Positions 1-64,000 of a DNA stretch of 64,000 bases are shown here, piece by piece. The DNA is from Demequina sp. NBRC 110054. Its GTDB lineage: Bacteria; Actinomycetota; Actinomycetes; Actinomycetales; Demequinaceae. A model generated the notes under the pieces. That model had not been told where the DNA came from. It was given only the letters and a program-made list of their open reading frames with translations, and did no database searches. A program made the position numbers and the translations under genes. Location of the stretch: positions 248,001 to 312,000 of the forward strand of contig NZ_BBRK01000004.1 of assembly GCF_002090115.1 (NCBI RefSeq), written 5' to 3'. How positions within the stretch are numbered: position 1 is the stretch's first letter; every line of letters begins with the position of its first letter.

Positions 1-222
1 GTGGCCGCGACGCACCATCGCGATCGACCCGAGCGCGCCGACGATGCCGAGGAAGTCCATGACCAGCAGGCCCCAGAGCACGTCGCGCCACAGCGACGTG
101 ACCATCACCGCGTAGAAGACATCGACCACCGCGACGAGCCCGAGGACGATCGTGACGGCGCGGGCAACCTGGCCCAGATAGTTCTCCTGGCCCTGGACCC
201 ACGGGAGGACGGGCTCAGCCAC
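1..222 (-). CDS. membrane protein, N-terminal part (cut by window edge)
   Basis: The first 74 codons of a minus-strand gene that runs off the window. It starts at a GTG that overlaps the end of the upstream diguanylate cyclase gene by 8 bp, so the two are translationally linked. The visible part has a short polar N-terminus (AEPVLPWVQGQENYLGQV) followed by two hydrophobic segments, about residues 21-41 and 45-65. The N-terminus vaguely resembles that of the neighbouring GGDEF protein (V-Q-G-x-x-N before the first membrane segment). It may therefore be a second membrane signalling protein of the same kind, but the catalytic part is not visible and no function is assigned. Confidence 0.6.
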   Translation of the reverse strand, partial: MAEPVLPWVQGQENYLGQVARAVTIVLGLVAVVDVFYAVMVTSLWRDVLWGLLVMDFLGIVGALGSIAMVRRGH

Positions 223-1390
223 CCGAGAGGCTCCGGTCGCCCGCCACCTCCGGGAGCCGCCGGCGCGCGCGTTCGCGCAGGGTCACGCCTCGGACCATGT
301 TGCGCCCCTCGCGCTTGGCCTCGTAAAGCTGGCCATCCGCGCGAGCGATGGCGACGTCGACGGACCCGGGCTGATCGACCCTGACGGCGCCGATCGAGAT
401 GGTGACGTGCTCGGTCTCGTCATCGACCGTGATGGAGCGCTCGGCCGCGGCGCGGGCCCTATCGAGCATCGTGAGCGCGTCGGGCAGCTGCGTCTGGATC
501 ATGACCACCAGGAACTCCTCGCCGCCCCAGCGAGCGATCGCGGCCGCGCGCGGAAGCGCGGCGCGGATGTCGGCGGCGACCTCGCTCAGCACCTCGTCGC
601 CCACCTGGTGGCCGAGCCTGTCGTTGATCTGCTTGAAGTGATCGACGTCGGCGATCGCGAGCACGTAGTCGCCTGTGATCTCGGCGGACTGGAGCTCGGG
701 CTCGATGCCGCGCCTGTTGTACAGGCCCGTGAGCGCGTCCGTCACGGCGAGCAGGTGCGCCTCCGACAGGAGCTCCTGGTTCCGCCGACGCTCGCGCTGG
801 AGATAGCTGTTGTTGAAGAACCCCGTGAGGAACAGGAAGAAGGCGACGTTCGCGAGGTTGTAGGCCGCGGCGACCGAGAGCCACCACGCGGGCACGTCGA
901 CGCGCGGCTCGGCGAACGCGGGCACGGCCACGAGCACCGCTGCGGTGAGCAACCCGACCACCGAGAACAGCAGCCCCCAGCGCCACCGCGTCGGCACGAA
1001 CACCACGTAGATCAGGCCGCCGAGCAGCAGCAGCTGAACCTCGAACAGCGACCCCGCGGAGAACAGCACCGACAGGTACAGGTACTGGATCAGCGGCAGC
1101 GCGATCCCGAGCAGGCTCGCAGCGGCGAGCCGTCCCCGCCCATTGAGGAAGACGGCCACGTACCAGCCGATGATCATCGCGAGATGAGACACCGCGGGCG
1201 AGAGCGTGAGGGGCCACGACCCGACGGCGATGAGGAGGACCAGCGGGGCGTTGGTGACGGTCGAGATGAGGAAGAAGTGGTTGGCACCCTGCACCATGCG
1301 CACGTGATTCGGAGGCACCCGGTCTGCTCCGCTGTCGCTCAGGCGCGCGAAGGACGCGGCCAGGCCACTCCACGCGCGCGCTAGCAACAC
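215..1390 (-). CDS. membrane-anchored GGDEF diguanylate cyclase
   Basis: A 391-residue predicted diguanylate cyclase making cyclic di-GMP from two GTP. About six hydrophobic segments fill residues 38-190. A charged helical linker follows (196-214), then the GGDEF domain from about 215 to 380. The active-site loop reads GGEEF at 289-293, and the metal-binding region reads IADVDHFKQIND near 246-257, so the catalytic residues look intact. The allosteric inhibitory site (RxxD, normally five residues before the GGDEF loop) reads P-R-A-A, so product inhibition is probably absent. The GTG start at 1390 has a GAGGGGTGAG ribosome site. A second start at residue 32 is possible. It overlaps the next minus-strand gene by 8 bp. 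The membrane part presumably senses a signal, but the ligand is unknown. Confidence 0.88.
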   Translation of the reverse strand: MLLARAWSGLAASFARLSDSGADRVPPNHVRMVQGANHFFLISTVTNAPLVLLIAVGSWPLTLSPAVSHLAMIIGWYVAVFLNGRGRLAAASLLGIALPLIQYLYLSVLFSAGSLFEVQLLLLGGLIYVVFVPTRWRWGLLFSVVGLLTAAVLVAVPAFAEPRVDVPAWWLSVAAAYNLANVAFFLFLTGFFNNSYLQRERRRNQELLSEAHLLAVTDALTGLYNRRGIEPELQSAEITGDYVLAIADVDHFKQINDRLGHQVGDEVLSEVAADIRAALPRAAAIARWGGEEFLVVMIQTQLPDALTMLDRARAAAERSITVDDETEHVTISIGAVRVDQPGSVDVAIARADGQLYEAKREGRNMVRGVTLRERARRRLPEVAGDRSLSGG

Positions 1391-1527
1391 GACTCACCCC
1401 TCAGTCCTCAGCCCCCAAAGGGGCGGGTCGGCGCTCGTGCGAGCCCTCGCGCCTTGCGAGCGATTCTAGGGTCCGCGACTGACACGTGGCCAGGACGCGT
1501 CGCGTACCTCACACGCGCAGCACACGG

Positions 1528-1549
1528 TTGACGTGTCAATTCGTACGAA
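1528..1549. promoter_or_regulatory. two abutting palindromes upstream of pta
   Basis: TTGAC-GT-GTCAA (1528-1539) is followed directly by the perfect palindrome TTCGTACGAA (1540-1549). They lie in the divergent space between the diguanylate cyclase gene and pta, about 60-80 bp before pta. The arrangement suggests an operator for a dimeric regulator, but no regulator is identified and the assignment is inferred from symmetry alone. Confidence 0.35.
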
Positions 1550-1607
1550 TCGTCCCTGAGCACGGAGAAAGTACTCCGCGACGCGTGAACAGTGCTGAAC
1601 ACGTGCC

Positions 1608-3689
1608 ATGCTTGAAGTCGTGTCTAGATCCATCTACATCGCCTCGACCGAAGGCGACACTGGCAAGTCCACCATCGCTCTGGGCATCACTGCGATGCTC
1701 TCTCGCACCGTCGGCCGCGTGGGGATCTTCCGTCCCGTCGCGCGCGTCGCCGACGGCTCCGACTATGTCCTCCAGCTCCTCCTCGGCCACGACGGCATCG
1801 ACCAGTCGTACGAGGAGTCCGTGGGCGTCACCTACGACGACGTGCACGCGAACCCCGACGTCGCCCTCGCGACGATCGTGCAGCGCTATCACGAGGTCGC
1901 GCGCAAGTCCGATGTCGTCGTGATCGTCGGCACCGACTACACCGACAAGTCGGCCGCGGCTGAGTTCGAGCTCAACGCGCGCATCGCCGCGAACCTCGGC
2001 GCCCCGGTCGCGCTGGTCGTGCGCGGCATGGACCGCACGCCCGCGGAGATCGCGCAGACGATCGACGGCGCACACAAGGAGATGGAGAACAACCACGCCC
2101 GTGTGGCCGCGGTGTTCGCCAATCGCTGCGACGCCGACGCGGTCCAGGAGATCGCCTCGCTCCTGCCCGACGGCCTGGTCGGCGGAGCGCTTCCGGAGGA
2201 GCCGCTGCTCGTCGCCCCCGCGCTCGCCTCGCTCATCGAGGCCGTGAACGGCACGGTCATCTCCGGCTCGCCCGAGCTGATGTCGCGCGAGGTGTCGACG
2301 ATCGTCGTCGGCGCGATGAGCCCCGAGCACCTGCTCGGACGGCTCAAGGAGGGCGCGGTCGTCGTCACCCCTGGCGACCGCTCCGACGCGCTGCTCGCGA
2401 TCCTCACCGCGCACGCCGCGGGCGGCTTCCCCGCGCTTTCCGGCGTGATCCTCAACGGCGGCTTCGAGCCCGCCGAGCCGATCCGCCGCCTCATCGACGG
2501 CCTCGGTTCGTCGCTCCCGATCGCGACCACCGACCTGGGCACCTACGACACCGCGAGCACCTGCTGGAACACCCGAGGCCGGCTCTCGCGCGACTCGCAG
2601 CTCAAGGTCGACACCGCGCTCGAGATGTTCGAGTCGCACGTCGACACCGAGGCCCTCGCGCGCCTGCTCGACGTCGCGAAGACCGACGTCGTCACCCCGC
2701 TCATGTTCGAGAACCGACTGCTCGACCGCGCGCGCGGCTCGATGCAGCACATCGTCCTGCCCGAGGGAGGCGACGACCGCATCCTGCGCGCCGCGTCGAC
2801 CCTGCTGCGACGCAACGTCGTCGAGCTCACGATCCTCGGTGACGAGGCGGCGATCCGCGCCCGCGGCGCCGAGCTCGGCCTGGACCTCGACAAGGCGCGC
2901 ATCATCTCCCCGCATGACGAGGAGTACGTGTCCCGCTACGCGGACAAGTACTACGAGATGCGCAAGCACAAGGGCGCCACGATGGACGTCGCCCGCGACC
3001 GCGTCCAGGACGTCAGCTACTTCGGCACGATGATGGTCCAGGAGGGCGACGCCGACGGCATGGTCTCCGGCGCCGCGCACACCACGGCCCACACCATCAC
3101 GCCGTCGTTCCAGATCATCAAGACCGTCCCCGGCACGTCCGTCGTGTCGTCCGTGTTCCTGATGTGCCTGGCCGACCGCGTGCTCGTCTACGGCGACTGC
3201 GCCGTGAACCCCGACCCGACGGCCCCCGAGCTCGCGGACATCGCGATCTCGTCGGCCGCGACGGCCGAGCAGTTCGGCATCGCCCCGAAGATCGCGATGC
3301 TGTCCTACTCGACCGGTGAGTCCGGCAAGGGCTCCGACGTCGACAAGGTCCGCGAGGCGACCGCGATCGTCCGCGAGCGCCGCCCCGATCTCCTTGTCGA
3401 GGGCCCGATCCAGTACGACGCGGCCGTCGATCCGTCCGTCGCTGCGTCCAAGGCCCCGGGTTCCCCCGTGGCCGGACAGGCTACTGTTCTCGTGTTCCCG
3501 GACCTCAACACAGGCAACAACACCTACAAGGCGGTGCAGCGTTCCGCGGGTGCCGTGGCCATCGGCCCGGTCCTGCAGGGACTCCGCAAGCCCGTCAACG
3601 ACCTGTCCAGGGGAGCCCTGGTGCAGGACATCGTCAACACGGTGGCCATCACGGCCATCCAGGCACAGCAGATCGACGCGGAAGGCTGA
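1608..3689 (+). CDS. pta: phosphate acetyltransferase
   Basis: A 693-residue protein of the long Pta class, interconverting acetyl-CoA and acetyl phosphate in the cytoplasm. The N-terminal third is a dethiobiotin-synthetase-like P-loop domain (EGDTGKST near residues 15-22). A DRTGG-type middle region follows, and the C-terminal third (about 370-690) is the catalytic PTA domain, ending in the typical PVNDLSRGALVQDIV stretch. The ATG at 1608 is used here. The GTG at 1620 (VSRSIYIAS) fits known family N-termini slightly better, and neither has a strong ribosome site. It is followed 8 bp later by ackA, so the pair forms the usual acetate operon. With the phosphoketolase at 12 kb it completes a route from sugar phosphates to acetate and ATP. 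Confidence 0.96.
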   Translation: MLEVVSRSIYIASTEGDTGKSTIALGITAMLSRTVGRVGIFRPVARVADGSDYVLQLLLGHDGIDQSYEESVGVTYDDVHANPDVALATIVQRYHEVARKSDVVVIVGTDYTDKSAAAEFELNARIAANLGAPVALVVRGMDRTPAEIAQTIDGAHKEMENNHARVAAVFANRCDADAVQEIASLLPDGLVGGALPEEPLLVAPALASLIEAVNGTVISGSPELMSREVSTIVVGAMSPEHLLGRLKEGAVVVTPGDRSDALLAILTAHAAGGFPALSGVILNGGFEPAEPIRRLIDGLGSSLPIATTDLGTYDTASTCWNTRGRLSRDSQLKVDTALEMFESHVDTEALARLLDVAKTDVVTPLMFENRLLDRARGSMQHIVLPEGGDDRILRAASTLLRRNVVELTILGDEAAIRARGAELGLDLDKARIISPHDEEYVSRYADKYYEMRKHKGATMDVARDRVQDVSYFGTMMVQEGDADGMVSGAAHTTAHTITPSFQIIKTVPGTSVVSSVFLMCLADRVLVYGDCAVNPDPTAPELADIAISSAATAEQFGIAPKIAMLSYSTGESGKGSDVDKVREATAIVRERRPDLLVEGPIQYDAAVDPSVAASKAPGSPVAGQATVLVFPDLNTGNNTYKAVQRSAGAVAIGPVLQGLRKPVNDLSRGALVQDIVNTVAITAIQAQQIDAEG

Positions 3690-3697
3690 TCAGAACA

Positions 3698-4834
3698 GTG
3701 GCAGTGAACTACGAGGGGATCGCTCTGGTCCTCAACTGCGGGTCCAGCTCGGTGAAGTACCAGGTGGTGGACACGACCAAGGAGGAGCCGCTGGCCTCCG
3801 GCATCGTGGAGCGAGTGACCGATCACGGTGTCGCGATCCACGAGATCATCGACGTGCTCGGCAAGCCCGACTCGGGCGTCGACCTCAGCGCGCTGACCGT
3901 CGTCGGTCACCGCGTGGTCCAGGGAGGCGAGGAGTTCTCCGCGCCGACCATCATCGACGACGAGGTGGAGCGCGGCATCGCGAAGCTCTCCGTCCTCGCG
4001 CCTCTGCACAACCCGGGCCACGTGGCCGGCATCTCGGCCGCGCGCGCCCAGTTCCCGAACATCCCGCACGTCGCGGTGTTCGACACGGCGTTCCACACAA
4101 CGCTCTCGGAGGCGGCGTACACGTACCCGCTGGACCTGCGCGTCGCCAAGGAGCACGGGATCCGCAAGTACGGCTTCCACGGCACCTCGCACGGCTACGT
4201 GTCCCGCGAGTGCGCCGCGCTCATGGGCAAGGAGCCCAAGGACGTCAACATCATCACGCTGCACCTGGGCAACGGCGCGTCCGCCGATGCCGTCCAGGGC
4301 GGTCACGCGGTCGACACGTCGATGGGCCTCACCCCGCTCGACGGCCTCATGATGGGCTCGCGCACGGGCACCATCGACCCCGCGGTCGTGTTCCACCTGC
4401 ACCGCGCGGCCGGCATGTCGATCGACGAGATCGACACGCTCTTCAACAAGCAGTCGGGCCTGCTCGGCATGTGCGGCTACTCGGACCTGCGCGACGTCCA
4501 CAAGGCGATCGACGAGGGCAGCCACGACGCGCGCCTCGCGCTCGACGTGTACACCCGCCGCATCAAGGGCTACGTGGGCCAGTACTTCGCGCTCATGGGA
4601 TCCGTCGACGCGATCGTGTTCACCGCGGGCGTCGGAGAGAACGACGACGTCGTGCGCCTCGAGTCGCTCCAGGGCCTCGAGGGTCTCGGCATCAAGATCG
4701 ACGAGGAGAAGAACGCGGGCCGCAAGAAGCAGGCCACGCTCGTCTCCGCCGACGACTCGAAGGTGCAGATCTGGGTGATCCCGACCGACGAGGAGCGCGA
4801 GATCGCGACGCAGTCGATCGCGGCCGTCTCCTAA
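3698..4834 (+). CDS. ackA: acetate kinase
   Basis: A 378-residue acetate kinase, converting acetyl phosphate and ADP to acetate and ATP. The ASKHA fold is clear. The N-terminal phosphate-binding loop is LNCGSSSVKYQ, then come GHRVVQGGEEF, the catalytic FDTAFH aspartate region, GTSHGYVS, LHLGNGAS and the C-terminal GVGENDDVVR. It is slightly shorter than the usual 395-400 residues, with a short tail. The GTG start lies 8 bp after the pta stop, so it is translated from the pta mRNA. A strong hairpin follows 17 bp after the stop. Confidence 0.96.
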   Translation: MAVNYEGIALVLNCGSSSVKYQVVDTTKEEPLASGIVERVTDHGVAIHEIIDVLGKPDSGVDLSALTVVGHRVVQGGEEFSAPTIIDDEVERGIAKLSVLAPLHNPGHVAGISAARAQFPNIPHVAVFDTAFHTTLSEAAYTYPLDLRVAKEHGIRKYGFHGTSHGYVSRECAALMGKEPKDVNIITLHLGNGASADAVQGGHAVDTSMGLTPLDGLMMGSRTGTIDPAVVFHLHRAAGMSIDEIDTLFNKQSGLLGMCGYSDLRDVHKAIDEGSHDARLALDVYTRRIKGYVGQYFALMGSVDAIVFTAGVGENDDVVRLESLQGLEGLGIKIDEEKNAGRKKQATLVSADDSKVQIWVIPTDEEREIATQSIAAVS

Positions 4835-4850
4835 GACTCGGCAGACTCAC

Positions 4851-4880
4851 GAAGGCCCGTCCCGCAAGGGGCGGGCCTTC
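4851..4880 (+). terminator. hairpin terminator after ackA
   Basis: GAAGGCCCGTCCC and GGGGCGGGCCTTC pair around a GCAA loop directly after the acetate kinase gene. No U-run follows, as is common in high-GC actinobacteria. Confidence 0.75.
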
Positions 4881-4896
4881 GTCGTCCCCGGGCACC

Positions 4897-5133
4897 GCAT
4901 TGTCCCCGGCCCTGACCCGGGCTGCCAGCCCCCCTCCACCCCCCGTGCAGGCGGTACGAAAACGTCCACCAGGTGACGCGAGGGGTCCCAGAACGACCAT
5001 GAGTGTCCACTGGGAGACATCGATCGCGCCGGTGCGCGCCAGTGGACACTCATGGTCGTCTCGCGGCCGGAGCTGCACGCCAGTGGACGATTCTGTACCG
5101 CCCGCGGGGCAGGGGCCGGGCCAGGGACGATGC
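4897..5133. repeat. nested inverted repeat, three box pairs around one centre
   Basis: The space between ackA and the next gene holds an imperfect inverted duplication. The inner arms are a perfect 21-bp inverted repeat (4993-5013 and 5039-5059, beginning ACGACCATGAGTGTCCACTG) around a 25-bp loop. A middle pair, 4950-4970 and 5082-5102, shares GGCGGTAC and CGTCCAC (17 of 21 positions) and is exactly symmetric about the same centre. An outer pair is GCATTGTCCC at 4897 and GGGACGATGC ending at 5133. Both arms are non-coding as far as can be seen. It may be two inverted copies of an intergenic repeat or one palindromic mobile element. No other copy of the 21-bp arm was seen in the window. Confidence 0.7.
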
Positions 5134-5203
5134 AGAGGCTGGGACCGCGGCACCCGGGACCTCTCGCGCGTCGCAGTGGCGCGCCCGGGCATAGGTTGGA
5201 ATC

Positions 5204-6166
5204 ATGCTCGCCGCCTACGCCGCCCGATTCAGCCCCGACGACCCTGCCTCCGCCCTCGACATCGGGGATCGCCCCGCTCCCGAGGCGCGCGAGAACTGGA
5301 CCACCGTCGACGTGCGCGCCGCGAGCATCAACCACCACGACCTCTGGAGCCTCAAGGGCGTGGGGCTCACGGACCGCCAGCTGCCGATGATCCTCGGCTG
5401 CGACGCGGCGGGCGTCGCCCCGGACGGCAGCGAGGTCGTCGTCCATGGTGTGATCGGCGCGGACGGCCACGGCGTCGGCCCGCGCGAGCCGCGCAGCATC
5501 CTCTCCGAGCGCTACGACGGCACGCTCGCCGAGCAGGTCGCCGTGCCCACCGCGAACCTCATCCCCAAGCCCAAGGAGCTCAGCTTCGAGGAGGCGGCCT
5601 GCCTGCCCACGGCGTGGCTCACCGCGTACCGCATGCTGTTCCACGGCGCGGACCTCAAGCCGGGCGACTCGGTGCTGGTCCAGGGCGTGGGCGGAGGCGT
5701 CGCGAGCGCGGCGATCTCTCTCGGCGCCGCCGCGGGGCTCGAGGTCTTCGCGACTTCCCGCTCCGAGTGGAAGCGCGAGGCCGCGCTGAGCATGGGCGCC
5801 GTCGAGGCGGTCGAGCCCGGCGACCGGCTGCCGACCCGTGTCGACGCCGTGATCGAGACCGTGGGCCGCGCGACGTGGAAGCACTCGATCGCCTCAGTCA
5901 AGAACGGCGGCACGATCGCGATCGCCGGTCACACCACGGGCGACCCCGAGCCCGCGCTCCTGACGCGCGTGTTCTTCCACGAGCTGCGGATCCAGGGCGT
6001 GACCATGGGCACCCGCAAGGACCTCGCCGCGCTCATGAGCTTCCTGGTGCGCACCGGGCTGCGCCCGACCATCGACCGGGTGATTCCGCTCGCCGAGGCT
6101 CGCGCGGCGGTGGACCGCGTCGCCTCAGGCGACCACCTGGGGAAGGTCGTCGTCACCGTCGGGTGA
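5204..6166 (+). CDS. MDR-family zinc-independent NAD(P)H:quinone oxidoreductase-like protein
   Basis: A 320-residue medium-chain dehydrogenase/reductase. The GroES-like N-terminal half includes VRAASINHHDLWSLKG and the GCDAAG motif. The Rossmann half carries VLVQGVGGGVASAAISLG near residue 157 for nucleotide binding. The structural-zinc cysteine cluster and the catalytic zinc ligands of alcohol dehydrogenases are absent, which places it with quinone oxidoreductase or enoyl-reductase types. The substrate is unknown. A TAGGTT hexamer ends 6 nt before the ATG, consistent with a leaderless transcript starting at this codon, and this supports the start chosen. It stands alone on the plus strand, with a convergent hypothetical gene 22 bp after its stop. 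Confidence 0.85.
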   Translation: MLAAYAARFSPDDPASALDIGDRPAPEARENWTTVDVRAASINHHDLWSLKGVGLTDRQLPMILGCDAAGVAPDGSEVVVHGVIGADGHGVGPREPRSILSERYDGTLAEQVAVPTANLIPKPKELSFEEAACLPTAWLTAYRMLFHGADLKPGDSVLVQGVGGGVASAAISLGAAAGLEVFATSRSEWKREAALSMGAVEAVEPGDRLPTRVDAVIETVGRATWKHSIASVKNGGTIAIAGHTTGDPEPALLTRVFFHELRIQGVTMGTRKDLAALMSFLVRTGLRPTIDRVIPLAEARAAVDRVASGDHLGKVVVTVG

Positions 6167-6187
6167 GGCTCGCGGGGCGCGCCAGCC

Positions 6188-6583
6188 TCAGTCGGCGACG
6201 AACCACCGCTGCAGCGCCTCGACGACCTCCGGGTGACCGCTGCCGCTTCCGAAGCTCCCCCATGGGTCGGGGGCGGCTCCCCTGAGCCACGCGAGGACGT
6301 CGGCAGGGTCCGCGTGCCCTCCCGCGTCGAACGGCGCCAGTTGCTGCTTGTCAGCTGGAGCCCCGTGGGGCACGCGCCGCCATCCGACGCCGTCTTCCGT
6401 GTCGACGATGATCCAGGTGGATGCACACTCGAGCGAGATGCATGCGCAGATCGACAGCGCGTGCCGCGCGCGTCCCTCCCACTCGCCCGCGGGATGCCGC
6501 CTCGCCGCCGCATCGAGCAGCGCCTCGACCTCCGCGACCGCGGGGTCCCACACCGGCTCATGCTTCGGGCGCCATCTGAACAT
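6188..6583 (-). CDS. hypothetical protein
   Basis: A 131-residue soluble protein of unknown function beginning MFRWRPKHEP. It contains a short Cys-containing stretch (SICACISLECAS), a WIIVDTED strand-like segment and a C-terminal helix (PEVVEALQRWFVAD). No signal peptide or membrane segment is visible and no family was recognised. An in-frame GTG two codons upstream is possible. The ATG at 6583 is preferred because TACCGT ends exactly 6 nt upstream, as in several leaderless genes of this window. It is convergent with the MDR oxidoreductase gene, and the GATase gene lies behind it on the same strand. Confidence 0.7.
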   Translation of the reverse strand: MFRWRPKHEPVWDPAVAEVEALLDAAARRHPAGEWEGRARHALSICACISLECASTWIIVDTEDGVGWRRVPHGAPADKQQLAPFDAGGHADPADVLAWLRGAAPDPWGSFGSGSGHPEVVEALQRWFVAD

Positions 6584-6652
6584 GACCACACGGTAGACCC
6601 GGCGCGCGCAGCCCGGAAGGACGCCGCACGCGTCCGCCCCGAGGGACGGCGG

Positions 6653-7324
6653 TCAGAGCGCGCGCAGCCAGTCGCGGATCATCTGCACGCCACCCATGGT
6701 CGCCGCGTCGCCGTGCTCGCGGGCTGCAGTCCGCAGGTCGGCAATGGAGAGCCCCCACGCGCGCAGGTCCGAGGTGTGCCCGATGAGCCAGCGCTCGATC
6801 GCCTCGGGATCGGCCTCGGGATGGAACTGCACCGCGAGCCACGGCCCGAGCGCGAAGGCCTGATGCGCGTTGGCCTCATTGCCGGCGAGCAGCGTCGCCC
6901 CGAACGGCAGGTCGAAGGTGTCGGCGTGCCAATGGAGCACCGGATTGCAGTCGAGCGCCCGGAGCGACGAGGCGCGGCCAGCCTCGGTCAGGTCCACGGT
7001 GCCGAAGCCGACCTCGCGGTTCCCCGGGTTGACGGCGGCGCCCGCCACGAGCGCCATGAGCTGCGCGCCGAGGCAGACGCCGATGGTCGGCCGGTCCCGC
7101 CTCGCCGACAGCACCTCGCGGACCGAGTCGAGCACGGGGTACGTCTCCGAGTCCCCCGCGTCGATCGGCGCGCCCAGCACGATGGCGACGTCAGCCGAGG
7201 CCGCCTCCGCCACATCGTCCACACCGACGTCGAGGTACCGGACCTCGTAGCCGTGTGCGAGGATCTCCGCCTCCCACGTGCCCAGGTCCTCGAACGCGAC
7301 GAAGCGGACGACGTCGCACCTCAT
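6653..7324 (-). CDS. class I glutamine amidotransferase-like protein
   Basis: A 223-residue stand-alone class I GATase of the type annotated as GMP synthase-like glutamine amidotransferase. The nucleophile elbow reads VCLGAQLMA and the catalytic histidine lies in VQFHPEAD, so the Cys-His pair is present. HWHADTFDLPFGATLLA is typical of the family. The ATG overlaps the stop of the upstream DUF3054 gene as ATGA, so the two are translationally coupled. The acceptor substrate is unknown. Known members act on gamma-glutamyl compounds or amides. A frameshifted paralogue lies at 21.3-22.0 kb, and the two share MRC-x-V-x-R-x-VAFEDLG at the N-terminus. Confidence 0.88.
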   Translation of the reverse strand: MRCDVVRFVAFEDLGTWEAEILAHGYEVRYLDVGVDDVAEAASADVAIVLGAPIDAGDSETYPVLDSVREVLSARRDRPTIGVCLGAQLMALVAGAAVNPGNREVGFGTVDLTEAGRASSLRALDCNPVLHWHADTFDLPFGATLLAGNEANAHQAFALGPWLAVQFHPEADPEAIERWLIGHTSDLRAWGLSIADLRTAAREHGDAATMGGVQMIRDWLRAL

Positions 7325-7707
7325 CCCTTGAGCCCCTTGCGCTTCGCGATGAAGCCGGAGATCACCCGCCACCCGACCAGGAAGGCCGCGAGGACGGTGC
7401 CGGCGACGATCACGAACGACACCTGCACGCCCTGACCGCTCGCGAGCCTCAGCAGCATCCCCCAGGCGACCGTCGAGCCCCACACCATGAGCCCCGTCGG
7501 CTTCCACGCGCACGGGGCCTTCCAGCCGCGCGCGAGGGCCCACCCGATCCCGGCACCGACCAGGAACGGCCATGCGGTCGTCGCCAGCCCGCTCCCCCAC
7601 GGCCCGAGGATGCCCTCGTCGTGGCTCGCCCGTCCGATGGCCGAGAAGAGGATGATCGCGCCCGCGTCGAGCGCCGCGGCGCCGGCCGCCGCCTGCCTGA
7701 TGTTCAT
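7321..7707 (-). CDS. DUF3054 family membrane protein
   Basis: A 128-residue protein with four hydrophobic segments, about residues 8-24, 38-58, 68-90 and 98-116, and a basic C-terminus (GFIAKRKGLKG). The arrangement, with the conserved D near residue 14 in the first helix and W-K-P-T-G in the middle, matches the DUF3054 family of small actinobacterial integral membrane proteins. Function is unknown. It is the first gene of a two-gene unit with the amidotransferase, overlapping it by 4 bp. The divergent ABC-F gene starts 66 bp away. Confidence 0.8.
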   Translation of the reverse strand: MNIRQAAAGAAALDAGAIILFSAIGRASHDEGILGPWGSGLATTAWPFLVGAGIGWALARGWKAPCAWKPTGLMVWGSTVAWGMLLRLASGQGVQVSFVIVAGTVLAAFLVGWRVISGFIAKRKGLKG

Positions 7708-7773
7708 GCTCGTCAGTCTGCCGCACGGGGCCCTCGGAACGGGTCATGGCGGAGCCCCGACTACCCTTGTCGG

Positions 7774-9630
7774 GTGGCTCATCTTCTTGGCGCGGAACAC
7801 CTGCACATCGACTTCGGCACCGGTCCCGTCCTGGACGATGCGACCATCGGCCTCGAGGACGGGGACAGGATCGGCATCGTCGGCGCGAACGGCGCGGGCA
7901 AGTCGACGCTCATGAAGGCCCTCGCGGGACGCCAGGAGGCCCACGACGGCCGCGTGACCACCGCGCGCGGCACGACGCTCGGGGTCCTCGACCAGTCGGA
8001 CAGCGTCGACCCCGACCTCACGGTGCTCGCGGCGATCGTCGGCGACGCGGACGAGCACGAGTGGGCCTCCGACCCCCGCATCCGCGACATCATGTCCGGA
8101 CTGGTGCCCGACCTCGACGCGGACGCCCTCGTCGGCTCCCTCTCGGGCGGCCAGCAGCGCCGCGTCGCGCTCGCCAAGGTGCTCGTGGGCGATCACGACG
8201 TCGTGTTCCTCGACGAGCCGACCAACCACCTGGACGTCGACGGCGTCGTGTGGCTCGCCGAGCACCTCAAGCGGCGATGGGGAGCCAACCGCGGCGCCCT
8301 GCTCGTCGTGACCCACGACCGCTGGTTCCTCGACGAGGTCACGAACCGCACGTGGGAGGTCCATGACGGCATCGTCGAGTCGTACGAGGGCGGCTACGCG
8401 GCCTACGTGCTTCAGCGCGTGGAACGCGACCGCATCGCCGCGGCGACGGAGCAGAAGCGGCAGAACCTCATGCGCAAGGAACTCGCGTGGCTGCGTCGCG
8501 GGGCCCCGGCCCGCACCTCGAAGCCCAAGTTCCGCATCGACGCCGCGAACGCGCTCATCGAGGACGTGCCGCCGATCCGCGACTCGATCCAGCTGCACCG
8601 CATGGCCGCGTCGCGCCTGGGCAAGGACGTCGTCAACCTCATCTCCGCGGGCGTCACCTATGGGACCGGGGACGACGCCAAGGAGGTGCTCCACGAGGTC
8701 GACTGGAACATCGGCCCGGGCGAGCGCACCGGCATCCTCGGCGAGAACGGCGCAGGCAAGTCGACGCTCCTGAAGCTCATCACGGGCGAGCTCGAGCCCA
8801 CCAAGGGCCGCGTGAAGCGCGGCATGACGGTGCGCGTCGCGACGCTGAGCCAGCAGCTCGCGGAGCTCGAGGAGCACGCCGAGGAGCGCGTCTCGGCGCT
8901 CGTGAAGCAGTACTCGTCGATCACGCTCTCGGACGGCAACGAGATGACGCCCACGCAACTCCTCGAGCGCCTGGGCTTCACGTCGATCCAGCTCAAGACG
9001 CAGGTCAAGCGCCTGTCCGGAGGCCAGCGCCGCCGCCTCCAGCTCCTCGTCGTGCTCCTGAGCGAGCCCAACGTGCTGGTCCTCGACGAGCCCACCAACG
9101 ACCTCGACACCGACATGCTCGCCGCGCTCGAGGACCTGCTCGACTCGTGGCCCGGCACGCTGATCGTCGTGAGCCACGACCGCTACCTCATGGAGCGCGT
9201 CACCGACCAGCAGTACGCGGTGCTCGACGGCGGGCTGCGCCACCTCCCCGGAGGCGTGGAGGAGTACGTCCAGCTGCAGCGCGACCGCAAGGCCGGCTCG
9301 GGCGGCATCGGCACGTTCGGTCAGAGCGCGTCCGGCGCGGCCTCCGAGGCTTCGGGCGCCGCGGTCGTGGAGAGCGTCCTTGGCGCATCGTCGGCACCGC
9401 CCGCCCTTGAGGGCGCCGAGCGCCGCGCCGTCCAGAAGGAGCTCACCGCCGTCGAGCGCCGCATGGGCAAGATCACCGAGCTCACCGAGGGCGTGCACCA
9501 CGAGATGCTCATGCACGATCAGACGGACTTCGCGGGGCTCGCGAAGCTCAGCAAGCGCATCACCGAGCTCGAGGACGAGAACGCCGAGCTCGAGGACAAG
9601 TGGCTCGACCTGTCGGAGCGGCTGGGCTAG
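7774..9630 (+). CDS. ABC-F family ATPase, Uup-like
   Basis: A 618-residue protein with two ABC ATPase domains and no membrane segment, so an ABC-F translation-associated ATPase. Domain 1 has Walker A GANGAGKST (37-45), signature LSGGQQRR and Walker B LDEPTNHLD. Domain 2 has Walker A GENGAGKST (about 323-331), LSGGQRRR and LDEPTNDLD. The inter-domain P-site linker is basic (EQKRQNLMRKELAWLRRG). A C-terminal coiled coil (about 550-618, ERRAVQKELTAVERRMGKI) resembles Uup. The GTG start is chosen because the ABC fold begins there and TACCCT ends 6 nt upstream, suggesting a leaderless mRNA. It probably acts on ribosomes rather than in transport. Confidence 0.92.
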   Translation: MAHLLGAEHLHIDFGTGPVLDDATIGLEDGDRIGIVGANGAGKSTLMKALAGRQEAHDGRVTTARGTTLGVLDQSDSVDPDLTVLAAIVGDADEHEWASDPRIRDIMSGLVPDLDADALVGSLSGGQQRRVALAKVLVGDHDVVFLDEPTNHLDVDGVVWLAEHLKRRWGANRGALLVVTHDRWFLDEVTNRTWEVHDGIVESYEGGYAAYVLQRVERDRIAAATEQKRQNLMRKELAWLRRGAPARTSKPKFRIDAANALIEDVPPIRDSIQLHRMAASRLGKDVVNLISAGVTYGTGDDAKEVLHEVDWNIGPGERTGILGENGAGKSTLLKLITGELEPTKGRVKRGMTVRVATLSQQLAELEEHAEERVSALVKQYSSITLSDGNEMTPTQLLERLGFTSIQLKTQVKRLSGGQRRRLQLLVVLLSEPNVLVLDEPTNDLDTDMLAALEDLLDSWPGTLIVVSHDRYLMERVTDQQYAVLDGGLRHLPGGVEEYVQLQRDRKAGSGGIGTFGQSASGAASEASGAAVVESVLGASSAPPALEGAERRAVQKELTAVERRMGKITELTEGVHHEMLMHDQTDFAGLAKLSKRITELEDENAELEDKWLDLSERLG

Positions 9631-9639
9631 ATTCGCCGC

Positions 9640-9921
9640 ATGAGACTCGCGAGGCCGGGATCGCTCCTGGCAGCCATGGGAAAGAGGGAGCGCGTCGCGT
9701 TCATCGCGGCGTTCGCCGCCTGGCTTGCATTGACGGCCTGGTCGCTCTCCACCGGGTCGCACCGCGCGGTGGTGCCGTCGCTGCTCCTCACGACCGTGCA
9801 GCTCGCCATACCTGCGTACGGGCTGATCCGCATGTGGCAGCTCCGCCACACGATGGGCGAGGCGCGGGAGACGGCCCGGCGCGCGCGACGGGCGTCACGA
9901 GATTCCGCTTCCCGCCCTTGA
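9640..9921 (+). CDS. small two-helix membrane protein, hypothetical
   Basis: A 93-residue protein with a basic N-terminus, two hydrophobic segments (about residues 18-36 and 46-64) and a strongly basic C-terminal tail (ARRARRASRD). No family was recognised. TAGATT, overlapping the stop codon of the preceding ABC-F gene, ends 6 nt before this ATG, so the gene may have its own leaderless transcript. An internal ATG at codon 13 is an alternative start. It sits between two ABC-F genes, but nothing shows a functional link. Confidence 0.6.
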   Translation: MRLARPGSLLAAMGKRERVAFIAAFAAWLALTAWSLSTGSHRAVVPSLLLTTVQLAIPAYGLIRMWQLRHTMGEARETARRARRASRDSASRP

Positions 9922-9944
9922 CACGCCGGGCTAACCTGAACGGC

Positions 9945-10023
9945 GTGAAGCTGTAGCACCCATGCACGTCCCGCGCCCGAGGCGAAAGCCCGGCGGGAGC
10001 CGTCCCGACACCTCAGGACGCCC
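9945..10023 (+). promoter_or_regulatory. possible leader of the second ABC-F gene
   Basis: This stretch contains a minimal frame GTG-AAG-CTG-TAG at 9945-9956. An Arg/Pro-rich frame starting ATG at 9962 runs out of frame through the ABC-F start to 10159. Short translated leaders are known to control several antibiotic-resistance ABC-F genes by attenuation. Here the role is only inferred from position. Confidence 0.25.
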
Positions 10024-11781
<1,758 letters not shown>

Positions 11782-11981
11782 GCGAAGGCTAGCTCGGACG
11801 GGCGCGAGGCGCGCGCCGCGCCCCCGGGTCGCGACGGTTCGGAACCTGGCAACCACCCGGCGCGAATCGGGACCTAGGTCGGGGCGCCGCCGCGAGAATC
11901 GGCCGAGTTCTGGGACCTTCGCCGCGCGATGTGAACGCTCACCATGACATTCTGAAGACACCGTCTAACCGGAGGACAGCG

Positions 11982-14438
11982 ATGACGCAGAACCCCTGGT
12001 CGCACCGTGCGACTGACGCAGCAACCGCCGAAGAGGTCGAGGGAATCGACCGCTGGTGGCGTGCCGCCAACTACATGAGCGTTGGCCAGATCTACCTGCT
12101 CGACAACCCCCTGCTCCGTGAGCCGCTTCACCGCGACCACGTGAAGAAGCGCCTTGTCGGACACTGGGGCACGACCCCCGGCCTGAACTTCATCTACTCG
12201 CACCTGAACCGCATGATCAAGTCGCGCCAGCAGCCGACCATGTACATCATCGGTCCGGGCCACGGTGGCCCCGGCCTCGTCGCCGCGAGCTACCTCGAGG
12301 GCACCTACAACGAGACCTACCCGGAGATCTCCGAAGACGAGCGCGGCCTGCAGCGCCTGTTCAAGCAGTTCTCGTTCCCGGGCGGCATCCCGTCGCACGT
12401 CGCGCCCGAGACCCCTGGCTCGATCCACGAGGGCGGCGAGCTCGGCTACGCGCTGAGCCACGCCTACGGCGCCGCGTTCGACAACCCCGACCTGCTGGTC
12501 GCCGCGGTCGTCGGTGACGGCGAGGCGGAGACCGGCCCGCTGGCCACCTCGTGGCACTCGAACAAGTTCATCAACCCCGCCACCGACGGCGTCGTCCTGC
12601 CGATCCTGCACCTCAACGGGTACAAGATCGCGAACCCGACGGTCCTCGCGCGCATCTCCGAGGAGGAGCTCGTCGACCTGATGAAGGGCTACGGCCACAA
12701 GCCGCACGTCTTCACCGCGGGCTTCGATGAGGAGTCGCCGGCCGAGTTCCACGCGCGCTTCGCCGCCGTGCTCGACGACGTCATGGACGAGATCGCCGCG
12801 ATCAAGGCCGAGGCCAAGGCGAACCCGAACATGGACCGCCCGATGTGGCCCATGATCGTGCTGCGCACCCCCAAGGGCTGGACCTGCCCGCCGGAGATCG
12901 ACGGCAAGCGCACCGAGAACTCGTGGCGCGCGCACCAGGTGCCGCTGTCGAACGCTCGCGACACCGACGACCACCTGCACACGCTCGAGAACTGGCTCAA
13001 GTCCTACGGGCCCGAGGAGCTGTTCGACGACAACGGCGAGGTCTACCCGGACGTCCTCACGACCGTCCCCGAGGGCGAGCTGCGCATGTCGGCCCGTCCC
13101 GAGGCCAACGGCGGCCTGCTCATGCAGGACCTCGTGATGCCGGACTATCGCGACTACGCGGTCGACGTGCCCGCCCCGGGCGCCGCGATCGGCGAGGCGA
13201 CCCGCACGCTCGGTGACTTCCTCAAGGGCGTCATGGAGAACAACCCGAACAACTTCCGCGTCTTCGCGCCCGATGAGCTCGCCTCGAACCGCATCCAGGC
13301 GGTCCTCGACGTGACCCAGAAGGTCTGGAACGCGGACATCGACCCGGACGACGGCCCCATGGGCCACGAGGGTCGCGTCGTGGAGATGCTCTCCGAGCAC
13401 CAGTGCCAGGGCTGGCTCGAGGCCTACAACCTCACCGGCCGCCACGGCCTGTTCACCTCGTACGAGGCGTTCATCCACATCGTCGACTCGATGTTCAACC
13501 AGCACGCCAAGTGGCTCAAGGTCGCCCACGAGCTGCCGTGGCGTCGGCCGATCCCGTCGCTCAACTACCTGCTGTCGAGCCACGTGTGGCGCCAGGACCA
13601 CAACGGCTTCTCGCACCAGGACCCGGGCTTCATCGACCACGTCGTGAACAAGAAGGCCGAGGTCGTCCGCGTCTACCTGCCCGCCGACGCGAACACCCTG
13701 CTCGCGACGTACGACCAGTGCCTGCGCTCGCGCGACAAGGTCAACGTCGTCGTCGCCGGCAAGCAGCCCCAGGCCCAGTGGCTCACGATCGAGGAGGCGG
13801 AGAACCACTTCGCCCGCGGCGCCGGCATCTGGGAGTTCGCCTCCAACGTGCCGCTCGGCGAGGAGCCCGATGTCGTCATGTGCGGCATCGGCGACGTGCC
13901 GACCATGGAGGTCCTCGCGGCGATCGACATCATCCGCGAGGAGCTGCCGGAGCTCAAGGTCCGCATGGTCAACGTCGTGGACCTCATGAAGCTGCAGCCG
14001 GAGAAGGAGCACCCGCACGGCCTCTCGGACCGCGAGTTCGACCAGCTGTTCACGACCGACAAGCCTGTGATCATGAACTACCACGGCTACCCGTGGCTCA
14101 TCCACCGCCTCACCTACCGCCGCAACGGCCACGCGAACCTGCACGTCCGCGGCTTCAAGGAGGAGGGCACCACCACCTCGCCGTTCGACATGGCGATGGT
14201 CAACGACATCGACCGGTACCACCTGGTCATGGATGTCATCGACCGCGTCCCGGGTCTCGGCACGCGCGCCGCCGCCCTGCGCCAGAAGCTGCAGGACAAG
14301 CGCTTCGAGGCGCAGCGCTTCGCGTACGAGACCGGCGCCGACCTTCCCGAGGTCGCCGAGTGGGTCTGGTCCGGCGCGGGCACCGAGGTGCAGGCGCAGC
14401 TGTCGGGTGCGCTCGCGACCGACGGTGACAACGAGTAG
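11982..14438 (+). CDS. xfp: xylulose-5-phosphate/fructose-6-phosphate phosphoketolase
   Basis: An 818-residue thiamine-diphosphate enzyme that splits xylulose-5-P (and often fructose-6-P) with phosphate into acetyl phosphate and glyceraldehyde-3-P (or erythrose-4-P). The XFP N-terminal signature [18 protein letters not shown], the ThDP-binding [19 protein letters not shown] near residue 175, [11 protein letters not shown] and the C-terminal [19 protein letters not shown] are present. Length matches the family. ATG 11982 has GGAGGA 6 nt upstream. An upstream in-frame ATG at 11931 lacks a ribosome site. It is monocistronic, ending in a strong terminator. Its product can be used by Pta or AckA encoded 8 kb away. 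Confidence 0.96.
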
Positions 14439-14460
14439 GCGCTCCTTCGCCTGACTCTTC

Positions 14461-14496
14461 CGAGGGCCCGCATCCCCGCCTGGGGTGCGGGCCCTC
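14461..14496 (+). terminator. hairpin terminator after xfp
   Basis: CGAGGGCCCGCATCCCC pairs perfectly with GGGGTGCGGGCCCTCG around a short GCCT loop, 22 bp after the phosphoketolase stop. Confidence 0.8.
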
Positions 14497-14570
14497 GTCG
14501 CGTCGCGGGCGCACGGGGCGCGCTCTACGATCGAGGGACGCGCCGTCCGCGCGCGACCCCGGAGGTCCCC

Positions 14571-14861
14571 ATGTCGTTCCAGGCCTATCTCGACGCGATC
14601 GAGGCGAAGACGGGCCTCACGCCCCGCGCGCTCCTCGCGCTCGCGCGCGAGCGCGGCTTCGATGAGTCGACCAAGGCGACGCCGATCCTCGCGTGGCTCG
14701 CGGAGGACTATGGGCTCGGCCGCGGTCACGGCATGGCGATGGTCCACGTGATCACCAAGGGCCCCACCATCAGCGGCAAGCACGTCGGCTCGGGCACCGC
14801 GCACTCCGATCCCAGCGATGTCCTGTGGCTCGACGGCAAGGACTCGAACCCGCACCGGTGA
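14571..14861 (+). CDS. DUF4287 domain-containing protein
   Basis: A 96-residue protein beginning MSFQAYLDAIEAKTGLTP, with ILAWLAEDYGLGRGHGMAMVHVI in the middle. This is the characteristic pattern of DUF4287, a small family found alone or fused to DUF5655-type domains in actinobacteria. No catalytic residues are known. GGAGGTCCCC precedes the ATG. It lies between the phosphoketolase terminator and the glycerate kinase gene, which starts 40 bp after its stop. Confidence 0.82.
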   Translation: MSFQAYLDAIEAKTGLTPRALLALARERGFDESTKATPILAWLAEDYGLGRGHGMAMVHVITKGPTISGKHVGSGTAHSDPSDVLWLDGKDSNPHR

Positions 14862-14901
14862 AACGGGCGTCCTCGCGCATCGTCGGGCATCCTGGGGTGT
14901 C

Positions 14902-16074
14902 ATGAACCATGTCGTCATCGAGACGTCGCGCGACCGGCCGCGCATCGTCGTCGCGATGGACTCCTTCAAGGGATCGGTGACGAGCGCCGAGGCCAACGGG
15001 GCCGTCCGCGCTGGCGCGCTGCGGGCCGCACCCGAAGCCTCCGTGACTGCCGTGGCCGTCGCGGACGGCGGCGAGGGCACCCTCGCGGCACTCGCGGCCT
15101 CGGGACGGACGAGATCAGCGGACGCGGTGGACCTCCTCGGTCGCCACACCGAGGCGCCGTACGTCGCACTGGACGACGCCGTCGCGGTCGAGTCGGCGTC
15201 GACGGTCGGCCTCACTCTGTTGGATGAGCCCTCCCCCGAGACCGCCCGGCGCGCGCACTCGTTCGGCCTGGGGCTCCAGGTGCGGCGCGCGGCGCTCGCG
15301 ACGGACGCCCACCGCGTGCTCATCGGACTCGGAGGCACGGGCACCACCGACGGCGGGATCGGGATGCTGCTCGCGCTCGGAGCAAGGATCCGCACCGCCG
15401 ACGGAGCGACGCTGGAGGGGACCGCTGAGATCCCGTCAGGCAACCCCCTGCTCCTGCGGCCGGTCCAGGTCGACCTTCCGCGCCCCAGGGCGCTGCTGCT
15501 CGGCCTCTCCGACGTCTCCACGCCGCTGCTGGGCCCCCGCGGTGCGGCGCGTCTCTTCGGTCCGCAGAAAGGCGCGGACGCCGCGCTCGTCGAGGAGCTC
15601 GAGCGCGCGATGAAGGGGTGGGCTGCTGCGCTCGCTTGCGCGGGAGCGGACGTCGCCAGCTCCCCGGGCGCGGGGGCCGCCGGCGGGCTCGGAGCCGCGG
15701 TGCTGGCCCTCGGGGGCGAGCTCACCCCAGGGCTCGACCGAGTGTTCGCGGAGACCGGGGCGGGTGCGGCGCTCGCCGAGGCCGACCTTGTGATCACGGG
15801 CGAGGGATGCCTCGACGCGCAGACCGCTGAGGGCAAGGCCACCGCAGCGATCGCGCGCCTGGCCGCGCGTGGGCGCGGCGACGGCGGGGCACGGGTCGTC
15901 GCGCTCGCGGGGAGCGTCGCCGCCGAGCCCCACACGCTCGCCGGAATCGGGCTCGCCGACGCGATCGCGATCCACGAGCAGGGGCTCCCCCTGGCTCGGG
16001 CGATGGACCGAGCGACGACGCTCGCCGCACTCGAGCGAGCGGCCACGCGCGCGGTCGCCGCGCACCTCGTCTGA
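14902..16074 (+). CDS. glycerate kinase, type 1
   Basis: A 390-residue glycerate kinase of the GarK/GlxK family, phosphorylating D-glycerate with ATP, usually to 2-phosphoglycerate. Recognisable motifs are [15 protein letters not shown] at the N-terminus, [45 protein letters not shown] and the C-terminal [15 protein letters not shown]. Length is normal for the family. The ATG at 14902 gives an N-terminus close to those of relatives. A longer frame upstream overlaps DUF4287. It sits alone before a 263-bp gap with a short GCCCC/GGGGC hairpin at 16151-16164. Confidence 0.92.
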
Positions 16075-16337
16075 CACCCGCCACGCCTGACACACATCAC
16101 CGCTCCGCCGCACCACATCGCGGCCGCGCGCCGTGCGCCGCGCACGCCTCGCCCCGTGCGGGGCAAGCACGCCTCACCCCGCGCATCCGCTCAGGTCAAG
16201 TGAACATGTGCGAAATAGTGACCAAAGTCCCCTCGATGCACGAGTCACGTGTGCCACAACGCTCACATCTGGCACCGAGGGTCGATGGGAGGAGGAGAAG
16301 AGGGGAAACCGACTCAACGAAGGAAGGCCCCGAGACA

Positions 16338-18404
16338 ATGACTCTCCCAACCCTGCGGACGAGCCTGCGGATGCAGCTCGTGGCGATCGGCGCTGTCGCG
16401 GTGCTCGGCACCTCGGCCGCGCTCACGACCGTCGGCACGCTCCAGGCGCACAGCCTGGCCGACCAGGCCACCGAGGACGTCGAGCAGCTGAACGCCGAAG
16501 CGCTCAACCAGACCACGGTCTCCGCGCGCGAGCTCGTCTCGACCCAGGTCGACACGGTCACGACCCGCATGGAGTCCGAGCTCAACGTCGCCCAGGCGGT
16601 CCTCGACAGCTCCGGCGAGGTGTCCTTCGGCGCCGACAGGACGTGGGACGCGACGAACCAGACCACCGGCGATGTCACGACCCTCGACCTGCCGCGCATG
16701 CTCGTCGGCGGGCAGGACCTGGGCCAGATCAGCAGCCTCGACCAGGACGTGCCGATCGTCGACACCGTCACCGGGCTCCTCGGCGCGGAGACCACCGTGT
16801 TCCAGCGCATGAACGACGACGGCGACATGCTCCGCGTCGCCACCACCGTGCCCGGTGCGGACGGCGACCGCGCCATCGGAACCTACATCGGCTCGGACAG
16901 CGCCGTCGTCCAGGCACTGCTCGCGGGCGAGTCGTTCTACGGCACCGCGACCGTCGTGGGCGAGGTCTACGTGACCGCCTACGGGCCCGTCTACCAGGGC
17001 GACGAGGTCGTCGGCGCGATCTTCGTGGGCCTCCCCCAGTCCGAGGTCGCCGAGCCTCTGATCGCAAGCCTCGCCTCGGTCACCGTGGGCGACTCCGGCT
17101 ACGTCACGGTGATGGACGCCAACGGCTCCTGGGTGGTGCCGCCGCCCGGAGCCGAGGCCGGCTCCGCCGCGGACGAGAGCTACGCACAGACGCTCATCGA
17201 CGCGGGTGCGACCGTGACCGACGAGACCACGACGGCGACCGTCGAGGTCCAACTCGCCGACGAGGAGGCGCATGTCGACGTCACCGCCTACTCGCCGTGG
17301 GGATGGACCATCGCGGCGTGGGGCATGAGCACCGACCTCGACGTGGTCCCGCAGCACCTCGCAGAGGGCATCCAGAGCCTCACCCTGACGCTCATCGGCG
17401 TCGGGCTCGCCGTGGCCGTGCTCGCGGTCGGATTCATCGTCTTCGTGTCCGGGCGGATCGTGAACCGCGTGTCCCGCCTCACCGCCGCCCTGCGCCGCGT
17501 GGCGGACCGCGACCTCTCGGTCGACGTCACGGGCGAGGGCCGCGATGAGATCGGCCAGATGGGCGACGCGCTCGGCGAGACGATCCTCGCGATGCGCACC
17601 GCGGTCGGCACGATCCAGACCGGCGCCGAGTCGGTCGCGAGCACCGCGCAGCAGCTCGACGGCTCCAGTACGGGCCTCCAGGGCGTCGCCGCGCAAACGG
17701 CCTCGCACGCGAACAGCACCGCGACGAGCGCGACGTCGATGAGCACCGAGGTGCAGTCCGTGACCGCCGCCATGACCGAGATGCGCGCCACGATCGAGTC
17801 CGTCGCTCGCGACGTCGAGGCCGCCACGGGCGAGACCCGCACCGCGGTCGGGGCCACCTCGGCGGCGGCCGACATCTCGGCCCGACTGGGCGACTCGTCG
17901 TCCCGGATCGCCGAGGTGCTCAAGACGATCACCGCGATCGCCTCGCAGACCAACCTGCTCGCCCTCAACGCGACGATCGAAGCGGCGCGCGCCGGGGAGG
18001 CCGGCAAGGGCTTCGCGGTCGTCGCGAGCGAGGTCAAGGACCTCGCTCAGCAGACCGCTCACGCGATCGAGACGATCCGCCCCGTGCTCGAGGAGGTGGC
18101 GGACGGCTCCGAGCAGGTGCAGGCCGCCGTGGACCGAGTCACGCAGTCGATCGCGCTCGTCGACGAGCACCAGTCGTCGATCTCCGCAGCCATCGAGGAG
18201 CAGAGCGTCACGACGAGCGAGATCGAGCGCAACCTCGTCGTGGCCGCCGACGGCGCGAGCGAGATCTCGACCTCGGCTCACCAGCTGTCCGACTCCGCGA
18301 AGGACGCACAGGCGAGCGCGAACGAGGTCGGGGGCGCCGTGTCGAACCTCACCGGCATCGCCACGGACCTCGCCGAGGCAGTGGACATGTTCTCTCTCAA
18401 GTAG
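16338..18404 (+). CDS. methyl-accepting chemotaxis protein with extracellular sensor
   Basis: A 688-residue chemoreceptor. TM1 is about residues 12-33. The extracytoplasmic sensor, about 35-345, has a Cache-like pattern including [27 protein letters not shown] (shown here only as a region). TM2 is about 347-372. A HAMP domain follows, then the MA signalling coiled coil, whose hairpin tip has the conserved [19 protein letters not shown]. It implies chemotaxis and probably motility. ATG 16338 has AAGGAAGG upstream. The longer frame from 16200 has no ribosome site. The ligand is unknown. A shared terminator separates it from the convergent alcohol dehydrogenase. Confidence 0.94.
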
Positions 18405-18416
18405 CGCAGGCGACAA

Positions 18417-18447
18417 GGACCCCCGAGCCGACAAGGCTCGGGGGTCC
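18417..18447. terminator. bidirectional terminator between chemoreceptor and alcohol dehydrogenase genes
   Basis: GGACCCCCGAGCC and GGCTCGGGGGTCC form a 13-bp stem with a short loop between two convergent stop codons. Confidence 0.82.
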
Positions 18448-18461
18448 CTGTGCGTCCGGGG

Positions 18462-19565
18462 TCAGACCCCGGAGGGGATCCTGCCGGCGAGCGCGTCGAG
18501 CGAGGCCGTGGTCGCATCGTCCATGTGGGGGACGACGACGGCACGCCCCAGCAGGGTGCCGTTCTCCAGGTGCGCGTAGGCCTCGAGAGCATCGTCGAGG
18601 CTGAAGCGCGTGATGTCCACGTCGATCGATCCCGCACGGTAGAGCGCCGCGAGCTCGTGCAGCTCCTCGATCGTGCCCCAGTAGGTGTTCGTGAGCTCGG
18701 CCTCGTACGGGTTCGAGTAGAAGTCCCACTGGACGGGGCCGCCAGCGATCCCGACGACCGTGATCCGGCCCTGCTTCGCGACGACCTTCTGGGCGAGCGA
18801 GATCGTCGGCGTGAGGCCAACGAAGTCGAAGACCGCGTCGACGCCCTTGCCATCCGTGAGCTCGCGGATGCGGTCGGCCTGACCCTCGCCGCCCTCGACG
18901 GTCACGGCGCCGCGCTTGGCCGCGAGCTCCATGGCCTCGGGCTTCATGTCGGTGGCGATCACGGTCGCCGCGGTCGTGGCCTTGAGGATCTGCACGGCGA
19001 TCTGCCCCAGGCCACCGAGGCCGATGACGAGCGCGGTCTTGCCGCCGCCCTGAAGCTTCGGCAGGGCGAGCTTGATGGCGTGGTACGGGGTGAGGCCCGC
19101 GTCCGCGAGGGGAGCCGCCGCGACCGGGTCGGCGTCGCCGAGCGGCACCAGGTTGCGCGCCGGCACGGCCATGTACTCGGCCATGCCGCCGTCCTTGCCC
19201 AGCCCGGAGGCGAGGAACGGCGTCTTCGCGGCGTTGTCGCAGTAGGTGTCCTGACCGCGCGAGCACGCGGGGCAGTGCCCGCATCCGATCGGACCGTAGA
19301 CCAGGTAGGCGTCGCCCTTGGTGAGGCCGAGGACACCCTCACCCACCTCCTCGATCCAGCCGGCCGTCTCGTGCCCGAGCGTGTACTCGGGGGCGAGCTG
19401 CGCGCCCACGGTCGTCTCGTCAAACTGCTCGTACACGGCGACGTCGGAGTGGCACGCGCCCGCGCCAGCGACCTTGAGCAGCACCTCGCCGGGAGCGGGC
19501 TTGGGCTTGGGGACCTCGCGAAGCGACGGCTTGGTCTTCCATTCGGTGAAACGCACAGCCTTCAT
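18462..19565 (-). CDS. zinc-dependent NAD(P) alcohol dehydrogenase
   Basis: A 367-residue medium-chain dehydrogenase. The catalytic zinc ligands are visible in GACHSD (Cys38) and LGHETAGWIEEVG. The structural-zinc cysteines are in GCGHCPACSRGQDTYC. The Rossmann motif is VIGLGGLGQIAVQ. It is about 20 residues longer than typical relatives because of a C-terminal tail after the usual LGRAVVVP end. The ATG at 19565 has AAAGGAGCG upstream. The upstream frame lacks support. It oxidises alcohols or reduces aldehydes, but the exact substrate cannot be stated. The gene is single, with a 251-bp divergent region shared with the next plus-strand gene. Confidence 0.92.
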   Translation of the reverse strand: MKAVRFTEWKTKPSLREVPKPKPAPGEVLLKVAGAGACHSDVAVYEQFDETTVGAQLAPEYTLGHETAGWIEEVGEGVLGLTKGDAYLVYGPIGCGHCPACSRGQDTYCDNAAKTPFLASGLGKDGGMAEYMAVPARNLVPLGDADPVAAAPLADAGLTPYHAIKLALPKLQGGGKTALVIGLGGLGQIAVQILKATTAATVIATDMKPEAMELAAKRGAVTVEGGEGQADRIRELTDGKGVDAVFDFVGLTPTISLAQKVVAKQGRITVVGIAGGPVQWDFYSNPYEAELTNTYWGTIEELHELAALYRAGSIDVDITRFSLDDALEAYAHLENGTLLGRAVVVPHMDDATTASLDALAGRIPSGV

Positions 19566-19816
19566 GGGCGGCGCTCCTTTCCTGAGGGCGCCCTGCGGGG
19601 ATGAAGGGGACGAGTGGTCCGGCGCCCTTGCTGGCCACATGTCACTTTCATCATGACACTTCAGCCACGATGAATATTCCGAGATGGTGGATCAGTCACG
19701 CACGTGCTCGCATCAGTTCCGGCCCGCCTCGCGACGGCCGCACCCCTTGCGGCCCTTCCTGAGCACGCCCGCCGCCGTCAACAGTGTCGAAACATCCCGG
19801 GCGTAGCGTGGGACCC

Positions 19817-20884
19817 ATGGATGTCGCGATCATCGGGGCCACGGGCGACGTCGGGCGGGCGATCTGCACCGCGCTCATCGAGCAGGGGGAGCTGGGCGCG
19901 AGCTCGCGCCTCCAGCTCGTGGGCCGCGCGGGAGGCTCGTCCGAGTCGGCCGTCCACGGCCTCAGGGTGGACCTCATCGACGCCTATGACGAGCGCGCCC
20001 CCCAGATCGACGTCGCCGTGAGCCCGGACGATGTGGTGGCCGACGTCGTCGTGGTCGCCGCGGGCGGGACGATCCCCACCAAGGCGACCGGGCCGATCAA
20101 CCGCGACGAGCTCGCCACCCGGAACCGTGCGGTCTTCGAGTCGTACGCCGACGCGCTCGCGACGCACGGCAGCGGCCACGAGATCGTCATCGTCGTGTCG
20201 AACCCCGTCGAGCTCGCGGTGGACGTGTTCGCGCGCAGGCTCGGCCGGCATCGCGTGATCGGCATGGGCGCGTGGCTCGACTCGCTGCGCTTCCGCCGCG
20301 AGATCGCCGCGACCCTCGGCATTCGCCGTCAGCGCGTGAGCGGCTTCGTCGCGGGACAGCACGGCGACCGGATGGTCCCGCTGTGGTCGACCGTGCGGCT
20401 GCGCGGCCTCGACCCGGACGAGCGGCTCGAGATCGTCGAGCGCCTGCGTGGCGACAGGACGCTCGCGTCGTTCGCCTCCGAGGTGGCCTCCGCGAAGGAG
20501 ACGATCGCGACGGGGCCCGACGCGGCCTCGGCGTTCGCCCGCGTCGACTCCTTCCCCCCGGACGTCCAGGCGGTCGTCCGGCCCTACCTGACCCATACGA
20601 GCGGCGCGAAGACCGCGAACGGCACCGCGGCCGCGACCGTCGACCTCGTGAAAACCGTGCTCGACGGGCGGGACATCGTCGTGGCCGGGCAGGTGCTGCT
20701 CGATGGCGAGATCGAGCTCGGCGGCATGCCGTGGCACGGGGTCCTCGGGGTGCCGGTCGCGGTCGGCCCCGAGGGGTGGACCCGCGTCCTGCTCGACGGC
20801 CTCGCACCGGATGAGGCCCGGCTGCTGTGGGAGGTCGGACAGGCCCTCAACGAGGCGATCGTGGGCTGGGGAGGCGGCCGATGA
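19817..20884 (+). CDS. malate/lactate dehydrogenase-like protein
   Basis: A 355-residue protein with the LDH/MDH fold: GATGDVGRAI nucleotide-binding motif, VSNPVE, MGAWLDSLRFR and the catalytic-histidine loop GQHGDRMVPLW. The active-site Asp-His pair is therefore present. The substrate-specificity loop around GPINRDELATRN does not clearly match LDH or MDH, so the 2-oxoacid substrate is unknown. It is longer than typical LDH (about 310-320) because of a C-terminal extension after GVLGVPVAVG. TAGCGT lies 7 nt before the ATG, and a longer frame from 19784 is not favoured. It overlaps the ACT-domain gene by 4 bp (ATGA). Confidence 0.83.
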   Translation: MDVAIIGATGDVGRAICTALIEQGELGASSRLQLVGRAGGSSESAVHGLRVDLIDAYDERAPQIDVAVSPDDVVADVVVVAAGGTIPTKATGPINRDELATRNRAVFESYADALATHGSGHEIVIVVSNPVELAVDVFARRLGRHRVIGMGAWLDSLRFRREIAATLGIRRQRVSGFVAGQHGDRMVPLWSTVRLRGLDPDERLEIVERLRGDRTLASFASEVASAKETIATGPDAASAFARVDSFPPDVQAVVRPYLTHTSGAKTANGTAAATVDLVKTVLDGRDIVVAGQVLLDGEIELGGMPWHGVLGVPVAVGPEGWTRVLLDGLAPDEARLLWEVGQALNEAIVGWGGGR

Positions 20885-21336
20885 GCATGCTGACGACGCG
20901 CTGGTTCGCGTTCGTGACGGTCGAGGACAGGGCCGGCGCCTCCGCCGCGCTCACCGGGGTGTTCTCCGAGCGGGGCGTCAGCTTCGGCTCGATCTCGACC
21001 CTCGACGTGCACGGCGGCGTCGGCACGCTGTCCGTCGAGTTCTCCGCATCGGAGCGGCTCGCGCAGGTGCTCGTGCGCACCCTCGAACGGCTCGCGGTCG
21101 TGCGTTCGGTGACGCTCGTGCATGTCGAGGACCCGCGCGTGCGCGCGGTCGCGGTGATCTGCTGCCCTCCCCCGGAGATCGACCTTCCCGGCGTCTCGGC
21201 ATGGACCGAGGACGTCGACGGCGAGCCGACCACGATCCTGCGCGGGTCGCTGCCGGCCATCGAGGCTGCGGTGGCCGAGCTGCGCGAGGCGGGGTCTCCC
21301 CCGGCCGCGGTGACCGTCCTGCCGCCTCGCCTCTAG
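20881..21336 (+). CDS. ACT-domain regulatory protein
   Basis: A 151-residue protein whose first half reads like an ACT domain (FVTVEDRAGASAALTGVFSE, then GVSFGSISTLD). ACT domains of this kind bind amino acids and regulate enzymes such as acetolactate synthase. The second half (VRAVAVICCPPPEIDLPG onwards) may be a second degenerate ACT unit. The gene starts inside the stop of the malate/lactate dehydrogenase-like gene (ATGA). It could thus be a regulatory partner of that enzyme, though this is an inference. Its end overlaps the convergent amidotransferase stop by 2 bp. Confidence 0.72.
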   Translation: MSMLTTRWFAFVTVEDRAGASAALTGVFSERGVSFGSISTLDVHGGVGTLSVEFSASERLAQVLVRTLERLAVVRSVTLVHVEDPRVRAVAVICCPPPEIDLPGVSAWTEDVDGEPTTILRGSLPAIEAAVAELREAGSPPAAVTVLPPRL

Positions 21337-22006
21337 AGCGCCGCGACGTACTCCCGCAGGAGAGCGAGGCTCGCCTCGACCGCCGCGGGGCCGCGCGCGG
21401 CCATCTCCGCGCGGAACTCGGGGATCGAGACCCCGATCTCGCGCAGTTCGACCATGTTGCCGATGACCCACCGCTCGAACGTCGCTGGATCGACCTCGGG
21501 GTGGAACTGCACCGCGAGCGAGCGGCCGTACGAGAACGCGTGAACCTCGACGTCGTCCGTCGATGCGAGCAGGGTCGCGCCCTCAGGAAGCCGCGCCTCG
21601 TCGCCGTGCCACACGAACATCGGGGTGTCCGCGACGTGGCGCATCGTCCCTTCCCAGGCTGGGAAGGGACGATGCGCTTCCACCCGAGCTCGAACGTCCC
21701 CTTGCCGACCTCGGCGCCAAGCGCGGCGGACATGAACTGGAGCCCTAGGCAGACCGCGAGCGTCGGCCGATCGGCGTCGAGACGCTCGCGGATCAGGGCG
21801 ATCTCCTCGCCGATGTTCGGGTAGTCGGCCGCGTCCTGGACCCCGATGGGCCCGCCGAGAACGATGCCGAGATCGGCGTCGCGGAACGGCGCGAGCTCGT
21901 CGACCCCGGCCTCGAGGTAGCGCACCTCGTAGCCGAGGCGCGGAAGCTCCGCCTCCCAGCAGCCGAGGTCCTCGAAGGCGACGTGCCTGAGGACGGCGCA
22001 GCGCAC
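21333..22006 (-). pseudogene. class I glutamine amidotransferase, frameshifted
   Basis: A paralogue of the intact GATase at 6.7 kb, split into two frames. The 5' part starts at GTG 22006, one base after the guaB3 stop, and has the nucleophile elbow VCLGLQFMS. It stays in frame to about FELGWKRIVPS. The 3' part resumes in another frame with HVADTPMFVWHGDEARLPEG and has VQFHPEVDPATFERW with the catalytic histidine. The switch falls inside a perfect 18-bp inverted repeat at 21639-21677. One extra base there would restore one reading frame of about 225 residues. So it is either a recent pseudogene or a sequence error at a hairpin. All catalytic residues are otherwise preserved. Confidence 0.82.
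21639..21677. repeat. perfect inverted repeat inside the frameshifted amidotransferase
   Basis: The arms 21639-21656 and 21660-21677 pair over 18 bp with a 3-nt loop. Each arm contains the AGGGACGATGC word that recurs elsewhere in the window. It coincides with the point at which the reading frame changes. Confidence 0.85.
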
Positions 22007-22007
22007 G

Positions 22008-23132
22008 TCAGCCGGCCTGATAGGGGCTGACGACCACGTCGACCCGCTGGAACTCCTTGAGGTCCGAGTACCCGGTGGTCGCCATCGAGCGGCGCAGCGC
22101 GCCCATGATGTTGGTCGTGCCGTCGGCGCGCGTGCCCGGGCCGAACAGGACCTCCGCGAGGGTGCCGGTGGTGCCGACCCGCACGCGCTCGCCACGCGGC
22201 AGGGCCGAGTGATACGACTCGGGACCCCAGTGGTAGCCGGCGCCGGGCGCCTCCGCGGCGCGCGCGAGCGCCGAGCCGAGCATGATCGCGTCGGCACCGC
22301 ACGCGATCGCCTTGGCCATGTCGCCCGAGCGGCCCAGTCCGCCGTCGGCGATCACGTGCACGTAGCGACCGCCGGACTCGTCCAGGTAGTCGCGGCGCGC
22401 CGCCGCGACGTCGGCGACCGCGGTCGCCATCGGCGCGTGGATGCCGAGGGTGGTCCTCGTGGTCTGCGCGGCGCCGCCGCCGAAGCCCACGAGCACGCCT
22501 GCGGCGCCCGTGCGCATGAGGTGCAGCGCGGCCTGGTAGGTCGAGGCTCCGCCGACGATCACAGGCACGTCGAGGTCGTAGATGAACTTCTTGAGGTTGA
22601 GCGGCTCCGCCTCGGCCGAGACATGCTCGGCGGACACCGTCGTGCCACGGATGACGAACAGGTCCACGCCCGCCTTGAGCACCGTCTCGTAGTGCTCCTG
22701 CGTGCGCTGGGGGCTGAGGGCGCCGGCGACCGTCACACCCGCCGCGCGGATCTCCTGGAGGCGCTGGACGATCAGCTCGTCCTTGATCGGCTCCTGGTAG
22801 ATCTCCTGCATCCGGTGGGTCGCCTCGTCCATCGAGAGGGTCGAGATCTCCTCGAGCAGCGGCTGGGGGTCGTCGTAGCGCGTCCACAGCCCCTCGAGGT
22901 CGAGCACGCCGAGCCCACCATGCTGGCCCAGCGCGATCGCGGTGTCCGGCGACATCACCGAGTCCATCGGCGCGCCGATGACCGGGATCTCGAACCGGAA
23001 CGCGTCGATCTGCCAGGCCAGGCTCACCTGACGCGGGTCGCGCGTGCGGCGCGAGGGCACCACCGCGACGTCGTCGAAGCTGTATGCGCGGCGGCCACGC
23101 TTGCCGCGCCCGATCTCCATCTCGTTGCTCAC
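22008..23132 (-). CDS. guaB3: GuaB3 family IMP dehydrogenase-related protein
   Basis: A 374-residue member of the actinobacterial GuaB3 group, an IMP dehydrogenase-like TIM barrel without CBS domains. The N-terminus (GRGKRGRRAYSFDDVAVVPS) and APMDSVMSP are typical. The loop that carries the catalytic cysteine in true IMP dehydrogenase (GSICTTR) reads GGGAAQTTR here, so the cysteine is a glutamine and normal IMP oxidation is not expected. GuaB3 proteins of other bacteria have been proposed to act as GMP reductase-like or regulatory enzymes. The GTG start overlaps nothing upstream. The damaged GATase gene follows 1 bp after its stop, so they were probably co-transcribed. Confidence 0.93.
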   Translation of the reverse strand: MSNEMEIGRGKRGRRAYSFDDVAVVPSRRTRDPRQVSLAWQIDAFRFEIPVIGAPMDSVMSPDTAIALGQHGGLGVLDLEGLWTRYDDPQPLLEEISTLSMDEATHRMQEIYQEPIKDELIVQRLQEIRAAGVTVAGALSPQRTQEHYETVLKAGVDLFVIRGTTVSAEHVSAEAEPLNLKKFIYDLDVPVIVGGASTYQAALHLMRTGAAGVLVGFGGGAAQTTRTTLGIHAPMATAVADVAAARRDYLDESGGRYVHVIADGGLGRSGDMAKAIACGADAIMLGSALARAAEAPGAGYHWGPESYHSALPRGERVRVGTTGTLAEVLFGPGTRADGTTNIMGALRRSMATTGYSDLKEFQRVDVVVSPYQAG

Positions 23133-23264
23133 CGTCCCAGCCTAGCGGTGACGGCTGACGTCGGACCCGGGCCGATGCGCCCAGGCCGCGCGCGACCGCC
23201 GCGGCCCGCGACAAGGGACCTCGGTGCGACGCCGATGTCGGCCAGGCGTGACAAGGTGGTCACC

Positions 23265-24017
23265 ATGACTTGGCTCGACGAGACGATGGTGGGATTCGAC
23301 ACGGAGACCACGGGGGTGTCGACGGCGAACGACCGCATCGTCACCGCCGCGATCATCACGCGACGCGCGGGCGAGGAGCCCGTGACGCGCACGTGGCTCG
23401 TGAACCCCGGGGTGGAGATCCCCGCGCGGGCCATCGAGGTGCACGGCATCACCAACGAGCAGGCACGCGCCGAGGGCATGGACCCCAAGGTCGCGCTCGA
23501 GGAGATCGCAGCGGCGCTCGCGGCGGCGCTGTCCGCGGGCACCCCGGTCGTCGGCTTCAACGTCCAGTACGACCTCAGCATCCTTGAGTCGGAGCTCGCG
23601 CGCCACGGCCTGCCCTCGCTCGCCTCGCGTCTCAGCAACGGAATCCGGCCGGTGATCGACCCGCTCGTGATCGACCGCTTCCTGGACCGGTACCGCAAGG
23701 GCAGCCGCAAGCTCATCGACATGTGCCGCATCTACGCGGTGCCCGTCGTCGCAGACGACCTCCACGCGGCCGACGCCGATGTCCTCGCGACGCTCGACCT
23801 GCTGCCCGCGATGGCGCAGCTGCACCCTTCGCTGCACACGGTCGCGCTCGACGACCTCCACGACCAGCAGATCGAGGCGCACCGCCTGTGGGCGACCCGC
23901 TTCGCGGCCTTCCTCAAGTCGAAGGGGACCACGGACGACCTGCCGAGCCCGCTGTGGCCGGTGGCGCTGCCGGAGCCCGAGCCGGAGCCCGAGGAGGAGC
24001 TCGGCGCGCTGTTCTAG
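23265..24017 (+). CDS. DnaQ-like 3'-5' exonuclease (DEDDh)
   Basis: A 250-residue exonuclease-fold protein. ExoI is VGFDTETTGVS (acidic pair near residues 12 and 14), HGITNEQAR follows, ExoII is VVGFNVQYDLSIL and ExoIII is HAADADVLATL with the DEDDh histidine. It resembles the stand-alone epsilon-type exonucleases of actinobacteria, acting on DNA or RNA 3' ends. The C-terminus ends in an acidic tail (EPEPEPEEELG). The ATG at 23265 is where similarity starts, and the much longer upstream frame is antisense to guaB3. The glutamate dehydrogenase gene follows 72 bp downstream. Confidence 0.88.
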   Translation: MTWLDETMVGFDTETTGVSTANDRIVTAAIITRRAGEEPVTRTWLVNPGVEIPARAIEVHGITNEQARAEGMDPKVALEEIAAALAAALSAGTPVVGFNVQYDLSILESELARHGLPSLASRLSNGIRPVIDPLVIDRFLDRYRKGSRKLIDMCRIYAVPVVADDLHAADADVLATLDLLPAMAQLHPSLHTVALDDLHDQQIEAHRLWATRFAAFLKSKGTTDDLPSPLWPVALPEPEPEPEEELGALF

Positions 24018-24089
24018 ACGCCTGGCCAACTGTGCATCCGCGCCTCGTCCCGGGGCGTAGCCTGACAGCACAGGCACCAGGAGGAAGCA

Positions 24090-25364
24090 ATGACGCTCCC
24101 CGACTCTGCGGTCGTCCCCGACGCCGCTGGTCCGCTCGTCGACGCGATGGCACAGCTGCACAAGGCAGCCGCGACGCTCGAGCTCCCCGATGGACTCCAC
24201 GAGCTTCTCGGCTCGCCTCGACGCGAGATGGCGGTGAGCATCCCGCTGCGCAGGGACGACGGCTCGATCGCGGTGTACTCCGGCTATCGCGTGCAGCACA
24301 ACTTCACGCGCGGCCCCGCGAAGGGCGGCCTGAGGTACGCCCCGTCGGTCGACCTGGACGAGGTCCGCGCGCTCGCGATGTGGATGACGTGGAAGTGCGC
24401 TCTGGTCGACGTGCCCTATGGAGGCGCGAAGGGTGGCGTCGCGATCGACCCGCGCACCCACAGCACCGCGGAGCTCGAGCGCGTCACGCGCCGCTACACC
24501 TCGGAGATCCTGCCGATCATCGGGCCGGAGGTGGACATCCCCGCGCCGGACATCGGCACGGACGAGCGCACCATGGCATGGATCATGGACACGTACTCGG
24601 TCGCACGGGGATACACGGTCACGGGCATCGTCACGGGCAAGCCGCTCAGCCTCGGCGGCTCGCAGGGCCGAGCCATGGCCACGTCTCGGGGCGTCGCGCA
24701 CATCGCGCTGCTCGCGATGGCGAGCCGGGGCATCGACCCCGCGCATGCCACCGCCGCTGTGCAGGGCTTCGGCAAGGTGGGCTACGGCGCCGCGCGCTTC
24801 CTCGCGGAGGCTGGCGTGAAGGTCCGCGCCGTGAGCGACGTGGATGGCGCGGTGTACGCGCACGACGGCCTCGACATCGCCCACCTCGCCGCGCACGTCG
24901 AGCGCACGGGGACGGTGGCCGGTTTCGACGGGGCGGAGGCGATCGATCCCGCGTCGGTGCTCACGCTCGACGTCGACGTCGTGGTCCCGGCCGCGGTCGA
25001 GGGCGTGCTGACCGAGGAGAACGCACCGAAGGTCCAGGCACGCATCGTCGTCGAGGGCGCGAACGGTCCGACGACGGGTGCCGCCGACGCGATCCTCAAG
25101 GAACGCGACGTGCTCGTGGTCCCGGACATCCTCGCGAACGCCGGTGGCGTGGTCGTGTCGTACTTCGAGTGGGTGCAGGCGAACCAGGCGTATCAGTGGA
25201 GCGAGCGCGAGGTGAACGACAGGCTCGAGGAGCGCATGGCCAGGGCGTGGCACGACGTGGTCGCGCACTCCGGCGCGCACGGCATGACGTATCGCGAGGC
25301 CGCGACGGTGCTGGCGGTCGAGCGCGTCGTCGACGCGCATCGGCTCAGGGGCCTGTACCCCTGA
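24090..25364 (+). CDS. glutamate dehydrogenase (Glu/Leu/Phe/Val family)
   Basis: A 424-residue hexameric-type glutamate dehydrogenase, interconverting glutamate and 2-oxoglutarate plus ammonia. The substrate lysine loop is GPAKGGLRYAP. WKCALVDVPYGGAKGG and IPAPDIGTDERTMAWIMDTYS follow. The Rossmann motif is VQGFGKVGYGAA, and the C-terminus has VVPAAVEGVLTEENA and LANAGGVVVSYFEWVQ. Length suits the roughly 420-residue NAD-type group. GGAGGAA precedes the ATG by 4 nt. Cofactor preference cannot be read with certainty. Confidence 0.93.
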   Translation: MTLPDSAVVPDAAGPLVDAMAQLHKAAATLELPDGLHELLGSPRREMAVSIPLRRDDGSIAVYSGYRVQHNFTRGPAKGGLRYAPSVDLDEVRALAMWMTWKCALVDVPYGGAKGGVAIDPRTHSTAELERVTRRYTSEILPIIGPEVDIPAPDIGTDERTMAWIMDTYSVARGYTVTGIVTGKPLSLGGSQGRAMATSRGVAHIALLAMASRGIDPAHATAAVQGFGKVGYGAARFLAEAGVKVRAVSDVDGAVYAHDGLDIAHLAAHVERTGTVAGFDGAEAIDPASVLTLDVDVVVPAAVEGVLTEENAPKVQARIVVEGANGPTTGAADAILKERDVLVVPDILANAGGVVVSYFEWVQANQAYQWSEREVNDRLEERMARAWHDVVAHSGAHGMTYREAATVLAVERVVDAHRLRGLYP

Positions 25365-25377
25365 GCCGAGCCTGCAC

Positions 25378-25388
25378 AGGGACGATGC
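25378..25388 (+). repeat. AGGGACGATGC copy between convergent genes
   Basis: One of the exact copies of this 11-mer in the window, lying in the 63-bp gap between glutamate dehydrogenase and the TSUP gene. Its role is unknown. Confidence 0.5.
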
Positions 25389-25427
25389 GGGCTCCTGGGC
25401 GCGCCGGGAGCGCCGCCCCGGCGCCGG

Positions 25428-27688
<2,261 letters not shown>

Positions 27689-27809
27689 CTACGGCGCGGA
27701 TCTCTGCCAGCATTCCCACGTCGACCAGCCGACATCCTCGAACGGAGGGGGGTATTGCCAAGTGGGCGCGAAGGGGATAGACAGTCACTAAGTGTTCAAC
27801 GAGGAACGC

Positions 27810-27839
27810 TTGACCTGGGTGAAATGTCCGATCTATGGT
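27810..27839 (+). promoter_or_regulatory. candidate sigma-70-type promoter of whiB
   Basis: TTGACC (27810-27815) and TATGGT (27834-27839) are separated by 18 nt. The predicted start near 27846 leaves a leader of about 70 nt before whiB. Confidence 0.5.
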
Positions 27840-27918
27840 CATGATCACGGTTTGATAACGACGTCGCCAGTGACATCGCCATCTCGCCGTCCAGGGGGAA
27901 CGACACAAGGGAGTTGCC

Positions 27919-28212
27919 ATGGAGTCGATCGCAAGACTGCCGGCACCAACGCAAGACCAGTGGGAGTGGCAGTACCGGGGGGCCTGCCGCGGAGTGGATC
28001 CGGATCTCTTCTTTCATCCCGAGGGCGAACGTGGCGCAGCGCGTCGCCGTCGGGCGGAGGCCGCGAAGCAGTACTGCGCGAACTGTCCGGTACAGGAGCT
28101 CTGCCGTGAGCGCTCGCTCATGGCTCGCGAACCGTTCGGGGTCTGGGGCGGCCTGAGCGAGGACGAGCGTCACTCGATGCTCGTCAACAGCCGGATCAAG
28201 GCGGCGAGCTGA
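27919..28212 (+). CDS. WhiB family iron-sulfur transcriptional regulator, WhiB3/WhiD type
   Basis: A 97-residue Wbl protein. The four cluster-binding cysteines are at 23, 53, 56 and 62 (C-x29-C-x2-C-x5-C), holding a [4Fe-4S] cluster. GVWGG at 74-78 is the sigma-contact turn, and a basic tail follows. WQYRGACRG and LFFHPEGERGAARRRR resemble WhiB3 of mycobacteria and WhiD of streptomycetes more than WhiB1 or WhiB2. Wbl proteins bind region 4 of the principal sigma factor and respond to redox or nitric oxide. GGGAG lies before the ATG. It is monocistronic, ending at a 17-bp hairpin. Confidence 0.93.
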   Translation: MESIARLPAPTQDQWEWQYRGACRGVDPDLFFHPEGERGAARRRRAEAAKQYCANCPVQELCRERSLMAREPFGVWGGLSEDERHSMLVNSRIKAAS

Positions 28213-28250
28213 ACCTCAGCGCTCGCACCGAGGTCCGCACAGAGAGACGC

Positions 28251-28287
28251 CGAGACCCCCGGAAGGATCATCCTTCCGGGGGTCTCG
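28251..28287 (+). terminator. terminator of whiB
   Basis: A perfect 17-bp stem (CGAGACCCCCGGAAGGA and its complement) around the loop TCA, 38 bp after the whiB stop. Confidence 0.88.
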
Positions 28288-28294
28288 TCATGCA

Positions 28295-28330
28295 CGAAGG
28301 GCTCCCGAGCCGAAGCCCGGGAGCCCTTCG
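28295..28330 (-). terminator. terminator of groES
   Basis: A 13-bp stem CGAAGGGCTCCCG/CGGGAGCCCTTCG lies just beyond the groES stop and back-to-back with the whiB terminator. The two transcription units end here separately. Confidence 0.8.
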
Positions 28331-28346
28331 ACGCCTAGGCGTCTAC

Positions 28347-28640
28347 TCAGCCGACGATGGCGAGCAGGTCGCGCGCGGAGAGGATGAGGTACTCCTCGCC
28401 CGCGTACTTCACCTCGGTGCCGCCGTACTTGCTGTAGATGACCTTGTCGCCCTCGGCGACGTCCACGGGGACGCGGTTGCCGTTGTCGTCGATACGACCC
28501 GGGCCGACCGCCACGACGATGCCCTCCTGGGGCTTCTCCTTGGCGGTGTCAGGGATCACGAGGCCGGAGGCCGTGGTCGTCTCGGCGGCAGCCGCCTTGA
28601 CCACGACCTTGTCCTCCAGAGGCTTGATTGAGACCGACAC
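28347..28640 (-). CDS. groES: co-chaperonin GroES
   Basis: A 97-residue GroES, the heptameric lid of the GroEL chaperonin. [13 protein letters not shown] starts the fold. The mobile loop is [15 protein letters not shown], and the family ends with [13 protein letters not shown]. The GTG at 28640 is chosen because it yields the standard N-terminus ([10 protein letters not shown]) and has AGGTGAGG upstream. A GTG four codons earlier lies inside that ribosome site. No groEL follows: a terminator comes next, then the whiB unit. The CIRCE element 117 bp upstream indicates HrcA heat-shock control. Confidence 0.95.
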
Positions 28641-28756
28641 TGCGGACCTCACCTTCCTTCTCGAAGTTCAGGTGATGACATCTCCCGGGCGACCTGCCGT
28701 CGCGGGGGTCAGGCGAGCCGGATCGATGCCACGCTCCCTTGCGGAGCACCGTCAGA

Positions 28757-28783
28757 TTAGCACTCGCACGCGGCGAGTGCTAA
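28757..28783. promoter_or_regulatory. CIRCE operator (HrcA site)
   Basis: A perfect TTAGCACTC-N9-GAGTGCTAA element, matching the known CIRCE consensus. On the minus strand it embeds a plausible promoter, TTAGCA-N18-TAATCT, for groES. It also lies directly before the divergent methyltransferase gene, which may share the control. Confidence 0.92.
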
Positions 28784-28824
28784 TGCGTCTGCGGGCGTTC
28801 GCCATGCGTGGAATCATCGCCGGT

Positions 28825-30018
28825 ATGGACGCCGCCACCGCACGCCTGCTGCGGGCGCCCGAGACCCTCGCCCTGATCGATGGGCTGCCGCCGTACGACG
28901 CGATCGAACCACTGTCCTTCGGCAGCCGCCTGCGCGCCCAGGGGCTGGACGGAGCGCTCGTGGCCGCCGTGCTCACCCAGGCCGAACTGCGGCTCAAGGC
29001 GAGGGCCAAGCTCGGAGACTTCGCCGCCGGGATGCTCTTCACCAGGGAAGGGCTTGAGCAGGCGACGCGGCTGAGCGTCGCCGCGCGGCACGCGCGCCGG
29101 TACGCCGAAGCCGGATGCACGCGGGTCGCCGACCTCACCTCGGGGCTGGGGGTCGACGCGATGGCGCTTGCCGCTCTGGGGATGCCCGTCGTCGCCTTCG
29201 AGCTCGACGAGGCGACCGCCCTGCTCGCGGACCACAACCTGCGCCACTGGGACGATGCGGTGGTCGTCCACGCGGACTCGATGACGACGGTGCGGGGCGT
29301 CGACGGCGTCGACGCCGCCTTCGCCGATCCCGCCCGCCGCACGGGCCGCGGGCGCCGGCACGATCCGCGCGACTACTCCCCCGCGCTCGACGAGGTCCTC
29401 GCGCTGCGCGACGCGCTCCCCGCGTTGGGCGTCAAGGTCGGCCCCGGCATCCCTCACGACGCCATCCCCGCCTCGACGCCGGCGTCCCCGGTCGAGGCGC
29501 AGTGGGTGTCGGTCGACGGCGACGTAGTGGAGGCGGGGCTGTGGTGCGGACCGCTCGCCCGCCACGAGGGCCACGCCGCGCTCGTGATCCGGGGCGACGA
29601 GTCCCACGAGCTCGTGGGCGACCCCGTGCCCGGCGAGGCCGGCACGCTCGGCGAGTACCTCTACGAGCCCGACGGGGCCGTCATCAGGGCGGGCCTGGTC
29701 GGCCCTCTCGCGGACCGGACGGACGCGCGGCTGGTCGACCCGACCATCGCCTACCTCACCTCCGATGCCGAGACCGCGACCCCGTTCGCGCGCGGCTACC
29801 GCGTGCTCGAGGCCATGCCCTACTCGACGTCCCGCCTCGCGAAGGCGCTGCGGGAGCGGGGCGTGGGCCGCGTGGAGATCAAGAAGCGCGGGATCGACGT
29901 CACCCCCGAGCGGCTGCGCCCGCAGCTCAAGCTGCGCGGCCCCGAGTCCGCCACGGTGGTCCTCACGAGGCTCGCGGGCCGCCACACGGCCCTGCTCGTC
30001 GAGCCGCTCGACCGCTGA
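28825..30018 (+). CDS. class I SAM-dependent methyltransferase with THUMP-like C-terminus
   Basis: A 397-residue protein. An N-terminal helical region is followed by a SAM-binding motif, VADLTSGLGVDAMALA, near residue 110, then VVAFELDE and ADPARRTGRG. The last 90 residues (from GYRVLEAMPYSTSRLAKAL to LLVEPLD) match the THUMP-like domain of actinobacterial methyltransferases found beside groES or tsaD. It probably methylates RNA, but the target base is unknown. The start is uncertain: ATGs at 28783, 28804 and 28825 are in frame, and the last gives the usual family N-terminus. It is divergent from groES across the CIRCE element. Confidence 0.86.
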   Translation: MDAATARLLRAPETLALIDGLPPYDAIEPLSFGSRLRAQGLDGALVAAVLTQAELRLKARAKLGDFAAGMLFTREGLEQATRLSVAARHARRYAEAGCTRVADLTSGLGVDAMALAALGMPVVAFELDEATALLADHNLRHWDDAVVVHADSMTTVRGVDGVDAAFADPARRTGRGRRHDPRDYSPALDEVLALRDALPALGVKVGPGIPHDAIPASTPASPVEAQWVSVDGDVVEAGLWCGPLARHEGHAALVIRGDESHELVGDPVPGEAGTLGEYLYEPDGAVIRAGLVGPLADRTDARLVDPTIAYLTSDAETATPFARGYRVLEAMPYSTSRLAKALRERGVGRVEIKKRGIDVTPERLRPQLKLRGPESATVVLTRLAGRHTALLVEPLDR

Positions 30019-30062
30019 CCGCTGGTCTCGGAGCCGCCGACCGCCCCGGCAGTGCGTTCCCG

Positions 30063-30085
30063 CGCGGACGACAGCATCGTCCGCG
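30063..30085. terminator. hairpin between convergent methyltransferase and GH3 genes
   Basis: CGCGGACGA and TCGTCCGCG form a 9-bp stem with a CAGCA loop, between stop codons at 30018 and 30090. It contains a GCATCGTCC word related to the repeat family of this window. Confidence 0.6.
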
Positions 30086-30089
30086 TGCC

Positions 30090-31778
30090 TCAGCAGGCGT
30101 CCGGCACTCCCGCGAGCGAGACCGGCCAGTCCCCCTCGGGGCCGGCTTCCCCGGCGAGCACCGCCGCGACGGCGGCGAGCGTCGCCTTCCCGCGCCCGTA
30201 CGCTCCGACGTACACGTCCGCGTCCGACCCCTCGAGCCCCCACGGGCCGCCCATCGCGACCACGACATCCGCGCTGCCCGAGGAGCCGTCACCGCCCGTG
30301 ACCCAGATCGACGTCCCCCCGGCGCCGACCGCGACGCCGAGCTTCTCGAAGGCGTCCGCAAGCGCGGCGCGGTCGGCCTCGAAGCCGCCCGAGAGGGTCA
30401 CCGAGTCGCCGATGAACGGTGCCGAGCAGTCTCCGGCCGCGACCGTGGCGGAGCCGAGCGCGAGCGCCGCCGCATAGTCGCCGGTCACGGCGGTCGACGC
30501 GGGCGTGAGCCCCTCCTGCCAGCGCGACAGCAGGATCACGCGCGCGACCGCCTCGTCCAGGCGGTCGCGCGAGAGCGTGCCGTCCTTGACGGCCTGGACG
30601 ATCGCGCGGCGCGCGGCGTCGGTGGACTCGGGCATGAGCAGCAGGTCGGCGCCGGCCGACAGCGCGGCGACCGCCGCCTCACCCGCGTCGTGGTCCCCCG
30701 TCACGGCGCCCATGTTGAGCGCGTCGGTGACCACCACCCCGGTGAAGCCGAGCTCGTCGCGCAGGTAGGCATAGGCCTCAGGATCGAGGCTTGCGGGAAC
30801 GCCGCCCCATGCCTCGACCGCGACGTGGCTCATCATCACCATGGGCGCGCCGACAGCGATCGCCCTGCGGAACGGCACGAGCTCGGAGCCCTCGAGGTCG
30901 TCGAGCGAGCCGGACAGCACCGGCACCGACTTGTGCGAGTCGGTCGTCGCGGCGCCGTGCCCCGGGAAGTGCTTGAGCGCGGGGACGATGCCGCCATCCA
31001 GGTAGCCGAGCATCGACGCGACGACGGTTCCCGCCACCTCGGACGGGTCGTCGCCCGCGGAGCGCGAACGGATCACGGGGTCGGACAGGCCGACGGTGAC
31101 GTCGGCGACAGGAGCGAAGTCCACCGTGAACCCCAGCTCGGCGATGTCCGCTCCGGCGCGCGCGTAGACCCCGCGCACGAGCGACTTGTCGGCGGCCGCT
31201 CCCGCGGCGAGGAACGCCGGGAGCTCGGGCACGATGCCATCGAGCCGCGCGACCGTGCCGCCCTCCTGGTCGACCGCGACGAGCGCCTGCCAGCCGCGGT
31301 CGCCCGCGCCGTCCTGCGCCGCGGCGGTGAGGGCCTTCACCGTCTTCTCCGACCGGGTGGCGTCGCCCATGAGGATCACTCCGGCGAGCGCCGAGTCGGA
31401 CACGAGGTCGGCGAGCGCCTCGGGGTCGGTACCCGAGTAGGCCGGCATGAGCACCGCTCCCGCGGCCTGCCCGAGCGGCAGCGAGGACGCCTCGGCGAGG
31501 GTGAGCTCCCAGTCAGCGACCGTCGGCCCCCACGCGAGGGTCTCGGCCGCGGTGCCCGCCGTCGCGGCGGCGTCGCCGGTCGCCGGCGAGGAGGACTCGG
31601 AACCGCCCGGCTCGGCCGTGGACGATGCGGCGGCGGACGGGGCGTCGCCGGCGGAAGACGCGGGGGTCGCGGTAGGCGACGGGGTCACCTCTGTGGCGGT
31701 GCCGCTGCACGCGGCGAGCATCGCGACGGCCGCGACGAGCGCGACGCTCCTGAGCGCCGCTGGGACCGGCCTCCTCAT
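30090..31778 (-). CDS. glycoside hydrolase family 3 lipoprotein (beta-N-acetylhexosaminidase-like)
   Basis: A 562-residue exported lipoprotein. The signal peptide (residues 1-23) ends with the lipobox LAAC, and a Ser/Thr/Ala/Pro-rich linker runs to about residue 80. The GH3 barrel has VAVDQEGGTVARLDG, the NagZ-type KHFPGHGAATTDSH loop with its catalytic His/Asp, and the nucleophile in VVTDALNMGAV. About 130 C-terminal residues form a second region of lower similarity. It likely removes N-acetylglucosamine from cell-wall fragments at the outer face of the membrane. It starts 7 bp after tsaD and is probably co-transcribed with it. Confidence 0.92.
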   Translation of the reverse strand: MRRPVPAALRSVALVAAVAMLAACSGTATEVTPSPTATPASSAGDAPSAAASSTAEPGGSESSSPATGDAAATAGTAAETLAWGPTVADWELTLAEASSLPLGQAAGAVLMPAYSGTDPEALADLVSDSALAGVILMGDATRSEKTVKALTAAAQDGAGDRGWQALVAVDQEGGTVARLDGIVPELPAFLAAGAAADKSLVRGVYARAGADIAELGFTVDFAPVADVTVGLSDPVIRSRSAGDDPSEVAGTVVASMLGYLDGGIVPALKHFPGHGAATTDSHKSVPVLSGSLDDLEGSELVPFRRAIAVGAPMVMMSHVAVEAWGGVPASLDPEAYAYLRDELGFTGVVVTDALNMGAVTGDHDAGEAAVAALSAGADLLLMPESTDAARRAIVQAVKDGTLSRDRLDEAVARVILLSRWQEGLTPASTAVTGDYAAALALGSATVAAGDCSAPFIGDSVTLSGGFEADRAALADAFEKLGVAVGAGGTSIWVTGGDGSSGSADVVVAMGGPWGLEGSDADVYVGAYGRGKATLAAVAAVLAGEAGPEGDWPVSLAGVPDAC

Positions 31779-31785
31779 GCGCTCC

Positions 31786-32826
31786 TCAGACGGTGATGGT
31801 GCTCAGCGGCATGGACGAGTCGACACCGATGCTGAGCTCGCTCGGCGCCACTCCGCGACGCGCGACCGCCGAGCCGAGCGCGGCGATCATCGCGCCGTTG
31901 TCGGTGCAGTAGCGGATCGGAGGGATGCGCACGTCGATGCCGGCCCGCTCGCAGCGCTCCGTCGCGAGCTCGCGCAGCTGCGAGTTCGCAGAGAACCCGC
32001 CACCGATCACCAGGGTGTCGACGTCGTTCGCGCGGCAGGCCGCGATGGTCTTCTCGACGAGGACGTCCGCGACGGCCGCCGCGAAGGAGGCCGCGACGTC
32101 GGCCACGGGGATCTCCTGGCCTGCCTCCTCGCGCGCCTCGATCCAGCGGGCGACCGCGGTCTTGAGGCCCGAGAAGGAGAAGTCGTACGCATGCTTCTGC
32201 ATCGCCTTCGCGCTCGTGAGCGCACGCGGGAACGGGATCGCCTCGGGGTCTCCCTCGCGGGCGAGCCTGTCCACGTGGGGGCCGCCCGGGTACGGCAGCC
32301 CGAGAAGCCTGCCGACCTTGTCGAAGGCCTCGCCTGCCGCATCGTCCAGGGTGTGGCCCAGCTCGATCACGTCGGTCGCGAGGTCGTTGACCAGGAGCAG
32401 CGATGTGTGGCCGCCCGACACGACGAGCGCCATGGTCCGCTCCGGCATCGGCCCGTGCACGAGCTCGTCGACGGCGGCGTGGCCGATCACGTGGTTGACG
32501 CCGTACAGCGGCTTGTCGAGCGCGAGGGACAGCGCCTTCGCCGCGGCGACCCCGACGGTCAGCGACCCGACGAGCCCGGGTCCCGAGGCCACCGCGATAC
32601 CGTCGACTTCGGACAGGCTCGCGCCGGCGCGGTCGAGCGCCTCCTCGACCGTCGGCACGAAGGCCTCGAGGTGGGCACGGGACGCGACCTCGGGGACGAT
32701 GCCGCCGAACCTGGCGTGCTCATCCATGGACGAGGCGACGACGTCGGCGAGCAGCTCGGTGCCCCGCACGAGCGCGGCGCCCGTCTCATCGCACGTGCTC
32801 TCAAGGCCAAGGATCAGGGGTTCCAC
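31786..32826 (-). CDS. tsaD: tRNA N6-threonylcarbamoyladenosine synthase subunit TsaD
   Basis: A 346-residue TsaD, transferring the threonylcarbamoyl group to A37 of ANN-decoding tRNAs together with TsaB and TsaE. The family start [17 protein letters not shown], the metal-binding histidines in [19 protein letters not shown], and [11 protein letters not shown] near the end are all present. The GTG start at 32826 has GGGAGGC and a TACCCT hexamer upstream. A longer frame adds no conserved residues. Its partners tsaB and tsaE are 1-3 kb away, separated by a reversed nitroreductase gene. Confidence 0.96.
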
Positions 32827-32882
32827 GCCTCCCAGGGTAGTCGGCGGGAATACCTGAGCGCGCCGGATCGTCACTACTCGAC

Positions 32883-33512
32883 GTGACAGCAGTGCCTCCG
32901 CCCTCCCACGCGAGCTTCCCGATCCCCGGGGACGTGCTCGACCTCCTCTTCCTCGACGCGCGCTCGTCCACACGCTGGTCGGACCGACCGGTCTCCTCGG
33001 AGACACTGCGCGCGGTGCATGAGCTGGTGCGGTGGGCCCCGTCCGCCAACAACTCCTCGCCGCTCAGGCTCGTGGTCGCCGAGTCCGAGCACGCGCGCGA
33101 GATCGTGATGGAGCACGCGAACCCCGGCAATCGCCTCAAGCTCGACCGGGCTCCCCTGATCCTCGTGGCGGCCTCGGACCCCCGGTATCACGAGCACCTC
33201 GAGGTGACCGCTCCCGGCAGACCGGGCCTCTACGAGGTCCTCGAGAGCCGGCCGGACGCGCGTGCGATCACCGCGCACGACAGCGCGTGGCTCCAGATCG
33301 GCTTCCTCATCGTCGCGCTGCGCGCCGCCGGGCTGGAGGTTCGCCCCATGGCGGGGTTCGACCACGGCGGGCTGTGCCGCGCGCTGCTCGGTGACAGGGC
33401 CTGGTATCCCGAGCTGATCCTCGCGGTCGGCTACCCGGCGGAGGATGGCGACCACGGGGCAGGCGAGCGCCACGGCCGCCCCGACTGGGACGCGACGACG
33501 CTCGAGCTGTAG
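32883..33512 (+). CDS. nitroreductase family protein, RutE-like
   Basis: A 209-residue FMN-dependent nitroreductase-fold protein. [34 protein letters not shown] (the FMN phosphate loop) and [16 protein letters not shown] match the malonic semialdehyde reductase RutE and HadB group. No other rut genes are near, so a role in pyrimidine breakdown is not supported and the substrate is open. The GTG start is adjacent to the divergent tsaD. The stop is 16 bp from the convergent rimI. It sits in the middle of what is normally a continuous tsa cluster. Confidence 0.86.
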
Positions 33513-33528
33513 TCCGCCGGCGGCCGCG

Positions 33529-34005
33529 TCAGAACCCGGCGGGCTCCCTCATGGGGCGGCGCATCACGAGTGCGTCGACGCCTTCGGGCTGGTAGTACTT
33601 CCGACGCACCCTCACGTCCTCGAAGCCGTAGTCGCGGTACAGCGCCAACGCAGGCTCGTTGGTGACGGCGACCTCGAGCCACACGTACGGGACGCTGAGA
33701 CCCTCCGCCTCGGACAGCAGGTCGTCCATGATGAGGCGCGCGAGGCCCTCCCGACGATGCGCGGGCACGACCGCGAGGTTCATGAGGCTGAAGGCGTCGC
33801 CCTCGAAGCCATAGACCGCGTAGGCCGCCGGATCGTCGCCGACCCACACTCCCCGATAGCGTCGACCGCCGTAGCGGAAGTCCTCGCGGATCAGCGACTC
33901 GGACCAGGCCGATGCTCCGAACAGCTCCTCCTCGACGCCCGCCATCCAGGCGATGTCGCGCTCGTGGAGATCGCGCAGGAGCGGCGCGACCGGAGAGTCG
34001 CTCAC
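33529..34005 (-). CDS. rimI: ribosomal protein S18 alanine N-acetyltransferase-like (RimI)
   Basis: A 158-residue GNAT acetyltransferase. The acetyl-CoA loop is PAHRREGLARLIMDDLL, and the C-terminal ALALYRDYGFEDVRVRRKYYQPEGVDALVM pattern matches RimI proteins (shown as a region, about residues 117-150). Family members acetylate the N-terminus of S18 or other proteins. The GTG start overlaps the tsaB stop as GTGA, so it is translated with tsaB. It is the last gene of the alr-tsaE-tsaB-rimI unit. Confidence 0.92.
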   Translation of the reverse strand: MSDSPVAPLLRDLHERDIAWMAGVEEELFGASAWSESLIREDFRYGGRRYRGVWVGDDPAAYAVYGFEGDAFSLMNLAVVPAHRREGLARLIMDDLLSEAEGLSVPYVWLEVAVTNEPALALYRDYGFEDVRVRRKYYQPEGVDALVMRRPMREPAGF

Positions 34006-34616
34006 GCCCCGGGGAGGCCGTGCACGTCGGGACGACGCAGGTACAGCGGCTCGGTCGGCAGGTCCGTGTCGCCCTCGGAGACGCGACGCGCCACGACGCG
34101 CGCGAGCCACGCGGGGTCCACGTCCATGACGCGCCCGTCGGGAAGGGACTCGGGGTACAGCTCGGCTCCAGGTCCGACGACGACGCCGGCGACGGGCACG
34201 TCGCCGGGATACGCCACGCCGGGCCCGTCGACGCGGACGCCGTCGCGATAGGTCGCCCAGTAGAGCTCCTTGCGGCGAGCGTCGGAGACGACGGTGACCT
34301 CTCCCTCGTCCGCGAGCGCGGCGCCGATCGCGTCGAGGGAGCATGTGCCACGCACGGGGACACCCCACGCGAAGCCGAGGGTGCGGGCGGTGACGAGACC
34401 CACGCGCAGACCGGTGAACGGGGCGGGCCCGGTGCCGACGACGATGGTCTCGACATCGCCGAGCGCGCAGCCGGCCTCGGCCATCGCGTCCCTCACGAGG
34501 CCCGAGAGCAGCTCGGCGTGGCCGCGCGGCGCGTGCTCGGTGCGCGCGGCCTTGACCTCGTCGCCGTCGAGGACGGCGACGGCGACGGCGGCGGACGTGT
34601 CGAGCGCGAGGATCAT
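34002..34616 (-). CDS. tsaB: tRNA threonylcarbamoyladenosine biosynthesis protein TsaB
   Basis: A 204-residue inactive TsaD homologue and dimer partner in the t6A-forming complex. ILALDTSAAVAVAV, GRGHAELL-like PRGHAELLSGLV and GTGPAPFTGLRVGLVTAR are characteristic. The ATG is preceded by TAGGCT ending 6 nt upstream, so besides read-through from tsaE there may be a separate leaderless transcript. The stop of tsaE lies 9 bp upstream. RimI follows with a 4-bp overlap. Confidence 0.94.
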   Translation of the reverse strand: MILALDTSAAVAVAVLDGDEVKAARTEHAPRGHAELLSGLVRDAMAEAGCALGDVETIVVGTGPAPFTGLRVGLVTARTLGFAWGVPVRGTCSLDAIGAALADEGEVTVVSDARRKELYWATYRDGVRVDGPGVAYPGDVPVAGVVVGPGAELYPESLPDGRVMDVDPAWLARVVARRVSEGDTDLPTEPLYLRRPDVHGLPGA

Positions 34617-34625
34617 GGGACCAGC

Positions 34626-35117
34626 CTAGGCGTCGCCGACGAAGGCGCCCTGCCACCGGTCGCCGTGACCGGTGACCGTCACCTGCCGGGTGCCCGCGTC
34701 CGGAGCCTCCATGTCGAGCACTCCCCCGCGCTCGCGGCGGATCACGATGTGCAGCCGGTCCTGCGAGAGCTGCTCGGCGGCTCCCTCGCCCCACTCGACG
34801 ACCGTCACCGAGTCCTCGAGCGCCGCGTCGAGGTCCAGGTCGTCGAGCTCGGCGAGCGAGCCCAGGCGATACGCGTCCACGTGGACGAGCGCGGGGCCGC
34901 CCACCTCGGACGGGTGGGTGCGCGCGATGATGAAGGTGGGGCTCGCGACCGGGCCGCGCACGCGCAGCGCCTCGCCGAGGCCCTGCGTGAAGGTGGTCTT
35001 GCCGGCTCCCAGGTCGCCGGAGAGGATCACGAGGTCGCCCGCGGTGAGCATCGGGCCCACGACGTCCCTGCCCAGGTGCTGCATCGTCGCCGCGTCCGGC
35101 ACGTCGTACGTCGTCAT
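34626..35117 (-). CDS. tsaE: tRNA threonylcarbamoyladenosine biosynthesis ATPase TsaE
   Basis: A 163-residue P-loop ATPase that cycles the TsaBD complex. Walker A GDLGAGKTT is at residues 34-42. PVASPTFIIARTH and VHVDAYRLGSLAELDDLDLD (region) follow, as does VVEWGEGA. The ATG overlaps the alr stop as ATGA, coupling it to alanine racemase, which is the usual actinobacterial arrangement. Confidence 0.95.
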   Translation of the reverse strand: MTTYDVPDAATMQHLGRDVVGPMLTAGDLVILSGDLGAGKTTFTQGLGEALRVRGPVASPTFIIARTHPSEVGGPALVHVDAYRLGSLAELDDLDLDAALEDSVTVVEWGEGAAEQLSQDRLHIVIRRERGGVLDMEAPDAGTRQVTVTGHGDRWQGAFVGDA

Positions 35118-36223
35118 GAGTCCGCCTTCGGTCGCAGGCCGCCGAAGCGGCACAGGATCTCGTAGTCGATGGTGCCGACCGCCTCCGCCCAGTCTGCCGC
35201 GGACGGACCGTCGGCGCCGATAAGGGTCACCTCGTCGCCCTCGGTCGCCTCGGTGTCGGCGCCGAGGTCGACGACGAACTGATCCATGCAGACCCTGCCG
35301 GCGATCGGATAGCGACGTCCGCCGATCGCCACCTGGGCGCGCCCTCCCCCGCCCGCGCGGAAGACCCCGTCCGCGTACCCGACGGGGACGAGGCCCAGCA
35401 TCGTCTCGCGGTCGGTCGTGTACTCGTGGCCGTAGCTCACTCCCTGGCCCGCGTGGACGGGCTTCACGAGGGCGAGCCGCGTCGTCACGGACATCGCGGG
35501 CACGAGGCCCCAGTCGCCACCGTCGGGGTCCTCGACCGGGGGGCGACCGTACATCGCGATCCCGGGGCGCACGAGGTCGAAGTGGAGGTCGGGACGCGTG
35601 AGCGTCGCCGCGGAGTTCGCGAGATGGCGCACCTCGAGCGCGATTCCGCGCTCGTCCGCCATCTCGAGCCCGACCAGGAACACGGTCGCCTGCAGGTTGA
35701 TGGTCGGGTGGCCGGGCTGGTCGGCCCAGGCCAGGTGCGACCACATCCCGACGATGCGGACCACGCCCTCGTCCTGAAGCTCCTTCGCGCGGTCGAGCAG
35801 CTCGGGAAGAAGGTCGAGCGGGCAGCCCTCACGGCCCAGCCCCGTGTCCACGAAGAGGTGCAGGCGCGGTGCCGTGCCAGCCGCGCGCGCCGCCGACGCG
35901 ATCGCCTCAAGAACCTTGAGCGAGCCGAAGGACATGTCGATGTCCGCGGCCACGAGAGCCGGGAACGGGCCGTCGGGACCGTAGAGCCACGTGAGGATCC
36001 GCCCCGTGTCACCGGCCTCGCGCAGCGCGAGTGCCTCTGCAGGCTGCGCGGTGCCGAGCCACGTCGCGCCTCCCGCGCGCGCGGCCCGGCCGGACTCGAT
36101 CAGACCATGGCCATAGCCGTCGGCCTTGACCACTCCCATGACCTGCGCGCCGTCAGCGTGCTCGCGCAGAGTCCGGACGTTGGCGGCGATCGCGTCGGTG
36201 TCGATCCTGATGGTGATGCTCAT
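35114..36223 (-). CDS. alr: alanine racemase
   Basis: A 369-residue PLP enzyme making D-alanine for peptidoglycan. The Schiff-base lysine is Lys33 in [10 protein letters not shown]. The second catalytic residue, tyrosine, lies in [10 protein letters not shown], and the C-terminal domain has [12 protein letters not shown]. Length is typical. It heads the alr-tsaE-tsaB-rimI unit, with acpS 23 bp upstream on the same strand, so the glmS-acpS-alr genes may share transcripts. Confidence 0.95.
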
Positions 36224-36246
36224 GCGCTCAGTCTCTCAGGTGTCAA

Positions 36247-36600
36247 TCAACTCTCGGCGACGACGACGGCCGACGCGATGCCGGCGTCGTGCGTCAGGGA
36301 CAGGTGGAGGGTCGCGATGCCGAGCTCTGCGACCCTCGCGGCGACCGTGCCCGTGAGCGTGAAGCGCGGCGCGGCACCGTCCTCACGCGAGACCTCGCAG
36401 TCCTGCCACGACAGCCCGCCCGGGGCGCCGAGCGCCTTCGCGAGCGCCTCCTTCGCGGCCCACCTGGCCGCGAGCGAATGCTGTCCGAGCGTGCGCTCGG
36501 CCGGGGTGAAGACGCGTTCGAGGAACCCGGGCGAGCGTTCGAGGGCGTCCTCGAACCGCTCGATCGCCACAACATCGATGCCGAGCCCCACCACCGCCAC
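36247..36600 (-). CDS. acpS: holo-[acyl-carrier-protein] synthase
   Basis: A 117-residue phosphopantetheinyl transferase that activates the fatty-acid acyl carrier protein. [12 protein letters not shown] carries the first magnesium-binding Asp, [13 protein letters not shown] the Glu, and [15 protein letters not shown] the end of the fold. It starts 3 bp after the glmS stop and is thus part of the glmS unit. Confidence 0.94.
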
Positions 36601-36603
36601 GGC

Positions 36604-38469
36604 TCACTCCACCGTGACGGACTTGGCGAGGTTGCGTGGCTGGTCCACGTCGTAGCCCTTGGCCGAGGCGAGCTCGTGCGCGAAGACCTGGAGCGGCACG
36701 ACGGTCAGCAGAGGCGTCATGAGCACCGGCGCGGACGGCACGTAGAACACGTTCTCGGCGTGCTCGGCCGCCTCCGTGTCGCCCTCCTCCGCGATCACGA
36801 AGGTGCGGGCGCCGCGCGCGCGGACCTCCTGGATGTTGGAGATCACCTTCGCGTGCAGCGTCTCGCGGCCGCGCGGGCTGGGCAGGATGATGATGACCGG
36901 CTGGCCCTCGTCGATCAGTGCGATCGGGCCGTGCTTGAGCTCTCCCGCGGCGAAGCCCTCGGCGTGGATGTACGCGAGCTCCTTGAGCTTGAGCGCGCCC
37001 TCGAGCGCGACCGGGAAGCCGACGTGGCGGCCCAGGAACAGCACGCTGCTCTCGTTCGCGAGCGCCCGCGCGAGCTCGCGCACGGGCTCGACGGTGTCGA
37101 GCACGCGCTGGATCTTCGCCGGCAGCTGGTCGAGCTGGTCGAGCAGCGTCTCGATCTCATCCGGGTACTTGTTGCCGCGCAGCTCGGACAGGTAGATGCC
37201 GAGCAGGAAGGCCGCGGTGATCTGCGACAGGAACGCCTTGGTCGAGGCGACCGCGATCTCGGGGCCGGCGCGCGTGTAGAGCACCGCGTCCGCCTCGCGC
37301 GCGATCGTCGAGCCCTGGGCGTTGACGATCGCGACCACGGGCGCGCCCTGGTGCTGCGCGTGGCGCACGGCCATGATCGTGTCCATCGTCTCGCCGGACT
37401 GGCTGATCGCGACGACGAGCGTGCGGACGCTCACGACCGGATCGCGGTAGCGGAACTCGTGAGCGAGCTCGACCTCCACCGGGATCCTGGTCCAGTGCTC
37501 GATCGCGTAGCGCGCCACGAGGCCCGCGTAGGACGCCGTGCCGCAGGCCACCACGATGATCTTGTCCACCGAGTTGAGCACCGCATCCGCGATGAGTCCC
37601 TCGTCGAGACGGAGCTTGCCGTGCTCGTCGATGCGGCCGCGCAGGGTGTCGGCGACCGCGGTCGGCTGGTCGTGGATCTCCTTGTCCATGAAGGTCGAGA
37701 ACCCGCCCTTCTGGGCGGCCTCGGAGTCCCACTCGACGCGATAGGGCTCGCGCTCGACCGGGTTGCCCGCGTAGTCGGTGACCTCGACCCCCTCGGGAGT
37801 GATCTCGACGACCTCGTCCTGGCCGAGCTCGAGCGCGGTGCGCGTGTGCTCGATGAACGCGACCACGTCGGAGCCCAGGAAGTTCTCGCCCTCGCCCAGG
37901 CCGATCACGAGCGGCGAGTTGCGGCGGGCACCCACGACGACGTGCGGCTCGGTCGAGTCCACCGCGAGCAGCGTGAAGGCGCCCTCGAGCCGGGCCGCGA
38001 CGAGCCGCATCGCCTCGACGAGGCTGTGCCCGTCGAGCACCTCCTTGGCGAGCAGGTGGCCGACCACCTCGGTGTCGGTGTCCGACAGGAAGCGCACGCC
38101 CTCGGTGCGCAGCTCGGCGCGCAGGGGTCCGTAGTTCTCGATGATGCCGTTGTGGATGATCGCGATGCGCCCGTCCGCAGCGATGTGCGGATGCGCGTTC
38201 GCGTCGGTGGGCGCGCCGTGGGTCGCCCACCGGGTGTGCCCGATCGCCGCGGTTCCCGGGCGCAGCGGGTGCTCCGCGATCCACTTGCCGAGATTCACGA
38301 GCTTGCCGGCCTTCTTCGCCATGTCCACATGGCTCGGATCCTCGGTCACGACGGCAATGCCCGCGGAGTCGTAGCCCCGGTACTCGAGCCGAGCCAGGCC
38401 AGCCATCACGACCCCCTCGGGCCGCGCGCTGGGCGCACCGGATCCGACATAGCCCACGATTCCGCACAT
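36604..38469 (-). CDS. glmS: glutamine-fructose-6-phosphate aminotransferase (isomerizing)
   Basis: A 621-residue GlmS, forming glucosamine-6-phosphate for cell-wall synthesis. The N-terminal glutaminase starts MCGIVGYVG with the nucleophile Cys2. Two SIS domains follow, with [16 protein letters not shown] and [13 protein letters not shown], and the protein ends [19 protein letters not shown] ends 6 nt before the ATG, so the transcript is likely leaderless. No glmS ribozyme-like leader fits in this space. glmM is 3.5 kb away, so two steps of UDP-GlcNAc synthesis are close together. Confidence 0.96.
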
Positions 38470-38535
38470 GCCGTCAGTGTAGGCGGCACCAGGGGGCAGA
38501 CCCGTATGCGGCCCCGTATGGGCCAGAATGGTGCC

Positions 38536-39489
38536 GTGGCCAGCACAGAGACGTCCTCGAGCACCCCGTTCGTCACGCTCACCCGTGACGAGTGGGCGGC
38601 CCTCGCCGACTCCACACCGCTGCCCCTCACCGAGGAGGACGTGCGACGCGTGCGAGGTGTCGCCGACCCGATCTCGCTCGAGGAGGTCGACACTGTCTAC
38701 CGGCCGCTGTCGCGCCTCCTTGACCTGTACTCGCAGTCGACGGGCGGCCTGCACCGCGCCACGAGCGAGTTCCTCGGCGAGCGTGCGAGCCGGACACCCT
38801 TCGTCATCGGCGTCGCGGGATCCGTCGCGGTCGGCAAGTCCACGACCGCGCGCGTGCTGCGCGAGCTCATGGCGCGCTGGCCCGCCTCGCCGCGCGTCGA
38901 GCTCGTCACCACCGATGGCTTCCTGCTGCCCAACGCCGAGCTCGAGAAGCGCGGGCTCATGGCACGCAAGGGCTTCCCCGAGTCGTATGACAGGCGCGCG
39001 CTGCGCCGCTTCGTCGCCGACGTGAAGTCGGGCCTGCCCGAGGTGACGGCTCCCGTGTACTCCCACGTGACGTACGACATCGTCCCCGACGAGCGCGTCG
39101 TCGTCCGCCAGCCGGACGTGCTGATCGTCGAGGGCCTCAACGTGCTCGCGCCGCCCGTGCTGCGGGAGCCGGGGGCTCCGGCCTTCGCGCTGTCCGACTA
39201 CTTCGATGCCTCGATCTACGTCGATGCCCGTCCGTCGGACGTGCGCCGGTGGTACATCGACCGCTTCCTCACGCTGCGCAGCACCGCGTTCTCACGCCCC
39301 GACTCGTACTTCCACACGTACGCGGGACTGAGCGACGACGAGGCCGTCGAGCGCGCGGGATACATCTGGGACACGATCAACGCCCCCAACCTGGTGCACA
39401 ACATCGCACCGACCCGCGCACGCGCCACGATCATCCTGCGCAAGGGCGCGGACCACAGCATCGAGTCGGTCCGGCTGCGGAAGCTGTAG
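38536..39489 (+). CDS. coaA: pantothenate kinase, type I
   Basis: A 317-residue bacterial type I pantothenate kinase, the first step of coenzyme A synthesis. The P-loop GSVAVGKST is at residues 95-103, followed by [12 protein letters not shown], the pantothenate-binding [23 protein letters not shown] and the C-terminal [19 protein letters not shown] region. The GTG at 38536 is preceded by CAGAAT ending 6 nt upstream, which supports a leaderless mRNA from this codon. An ATG six codons earlier is possible. It is divergent from glmS with only 66 bp between the starts. Confidence 0.94.
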
Positions 39490-39501
39490 GGAGGCGCTGC
39501 C

Positions 39502-39512
39502 AGGGACGATGC
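39502..39512 (+). repeat. AGGGACGATGC copy after coaA
   Basis: An exact copy of the recurring 11-mer, lying between the convergent coaA and methyltransferase genes. It is flanked by CTGCC and GGCAG, which can pair into a short hairpin. Confidence 0.5.
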
Positions 39513-39556
39513 GGCAGTCGCCGGGGCGCCCGACGCGCCTCGCGCGCGGTTGCGGT

Positions 39557-40447
39557 TCAGGCCGGGCGACGCGCCACGATCGTGAAGGTGCACGGCACGA
39601 TGTCCGCCTCGGCGCCGGGCCATGCGTAGTCACCGTCGGGCAGCTCGATCATGCGCTCCGCGAAGCGCCACGGCAGCGTGCGCCCCTCATGCATCGCCTC
39701 GATCGCCAACCCCGCGTCGAGCAGCACCGTGACGATCTCCGAGAGCGGATGCGACCACTCGTAGGTCCGCGTCGCGCTCACCGTGCCCTCTCCCACATAG
39801 GTCGCGGCCTCGTCCCACTGGAGTGCACGACCGTCGGAGAAGTAGCGATAGCGGCCCACGAGCTCGTCGCGGGTCTCGTCGAGGGTGCCCAGCATCGGGT
39901 GCCCGTCGCGGATGTAGAACACCCCGCCCGGACGCAGCAGCGCGGCGATCTGCCTCGCCCACGCGCCGAGGTCGTCGAGCCACCCGATCGTGCCGATGCT
40001 CGTGTAGACGACGTCGAAGTCGCGGTCGGCGCCGAGCGCCTCGTCGACGAGCACCCTGGCCTCGAGGACATCCCCTTCGACCCACTCGGCGTCGAGCCCC
40101 AGCACGCTTGCCAGCCGCGCCGCGGCCTCGAGCGCGGGCGCCGAGAAGTCGACGCCCACGACGCGCGCCCCTGCGCGCGCGAGTGACACCGTGTCCGTCC
40201 CGATGTGGCACTGCAGGTGGCACACGTCCAGTCCCGCGAGGGTACCTCCGGAGAGGTGGCGCTCCAGCACTGGCAGGTCCGTGCGGACCACACCGGAGAG
40301 GTGCTCCGGGTCGTCCACGTACGTGTCCAGTCCATAGGCCTCGACGTGCAGGGGCACACGGTCGTCCCAGTTGGCGAGATTCGCTGCCCGCGCCGCCTCC
40401 CAGGAGACGTCGACGCCGTCAACAGGCTCCTGGTCCGGGGCTCCCAT
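39557..40447 (-). CDS. class I SAM-dependent methyltransferase
   Basis: A 296-residue methyltransferase. The SAM motif is LDVCHLQCHIGTDTVSLARAG (about residues 73-93; motif core H-L-Q-C-H-I-G-T-D). VVGVDFSAPAL and VVYTSIGTIGWL follow. The HLQCH form of motif I is typical of a group of small-molecule methyltransferases of unknown substrate. The ATG shares one base with the DedA stop (TGATG), so it is coupled to that gene. No function beyond methyl transfer can be given. Confidence 0.85.
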   Translation of the reverse strand: MGAPDQEPVDGVDVSWEAARAANLANWDDRVPLHVEAYGLDTYVDDPEHLSGVVRTDLPVLERHLSGGTLAGLDVCHLQCHIGTDTVSLARAGARVVGVDFSAPALEAAARLASVLGLDAEWVEGDVLEARVLVDEALGADRDFDVVYTSIGTIGWLDDLGAWARQIAALLRPGGVFYIRDGHPMLGTLDETRDELVGRYRYFSDGRALQWDEAATYVGEGTVSATRTYEWSHPLSEIVTVLLDAGLAIEAMHEGRTLPWRFAERMIELPDGDYAWPGAEADIVPCTFTIVARRPA

Positions 40448-41208
40448 CAGTCCTCTGCTTCGTCGTGAGGGTGCGTGCCGTGCCTCTCCGCGCGGCGCTC
40501 GCGGATCGTCGGACGCACCTCGATCTGGCCGGTCACGAGGCGCTCCTCGATGTCAGCCGCGAGGTCGGGCAGCTCAGGCTTGGTGAAGCCGAGCAGCGCG
40601 AGGATCTTGTCCACGAAGAAGCCGAGGACGACGCCCGCGACGACGCCCGCGACGATCGAGAAGAAGAGGTTGTCCTCGGGGAAGATCGAGCCCGCGACAG
40701 TGCCCAGGAGGATGCCCCACCCCGCCCAGATCGTGACGGCGACGGCGTCGACTCCCATGAAGCGGCGGTGCGGGTAGCGCAGCGCGCCCGCCATGAGGTT
40801 CACGGCGACGCGCCCCATCGGGATGAACCTCGCGGCGATGATGAAGGTCGTGCCGCGACGCTCGAGCTGATGCTCCGCCCAGTCCAACGCCCGTCGGGGC
40901 TTGTCGCGGGTGAGCATCCCCCAGTTGCGGGGGTCGAAGCGCGCGCCGACGAGGTACGCGATCTGATCCCCGCACCAGGCACCGATCGCGCCCGCGAGGA
41001 AGATGAGGATGAGGATCGGGGTCCCGGTCTGCGCGGACGCAGTCGACGTCGCGATGATGATCGACTCCGACGGGACGACGGGGAAGATCGCATCGATCAG
41101 CGACATCAGGAACGTCAGCGGATAGATCCACAGCGACTCCGCGAAGAGCAGGATCCACTCGTTGAGCCGGTCGCTCGTGTGCAGGATCCAGTCGAGGGTG
41201 TCGTTCAC
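40447..41208 (-). CDS. DedA family membrane protein
   Basis: A 253-residue DedA/VTT-domain protein. FPVVPSESIIIATS, GDQIAYLVGARFD, the conserved ARFIPMGRVAVNLMAG and a final glycine-rich membrane segment (IVAGVVAGVVLGFFVDKIL) are typical. DedA proteins include undecaprenyl-phosphate and phospholipid translocases. A basic, His-rich C-terminal tail follows (RERRAERHGTHPH). The GTG at 41208 is chosen as the usual N-terminus. An ATG 17 codons upstream is an alternative. It is coupled to the downstream methyltransferase gene. Confidence 0.9.
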   Translation of the reverse strand: MNDTLDWILHTSDRLNEWILLFAESLWIYPLTFLMSLIDAIFPVVPSESIIIATSTASAQTGTPILILIFLAGAIGAWCGDQIAYLVGARFDPRNWGMLTRDKPRRALDWAEHQLERRGTTFIIAARFIPMGRVAVNLMAGALRYPHRRFMGVDAVAVTIWAGWGILLGTVAGSIFPEDNLFFSIVAGVVAGVVLGFFVDKILALLGFTKPELPDLAADIEERLVTGQIEVRPTIRERRAERHGTHPHDEAED

Positions 41209-41292
41209 CCCGTCAGTCTTCCAGGCTCGAACCGGACCGGCATCGGGTGGTCCCCCCATTCCGCGCTCGGCGGAAGGATGATTCGCGGCGGT

Positions 41293-41817
41293 TCAGCAGG
41301 AGTCTGACGGAGCGAGCACGATGCGCAGCCTCGAGAACACCGTGTGGACGTGACCGCCCGAGCGGTAGGTGATCGCGATCTCGTCGATGCGCGCCTTGCT
41401 CGACGCGTCCTCAGGGGTGATCGCGACCAGCAGTGTCCCGAAGGCGCCGGGAGCGACGACGGCGTCCTCGCCGGGCGCCACCGCGTCGGCCATCGCATTC
41501 GCGGCGAAGGGCTCGTCGGAGGGCCACTCGAGCGACATGACAGGCTCGGCGTCCTGGACGAGAAGGTCGACTTCCGCAACGTTCCTGGCGCTCGTCGCAC
41601 GGACCTTGAGGATCACCGCGGCGTCCGCGTTGCCCTGGTTGTCCAGCGACGTGCCGAAGTACTTCACTGCCCCCTCAGTGGTGACGTAGCCACAGATCGC
41701 GTTCCCGTCGTCGACCCCGAGCGGCCCGTCACCGAGGACCGCGCAGCCGGACAGCATCGTCGCTACGAGCGCGACGACTGACGCGGCGACGAGCGCGCGT
41801 GAGAACGGCCCTGTCAT
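41293..41817 (-). CDS. putative lipoprotein, unknown function
   Basis: A 174-residue exported protein. The signal peptide (residues 1-24) ends in the lipobox LSGC. The mature part looks like a beta-rich domain with ICGYVTTEGAVKYFG, two strand-like blocks and a single C-terminal Cys. No family was recognised. ATG 41817 has AGGGGGATTC upstream, and a longer frame upstream has no signal of its own. DedA lies downstream on the same strand after 84 bp, and glmM lies upstream. Confidence 0.75.
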   Translation of the reverse strand: MTGPFSRALVAASVVALVATMLSGCAVLGDGPLGVDDGNAICGYVTTEGAVKYFGTSLDNQGNADAAVILKVRATSARNVAEVDLLVQDAEPVMSLEWPSDEPFAANAMADAVAPGEDAVVAPGAFGTLLVAITPEDASSKARIDEIAITYRSGGHVHTVFSRLRIVLAPSDSC

Positions 41818-41946
41818 GAATCCCCCTGATGCCCCCACGCACCCATGCGGGCGTGCGGTGATCAGAGCATAGTGGCACCGAGAGGCGCCAGTGCGGGATC
41901 TGTGGAACGCGCGCAAGCGCAGGTGCCCCGCCGACGCGCGCCGGGC

Positions 41947-43308
41947 TCAGAGCGCGAGCCGCTCCTTGACGACGCTCGCGAGCGTGTCGGCGTGGTGACG
42001 CGCGTCCTCGGACGTCGCGGCCTCGACCATGACGCGGACGAGCGGCTCCGTGCCGGACGGGCGCAGCAGCACGCGTCCCGAGTCCCCGAGCTCCTCGCGT
42101 GCGGTGGCGACGGCCTCCGCGAGCGCGGTGTCGGTGTGGACGCGGCTGCGGTCGACCCCGGCGACGTTGATGAGGACCTGCGGCAGGGTCGCGATCGCGG
42201 CGCACTGCTCGCGCAACGGCCCGTCCGAGGCGACACGGGCCCCGAGCATGAGCGCGGTGAGCACCCCGTCGCCTGTGGTCGCGAACTTGGAGAGGATGAT
42301 GTGGCCCGACTGCTCGCCGCCGAGGACGTAGCCGTTCTCGCGCATCGCCTCGAGCACGTAGCGGTCGCCCACCGCGGTCTCGACGATCTCGATCCCCGCC
42401 TCGCGCATCGCGTGGTGCAGGCCGAGGTTGCTCATGACGGTCGCGACCAGGGTGTCGCGGTAGAGGACGCCCAGGCGCTTCGCGGCGATCGCCAGCAGGC
42501 CCATGATCCGGTCGCCGTCCACGACCTCGCCGGTGTGATCCACCGCGAGGCAGCGATCGGCGTCGCCGTCGAAGGCGACCCCCATGTCGGCGCCGTGCTC
42601 GACGACGGCGGCCTTCAGCGGACCGAGGTGGGTCGAGCCGACGCCGTCGTTGATGTTGAGGCCGTCCGGCTCGGCGTTGATGACGATCACGTCGGCTCCC
42701 GCGGCACGCAGCGCCTCGGGACCGACGAGGCTCGCGGCGCCATGCGCGGCGTCCACGACGAGCCTCACCCCGGCAAGCGGGGTCTCGAGCCCGGTGAACT
42801 GACGCACCGCGCCGACCACGTGGTCGACGTACTCGGACGCGAGATCCTGCGCGCGCACGAGGCGGCCGACGGCGGCACCGAGGGGCCGCTCCCAGTCCTC
42901 TCCCAGACGCGCCTCGATGGCCTCCTCGACGGCGTCGTCGAGCTTGTGGCCTCCGCGCGCGAAGAACTTGATGCCGTTGTCCGGCATGGCGTTGTGGGAG
43001 GCGGACACCACGACGCCCAGGTCCGCCCCCGTGGACGCGGTGAGGAAGGCGACCGCGGGAGTCGGCACGACGTCCACGTTCAGGACGTCCACCCCCGCGG
43101 AAGCAAGACCGGCCGCGACCGCCGCGCTCAGGAACTCGCCTGAGGCGCGGGGGTCGCGGCCGATGACGGCACGGGGACGGTGTCCGGAGAACTCGCCCCG
43201 CTCGGCCAGCACGTGGGCTGCGGCGACCGCGAGGTCCACCGCCAACTCCGCCGTGAGGTCGCGGTTGGCAAGTCCACGGACACCGTCCGTGCCGAAGAGT
43301 CGAGGCAT
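41947..43308 (-). CDS. glmM: phosphoglucosamine mutase
   Basis: A 453-residue alpha-D-phosphohexomutase, converting glucosamine-6-P to glucosamine-1-P. It starts [10 protein letters not shown]. The phosphoserine loop is [13 protein letters not shown] (Ser104). The metal-binding loop is [14 protein letters not shown], the sugar-binding loop contains GGEQSGHII, and the phosphate loop near the end is [20 protein letters not shown] lies 7 nt before the ATG, suggesting a leaderless transcript besides read-through from rpsI, whose stop is 17 bp upstream. The rplM-rpsI-glmM order is common in actinobacteria. Confidence 0.96.
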
Positions 43309-43325
43309 ATGCCCGACTGTATCGT

Positions 43326-43805
43326 TTAGCGCTTCGAGTACTGCGGGGCGCGACGGGCCTTCTTGAGGCCGGCCTTCTTGCGCTCCACCGCACGGGCGTC
43401 ACGGGTCAGGAAGCCCGCCTTCTTGAGCGCCGGGCGGTTGGTCTCGATGTCGATCTCGTTGAGGGCACGGGCCACGCCGAGGCGCAGCGCACCGGCCTGA
43501 CCCGAGGGGCCGCCACCGTGGATACGGGCGTGCACGTCGAACTTGCCCTCGATGTCGAGGAGCGCGAACGGCTCGTTGACGAGCTGCTGGTGCACCTTGT
43601 TCGGGAAGTAGTTCTCGAGGTCGCGGCCGTTGAGGACCCACTTGCCGGTGCCGGGCACCAGGCGAACGCGGGCGACGGCCTCCTTGCGGCGGCCGAGGCC
43701 GGCGCCGGGGGCGATCTCCGAGGTGCCCTTGCCGCGCTCGACGGCGGTCTCGGTCGTGTACTCGGTGGGGGTCTCGTTATCGACGTCGGTCGTCACATCT
43801 GCCAT
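43326..43805 (-). CDS. rpsI: 30S ribosomal protein S9
   Basis: A 159-residue S9. The core (from about residue 32, [17 protein letters not shown]) is standard and ends in the universally conserved R-A-P-Q-Y-S-K-R tail that reaches the P site. The first 30 residues are an acidic Thr-rich extension ([16 protein letters not shown]), as often seen in actinobacteria. It follows rplM by 20 bp in the L13-S9 operon. Confidence 0.97.
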
Positions 43806-43825
43806 GATTCTTCGTTCCTTCAGGA

Positions 43826-44269
43826 CTACTGCGCGACCTGCGCGATGGTGAACGGCTTGGGCTGCTGCGCGGCGTGGGGGTGCTCGGCACCCGCGTACAC
43901 CTTGAGCTTGGAGATCTGGTCACGGCCCAGCTTGTTGTGGGGGAGCATGCCCTTGACGGCGTTCTCGATCACGCGCTCGGGCTGCTGCTCGAGGAGCTCG
44001 CCGATCGCCTTGGTCTTGAGGCCGCCCGGGTAACCGGAGTGACGGTAGACCATCTTGTCGGTGAGCTTCTTGCCGGTGAGGGCAACCTTCTCAGCGTTGA
44101 TGACGATCACGAAGTCGCCGGAGTCGACGTGGGGGGCAAAGGTCGCCTTGTGCTTGCCGCGAAGCAGCTGAGCAGCCTGCGAGGCAAGACGACCGAGAAC
44201 CACGTCCGTCGCGTCGATGACGTACCAGTCCTTGGTGACGTCACCCGCCTTGGGAGAATACGTACGCAC
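43826..44269 (-). CDS. rplM: 50S ribosomal protein L13
   Basis: A 147-residue L13 beginning [20 protein letters not shown], with [11 protein letters not shown] and [13 protein letters not shown] as family markers. It is the first gene of rplM-rpsI. A clear promoter lies 120-150 bp upstream, with a small hairpin in the leader. Confidence 0.97.
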
Positions 44270-44299
44270 TGTGAAGCCTTAACTTTCGGAGTTCTGAGC

Positions 44300-44316
44300 G
44301 CGGGCAAGTTGCCCGC
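44300..44316 (-). promoter_or_regulatory. leader hairpin of the rplM mRNA
   Basis: GCGGGC and GCCCGC pair around a 5-nt loop in the untranslated leader, 31 bp before the L13 start. L13 operons in other bacteria are feedback-controlled through leader structures. This one is too short to assign to a known family. Confidence 0.35.
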
Positions 44317-44389
44317 AAAGGGTTCGGTCGGCGTACCTGCGAAGGGCGAGTGGGAGGCACCATCCACGGGGAGCGCACAACGACGACCA

Positions 44390-44419
44390 AGTTTACCGGC
44401 GTGTCGGTACCTCGGTCAA
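44390..44419 (-). promoter_or_regulatory. candidate promoter of rplM-rpsI
   Basis: On the minus strand TTGACC (44419-44414) and TAAACT (44395-44390) are 18 nt apart, a good sigma-70-type match. The predicted leader is about 110 nt. Confidence 0.6.
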
Positions 44420-44462
44420 ACCGTAGGGCGTGGCAAGGGGAACGAGACGCCCACGGACACCC

Positions 44463-45359
44463 TCAGCGTACCTCTCCGGGGTCACGCCGACCCCTGGTCT
44501 GGGACGCGCGCGCGGCCATCGCATCGTCCGCGGGATAGTCCACATGCTCGAGCGTGAGGCCGTGCGCGGGGGCGACCGCGATGGCCTGGGAGCGCTCCGG
44601 GTGTGCGGCGACGTCGCCGAGCCACGCGAGGTCGCGGCGCCCCTCCCCCACCGCAAGGACGGCGCCCACGAGGCCACGGACCATCGAGTGGCAGAAAGCG
44701 TCCGCGCGCACGGTCGCGACCACGAGACCCTCGTCAGGGCCATCCGCGGGACGCGCCCACGAGAACTCGACGAGCTCCCTGATGGTCGTCGCGCCCTCCC
44801 TGGCCTTGCAGAAGGCGGCGAAGTCGCGCAGCCCGGTCAGGGTGGACGATGCGGAGTCGAGGGCCGCGACGTCGAGCGCACGGGGGTGGTGGACGACGTG
44901 GGCGCGACGGAGAGGGTCGCGGCGCGCGGGGTCGTCGCACAGCCGGTACGCGTAGCGACGCTCCAGGGCGGAGAACCGCGCGTCGAAGCCCTCCGGGGCG
45001 ACCGAGACCTCCCGGACGACGATGTCGTGCGGCAGAACGCCCGTGAGGCGCGCCCTGAGGGCATCGTGCGGGGCGCGGTCCGAGCGCCCCGGCAGCCGCT
45101 CCCACGCGTCCGCGGGGAGGTCGACGTGAGCGACCTGCCCCCGCGAGTGCACTCCCGCGTCGGTGCGGCCGGCCACCGTGAGCCGCAGCGGGGCCGCCGC
45201 CGAGCCGTCGCCGCGGCGGACGACGCGCATGAGCGCGCTCTCGAGCTCGTCCTGGACCGTCCTCAGACCGGGCTGCGCGGCCCAGCCGTGGAAGTCGGTG
45301 CCGTCGTAGGAGAAATCGAGACGGGCCCGCACGACGTCACTGCTGAGCAGCTCGGTCAT
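44463..45359 (-). CDS. truA: tRNA pseudouridine(38-40) synthase
   Basis: A 298-residue TruA. LDFSYDGTDFHGWAAQP is the N-terminal motif. The catalytic aspartate lies in VAGRTDAGVHSRGQV, and FCKAREGATTIRELV and DAFCHSMVRGLVGAVLAVG are typical of the C-terminal half. It follows rplQ by 48 bp at the end of the alpha operon, the usual place. A terminator-like hairpin lies between them, but read-through is likely. Confidence 0.95.
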   Translation of the reverse strand: MTELLSSDVVRARLDFSYDGTDFHGWAAQPGLRTVQDELESALMRVVRRGDGSAAAPLRLTVAGRTDAGVHSRGQVAHVDLPADAWERLPGRSDRAPHDALRARLTGVLPHDIVVREVSVAPEGFDARFSALERRYAYRLCDDPARRDPLRRAHVVHHPRALDVAALDSASSTLTGLRDFAAFCKAREGATTIRELVEFSWARPADGPDEGLVVATVRADAFCHSMVRGLVGAVLAVGEGRRDLAWLGDVAAHPERSQAIAVAPAHGLTLEHVDYPADDAMAARASQTRGRRDPGEVR

Positions 45360-45382
45360 GCGGGCCCGTCCCGGTGTTCATC

Positions 45383-45398
45383 CACCCCCGAGGGGGTG
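45383..45398 (-). terminator. short hairpin between rplQ and truA
   Basis: CACCCCC-GA-GGGGGTG gives a 7-bp GC stem 10 bp past the rplQ stop. It could attenuate transcription into truA. Confidence 0.45.
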
Positions 45399-45407
45399 AG
45401 AGTCGAC

Positions 45408-45935
45408 TTACTTGTCGTCGCCCTCGGCGGGAGCGTCGGCGGCCTCGGGGGCCTCCTCGACGGTCTCCTCGGTCTCGACGGTCTCCTCGGCGGGAGCCTC
45501 CTCGACCTTCTCAGCCTTCGGCGCAGCCTTCTTGGTGGCCTTCTCCGCCTCGGCCTTGACCGCCTTCTTGGCCGGCGCGCCGAACTCGACGAGCTCGATC
45601 ACGGCCATGGGGGCGTTGTCACCCTTGCGGTTGCCGACCTTGGTGATGCGGGTGTAGCCGCCGTCGCGCTCCGCGAAGCCCGGGCCGATCTCGGTGAACA
45701 GGGTGTGCACGACGCCCTTGTCCGAGATGATGCCGAGCACGCGACGACGCGAGGCGAGGTCGCCGCGCTTCGCGAAGGTGATGAGGCGCTCGGCGTAGGG
45801 ACGCAGGCGCTTCGCCTTGGTGACGGTGGTGGTGATGCGACCGTTCTCGAAGAGGCTCTGGGCCAGGTTCGCCAGGATCTGGCGCTCGTGGGCCGGGCCG
45901 CCGCCGAGGCGGGCTCCCTTGGTGGGGGTAGGCAT
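45408..45935 (-). CDS. rplQ: 50S ribosomal protein L17
   Basis: A 175-residue L17. The core (1-120) starts [20 protein letters not shown] and is standard. After VIELVEFG a tail of about 55 residues follows, first Lys/Ala-rich ([18 protein letters not shown]) then strongly acidic ([18 protein letters not shown]). Similar tails occur on L17 of other actinobacteria. It lies 12 bp after rpoA. Confidence 0.97.
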
Positions 45936-45947
45936 AGGGGTTGTTCC

Positions 45948-46940
45948 TTACTCGTCGTTGCCGGAGAAGTAGACGCCGGCGGCCGCGCCACCGTCGTACT
46001 CGATGCCGGAGTCCTTGAGGGAGAAGCCGAGCTCCTGCAGCTTCTCCTTGACCTCGGTGATCGACTTCTGGCCGAAGTTGCGAATGTCCATCAGGTCCGT
46101 CTCGCTGCGCGCCGTGAGCTCACCCACGGTGTGGATGCCCTCGCGCTTGAGGCAGTTGTACGAACGCTGCGTGAGGTTCAGCTCCTCGATGGGCTGGTTG
46201 TAGTCCTCCTCGAGCGCCTCGTCGGTGTCCGACGGGCCGATCTCGATGCCCTCAGCGTCCTCGTTCAGCGCCTTCGCGAGCGAGAACAGCTCGACGAGGG
46301 TCGAGCCCGCCGAGGCGAGCGCGTCACGCGGGGAGATGGACGACTTGGTCTCGACATCGATGACGAGCTCGTCGAAGTCGGTGCGCTGGGCGACACGGGT
46401 CGCGTCGACCTTGTAGGTCACCTTGAGCACCGGCGAGTAGATCGAGTCGACGGGGATCTGGCCGATCTCCGCGTCGTAGACCTTGTTGAGCGAGGCGGGC
46501 ACGTAGCCGCGGCCGCGCTCGACGGTCAGCTCGACCTCGAACTTCGCCTTCGAGTTGAGCGTCGCGATGTGGAGGTCCGGGTTGTGGATCTCGACACCGG
46601 CCGGCGGGGCGATGTCGGCACCGGTGACGGCGCCGGCGCCCGACTTGCGCAGGTACATCACGACGGGCTCGTCGTGCTCCGACGAGACCACGAGGTTCTT
46701 GAGGTTCAGGAGGATCTCGGTGACATCCTCCTTGACGCCCTCGATCGTGGTGAACTCGTGCAGGACGCCCTCGAAGCGGACCGACGTGATCGCGGCGCCC
46801 GGGATGGACGACAGCAGGGTGCGGCGCATGGAGTTGCCCAGCGTGTAGCCGAAGCCCGGCTCCAGCGGCTTGAGCGAGAACTGCGAACGGTTCTCCGAGA
46901 TGACCTTCTCGGTGAGGGTGGGACGCTGTGCGATGAGCAC
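45948..46940 (-). CDS. rpoA: DNA-directed RNA polymerase subunit alpha
   Basis: A 330-residue RpoA. The N-terminal assembly domain (to about 230) contains [19 protein letters not shown]. The C-terminal domain (about 250-310) has the UP-element binding helix-hairpin-helix [20 protein letters not shown] and [19 protein letters not shown] 46940 gives the standard [10 protein letters not shown]-terminus. The frame seven codons longer is not conserved. The usual upstream neighbour rpsD is missing. Confidence 0.97.
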
Positions 46941-47043
46941 GGTTGTTTCCTTTCCGAGCACCCGCTATTTGATGCTCGCAAACCTGAGGCCCGTCTGAGG
47001 CCTCAGGGTCAGCGTAGGGAAGTGAGAGTGACGGCGCGCGGCG

Positions 47044-47072
47044 ACCGCCGGGACCCGTGGGGTCCCGGCGGT
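47044..47072 (-). terminator. terminator-like hairpin between rpsK and rpoA
   Basis: ACCGCCGGGACCC and GGGTCCCGGCGGT form a perfect 13-bp stem with a GTG loop, 7 bp past the rpsK stop, where rpsD would normally begin. A second palindrome (CTGAGGCCTCAG, minus strand) lies nearer rpoA. It may be a real terminator, a processing site, or a scar of rpsD loss. Confidence 0.6.
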
Positions 47073-47079
47073 GACGCTG

Positions 47080-47469
47080 CTAGCCGCGGCGGCGCTTCGG
47101 CGGGCGGCAGCCGTTGTGCGCCTGCGGGGTGACGTCCTTGATGGAGGTCACCTCGAGGCCGGCGGCGGTCAGCGAGCGGACGGCCGTGTCGCGACCGGAG
47201 CCCGGGCCCTTGACGAAGACGTCAACCTTGCTCATGCCGGCGTCCTGGGCACGGCGCGCGGCGGCCTCGGCGGCCATCTGCGCGGCGTAGGGGGTCGACT
47301 TGCGCGAACCCTTGAAGCCCACCTGGCCCGACGACGACCACGACACCACGGCGCCCGAGGGGTCCGTGATGGAGATGATCGTGTTGTTGAAGGTCGACTT
47401 GATGTGAGCCTGACCGTGCGCGACGGTCTTCTTGATCTTCTTGCGCGGCTTGCGTGCGGGAGCTGCCAT
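47080..47469 (-). CDS. rpsK: 30S ribosomal protein S11
   Basis: A 129-residue S11 with [35 protein letters not shown] and the C-terminal [11 protein letters not shown]. It follows rpsM after 3 bp and is the last ribosomal gene before the hairpin that precedes rpoA. Confidence 0.97.
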
Positions 47470-47472
47470 GGC

Positions 47473-47841
47473 TTACTTCTTCTTTCCGGCGACGGTCTTC
47501 TTGCGGCCCTTGCGGGTACGCGCGTTGGTCTTGGTGCGCTGTCCGCGGACAGGCATGCCTCGACGGTGACGCAGACCCTGGTAGTTGCCGATCTCCACCT
47601 TGCGGCGGATGTCGGCCTGCACCTCGCGGCGCAGGTCGCCCTCGACGGTGAAGTTGGCCTCGATGTACTCACGGATCGCGACGAGGGTGGCCTCGTCGGC
47701 GTCCTTGACGCGAACGTCGCCGCTCACACCGGTGGCGGCGAGGATCTCGAGAGCGCGGGTGCGCCCGATTCCATAGATGTAGGTGAGTGCGATCTCCATG
47801 CGCTTCTCGCGCGGGAGGTCCACTCCGACAATGCGTGCCAT
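47473..47841 (-). CDS. rpsM: 30S ribosomal protein S13
   Basis: A 122-residue S13, starting [21 protein letters not shown] and ending in the basic [18 protein letters not shown] tail that contacts P-site tRNA. A 127-bp gap with a CCTCGGC/GCCGAGG hairpin (47908-47927) separates it from rpmJ. Confidence 0.97.
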
Positions 47842-47968
47842 GTAACTGCTACTCCATCAGTAGTCGGAGGTCTGACGCTCGGGCTTCCCGCGGTGGTCTT
47901 GTGCGGGCCTCGGCCTCCGAGCCGAGGGTTCCGGTCTCCCGGTGCCTGAACGAGGTATGACTTCTTGT

Positions 47969-48082
47969 CTAGCCCTGACGCTGCTTGTGGCGCAGGTTGT
48001 CGCAGATGACCATCACGCGGCCACCCCGTCGAATAACCTTGCACTTGTCGCAGATCGGCTTGACGCTGGGCTTAACCTTCAT
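47969..48082 (-). CDS. rpmJ: 50S ribosomal protein L36
   Basis: A 37-residue L36 ([19 protein letters not shown] start). The zinc-ribbon residues C11, C14, C27 and H32 are present, so this is the zinc-binding form. AAGGAAAGAACC lies before the ATG. infA is 46 bp upstream. Confidence 0.96.
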
Positions 48083-48128
48083 GGTTCTTTCCTTCGCCGA
48101 AGGCCCCCACCGGGACCGGCGGCGACGT

Positions 48129-48350
48129 TCACTTGTAGCGGTAGACGATCCGGCCGCGGGACAGGTCATACGGGCTCAGCTCCACCACCACACGGTCCTC
48201 GGGGAGGATTCGGATGTAGTGCTGGCGCATCTTGCCTGAGATGTGGGCGAGGACGAGGTGACCGTTCGTCAGTTCCACACGGAACGACGCGTTGGGCAAT
48301 GCCTCGACCACGGTGCCTTCGACCTCGATGACGCCGTCTTTCTTAGCCAT
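48129..48350 (-). CDS. infA: translation initiation factor IF-1
   Basis: A 73-residue OB-fold IF-1, starting [20 protein letters not shown], with [19 protein letters not shown] and the end [13 protein letters not shown]. It is normally directly downstream of map. Here four LRV genes intervene and infA has its own promoter with a leader of about 55 nt. Confidence 0.97.
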
Positions 48351-48411
48351 GGACTCCGCTAACTTTGGTGGACAGGATATGTTCGGGCGCACAGAAATGG
48401 CCCGACGGACG

Positions 48412-48440
48412 AGTATAGTCCCGCGACGGCCGGCGCACAA
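48412..48440 (-). promoter_or_regulatory. candidate promoter of infA-rpmJ-rpsM-rpsK
   Basis: On the minus strand TTGTGC (48440-48435) and TATACT (48417-48412) are 17 nt apart. The -35 lies inside a GCCGGC/GCCGGC hairpin (48430-48447) just past the last LRV gene, so one unit appears to stop and the next to start here. Confidence 0.6.
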
Positions 48441-48451
48441 GCCGGCGGATG

Positions 48452-49999
48452 CTACCGGAACTCGTTGCGCAGCCGCTGGACCGCCAGATCGGCGATTCGC
48501 GGGTCGCGGTGGTCCGCGAGGAAGCGGACGGTCGACGCGGGCACGCGCACGTTCCTGAGCAGCGCGGCGAGGACGTCGGTGGAGTGGTCACGGCTGAGGA
48601 AGATCACGACCGTGGCCGGAAGGTCGGGGCGTGCGGCGACGGCGGCCCTGACCGAGGCCTTGCGATGCGTCGCGAGAGCCATCAGCTCCTGCCCCGCGGT
48701 GGCCGGGTCCGCAGCCTTGGCGAGCTCGTCACCCTTCTCAGCGGTCTTCTCCGCGGTGGCCTGGCTCGTCGGTGTGGGCGCCGAGGCGGCCGACGCGATC
48801 GTGCGGGGGCGGATGATCTCGCCACCGTGCAGCAGGACCGGCTCGTCGAGCACGATCGCGCTGACGTCGATGGTCTCCGGGGCGGGGCGCGTGTCCACGG
48901 GAGCGTCGGGCTGCTGCGGAGCCGCGGCCTCAGCCTCGGCGACCTGCTGGTCCGTTGCGCCGCTCTCCCCCGAGGCGGCCGGCGCCTCCTCGGTGGGGCC
49001 CGGCTGCTGCGGCGCCGCCGGCGGGGTGGTCTTGGCGGTGACCGCCGCAAAGGCTTCGAATCCCTCGGCGAAGGCCGAGACACCGTGGTCAGCGGAGGCG
49101 CCGCCGAGGCGCGAAGCGCGGGCACGGCGCGAAGCAGGGCGAGCCGTGGGGGTGTCCTCGGGCGCGGCGGACGGAGCGCTGCTCTCGGCCCCCTCAGGAT
49201 CGGCGGATCCCGATGCAGCGGATTCGGGCGCGTGGGAGTCGCGCGGAGCCTCGCCTTCGTCCTGCGCCTCGAGCTGCGGCTCCACCTCCTCGACCGGCCC
49301 GGTCGGCGCCTGGACCGGCGCGGCGTCGACAGGCTTCTGGTCGGTGGGATCGATGGTCGCAACCGCGGGAGACGTCGTGGACTCTGCGGCCTGCTGAGCG
49401 ATGGCTCCCGTGGAGGGAACGTCATCGTGCGACGAACCGCTGTTGTCGAGGGAGGCGCTCGCCGCGTCGTCCGAGGAGCCGTCGTGGGGCGTGGCCGTGC
49501 TGGGGGCCGACGCCTTGTCGTGGGCGGGCTGCTCAGCGGGGACCTGCGTGGTCGCAACGGGCTCCGCGGAGGAGAGCGCCGTTGCGGAGGCGGCCTGCGG
49601 GGCAGCGGCGGGAGCATTCGGGCCCACGGCCGTGGAGCTGAGAGCTGACGGCGCATGACCGCTCGCGGGCGCCGGGGCGCTGAGTGCGGACGGTGCCGAG
49701 GCTCCACCGCGCATCGGCGAAGGAACGTCGAGCGCGGGGACGTCGATCACGGGCCGAGGCGCAGCAGGAACCTCCGGCGGCTCGGCGACCGAGACGTCCA
49801 TCGGGGTGTCGGCCGCCGCGATCGAGGACGCGGCCCTGGCCGAGACCTGGGGGAGCTCGCTCGTGGGAGCGGAGGCCGCCGACTTCCCCGCGCGCGCCTC
49901 GCGGACGGCAGCGACGTCCAGGAGCGCGACGCCCCGGTCCGAGCGCGTTGCCGCAGGCTGTCGCGAGAAGCCCCTGAACGGCTCTCTCAACTGCGTCAT
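48452..49999 (-). CDS. variant leucine-rich repeat protein with long disordered N-terminal region (LRV-A)
   Basis: A 515-residue protein of two parts. Residues 1-430 are of low complexity, rich in Ala, Pro, Ser, Glu and Thr, with no signal peptide or membrane segment, and are presumably disordered. Residues 435-515 hold three LRV/HEAT-like helical repeats of about 26 residues ([20 protein letters not shown], then RPDLP, then [20 protein letters not shown] and a last [15 protein letters not shown]). The end-of-repeat signature R-P-D-L-P is shared with the three paralogues upstream. ATG 49999 is used. An ATG 19 codons earlier is possible. It is the last of four LRV genes. A protein-protein interaction role is likely, but partner and function are unknown. 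Confidence 0.78.
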
Positions 50000-50168
50000 C
50001 TCACGCCCCCAAAGCAGGTCTCGCGGCCCACGGACAGGCCCGATGCGCCTCATCGTACTGACCCCCGGCCATTCGTGGCCAGGTTTGTGAAGAATGCGAC
50101 ATCCGACCCTCGATGCCGCTTCTGCCTGGTCACATGCGGTCACCGGCGCTGCGGCGTGCTCGGAGGGG

Positions 50169-50963
50169 TCAGCTCCGCGCCTGGAAGACGTATCCCCACT
50201 CGGGCTGTGCGGGAGAGCCTGGCGCAAGGGGCTGCGGCTGATACGCCTGCGAAGGCACCGCGCCTTGGCCCTGCGGGGGTAGCGGCGCGGCGACCTGCTG
50301 CGGGTGAGCCTCGGCGACGGGACCGGAGGACACGGGAGGGGACGGCCGGGAGGGGACCGCGGGACGCGGCGCATGGAAGCGCTGCTCACTGTGGGCATGG
50401 GAGGGGCTCGTCCTCGCCTCCGCGGGCCTCCATCTGTCACGCAGCTCGGGCGGCACGGCGGCATCCGCCGCGGCTCTCGCGGGGAACGCCACGACTGCCT
50501 CAGACCCGTCCTGGTCGCGAGACTCGCGCGCGTCAAGCGCCTTGCGCGCCAGTCGCTTGACCTCGGAGCGGCGGTGCCCCGCGAGCGTGCGCAACGTCGC
50601 CCCGTCGGTCGCGGCGTTGCGCGCGAGGGTCTTGAGGACCTCCTGATCGCGGTCCGTCGCGAGCTCCGCGGCGATGGCGCTCGCGATCCTCGGGCTCGCC
50701 GCAACAGCGCGCCGAACGCCGCGGTCGCCGTCGAAGGCCAGCGTCGCGAGCACTCCCATCGGACAGTCGGGCCTCAGCGCGATGGTCTCCCTGATCCGCG
50801 CGTCGCGATGGGACGCGAACTCCATGAGTCGCGATCGCGCGAGTTCTGCCGAGCCTGCCTCGAGCCAGTCCTGGCTCGGCCCTGAAGCACGGTCGTCGTG
50901 ATCGAGCGCGACGCCGGTGCTGACGACCAGCGCACGCGACCAGGCCCTCTCCTCCTGGGACAC
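50169..50963 (-). CDS. variant leucine-rich repeat protein (LRV-B)
   Basis: A 264-residue protein. Residues 43-145 hold four helical repeats: LMEFASHRDARIRETIAL ending RPDCP, then VLATLAFDGDRGVRRAVAAS, AAELATDRDQEVLKTLARN and LRTLAGHRRSEVKRLARKAL. Residues 150-264 are a Pro/Ala/Gln-rich, probably disordered tail, the reverse of the order in LRV-A. The GTG start has GGGAAGTGAG upstream. Function unknown. The conserved Cys in RPDCP is shared with LRV-C. The next LRV gene begins 169 bp downstream. Confidence 0.78.
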   Translation of the reverse strand: MSQEERAWSRALVVSTGVALDHDDRASGPSQDWLEAGSAELARSRLMEFASHRDARIRETIALRPDCPMGVLATLAFDGDRGVRRAVAASPRIASAIAAELATDRDQEVLKTLARNAATDGATLRTLAGHRRSEVKRLARKALDARESRDQDGSEAVVAFPARAAADAAVPPELRDRWRPAEARTSPSHAHSEQRFHAPRPAVPSRPSPPVSSGPVAEAHPQQVAAPLPPQGQGAVPSQAYQPQPLAPGSPAQPEWGYVFQARS

Positions 50964-51070
50964 GGTTGCTCACTTCCCCTCAGCGGTCCCGCCGGCAGAG
51001 ACGGGATCCTGCGAGGGACGCTAGTGAGCGGCGGTGAACTCGAGGTGACGAGAAGGTGAAGGATCGATGG

Positions 51071-51090
51071 GGTGTGACCTAGGTCACACC
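51071..51090. promoter_or_regulatory. perfect 20-bp palindrome at the LRV-C/LRV-B junction
   Basis: GGTGTGACCTAGGTCACACC is its own reverse complement. It overlaps the last codons of LRV-C and lies 108 bp before the LRV-B start. With no loop it is a better operator than terminator candidate. Confidence 0.55.
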
Positions 51091-51386
51091 GTCCCGAGGC
51101 GTCTGCGCGCCTCCGACCGGATGGCTCCGCGACGGGAATCGGCGAGCATCTGGAGCACGGTCTCGCTCGCCGACGCATTGTGGACGAGCGCCTCGAGAAC
51201 GCCACCGTCTTTGTCCTGGGCCAGCACGAGCATCGTGGCCATCGGGCAGTCCGCGCGTGACGCGACCGCGACCCGGACCGCATCGCTCTTGTGCATCGCG
51301 AGCGTCACCAGGTCCGCGGGGACGGTGCTCGGGTCCTGAGCGCGCGCGAGGTCCTCGCCCTTGGAACGGGCGAACGAGATTGCCAT
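51084..51386 (-). CDS. variant leucine-rich repeat protein, short (LRV-C)
   Basis: A 100-residue protein made almost wholly of three LRV repeats (residues 23-97): DLVTLAMHKSDAVRVAVAS ending RADCP, MLVLAQDKDGGVLEALVHN, and VLQMLADSRRGAIRSEARRRL. The first 20 residues are polar (MAISFARSKGEDLARAQDP). AAGAAGGACCC precedes the ATG. It is the smallest of the four paralogues and may represent the minimal repeat unit of the group. Function is unknown. Confidence 0.75.
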   Translation of the reverse strand: MAISFARSKGEDLARAQDPSTVPADLVTLAMHKSDAVRVAVASRADCPMATMLVLAQDKDGGVLEALVHNASASETVLQMLADSRRGAIRSEARRRLGTV

Positions 51387-51457
51387 GGGTGTCGGGTCCT
51401 TCTTCGAGGCGGCGTCCGGGTTCCGGGCGCCGGGGTGAGTATGTGGTCAGCCGCGCG

Positions 51458-51955
51458 TCAGGGCGACGGCTCGGGAACTGTCATCGACGGTACATCGCCT
51501 TGCGCGGCCGTCGGAACACTGGGTGACGGCGCGGCGGATCCTGAGAGGGCGGGGCCGCCGCCACGCGACTCCCCTGCGCGGATCGCGTCCTCGGCAGCGC
51601 TGCGCACGTCAGACCGTCGGTGCTGCGAGAGCCGCTCGAGCAGCGCCGCCGGCACGCGGGGGTTGCCGGCGAGCGCGATCAGCACTGCACGCTGCTTGTC
51701 GGCGGCGAGCTCCTCAAGGATCGCCTCCGACACGGACGCGTTGCCGGCAAGCGCGAGGCGCACATCGGTCACCGAGTCGTGCACGAGGGTCACGGCCACC
51801 CCGAGGGGAAGGTCAGCGCGCTCCGCGAGGCGCTCCCGCACCACGGGGTTGCGCGACGATGCGAACTCGACGATCTGCTCCCTGTCGAGATCCGCCTCCT
51901 GCACGCGCGTCGCGTCCGCACTCGATCCGGCTGCGTAGTTGAAACCCCTGGCCAT
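51458..51955 (-). CDS. variant leucine-rich repeat protein (LRV-D)
   Basis: A 165-residue protein with four repeats (about residues 25-128): IVEFASSRNPVVRERLAE ending RADLP, VTLVHDSVTDVRLALAGN, LEELAADKQRAVLIALAGN and LERLSQHRRSDVRSAAEDAI. A Pro/Ser-rich tail of about 35 residues follows. GGGAGGG lies 6 nt before the ATG. It is the first LRV gene after map and follows a candidate promoter at 52030-52058. The repeat length and leucine spacing fit the LRV class, whose founder is a nitrogen-fixation protein of Azotobacter, but the Fe-S cysteine cluster of that founder is absent. Confidence 0.8.
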   Translation of the reverse strand: MARGFNYAAGSSADATRVQEADLDREQIVEFASSRNPVVRERLAERADLPLGVAVTLVHDSVTDVRLALAGNASVSEAILEELAADKQRAVLIALAGNPRVPAALLERLSQHRRSDVRSAAEDAIRAGESRGGGPALSGSAAPSPSVPTAAQGDVPSMTVPEPSP

Positions 51956-52029
51956 CGGTGTCCCTCCCGAACGGGGCCGCACTCCGCCACAGGCCACCTC
52001 GCGCGGCGGGGTCCGGCACGTAGTGGACA

Positions 52030-52058
52030 ACCGTACGGCTGTGAGACGCCGACGACAA
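52030..52058 (-). promoter_or_regulatory. candidate promoter of the LRV cluster
   Basis: On the minus strand TTGTCG (52058-52053) and TACGGT (52035-52030) are 17 nt apart, 75 bp before LRV-D. An 8-bp hairpin (52132-52150) at the map stop precedes it, so the LRV genes look like a unit separate from map. Confidence 0.45.
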
Positions 52059-52137
52059 GAGGCTGCGCCACAGGCGTGCGAGCGCAGCGGCTCACAGTCA
52101 ATGGGCACGAGGGGTGAGGCGGGGAGCGAGAGGTCCG

Positions 52138-52947
52138 TCACGGACGGACCGGGATGATCCCGAAAGGCGCGAGGTCTGCCGCACCACCGTCGCTCGAGGT
52201 GAGCACCCAGATGCCATCCTCGTGGACCGCGATGGAGTGCTCCCAGTGCGCGGCGCGCGAGCCGTCGGCGGAGACGACCGTCCAGTCGTCCTCGAGCACG
52301 GCGCTGTCGGGCGTGCCGATCACGAACATCGGCTCGATCGCCACGCACATGCCGGGCTTGACCTTGGGATGGCGGCCACGCGTGCGGTAGTTGAGCACAT
52401 CGGGCGCCTGGTGCATGGCGGTGCCGATGCCATGGCCGACGTACCCCTCGATCGGGTGCACTCCGGCGTCGATGGCAACGTCCTCGATCGCGGCGGAGAC
52501 CTCATCCAGGCGCGTGGCGGTAGCGAGCGCGGCGATCCCCGCCCACAGCGCCTTGCGCGTCGCGGCGATCAGGGCCGCATCCTGGTCGGCCGCGGGCTTC
52601 CCCACCGAGAAGCTCAGCGCCGAATCGCCGTGCCAGCCATCGATGATCGCGCCGCAGTCGATCGAGACCAGATCGCCCTCCTCGAGCACCCGGTCCCCCG
52701 GGATGCCGTGGACCACCTCGTCGTTGACGGACACGCAGCTCGACGCGGGGAACCCGTAGTAGCCCAGGAAGTTCGACGTCGCACCGCCCGCCGCGATCGC
52801 GGCAGCGGCGGCGGCGTCGACGTCACGGGTGCGAGCACCCGGCACGGCCGCGGCCTTCGCCGCGGCAAGGGCCGACTCGACCACGAGACCCGCACGCGCC
52901 ATGACGCGCATCTGCTCGCGCGTCTTGTACTCGATCTTGTCGGCCAT
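52138..52947 (-). CDS. map: methionine aminopeptidase, type I
   Basis: A 269-residue MetAP removing the initiator methionine. The five metal ligands can be placed in SIDCGAIIDGWHGDSA (two Asp), GYVGHGIG (His), and IEPMF and HWEHS (Glu regions). The start MADKIEYKTREQMRVMARAG is typical of actinobacterial MetAP of the spc operon. It lies 24 bp after adk. Confidence 0.95.
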   Translation of the reverse strand: MADKIEYKTREQMRVMARAGLVVESALAAAKAAAVPGARTRDVDAAAAAAIAAGGATSNFLGYYGFPASSCVSVNDEVVHGIPGDRVLEEGDLVSIDCGAIIDGWHGDSALSFSVGKPAADQDAALIAATRKALWAGIAALATATRLDEVSAAIEDVAIDAGVHPIEGYVGHGIGTAMHQAPDVLNYRTRGRHPKVKPGMCVAIEPMFVIGTPDSAVLEDDWTVVSADGSRAAHWEHSIAVHEDGIWVLTSSDGGAADLAPFGIIPVRP

Positions 52948-52971
52948 GCGTGCAGGTGGGACTCGGGCGGC

Positions 52972-53537
52972 TCAGTGAGCCTCGACGGCGCCCACGATGC
53001 GCGAGGTCACCTCGGCGACCTCGCCGATACCGTCCACCTGCACGAGCAGGCCGCGGCCCGCGTAGAACGCGGTCAGCGGAGCGGTCGACGTCGCGTAGAC
53101 CTCGAGGCGCTTGCGGATGACGGGCTCGGTATCGTCGGCGCGGCCCTCGATCTCGGCACGCTTCAGCAGGCGCTCGATCACGAGCTCCGCGTCGGCGGTG
53201 ATCTCGATCGCGGAGTCGAGCTCCACCCCGAGGTCGGACAGCATCGAGTCGAGCTCGACCGCCTGATCGGGGTTGCGAGGGTAGCCGTCGAGCAGGAAGC
53301 CGTTCGCCACGTCGTCCTGCGCGAGGCGGTCCCTCACCATCGCGTTGGTGATCTCGTCGGGGACGAGCGCACCGGCGTTCATGTACTCCTGCGCCTTGCG
53401 GCCGAGCTCGGTCTGACCCTTCACGTTCGCACGGAAGATGTCGCCGGTGGAGATCGCGGGGATCTGCCACTGCTCGGCCAGGCGCGCCGCCTGGGTGCCC
53501 TTGCCTGCTCCGGGAGGACCGAGAAGCACTGCACGCA

Positions 53538-53538
<1 letters not shown>
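52972..53538 (-). CDS. adk: adenylate kinase
   Basis: A 188-residue short-form adenylate kinase. The P-loop GPPGAGKGT is at 7-15, the AMP site region STGDIFRAN and the DGYPRNPDQA motif follow. The lid insert of about 30 residues found in Escherichia coli is missing, as usual in actinobacteria. The ATG shares one base with the secY stop (TGATG). Confidence 0.96.
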
Positions 53539-54833
<1,295 letters not shown>

Positions 54834-54917
54834 TTGTCCTCCGTTGGGTGACGTCAGATGCAAGGGGTCAGGGCACGGCGCGGGCCCGCTTCACGTGGAG
54901 CGGGCCCGCGCACGAGT

Positions 54918-55565
54918 CTAGCCCTGGGCGACCGAGCCGCCGGCGGCCTCGATCTTGGCCTTCGCGGACTCGGAGACCTTGTCCGCGTCCACCAGCGTCA
55001 CCTTGACGGCGATGTCGCCGTTGCCCAGCACCTTGACGGGCTGGTTCTTGCGGACTGCACCCTTGGCGACGAGGTCAGCCTTGCTGACGTCTCCACCCTT
55101 GGGGAACAGCTCCGCGATCTGCGACACGTTCACGACCTGGTAGGTGATCTTGAACGGGCTCTTGAAGCCACGCAGCTTCGGGATGCGCATGTGGAGCGGG
55201 GTCTGGCCGCCCTCGAACGCCTCGGGAACCTGGTAACGGGCACCCGTTCCCTTGGTTCCACGACCCGCGGTCTTACCCTTGGACGCCTCACCACGACCCA
55301 CACGGGTCTTCTTGGTGTGCGAGCCCTCAGCGGGACGCAGGTGGTGCATCTTCAGCGTCGAGACCTTCTCGGTCTTCTCAGCCTTGGGAGCCTCAGCCTT
55401 GGCCGCGGTCGCCTTCTTGGCGGCAGGCTTCTTGGCAGCCGTCGCCTTGGCGGTCGTGGACTTGGCCGCGGTCGCCTTCTCGGCAGCAGGCTTCTTCGCA
55501 GCCGGCTTCTTGGCGGCAGGCTTCTTGGCGGGAGCCTTCTTAGGCTCCGACGTCTCGTCAGCCAT
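54918..55565 (-). CDS. rplO: 50S ribosomal protein L15 with N-terminal Lys/Ala-rich extension
   Basis: A 215-residue L15. The canonical protein begins near residue 72 ([22 protein letters not shown]) and is complete to the end. Before it lies a region of about 65 residues of repeated PAKKPAAKK and ATAAK units, like the tails of histone H1 or actinobacterial HupB. It is clearly in frame, with the start overlapping the rpmD stop by one base (TGATG), and no good internal start precedes the L15 core. The extension could bind rRNA or DNA. L15 normally has about 150 residues. Confidence 0.95.
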
Positions 55566-55747
55566 CACTCAACCTCCTCGACGGCGACCAGGTGGTCGAC
55601 CGCCTTGACCATCCCGCGGATCTCGGGACGGTCCTCCTTCACGACGATGTCGCCGATGCGCTTGAGACCGAGCGAACGCATGGTCTCGCGGTGCTGCGGC
55701 TTGACACCGATCGTGGACTTCTTCTGAACGACCTTCAGGCGTGCCAT
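55565..55747 (-). CDS. rpmD: 50S ribosomal protein L30
   Basis: A 60-residue L30 ([20 protein letters not shown] start, [11 protein letters not shown] middle). It overlaps rpsE and rplO by one base at each end, so translation is continuous across the three genes. Confidence 0.96.
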
Positions 55748-56316
55748 CAGTGCGCCACCCCCGCTGCCTGAGCGCGGAGCATCGCGGCCGGGGCCACGTC
55801 CTCCACGGACTTGCCGCGACGAGCCGCGACGGCCTCGGGGCGCTCGAGGCGCTTGAGGGCGTCGACGGTCGCGTGGACGATGTTGATGGCGTTCGACGAG
55901 CCGAGCGACTTGCTCAGGACGTCGTGGATGCCAGCGCACTCGAGGACGGCGCGCACCGGACCACCGGCGATCACACCGGTACCCGGCGAGGCGGGACGAA
56001 GGAACACCACGCCCGCGGCGGCCTCACCCTGCACGACGTGCGGGATGGTGCCCTGGATGCGGGGGACGCGGAAGAAGTTGCGCTTGGCCTCCTCGACACC
56101 CTTCGAGATCGCGGCCGGCACCTCCTTCGCCTTGCCGTAGCCGATGCCGACGTTGCCCTCGCCGTCACCCACGACGACGAGCGCCGTGAAGCTGAAGCGA
56201 CGGCCGCCCTTGACGACCTTGGACACGCGGTTGATCGTGACGACGCGCTCGAGGAACTTGTTGTCCGGCTCGCTGTCGCGGCGGTTGCTGCGACGGCCGT
56301 TGTTGTTCTCAGCCAT
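55747..56316 (-). CDS. rpsE: 30S ribosomal protein S5
   Basis: A 189-residue S5. An Asn/Arg-rich N-terminus ([14 protein letters not shown]) precedes the RNA-binding domain [21 protein letters not shown] (about residues 23-43), then [15 protein letters not shown] and [15 protein letters not shown]. rplR lies 24 bp upstream. Confidence 0.97.
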
Positions 56317-56340
56317 ATCTCTTTCCTAACCGGTCCGGCC

Positions 56341-56712
56341 CTAGAGGGCCAGGCCGCCCTCTCGGGCGCCGTCGGCCACCGCTGCGACGCGGCCGTGGTA
56401 CTTGTTGCCGCCACGGTCGAACACGACAGCCTCGATGCCGGCAGCCTTGGCGCGCTCGGCCACGAGCTCGCCGACCTTCGACGCCTTGGCGGTCTTGTCG
56501 CCGTCCAGCTTGCGGACGTCGGCCTCCATGGTCGAGGCGGACGCGAGCGTCTTGCCGACGGTGTCGTCCACGACCTGCGCGAACATGTGACGCGACGAGC
56601 GGGTCACGACCAGGCGCGGACGCGCCGTGGTGCCCGAGATCTTCTTGCGCAGGCGGAAGTGACGACGCTTGCGCGCGATCGCCTTGCCCTTGCCCTGAAC
56701 AGTGATACCCAT
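56341..56712 (-). CDS. rplR: 50S ribosomal protein L18
   Basis: A 123-residue L18, the 5S rRNA-binding protein. [35 protein letters not shown] and [19 protein letters not shown] are standard. The start is 3 bp after the rplF stop. Confidence 0.97.
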
Positions 56713-56715
56713 GGC

Positions 56716-57252
56716 TTACTTACCCGTCTTTCCGGCCTTGCGACGGACCTGCTCGCCCGCGTAGCGCACACCCTTGCCCTTGTAGGGCTCCGGCTTGCGG
56801 ATCTTGCGGATGTTCGCGGCGACCTCGCCGACCTGCTGCTTGCTGATGCCCGCGACCGAGAACTTGGTCGGGGACTCCACGGCGAACGTGATGCCCTCAG
56901 GCGGGTTCACGACGACGGGGTGCGAGAAGCCGAGGGCGAACTCGAGGTCCTTGCCCTTGAGCGCGACGCGGTAACCCGTGCCGACGATCTCGAGCTTCTT
57001 CTCGTAGCCCTCGGTCACGCCCTGAACCATGTTGGCGATGAGCGTGCGGGTCAGGCCGTGCAGCGACTTCGAGACACGCTCGTCGTCGGGACGGCTGACC
57101 TCGATGCCGTCAGCGCCCTGCGCGACGGTGATGGGTGCAGCGACGTTCAGGTCGAGCGTGCCCTTGGGGCCCTTGACCGTGACAGCGGCGCCGTCGATGG
57201 TGATGTCCACTCCGGCGGGAACCGGAACGGGGTACTTGCCGATACGCGACAT
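56716..57252 (-). CDS. rplF: 50S ribosomal protein L6
   Basis: A 178-residue L6 starting [20 protein letters not shown], with [20 protein letters not shown] and the C-terminal [20 protein letters not shown]. It lies 21 bp after rpsH. Confidence 0.97.
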
Positions 57253-57273
57253 AGCTTCAGCTCTCCTTTCCGG

Positions 57274-57672
57274 TTACCAGACGTAGGCGACGACCTCGCC
57301 GCCGACGCCCTTCTTCTCGGCCTCGCGGTCGGTCAGCAGACCGGAGGAGGTGGACAGGATCGCGACGCCGAGCCCGCCGAGGACCTTCGGCAGGTTGGTG
57401 GACTTCGCGTACACGCGGAGGCCCGGCTTCGAGATGCGGCGCACGCCGGCGAGTGCACGCTCGCGGCCGTTGCCGTACTTGAGGGTCAGGGTCAGCGTCT
57501 TGCCGACCTCGGCGTCCTCGACGGCGGAGCCGGCGATGTAGCCCTCGGCCTCGAGGATCTTGGCGATGTTCGCCTTGAGCTTCGAGTGCGGCATCGACAC
57601 GGTGTCGTGGTACGCCGTGTTCGCGTTGCGCAGACGCGTCAGCATGTCTGCGATGGGGTCAGTCATAGTCAT
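57274..57672 (-). CDS. rpsH: 30S ribosomal protein S8
   Basis: A 132-residue S8. ATG 57672 gives the family start [18 protein letters not shown]. An upstream frame adds non-conserved residues. The C-terminal [20 protein letters not shown] is typical. GAGGAAG lies upstream of the start. Confidence 0.96.
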
Positions 57673-57732
57673 GAGTGAATCACTCTTCCTCGCCGTGGTT
57701 TCCGTGGTTTCCACGGACCTGCGACGTAGTAG

Positions 57733-57918
57733 TTACCAGCTGCTCTTGGTGATACCCGGCAGCTCGCCCGCGTGCGCCATCTCACGGAAGCACACGCGGC
57801 ACAGGCCGAACTTGCGGTACACCGAGTGCGGACGACCGCACTTCTGGCACCGGGTGTAGGCGCGGACGGCGAACTTCTGCTTGCCGGCCGCCTTGTTCTT
57901 CAGCGCGGTCTTAGCCAT
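57733..57918 (-). CDS. rpsN: 30S ribosomal protein S14, zinc-binding type
   Basis: A 61-residue type Z S14 with the zinc ribbon [20 protein letters not shown] (two CxxC pairs), ending GITKSSW. Some actinobacteria also keep a zinc-free S14 elsewhere that replaces it under zinc shortage. The start is 2 bp after the rplE stop. Confidence 0.97.
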
Positions 57919-57920
57919 GC

Positions 57921-58484
57921 TTACTTCTCCTTGAACGGGAAGCCCAGCTGCTTCAGCAGCGAGCGGCCCTCGGCGTCGGTCGACGCGGTGGTCACCACAG
58001 TGATGTCCATGCCGCGCACGCGGTCGATCTTGTCCTGGTCGATCTCGTGGAACATCGACTGCTCCGTGAGACCGAAGGTGTAGTTGCCGTTGCCGTCGAA
58101 CTGCTTCGGGCTCAGGCCACGGAAGTCGCGGATACGGGGAAGCGCGATCGAGATGAGGCGGTCGAGGAACTCCCACATGCGGTCGCCGCGCAGCGTGACG
58201 TGCGCGCCGATCTCCTGGCCCTCACGCAGCTTGAACTGCGCGATGGACTTGCGGGCCTTGGTGACCTGCGGCTTCTGGCCGGTGATCGCGGTGAGATCCG
58301 CGATCGCGCCGGCGATGAGCTTCGAGTCCTTCGCGGCCTCGCCCACACCCATGTTCACGACGACCTTGGTGAGGCCGGGAACCTGGTTGATGTTCTCGTA
58401 GCCGAACTCCTCGCGGAGGGCCGCGATGATGTCACCGCGGTACTTCTCCTTGAGACGCGGCAGCGTGGTGGTCGACTCGGCCAT
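57921..58484 (-). CDS. rplE: 50S ribosomal protein L5
   Basis: A 187-residue L5, binding 5S r[33 protein letters not shown] and [17 protein letters not shown] are typical. Its ATG shares one base with the rplX stop. Confidence 0.97.
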
Positions 58485-58822
58485 CAGACGTCCTTCCCCG
58501 AACGCTTGGCGACGCGCACACGAACCTCACGCGTCACGCCGTCACGCTCGACCTCTTCCGTGCGGAAGCCCACACGAGTGCCCTGCTTGGTCTCCGGGTC
58601 CACGAGCATCACGTTCGAGATGTGGATCGGAGCCTCGACGGTCACGAGACCGCCCTGCTGGTTGTCGCGACGGGTGCCCGGCTTGATGTGCTTGGTGACA
58701 CGCTGGACGCCCTCGACGACCACGCGGTCGGTCTCGGTGTGGACCTCGAGCACGCGGCCCTGCTGGCCACGGTCGCGTCCGGCGATGACGACCACGAGGT
58801 CGCCCTTCTTGATCTTCGCCAT
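58484..58822 (-). CDS. rplX: 50S ribosomal protein L24
   Basis: A 112-residue L24 starting [20 protein letters not shown], the KOW motif, with VNRVTKH-like [20 protein letters not shown]. It overlaps rplN by one base. Confidence 0.97.
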
Positions 58823-59196
58823 CAGATGACCTCCGGTGCCAGCGAGATGATCTTCATGAACTTCTTGTCGCGCAGCTCGCGACCGACGGGCCCGAAGATA
58901 CGGGTACCGCGCGGGTCGGTGCTGTCGCTGCCCTTGAGGATCACTGCAGCGTTCTCATCGAACTTGATGTACGAGCCGTCCGGGCGACGGCGCTCCTTGG
59001 CGGTGCGCACGACGACCGCCTTCACGACGTCGCCCTTCTTGACGTTGCCGCCAGGGATCGCGTCCTTGACGGTGGCGACGATGACGTCGCCAATGCCGGC
59101 GTAGCGACGCTGGGAGCCACCGAGCACGCGGATGCAGAGGACTTCCTTCGCACCCGTGTTGTCGGCGACGCGCAGTCGCGACTCCTGCTGAATCAT
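58822..59196 (-). CDS. rplN: 50S ribosomal protein L14
   Basis: A 124-residue L14 starting [20 protein letters not shown], with [22 protein letters not shown] (about residues 54-75) and [20 protein letters not shown]. The 61-bp gap to rpsQ contains no evident promoter. Confidence 0.97.
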
Positions 59197-59257
59197 GTCT
59201 GTCTCCTGTCGTCTGGTTCTCGCGGCGATTCAGGCCACGAGCCTGGTCGAACCTTCG

Positions 59258-59545
59258 TTACTTGGCCTTCTCGACGATCTCGACCAGGCGCCACCGCTTG
59301 GAAGCGGACAGCGGACGGGTCTCCATCACGACGACGAGGTCGCCGACACCGGCGGTGTTGGCCTCGTCGTGGGCCTTGATCTTGCTGGTACGACGCATCA
59401 CCTTGCCGTAGAGGGGGTGCTTGACGCGGTCCTCCACCTCGACGGTGATCGTCTTGTTCATCTTGTCCGACACCACGTAGCCGCGGCGCGTCTTGCGGTC
59501 GGCACGCTCAGCGGCAGTGGCCGTCGTCTCATTCTTGCTAGACAT
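59258..59545 (-). CDS. rpsQ: 30S ribosomal protein S17
   Basis: A 95-residue S17. After a short polar N-terminus ([16 protein letters not shown]) come [20 protein letters not shown] and [20 protein letters not shown]. Confidence 0.96.
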
Positions 59546-59562
59546 GGTCTTCTACCTTCGCC

Positions 59563-59802
59563 TTACTGCTTCGCCGTAGGGGCGGTGCGGATGCCGAGCT
59601 CGCGCTCGCGCAGGATGGTGTAGATGCGGGCGATGTCGCGCTTCACTGCCTTGAGGCGGCCGTGGTTCTCCAGCTGGCCGGTGGCCGACTGGAAACGCAG
59701 GTTGAAGAGCTCAGCCTTGGCCTTCTTGAGCTCCTCCACGAGGCGCTCGTCCTCCATGGCGTCCAGCTCGGCGGGCAGCAGGCCCTTGGTACCGATAGCC
59801 AT
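59563..59802 (-). CDS. rpmC: 50S ribosomal protein L29
   Basis: A 79-residue L29: [40 protein letters not shown] and [19 protein letters not shown]. Its ATG shares one base with the rplP stop. Confidence 0.96.
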
Positions 59803-60221
59803 CAGATGTCACCACCCTCACGGGAAACGAAACGGGTCTTCATCGGCAGCTTGTGCTGCGCACGACGCATGGCCTCACGGGCCAGCTCCTCCGGAACACC
59901 GGCGAGCTCGAACAGGACGCGGCCGGGCTTCACGTTGGAGACCCACCACTCGGGCGAGCCCTTACCGGAGCCCATGCGGACCTCGGCAGGCTTCTTGGTC
60001 AGCGGACGGTCGGGGTAGATGTTGATCCACACCTTTCCACCACGCTTGATGTGACGCGTCATCGCGATACGGGCCGCCTCGATCTGGCGGTTGGTGACGT
60101 AGGCGGGCTCGAGAGCCTGGATGCCGTAGTCGCCGAACGACACCTCGGTGCCGCCCGTCGCAGCGCCCGAGCGACCCGGGTGGTGCTGCTTGCGGTACTT
60201 GACTCGACGGGGAATAAGCAT
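59802..60221 (-). CDS. rplP: 50S ribosomal protein L16
   Basis: A 139-residue L16 starting [19 protein letters not shown], with [20 protein letters not shown] and the rRNA-contacting [18 protein letters not shown]. It lies 2 bp after rpsC. Confidence 0.97.
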
Positions 60222-60223
60222 TC

Positions 60224-61027
60224 TTAGCCCTCCTTGCCAGCGTCGGCCGCGGGGGCCTCAGCGGCGGGTGCGTCGGCCTTCGGGGCGTCCGAACGAGGGG
60301 CCGAGTCGCGGCGCGGGCCGCGGCCACCGCGGTCACCACGACCGCGCTGGGGACGAGGGGCCTTGGCCTGCTCGGCCGCCCACTCCTTCTCGGTCATGTC
60401 GCCCTTGTAGATCCACACCTTGACGCCGATCTGGCCGAACGTGGTGCGGGCCTCGAAGAAGCCGTAGTCGATGTTGGCGCGGAGAGTGTGCAGCGGCACA
60501 CGGCCCTCGCGGTAGAACTCCGAGCGCGACATCTCGGCGCCGCCGAGGCGGCCCGAGCACTGCACGCGGACGCCCTTGGCGCCGGCGCGGAGCGCCGACT
60601 GGATGCCCTTGCGCATGGCGCGACGGAACGAGACGCGGGACGCGAGCTGCTCGGCGATGCCCTGGGCGACGAGCTGAGCGTCGACCTCGGCGTTCTTCAC
60701 CTCGAGGATGTTCAGCTGGACCTGCTTGCCGGTCAGCTTCTCGAGGTTGGCGCGCAGCTTGTCGGCCTCCGCACCGCGGCGGCCGATCACGATGCCCGGA
60801 CGAGCGGTGTGGAGGTCCACGCGGACGCGGCCACCAGTGCGCTCGATCTCGACCTTGGACACACCCGCGCGCTCAAGGCCCTGAGACATGAGCTTGCGGA
60901 TCTTGACGTCCTCGTTCACGTAGTCGCGGTAGCGCTCGCCCGGCTTGGTCGAGTCCGCGAACCAGCGCGACCGGTGGTCGGTGGTGATGCCCAGGCGGTA
61001 GCCGTGGGGGTTGACCTTCTGGCCCAT
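60224..61027 (-). CDS. rpsC: 30S ribosomal protein S3
   Basis: A 267-residue S3. The KH domain contains [20 protein letters not shown], and the C-terminal domain has [20 protein letters not shown] and [15 protein letters not shown]. The last 45 residues are an Arg/Gly then Ala/Pro-rich tail, common in actinobacterial S3. It lies 4 bp after rplV. Confidence 0.97.
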
Positions 61028-61031
61028 AGGG

Positions 61032-61400
61032 TTACACCCCTTCCTTGACGGCGACCGGGGTCGCGACGGTGACGGTGATGTGGCACGAGCGCTTCAGGAT
61101 GCGACCAGCGCGGCCCTGGGCACGCGGCTGGATGCGCTTCATCGTCGGACCCTCGTCCACCATGATCTCGGTGATCACGAGCTCGTTCTCATCGAACCGC
61201 TCGCCGGCCTGGTCGGCCTTGACTCGAGCGTTCGCGATCGCGGACTCGATCAGCTTGCGCACGTCGACGGCGACCGCCTGCGGCTGGAACTTCAGCGAGG
61301 CTGCTGCCTCGACGGCGTTCTGACCACGGACGAGGTTCACGACGCGGCGAGCCTTCTGGGCGGTCACGCGGAGGTACCGCGTCTGCGCCTTGGCTTCCAT
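61032..61400 (-). CDS. rplV: 50S ribosomal protein L22
   Basis: A 122-residue L22, lining the exit tunnel. [20 protein letters not shown] and the beta-hairpin region [20 protein letters not shown] with [10 protein letters not shown] are conserved. Confidence 0.97.
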
Positions 61401-61430
61401 CTCTAACTCCTCTTACCTTGCTCAGGCGCC

Positions 61431-61709
61431 TTAGCGGCGGCCCTTGCGGTCGTCCTTGACGTGGCCCTTGAACGTGCGCGTCGGGGCGAACTCGCCCAGC
61501 TTGTGGCCGACCATCGACTCGGTGACGAACACCGGGACGTGCTTGCGGCCGTCGTGCACGGCAAAGGTGTGACCCAGGAAGTCCGGCGTGATGACGCTAC
61601 GGCGCGACCAGGTCTTGATGACGTTCTTCGTACCCGCCTCGTTCTGGGCGTCCACCTTCTTGGCGAGGTGGTCGTCGACGAACGGGCCCTTCTTCAGGCT
61701 GCGAGGCAT
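61431..61709 (-). CDS. rpsS: 30S ribosomal protein S19
   Basis: A 92-residue S19: [40 protein letters not shown] and [14 protein letters not shown]. It lies between rplB (15 bp) and rplV (30 bp). Confidence 0.97.
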
Positions 61710-61724
61710 CTGTGCGACTCCTTC

Positions 61725-62561
<837 letters not shown>

Positions 62562-62582
62562 AGGTCCTGTTCCTTGCCTTGC

Positions 62583-62888
62583 TTAGCCGACCCGGCCGCT
62601 GAAGATGTCGAGCGCCTCGCCGCCACCGACGGTGACGATCGCGCGCTTGACGTCCTTGCGCTTGCCGAGGCCGAAGCGCGTGCGACGCGCCTTGCCCTTG
62701 CGGTTGATGGTGTTCACCGAGGTGACCTTCACACCGAAGACCTGCTCGACGGCGATCTTGATCTCCGTCTTGTTGGCCGACGGTGCAACCTCGAACGTGT
62801 ACTTGCCCTCGTCCATCAGGCCGTAGCTCTTCTCCGACACGATGGGACGGATCAGGATGTCACGGGGGTCCTTGTTGAGTGCGGTCAT
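62583..62888 (-). CDS. rplW: 50S ribosomal protein L23
   Basis: A 101-residue L23 with [40 protein letters not shown] and [16 protein letters not shown]. It is at the tunnel exit where SRP and trigger factor dock. It starts 2 bp after the rplD stop. Confidence 0.97.
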
Positions 62889-62890
62889 GC

Positions 62891-63577
62891 TTACTTCTCC
62901 TCCGCCTCGGACTCGGTGGCGACGGCCGTGACCGACTTGCCGGTCGGGGGACCGGCGAGGAACGCCTCGAGAGCACCCGAGGTGAACACCGTGTCGTCGT
63001 TCACGAGCACGTCGTACGTGTTGAGCTGGTCGACCGCGATGACGTGGACGTCGGCAGCGTTGCGCAGCGACTTCCAGGCGATGCTGTCGGTGCGCTCGAG
63101 GACCACGAGGGCCGAGCGACCGGCGGCCGCGGTGTTGATGGCCGCAAGCGCAGCCTTCGTCGAGGGGACGTCGCCCGAGACGATGGAGGCGAGCACGTGG
63201 ACGCGGCCGGCGCGGGCGCGGTCCGAGAGCGCACCGCGGAGCGCGGCAGCCTTCATCTTCTTGGGGGTGCGCTGCGAGTAGTCGCGCGGCTGCGGGCCGT
63301 GGACGGTGCCACCACCGGCGAACTGCGGCGCACGGGTCGAACCCTGGCGGGCGCGGCCGGTGCCCTTCTGCTTGTAGGGCTTGCGGCCACCACCGCGGAC
63401 CTCGCCGCGGGTCTTGGTGGCGTGCGTGCCCTGGCGGGCGGCGGCGCGCTGGGCGACGACGACCTGGTGGATCAGCGGGACGTTGGTGACGGCGTCGAAG
63501 ATCTCGGCGGGAAGCTCGGCGGTGCCGGACTTCTTGCCCTTCGCGTCGACCACGTCGACAGTCAGCGTGTCAGCCAT
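62891..63577 (-). CDS. rplD: 50S ribosomal protein L4
   Basis: A 228-residue L4. The rRNA-binding loop contains [20 protein letters not shown] and [23 protein letters not shown] 63577 ([11 protein letters not shown]) is the usual start. A GTG three codons earlier overlaps the rplC stop. The C-terminus has an acidic tail (ATESEAEEK). Confidence 0.96.
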
Positions 63578-63582
63578 GTGGT

Positions 63583-64000
63583 TCACGCACCCTTCACGGC
63601 GGTGCGGATGAGCACCACGCCGCCCTTGTTGCCGGGCACGGCGCCCTTGAGGAGCACCAGGCCCTTCTCGGCGTCGACCGAGTGGATGGTCAGGTTCTGC
63701 ACGGTCTTGCGCGCGTTGCCCATACGGCCGGCCATCTTGATGCCGCGGAAGACGCGGGCCGGGTAGGACGCGCCACCGATCGAGCCGGGCTTGCGGTGGT
63801 TGCGGTGAGCACCGTGCGAGGCGCCCACGCCCTTGAAGCCGTGGCGCTTCATGACACCAGCGGTGCCCTTGCCCTTCGTCGTGCCCGTGACGTCGACCTT
63901 CTGGCCGGCCTCGAACACCTCGACGGTGAGCTCCTGGCCGAGCTCGAACTCGGAGGCGTTGCCGGTGCGGACCTCGGCGACGTGGCGGCGCGGGGTCACG
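63583..64000 (-). CDS. rplC: 50S ribosomal protein L3, C-terminal two thirds (cut by window edge)
   Basis: The visible 139 codons end normally and begin inside the protein. [40 protein letters not shown] and [15 protein letters not shown] are L3 markers. The start lies beyond base 64000, with rpsJ expected upstream. Confidence 0.96.

What the first reader, a model, noticed from the sequence alone, without database searches (positions are those of the whole stretch)
48452..51955. Four tandem variant-leucine-rich-repeat paralogues between map and infA
Four minus-strand genes share helical repeats of about 26 residues and an R-x-D-(L/C)-P signature ending the first repeat (RPDLP, RPDCP, RADCP, RADLP). 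Each closes with a basic last repeat ([32 protein letters not shown]). They interrupt the spc-alpha ribosomal array at a point where map and infA are normally adjacent. Repeat number (3 or 4) and the position of the disordered part (N-terminal in A, C-terminal in B and D, nearly none in C) vary, as expected of duplication followed by divergence. The location and four-fold expansion suggest a scaffold system produced with the translation apparatus. Function is unknown.
Basis: partly seen in the sequence, partly recalled or inferred. Interest (0 to 1): 0.72.

Follow-up and report, generated by a model that had tools for sequence, protein, structure and literature searches.

The report
Demequina LRV-solenoid gene cluster beside infA
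Next to the gene for a translation factor, bacteria of the genus Demequina carry a small family of related genes for coiled repeat proteins that look like molecular adaptors with switches of their own, so they are probably not part of the ribosome machinery although they sit among its genes.

Summary
Four minus-strand genes between map and infA (here A 51458-51955, X 51084-51386, B 50169-50963, C 48452-49999) encode 26-residue LRV repeats. The A and X models are alpha-solenoids with an exact 26-residue step; 1lrv is the only PDB sequence found by the C/X profile.

The cluster is a genus feature: one to six LRV genes lie upstream of infA in 44 of 44 genus genomes. The sister genus has C alone. 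None of 183 other genomes of the order has a C-type gene there. B, C and X are separate old groups; A is not resolved as one clade.

'Made with the translation apparatus' is not supported: infA has a promoter of its own, and the gap is a frequent insertion place. Upstream regions of A and C are enriched in Crp/GlxR-like sites; the only TGTGANNTANNTCACA of the 3.35-Mb assembly lies between X and B.

A short motif, P[VIF][RT]GF, ends A in 30 of 44 clusters, sits at the head of an extended C in 5 (window included) whose A lacks it, and is absent from 9, never twice. I read the set as Crp-tuned adaptor proteins; partner and process are unknown, and no bench data exist here.

The parts
52138..52947 (-). 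map (methionine aminopeptidase), upstream flank of the cluster
   Evidence: sequence; search of 198 genomes
51458..51955 (-). gene A: 165 aa, 4 LRV repeats, N-terminal MARGFNYA signature; lacks the RTAP[VI]RGF end that most orthologues have
51084..51386 (-). gene X: 100 aa, 3 LRV repeats, almost no disorder; old paralogue found in 9 of 44 genus genomes
51073..51088 (.). TGTGACCTAGGTCACA, perfect Crp/GlxR-type palindrome overlapping the end of X, 109 bp upstream of B; the only TGTGANNTANNTCACA in the 3.35-Mb assembly
51033..51060 (-). three TTCACC/GTCACC hexamers at 11-bp steps upstream of B (OmpR-family-like direct repeats; tentative)
   Evidence: sequence; S. coelicolor PhoP motif as quoted in a passage of PMC4832192
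50169..50963 (-). gene B: 264 aa, 4 LRV repeats, N-terminal WSRA signature, disordered tail with an APRP motif
   Evidence: not modelled
50086..50101 (-). TGTCGCATTCTTCACA, imperfect Crp-like site (8 of 10 half-site letters) upstream of C; similar element in most orthologues
48452..49999 (-). gene C: 515 aa, about 415 aa Ala/Pro/Ser-rich N-terminal extension plus a C-terminal 100-aa LRV domain orthologous to the short C genes of congeners
   Evidence: not modelled
49967..49981 (-). PFRGF at residues 7-11 of C; in 30 of 44 genus genomes a P[VI]RGF ends gene A instead
48412..48440 (-). infA promoter-like TTGTGC-N17-TATACT, kept in form in relatives
48129..48350 (-). infA (initiation factor 1), downstream flank

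Best explanation
A genus-specific set of small LRV-type alpha-solenoid adaptor proteins of Demequina, encoded by genes with upstream control elements of their own in the map-infA gap. Shown: the fold of A and X (predicted), conservation in place, separate B, C and X groups, the separate infA promoter pattern, enrichment of Crp-like sites upstream of A and C, and the place of the P[VIF][RT]GF motif. Inferred: the rigid solenoids bind partner proteins; the disordered tails carry docking peptides; A and C act in the same assembly, since the motif that A normally carries sits on C in the group whose A has lost it; transcription is tuned by the Crp/GlxR-type regulator, so the set answers to cAMP, carbon or growth state rather than to ribosome production. 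The partner and the process served are not known.
For: Fold: A model mean pLDDT 80.9 (blocks over residues 21-130 all above 90), X model 90.4, helix starts 25/51/77/103 and 23/49/75; 1lrv ranks first for X by VIA-align (Z 10.8, rmsd 3.0, 90 aligned, tied with designed alpha-Rep proteins) and is the only PDB hit of the C/X profile (E 4.7e-4). Conservation: at least one LRV gene upstream of infA in 44 of 44 genus genomes, A in 41, C in 39; 0 of 183 other genomes of the order have a C-type gene at infA at E<=1e-8. Crp: 8 or more of 10 half-site letters in 22 of 38 A and 28 of 36 C upstream regions against shuffle means 1.4 and 1.4, and 1 of 44 for infA against 1.2 (first set 17 of 29, 20 of 26 and 0 of 29); one match to the Crp-type HTH PF13545 in the genome, a full-length match to Crp/Fnr structures; TGTGAN6TCACA 219 sites vs 10 for the reversed control in 44 genus genomes. 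Motif: 35 hits in the sense frames of the 44 stretches, 30 at A's end and 5 at C's head, none elsewhere; the 5 are exactly the 5 genomes with layout A-X-B-C.
Against: No partner, expression data or biochemistry. Nine of 44 clusters have no such motif; in six of these (G127, G205, G225, G212, G208, G204) an A gene is there without it and C does not make up for it, so the motif is not needed in every species and the hand-over is a single event in one group. The pattern was widened after seeing both ends. Crp: B regions score 4 of 30, a number that shuffles also reached (max 4); C sites match mostly TGT plus TCACA; in the 16 genomes whose perfect sites were all listed only 3 have one upstream of infA; X upstream regions 0 of 5. 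The window's A promoter differs from the common one. The simple promoter scan found none in 48000-52300.
Confidence: 0.4

Rival explanations
1. Translation-linked scaffold: the LRV proteins are made with, and bind, the ribosome or its assembly factors, which is why they sit in the spc-alpha array.
For: Position next to infA kept in 44 of 44 genus genomes.
Against: infA has its own promoter pattern; A and C have upstream elements that infA lacks; the gap is a frequent insertion place; other LRV-type matches lie elsewhere in the genome.
Confidence: 0.12
2. Tolerated residence: short repeat genes that multiplied in an insertion-prone gap, kept by weak selection, each with little or unrelated function.
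For: The gap is insertion-prone; gene number runs from one to six and single types are lost in some species; tails diverge fast.
Against: Every genus genome keeps at least one; the C domain is 93 % identical to that of D. salsinemoris while its extension is 53 %; end motifs and upstream elements are kept.
Confidence: 0.22
3. The proteins are independent adaptors for different partners that share only a fold and a place; the likeness of A's tail end and C's head is coincidence.
For: Different conserved ends: MARGF...RGF in A, WSRA...APRP in B, none in short C; six species have A without the motif and C does not carry it.
Against: The pattern is rare: 4 further hits in about 850,000 codons of six-frame reading of the loci checked, so a chance origin within a 415-residue extension is about 0.002 (post hoc); it is kept in all five extended C genes seen.
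Confidence: 0.26

Closest known systems
Leucine-rich repeat variant (LRV) proteins, PF01816 / PDB 1lrv
   Same: about 26-residue units, helix-pair solenoid, profile match over cut-off for A and B, 1lrv first for X
   Different: short (3-4 repeats), tandem paralogues with disordered tails; the iron-sulphur part of the Azotobacter LRV protein is recalled and was not looked for
LRV_2, PF25591
   Same: 12 of 14 A orthologues match at E<=0.001
   Different: the window proteins stay under its cut-off (best 21.7 vs 27 bits)
HEAT / designed alpha-Rep repeat proteins
   Same: general solenoid arrangement (VIA Z up to 13.1 for A)
   Different: only weak HEAT profile hits (1 of 14 A rows, 3 of 14 B rows); middling Z is common for helical repeats
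DUF2336 (PF10098)
   Same: weak matches over about 50 residues in A and X
   Different: under the cut-off, 50 of 262 profile positions

Membership tests
LRV repeat proteins (PF01816) | profile score over the curated cut-off (21.6 bits) | tested here: met
   A and B 31.1 bits each; not met by X (15.1) or C (no hit) of the window
LRV repeat proteins (PF01816) | solenoid of about 26-residue helix-pair units like 1lrv | tested here: met
   A and X models, exact 26-residue steps; 1lrv Z 10.8 rmsd 3.0 for X, Z 10.9 but rmsd 7.9 and rank 23 for A, Foldseek rank 2 for A with E 0.054. B and C not modelled
LRV_2 (PF25591) | profile score over 27 bits | tested here: not met
   best 21.7 bits among the four window proteins
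HEAT repeat (PF02985) | profile score over 23.5 bits | tested here: not met
   12.6 bits in A, no hit in the other three
DUF2336 (PF10098) | profile score over 34.6 bits | tested here: not met
   best 24.7 bits
Ribosome-associated factor | physical association with ribosomes | not testable with these tools
   only the genomic position speaks for it
Crp/GlxR regulon | operator TGTGANNTANNTCACA in the control region (consensus as quoted in a passage of PMC4254451) | tested here: met
   one perfect site at 51073-51088
Crp/GlxR regulon | binding of the regulator and a change of expression | not testable with these tools
   no bench data
Known anti-phage systems (PADLOC) | profile match | tested here: not met
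   no match at E<=0.1 for the four

The most novel reading that the evidence does not exclude
A dedicated bacterial LRV scaffold complex in which several tandem solenoid subunits assemble and present a docking peptide (P-x-R-G-F) on a disordered arm; in one species group the peptide has been handed from subunit A to subunit C, and the set is a main target of the genus's Crp/GlxR regulator.
Probability: 0.17. Interest if true: 0.6.

Novelty: new variant of a known kind. Interest (0 to 1): 0.4.

Why it matters
LRV solenoids are a known fold with little known function in bacteria (general knowledge). A genus-wide set with its own control elements, a likely regulator and a short motif that changed carrier gives concrete handles (which residues, which regulator, which pair) to find what such adaptors bind. 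It also warns that a place in a ribosomal array need not mean a ribosomal job.

Tried and rejected
SpbR (NF052659) was a weak NCBIfam hit (19 bits vs cut-off 400); in the papers listing the name stands for a Streptomyces regulator, and the lead was dropped. 'leucine-rich repeat variant' as a phrase listed papers on other matters, NOD2 and bowel disease above all. No RNA family reached its threshold in 47800-52400. The consensus promoter/terminator scan found nothing in 48000-52300; the infA promoter was seen by comparing relatives. No anti-phage match. Foldseek on the A model gave no hit at E<=0.001. The order-wide searches drew 198 genomes from a larger group. Papers: I saw search listings (searches listed none) and passages found by term in PMC4254451 and PMC4832192; none was read whole. 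That no paper treats these genes rests on 'Demequina + leucine-rich repeat' (0 papers) and 'LRV + HEAT repeat + actinobacteria' (0 papers) in that library only.

The reading 'exactly one motif per cluster' came from the first 29 clusters and did not survive: that scan had used the motif itself as one of two search patterns, and 12 of its 28 loci carry only that pattern. I then fetched the stretch upstream of infA for all 44 genus genomes (with 17 and the window); 9 have no motif. Confidence was lowered for that (0.45 to 0.40; novel case 0.25 to 0.17).

The tree used 141 columns for 94 rows; 26 forks are open, the X clade also holds one long-branch outside row, and A is one group in only 15 % of bootstrap trees. 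Rows left out: and regexes missed some genes (22 of 23 B and 26 of 28 C; 38 of 41 A, 36 of 39 C and 30 B). Genomes with map and infA on different contigs were left out.
Full report
What is there. Four minus-strand genes lie between map (52138-52947) and infA (48129-48350). From map: A (51458-51955, 165 aa), X (51084-51386, 100 aa), B (50169-50963, 264 aa), C (48452-49999, 515 aa). All four are coding, including C's 415-residue Ala/Pro/Ser-rich extension (53 % identical over 332 aligned residues; the LRV domain of C 93 % over 101).

Fold. Pfam LRV passes its cut-off in A and B (31.1 bits each, cut-off 21.6); X reaches 15.1 bits and C has no hit. At E<=0.001 LRV and LRV_2 are matched by 7 and 12 of 14 A rows, 10 and 7 of 14 B rows, 10 and 1 of 14 C/X rows. 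AlphaFold models from 14-row alignments give A mean pLDDT 80.9, with residues 21-130 above 90, and X 90.4. Helix pairs start at 25, 51, 77, 103 in A and 23, 49, 75 in X, an exact 26-residue step. 1lrv, a solved LRV protein, is the only PDB sequence that the C/X profile finds (E 4.7e-4) and the better of two weak hits of the A profile (E 0.21). By VIA-align it ranks first for X (Z 10.8, rmsd 3.0, 90 aligned; designed alpha-Rep proteins are tied) and 23rd for A (Z 10.9, rmsd 7.9); Foldseek puts it second for A with E 0.054. B and C were not modelled.

Whose genome. The window lies in a 3.35-Mb assembly (G000) without a name. Its genus mates include contigs of the same length as named records, for example G009:C6 (2,471,443 bases) and Demequina aestuarii NZ_BBRD01000001.1, so I take the genus to be Demequina. 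The G genomes and the named loci overlap and are not independent.

Distribution. In 198 genomes of the order all have infA and a map-like gene. C-type genes (profile A4, E<=1e-8) lie at infA in 12 of 14 genus genomes and in the one genome of the sister genus (G155); six genomes of two other families have weaker matches on other contigs than infA; 177 have none. A scan of one genome for each of 84,980 species with the A profile gave 28 loci, all titled Demequina or Demequinaceae but one Actinobacteria bin; in 27 both map and infA were found and the LRV genes lie between, in the 28th the contig ends. That scan used the patterns MARGFNYA and [TV]RTAP[VI]RGF and misses clusters with neither. I therefore took the stretch upstream of infA from all 44 genus genomes on hand. 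Types were assigned by the best of four profiles. map was in the stretch in 41 of 44.

Evolution. A maximum-likelihood tree of 94 LRV segments puts B in one clade (100/100) and C, sister genus included, in another (99/92); the six X genes of the first set form a third (95/93) that also holds one long-branch outside row. A is one group in only 15 % of bootstrap trees, and B may have come from within it. X is an old paralogue, not a fresh copy of C. The window's C and B group with those of L052, L058 and L059 (100/98, 100/89); its A groups with L058 and L052 (99/92), while that of L059 is not placed.

Neighbourhood. Of 108 genomes outside the genus with both genes listed on one contig (listings cut off), the map-infA gap is under 700 bp in 62, 1-15 kb in 45 and larger in one. 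In G137 it holds genes that read by eye like a sugar ABC transporter. Upstream of infA, TTG(A/T)-type -35, 16-18 bp and a TAT(A/T)(G/C)T-type -10 were found in 29 of 29 regions of the first set and 41 of 44 of the genus set; the other three have TTGAG followed by TAAACT or TAGTGT at the same place. In the window it is TTGTGC (48440-48435) and TATACT (48417-48412). The pattern was drawn from these sequences; the stricter general scan found no promoter. So the LRV genes need not be made with infA; whether they are is not known.

Control. TGTGACCTAGGTCACA at 51073-51088 is the only TGTGAN6TCACA in the window (mean 0.03 in shuffles) and the only TGTGANNTANNTCACA in the assembly, the GlxR consensus as quoted in PMC4254451. 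TGTGAN6TCACA has 6 sites in the assembly, reversed control 0, and 219 vs 10 over 44 genus genomes. The assembly has one match to the Crp-type HTH PF13545 at E<=1e-6; other Crp families were not searched. That protein matches Crp/Fnr structures over its whole length (E 6.9e-68 for 3h3u, 6.9e-67 for 3r6s; that these are mycobacterial Crp and corynebacterial GlxR is recalled). In 160 bp upstream, 8 or more of the 10 half-site letters are matched in 22 of 38 A, 28 of 36 C, 4 of 30 B and 1 of 44 infA regions; shuffle means are 1.38, 1.43, 0.84, 1.21 and maxima 4, 6, 4, 4. The first set gave 17 of 29, 20 of 26, 4 of 22 and 0 of 29, and 0 of 5 for X. So A and C are enriched, B as a class is not, though two B regions (window, G211) have perfect sites. 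Related sequences are not independent; infA is the matched control. In the 16 genomes whose perfect sites were all listed, 3 of 81 lie upstream of infA: window (before B), G201 (before A), G205 (before a second A-like gene). An 11-bp direct repeat of the GTTCAC-N5-GTTAC kind is upstream of A in 12 of 29 (shuffle mean 0.3, max 3), and the window has TTCACC units at 11-bp steps before B, like the S. coelicolor PhoP motif quoted in PMC4832192; both are tentative.

The motif. In the sense frames of the 44 stretches P[VIF][RT]GF occurs 35 times: 30 at the end of A, 5 near the start of an extended C, nowhere else, never twice in one cluster. The five are exactly the five A-X-B-C genomes, whose A lacks it. 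Nine clusters have none: six with an A gene that ends otherwise (G127 as PTGTSGF; G205, G225, G212, G208, G204), one C only, one B-C and one B at a contig end. Elsewhere I found 4 more in about 850,000 codons of six-frame reading, so a chance origin in a 415-residue extension is about 0.002; but the pattern was set after seeing both ends and this is one event. I take it as a lead that A and C work together, no more. B tails carry an APRP-like motif.

How it most likely works. Rigid solenoids bind partners along their surface; disordered arms carry short motifs that dock them; at least A and C act together; transcription is tuned by cAMP-Crp. The predicted fold, the conservation, the infA promoter pattern and the site and motif counts are shown; the rest is inference.

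Noticed in passing
L029:4602-5039 (G000:C4 about 1592.6-1593.0 kb); L033:7326-7766; L034:6283-6723; L032:6867-7316: Another small LRV gene (145-149 aa) lies next to genes that read by eye like exonuclease VII subunits, in the genus and in the sister genus.
   Followed up: partly
L030:4671-5408 (G000:C4 about 935.7-936.4 kb): A 245-aa LRV protein with two Pfam LRV matches over cut-off lies beside a gene that reads by eye like a C5 DNA methyltransferase.
   Followed up: no
L066:1501-1516: One of the six TGTGAN6TCACA sites of the assembly lies upstream of a gene that reads by eye like a flagellar sigma factor, next to flagellin-like genes.
   Followed up: no
L035:10183-12911 (G155, sister genus): secY-like gene, then C and infA; no map was found in that stretch and the only map-like match in that genome is weak (E 1.9e-39).
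   Followed up: no
L042:4958-5790 (D. litorisediminis): Genes A and B are each split between frames; sequencing error or broken genes.
   Followed up: no
L071 (G205), whole stretch: A cluster with six LRV genes (A-A-X-B-B-C) and a perfect Crp-like site before the second A-like gene, without the RGF motif.
   Followed up: partly
G000:C4:1064898-1065068: A strong LRV_2 match (74.4 bits) elsewhere in the genome.
   Followed up: no
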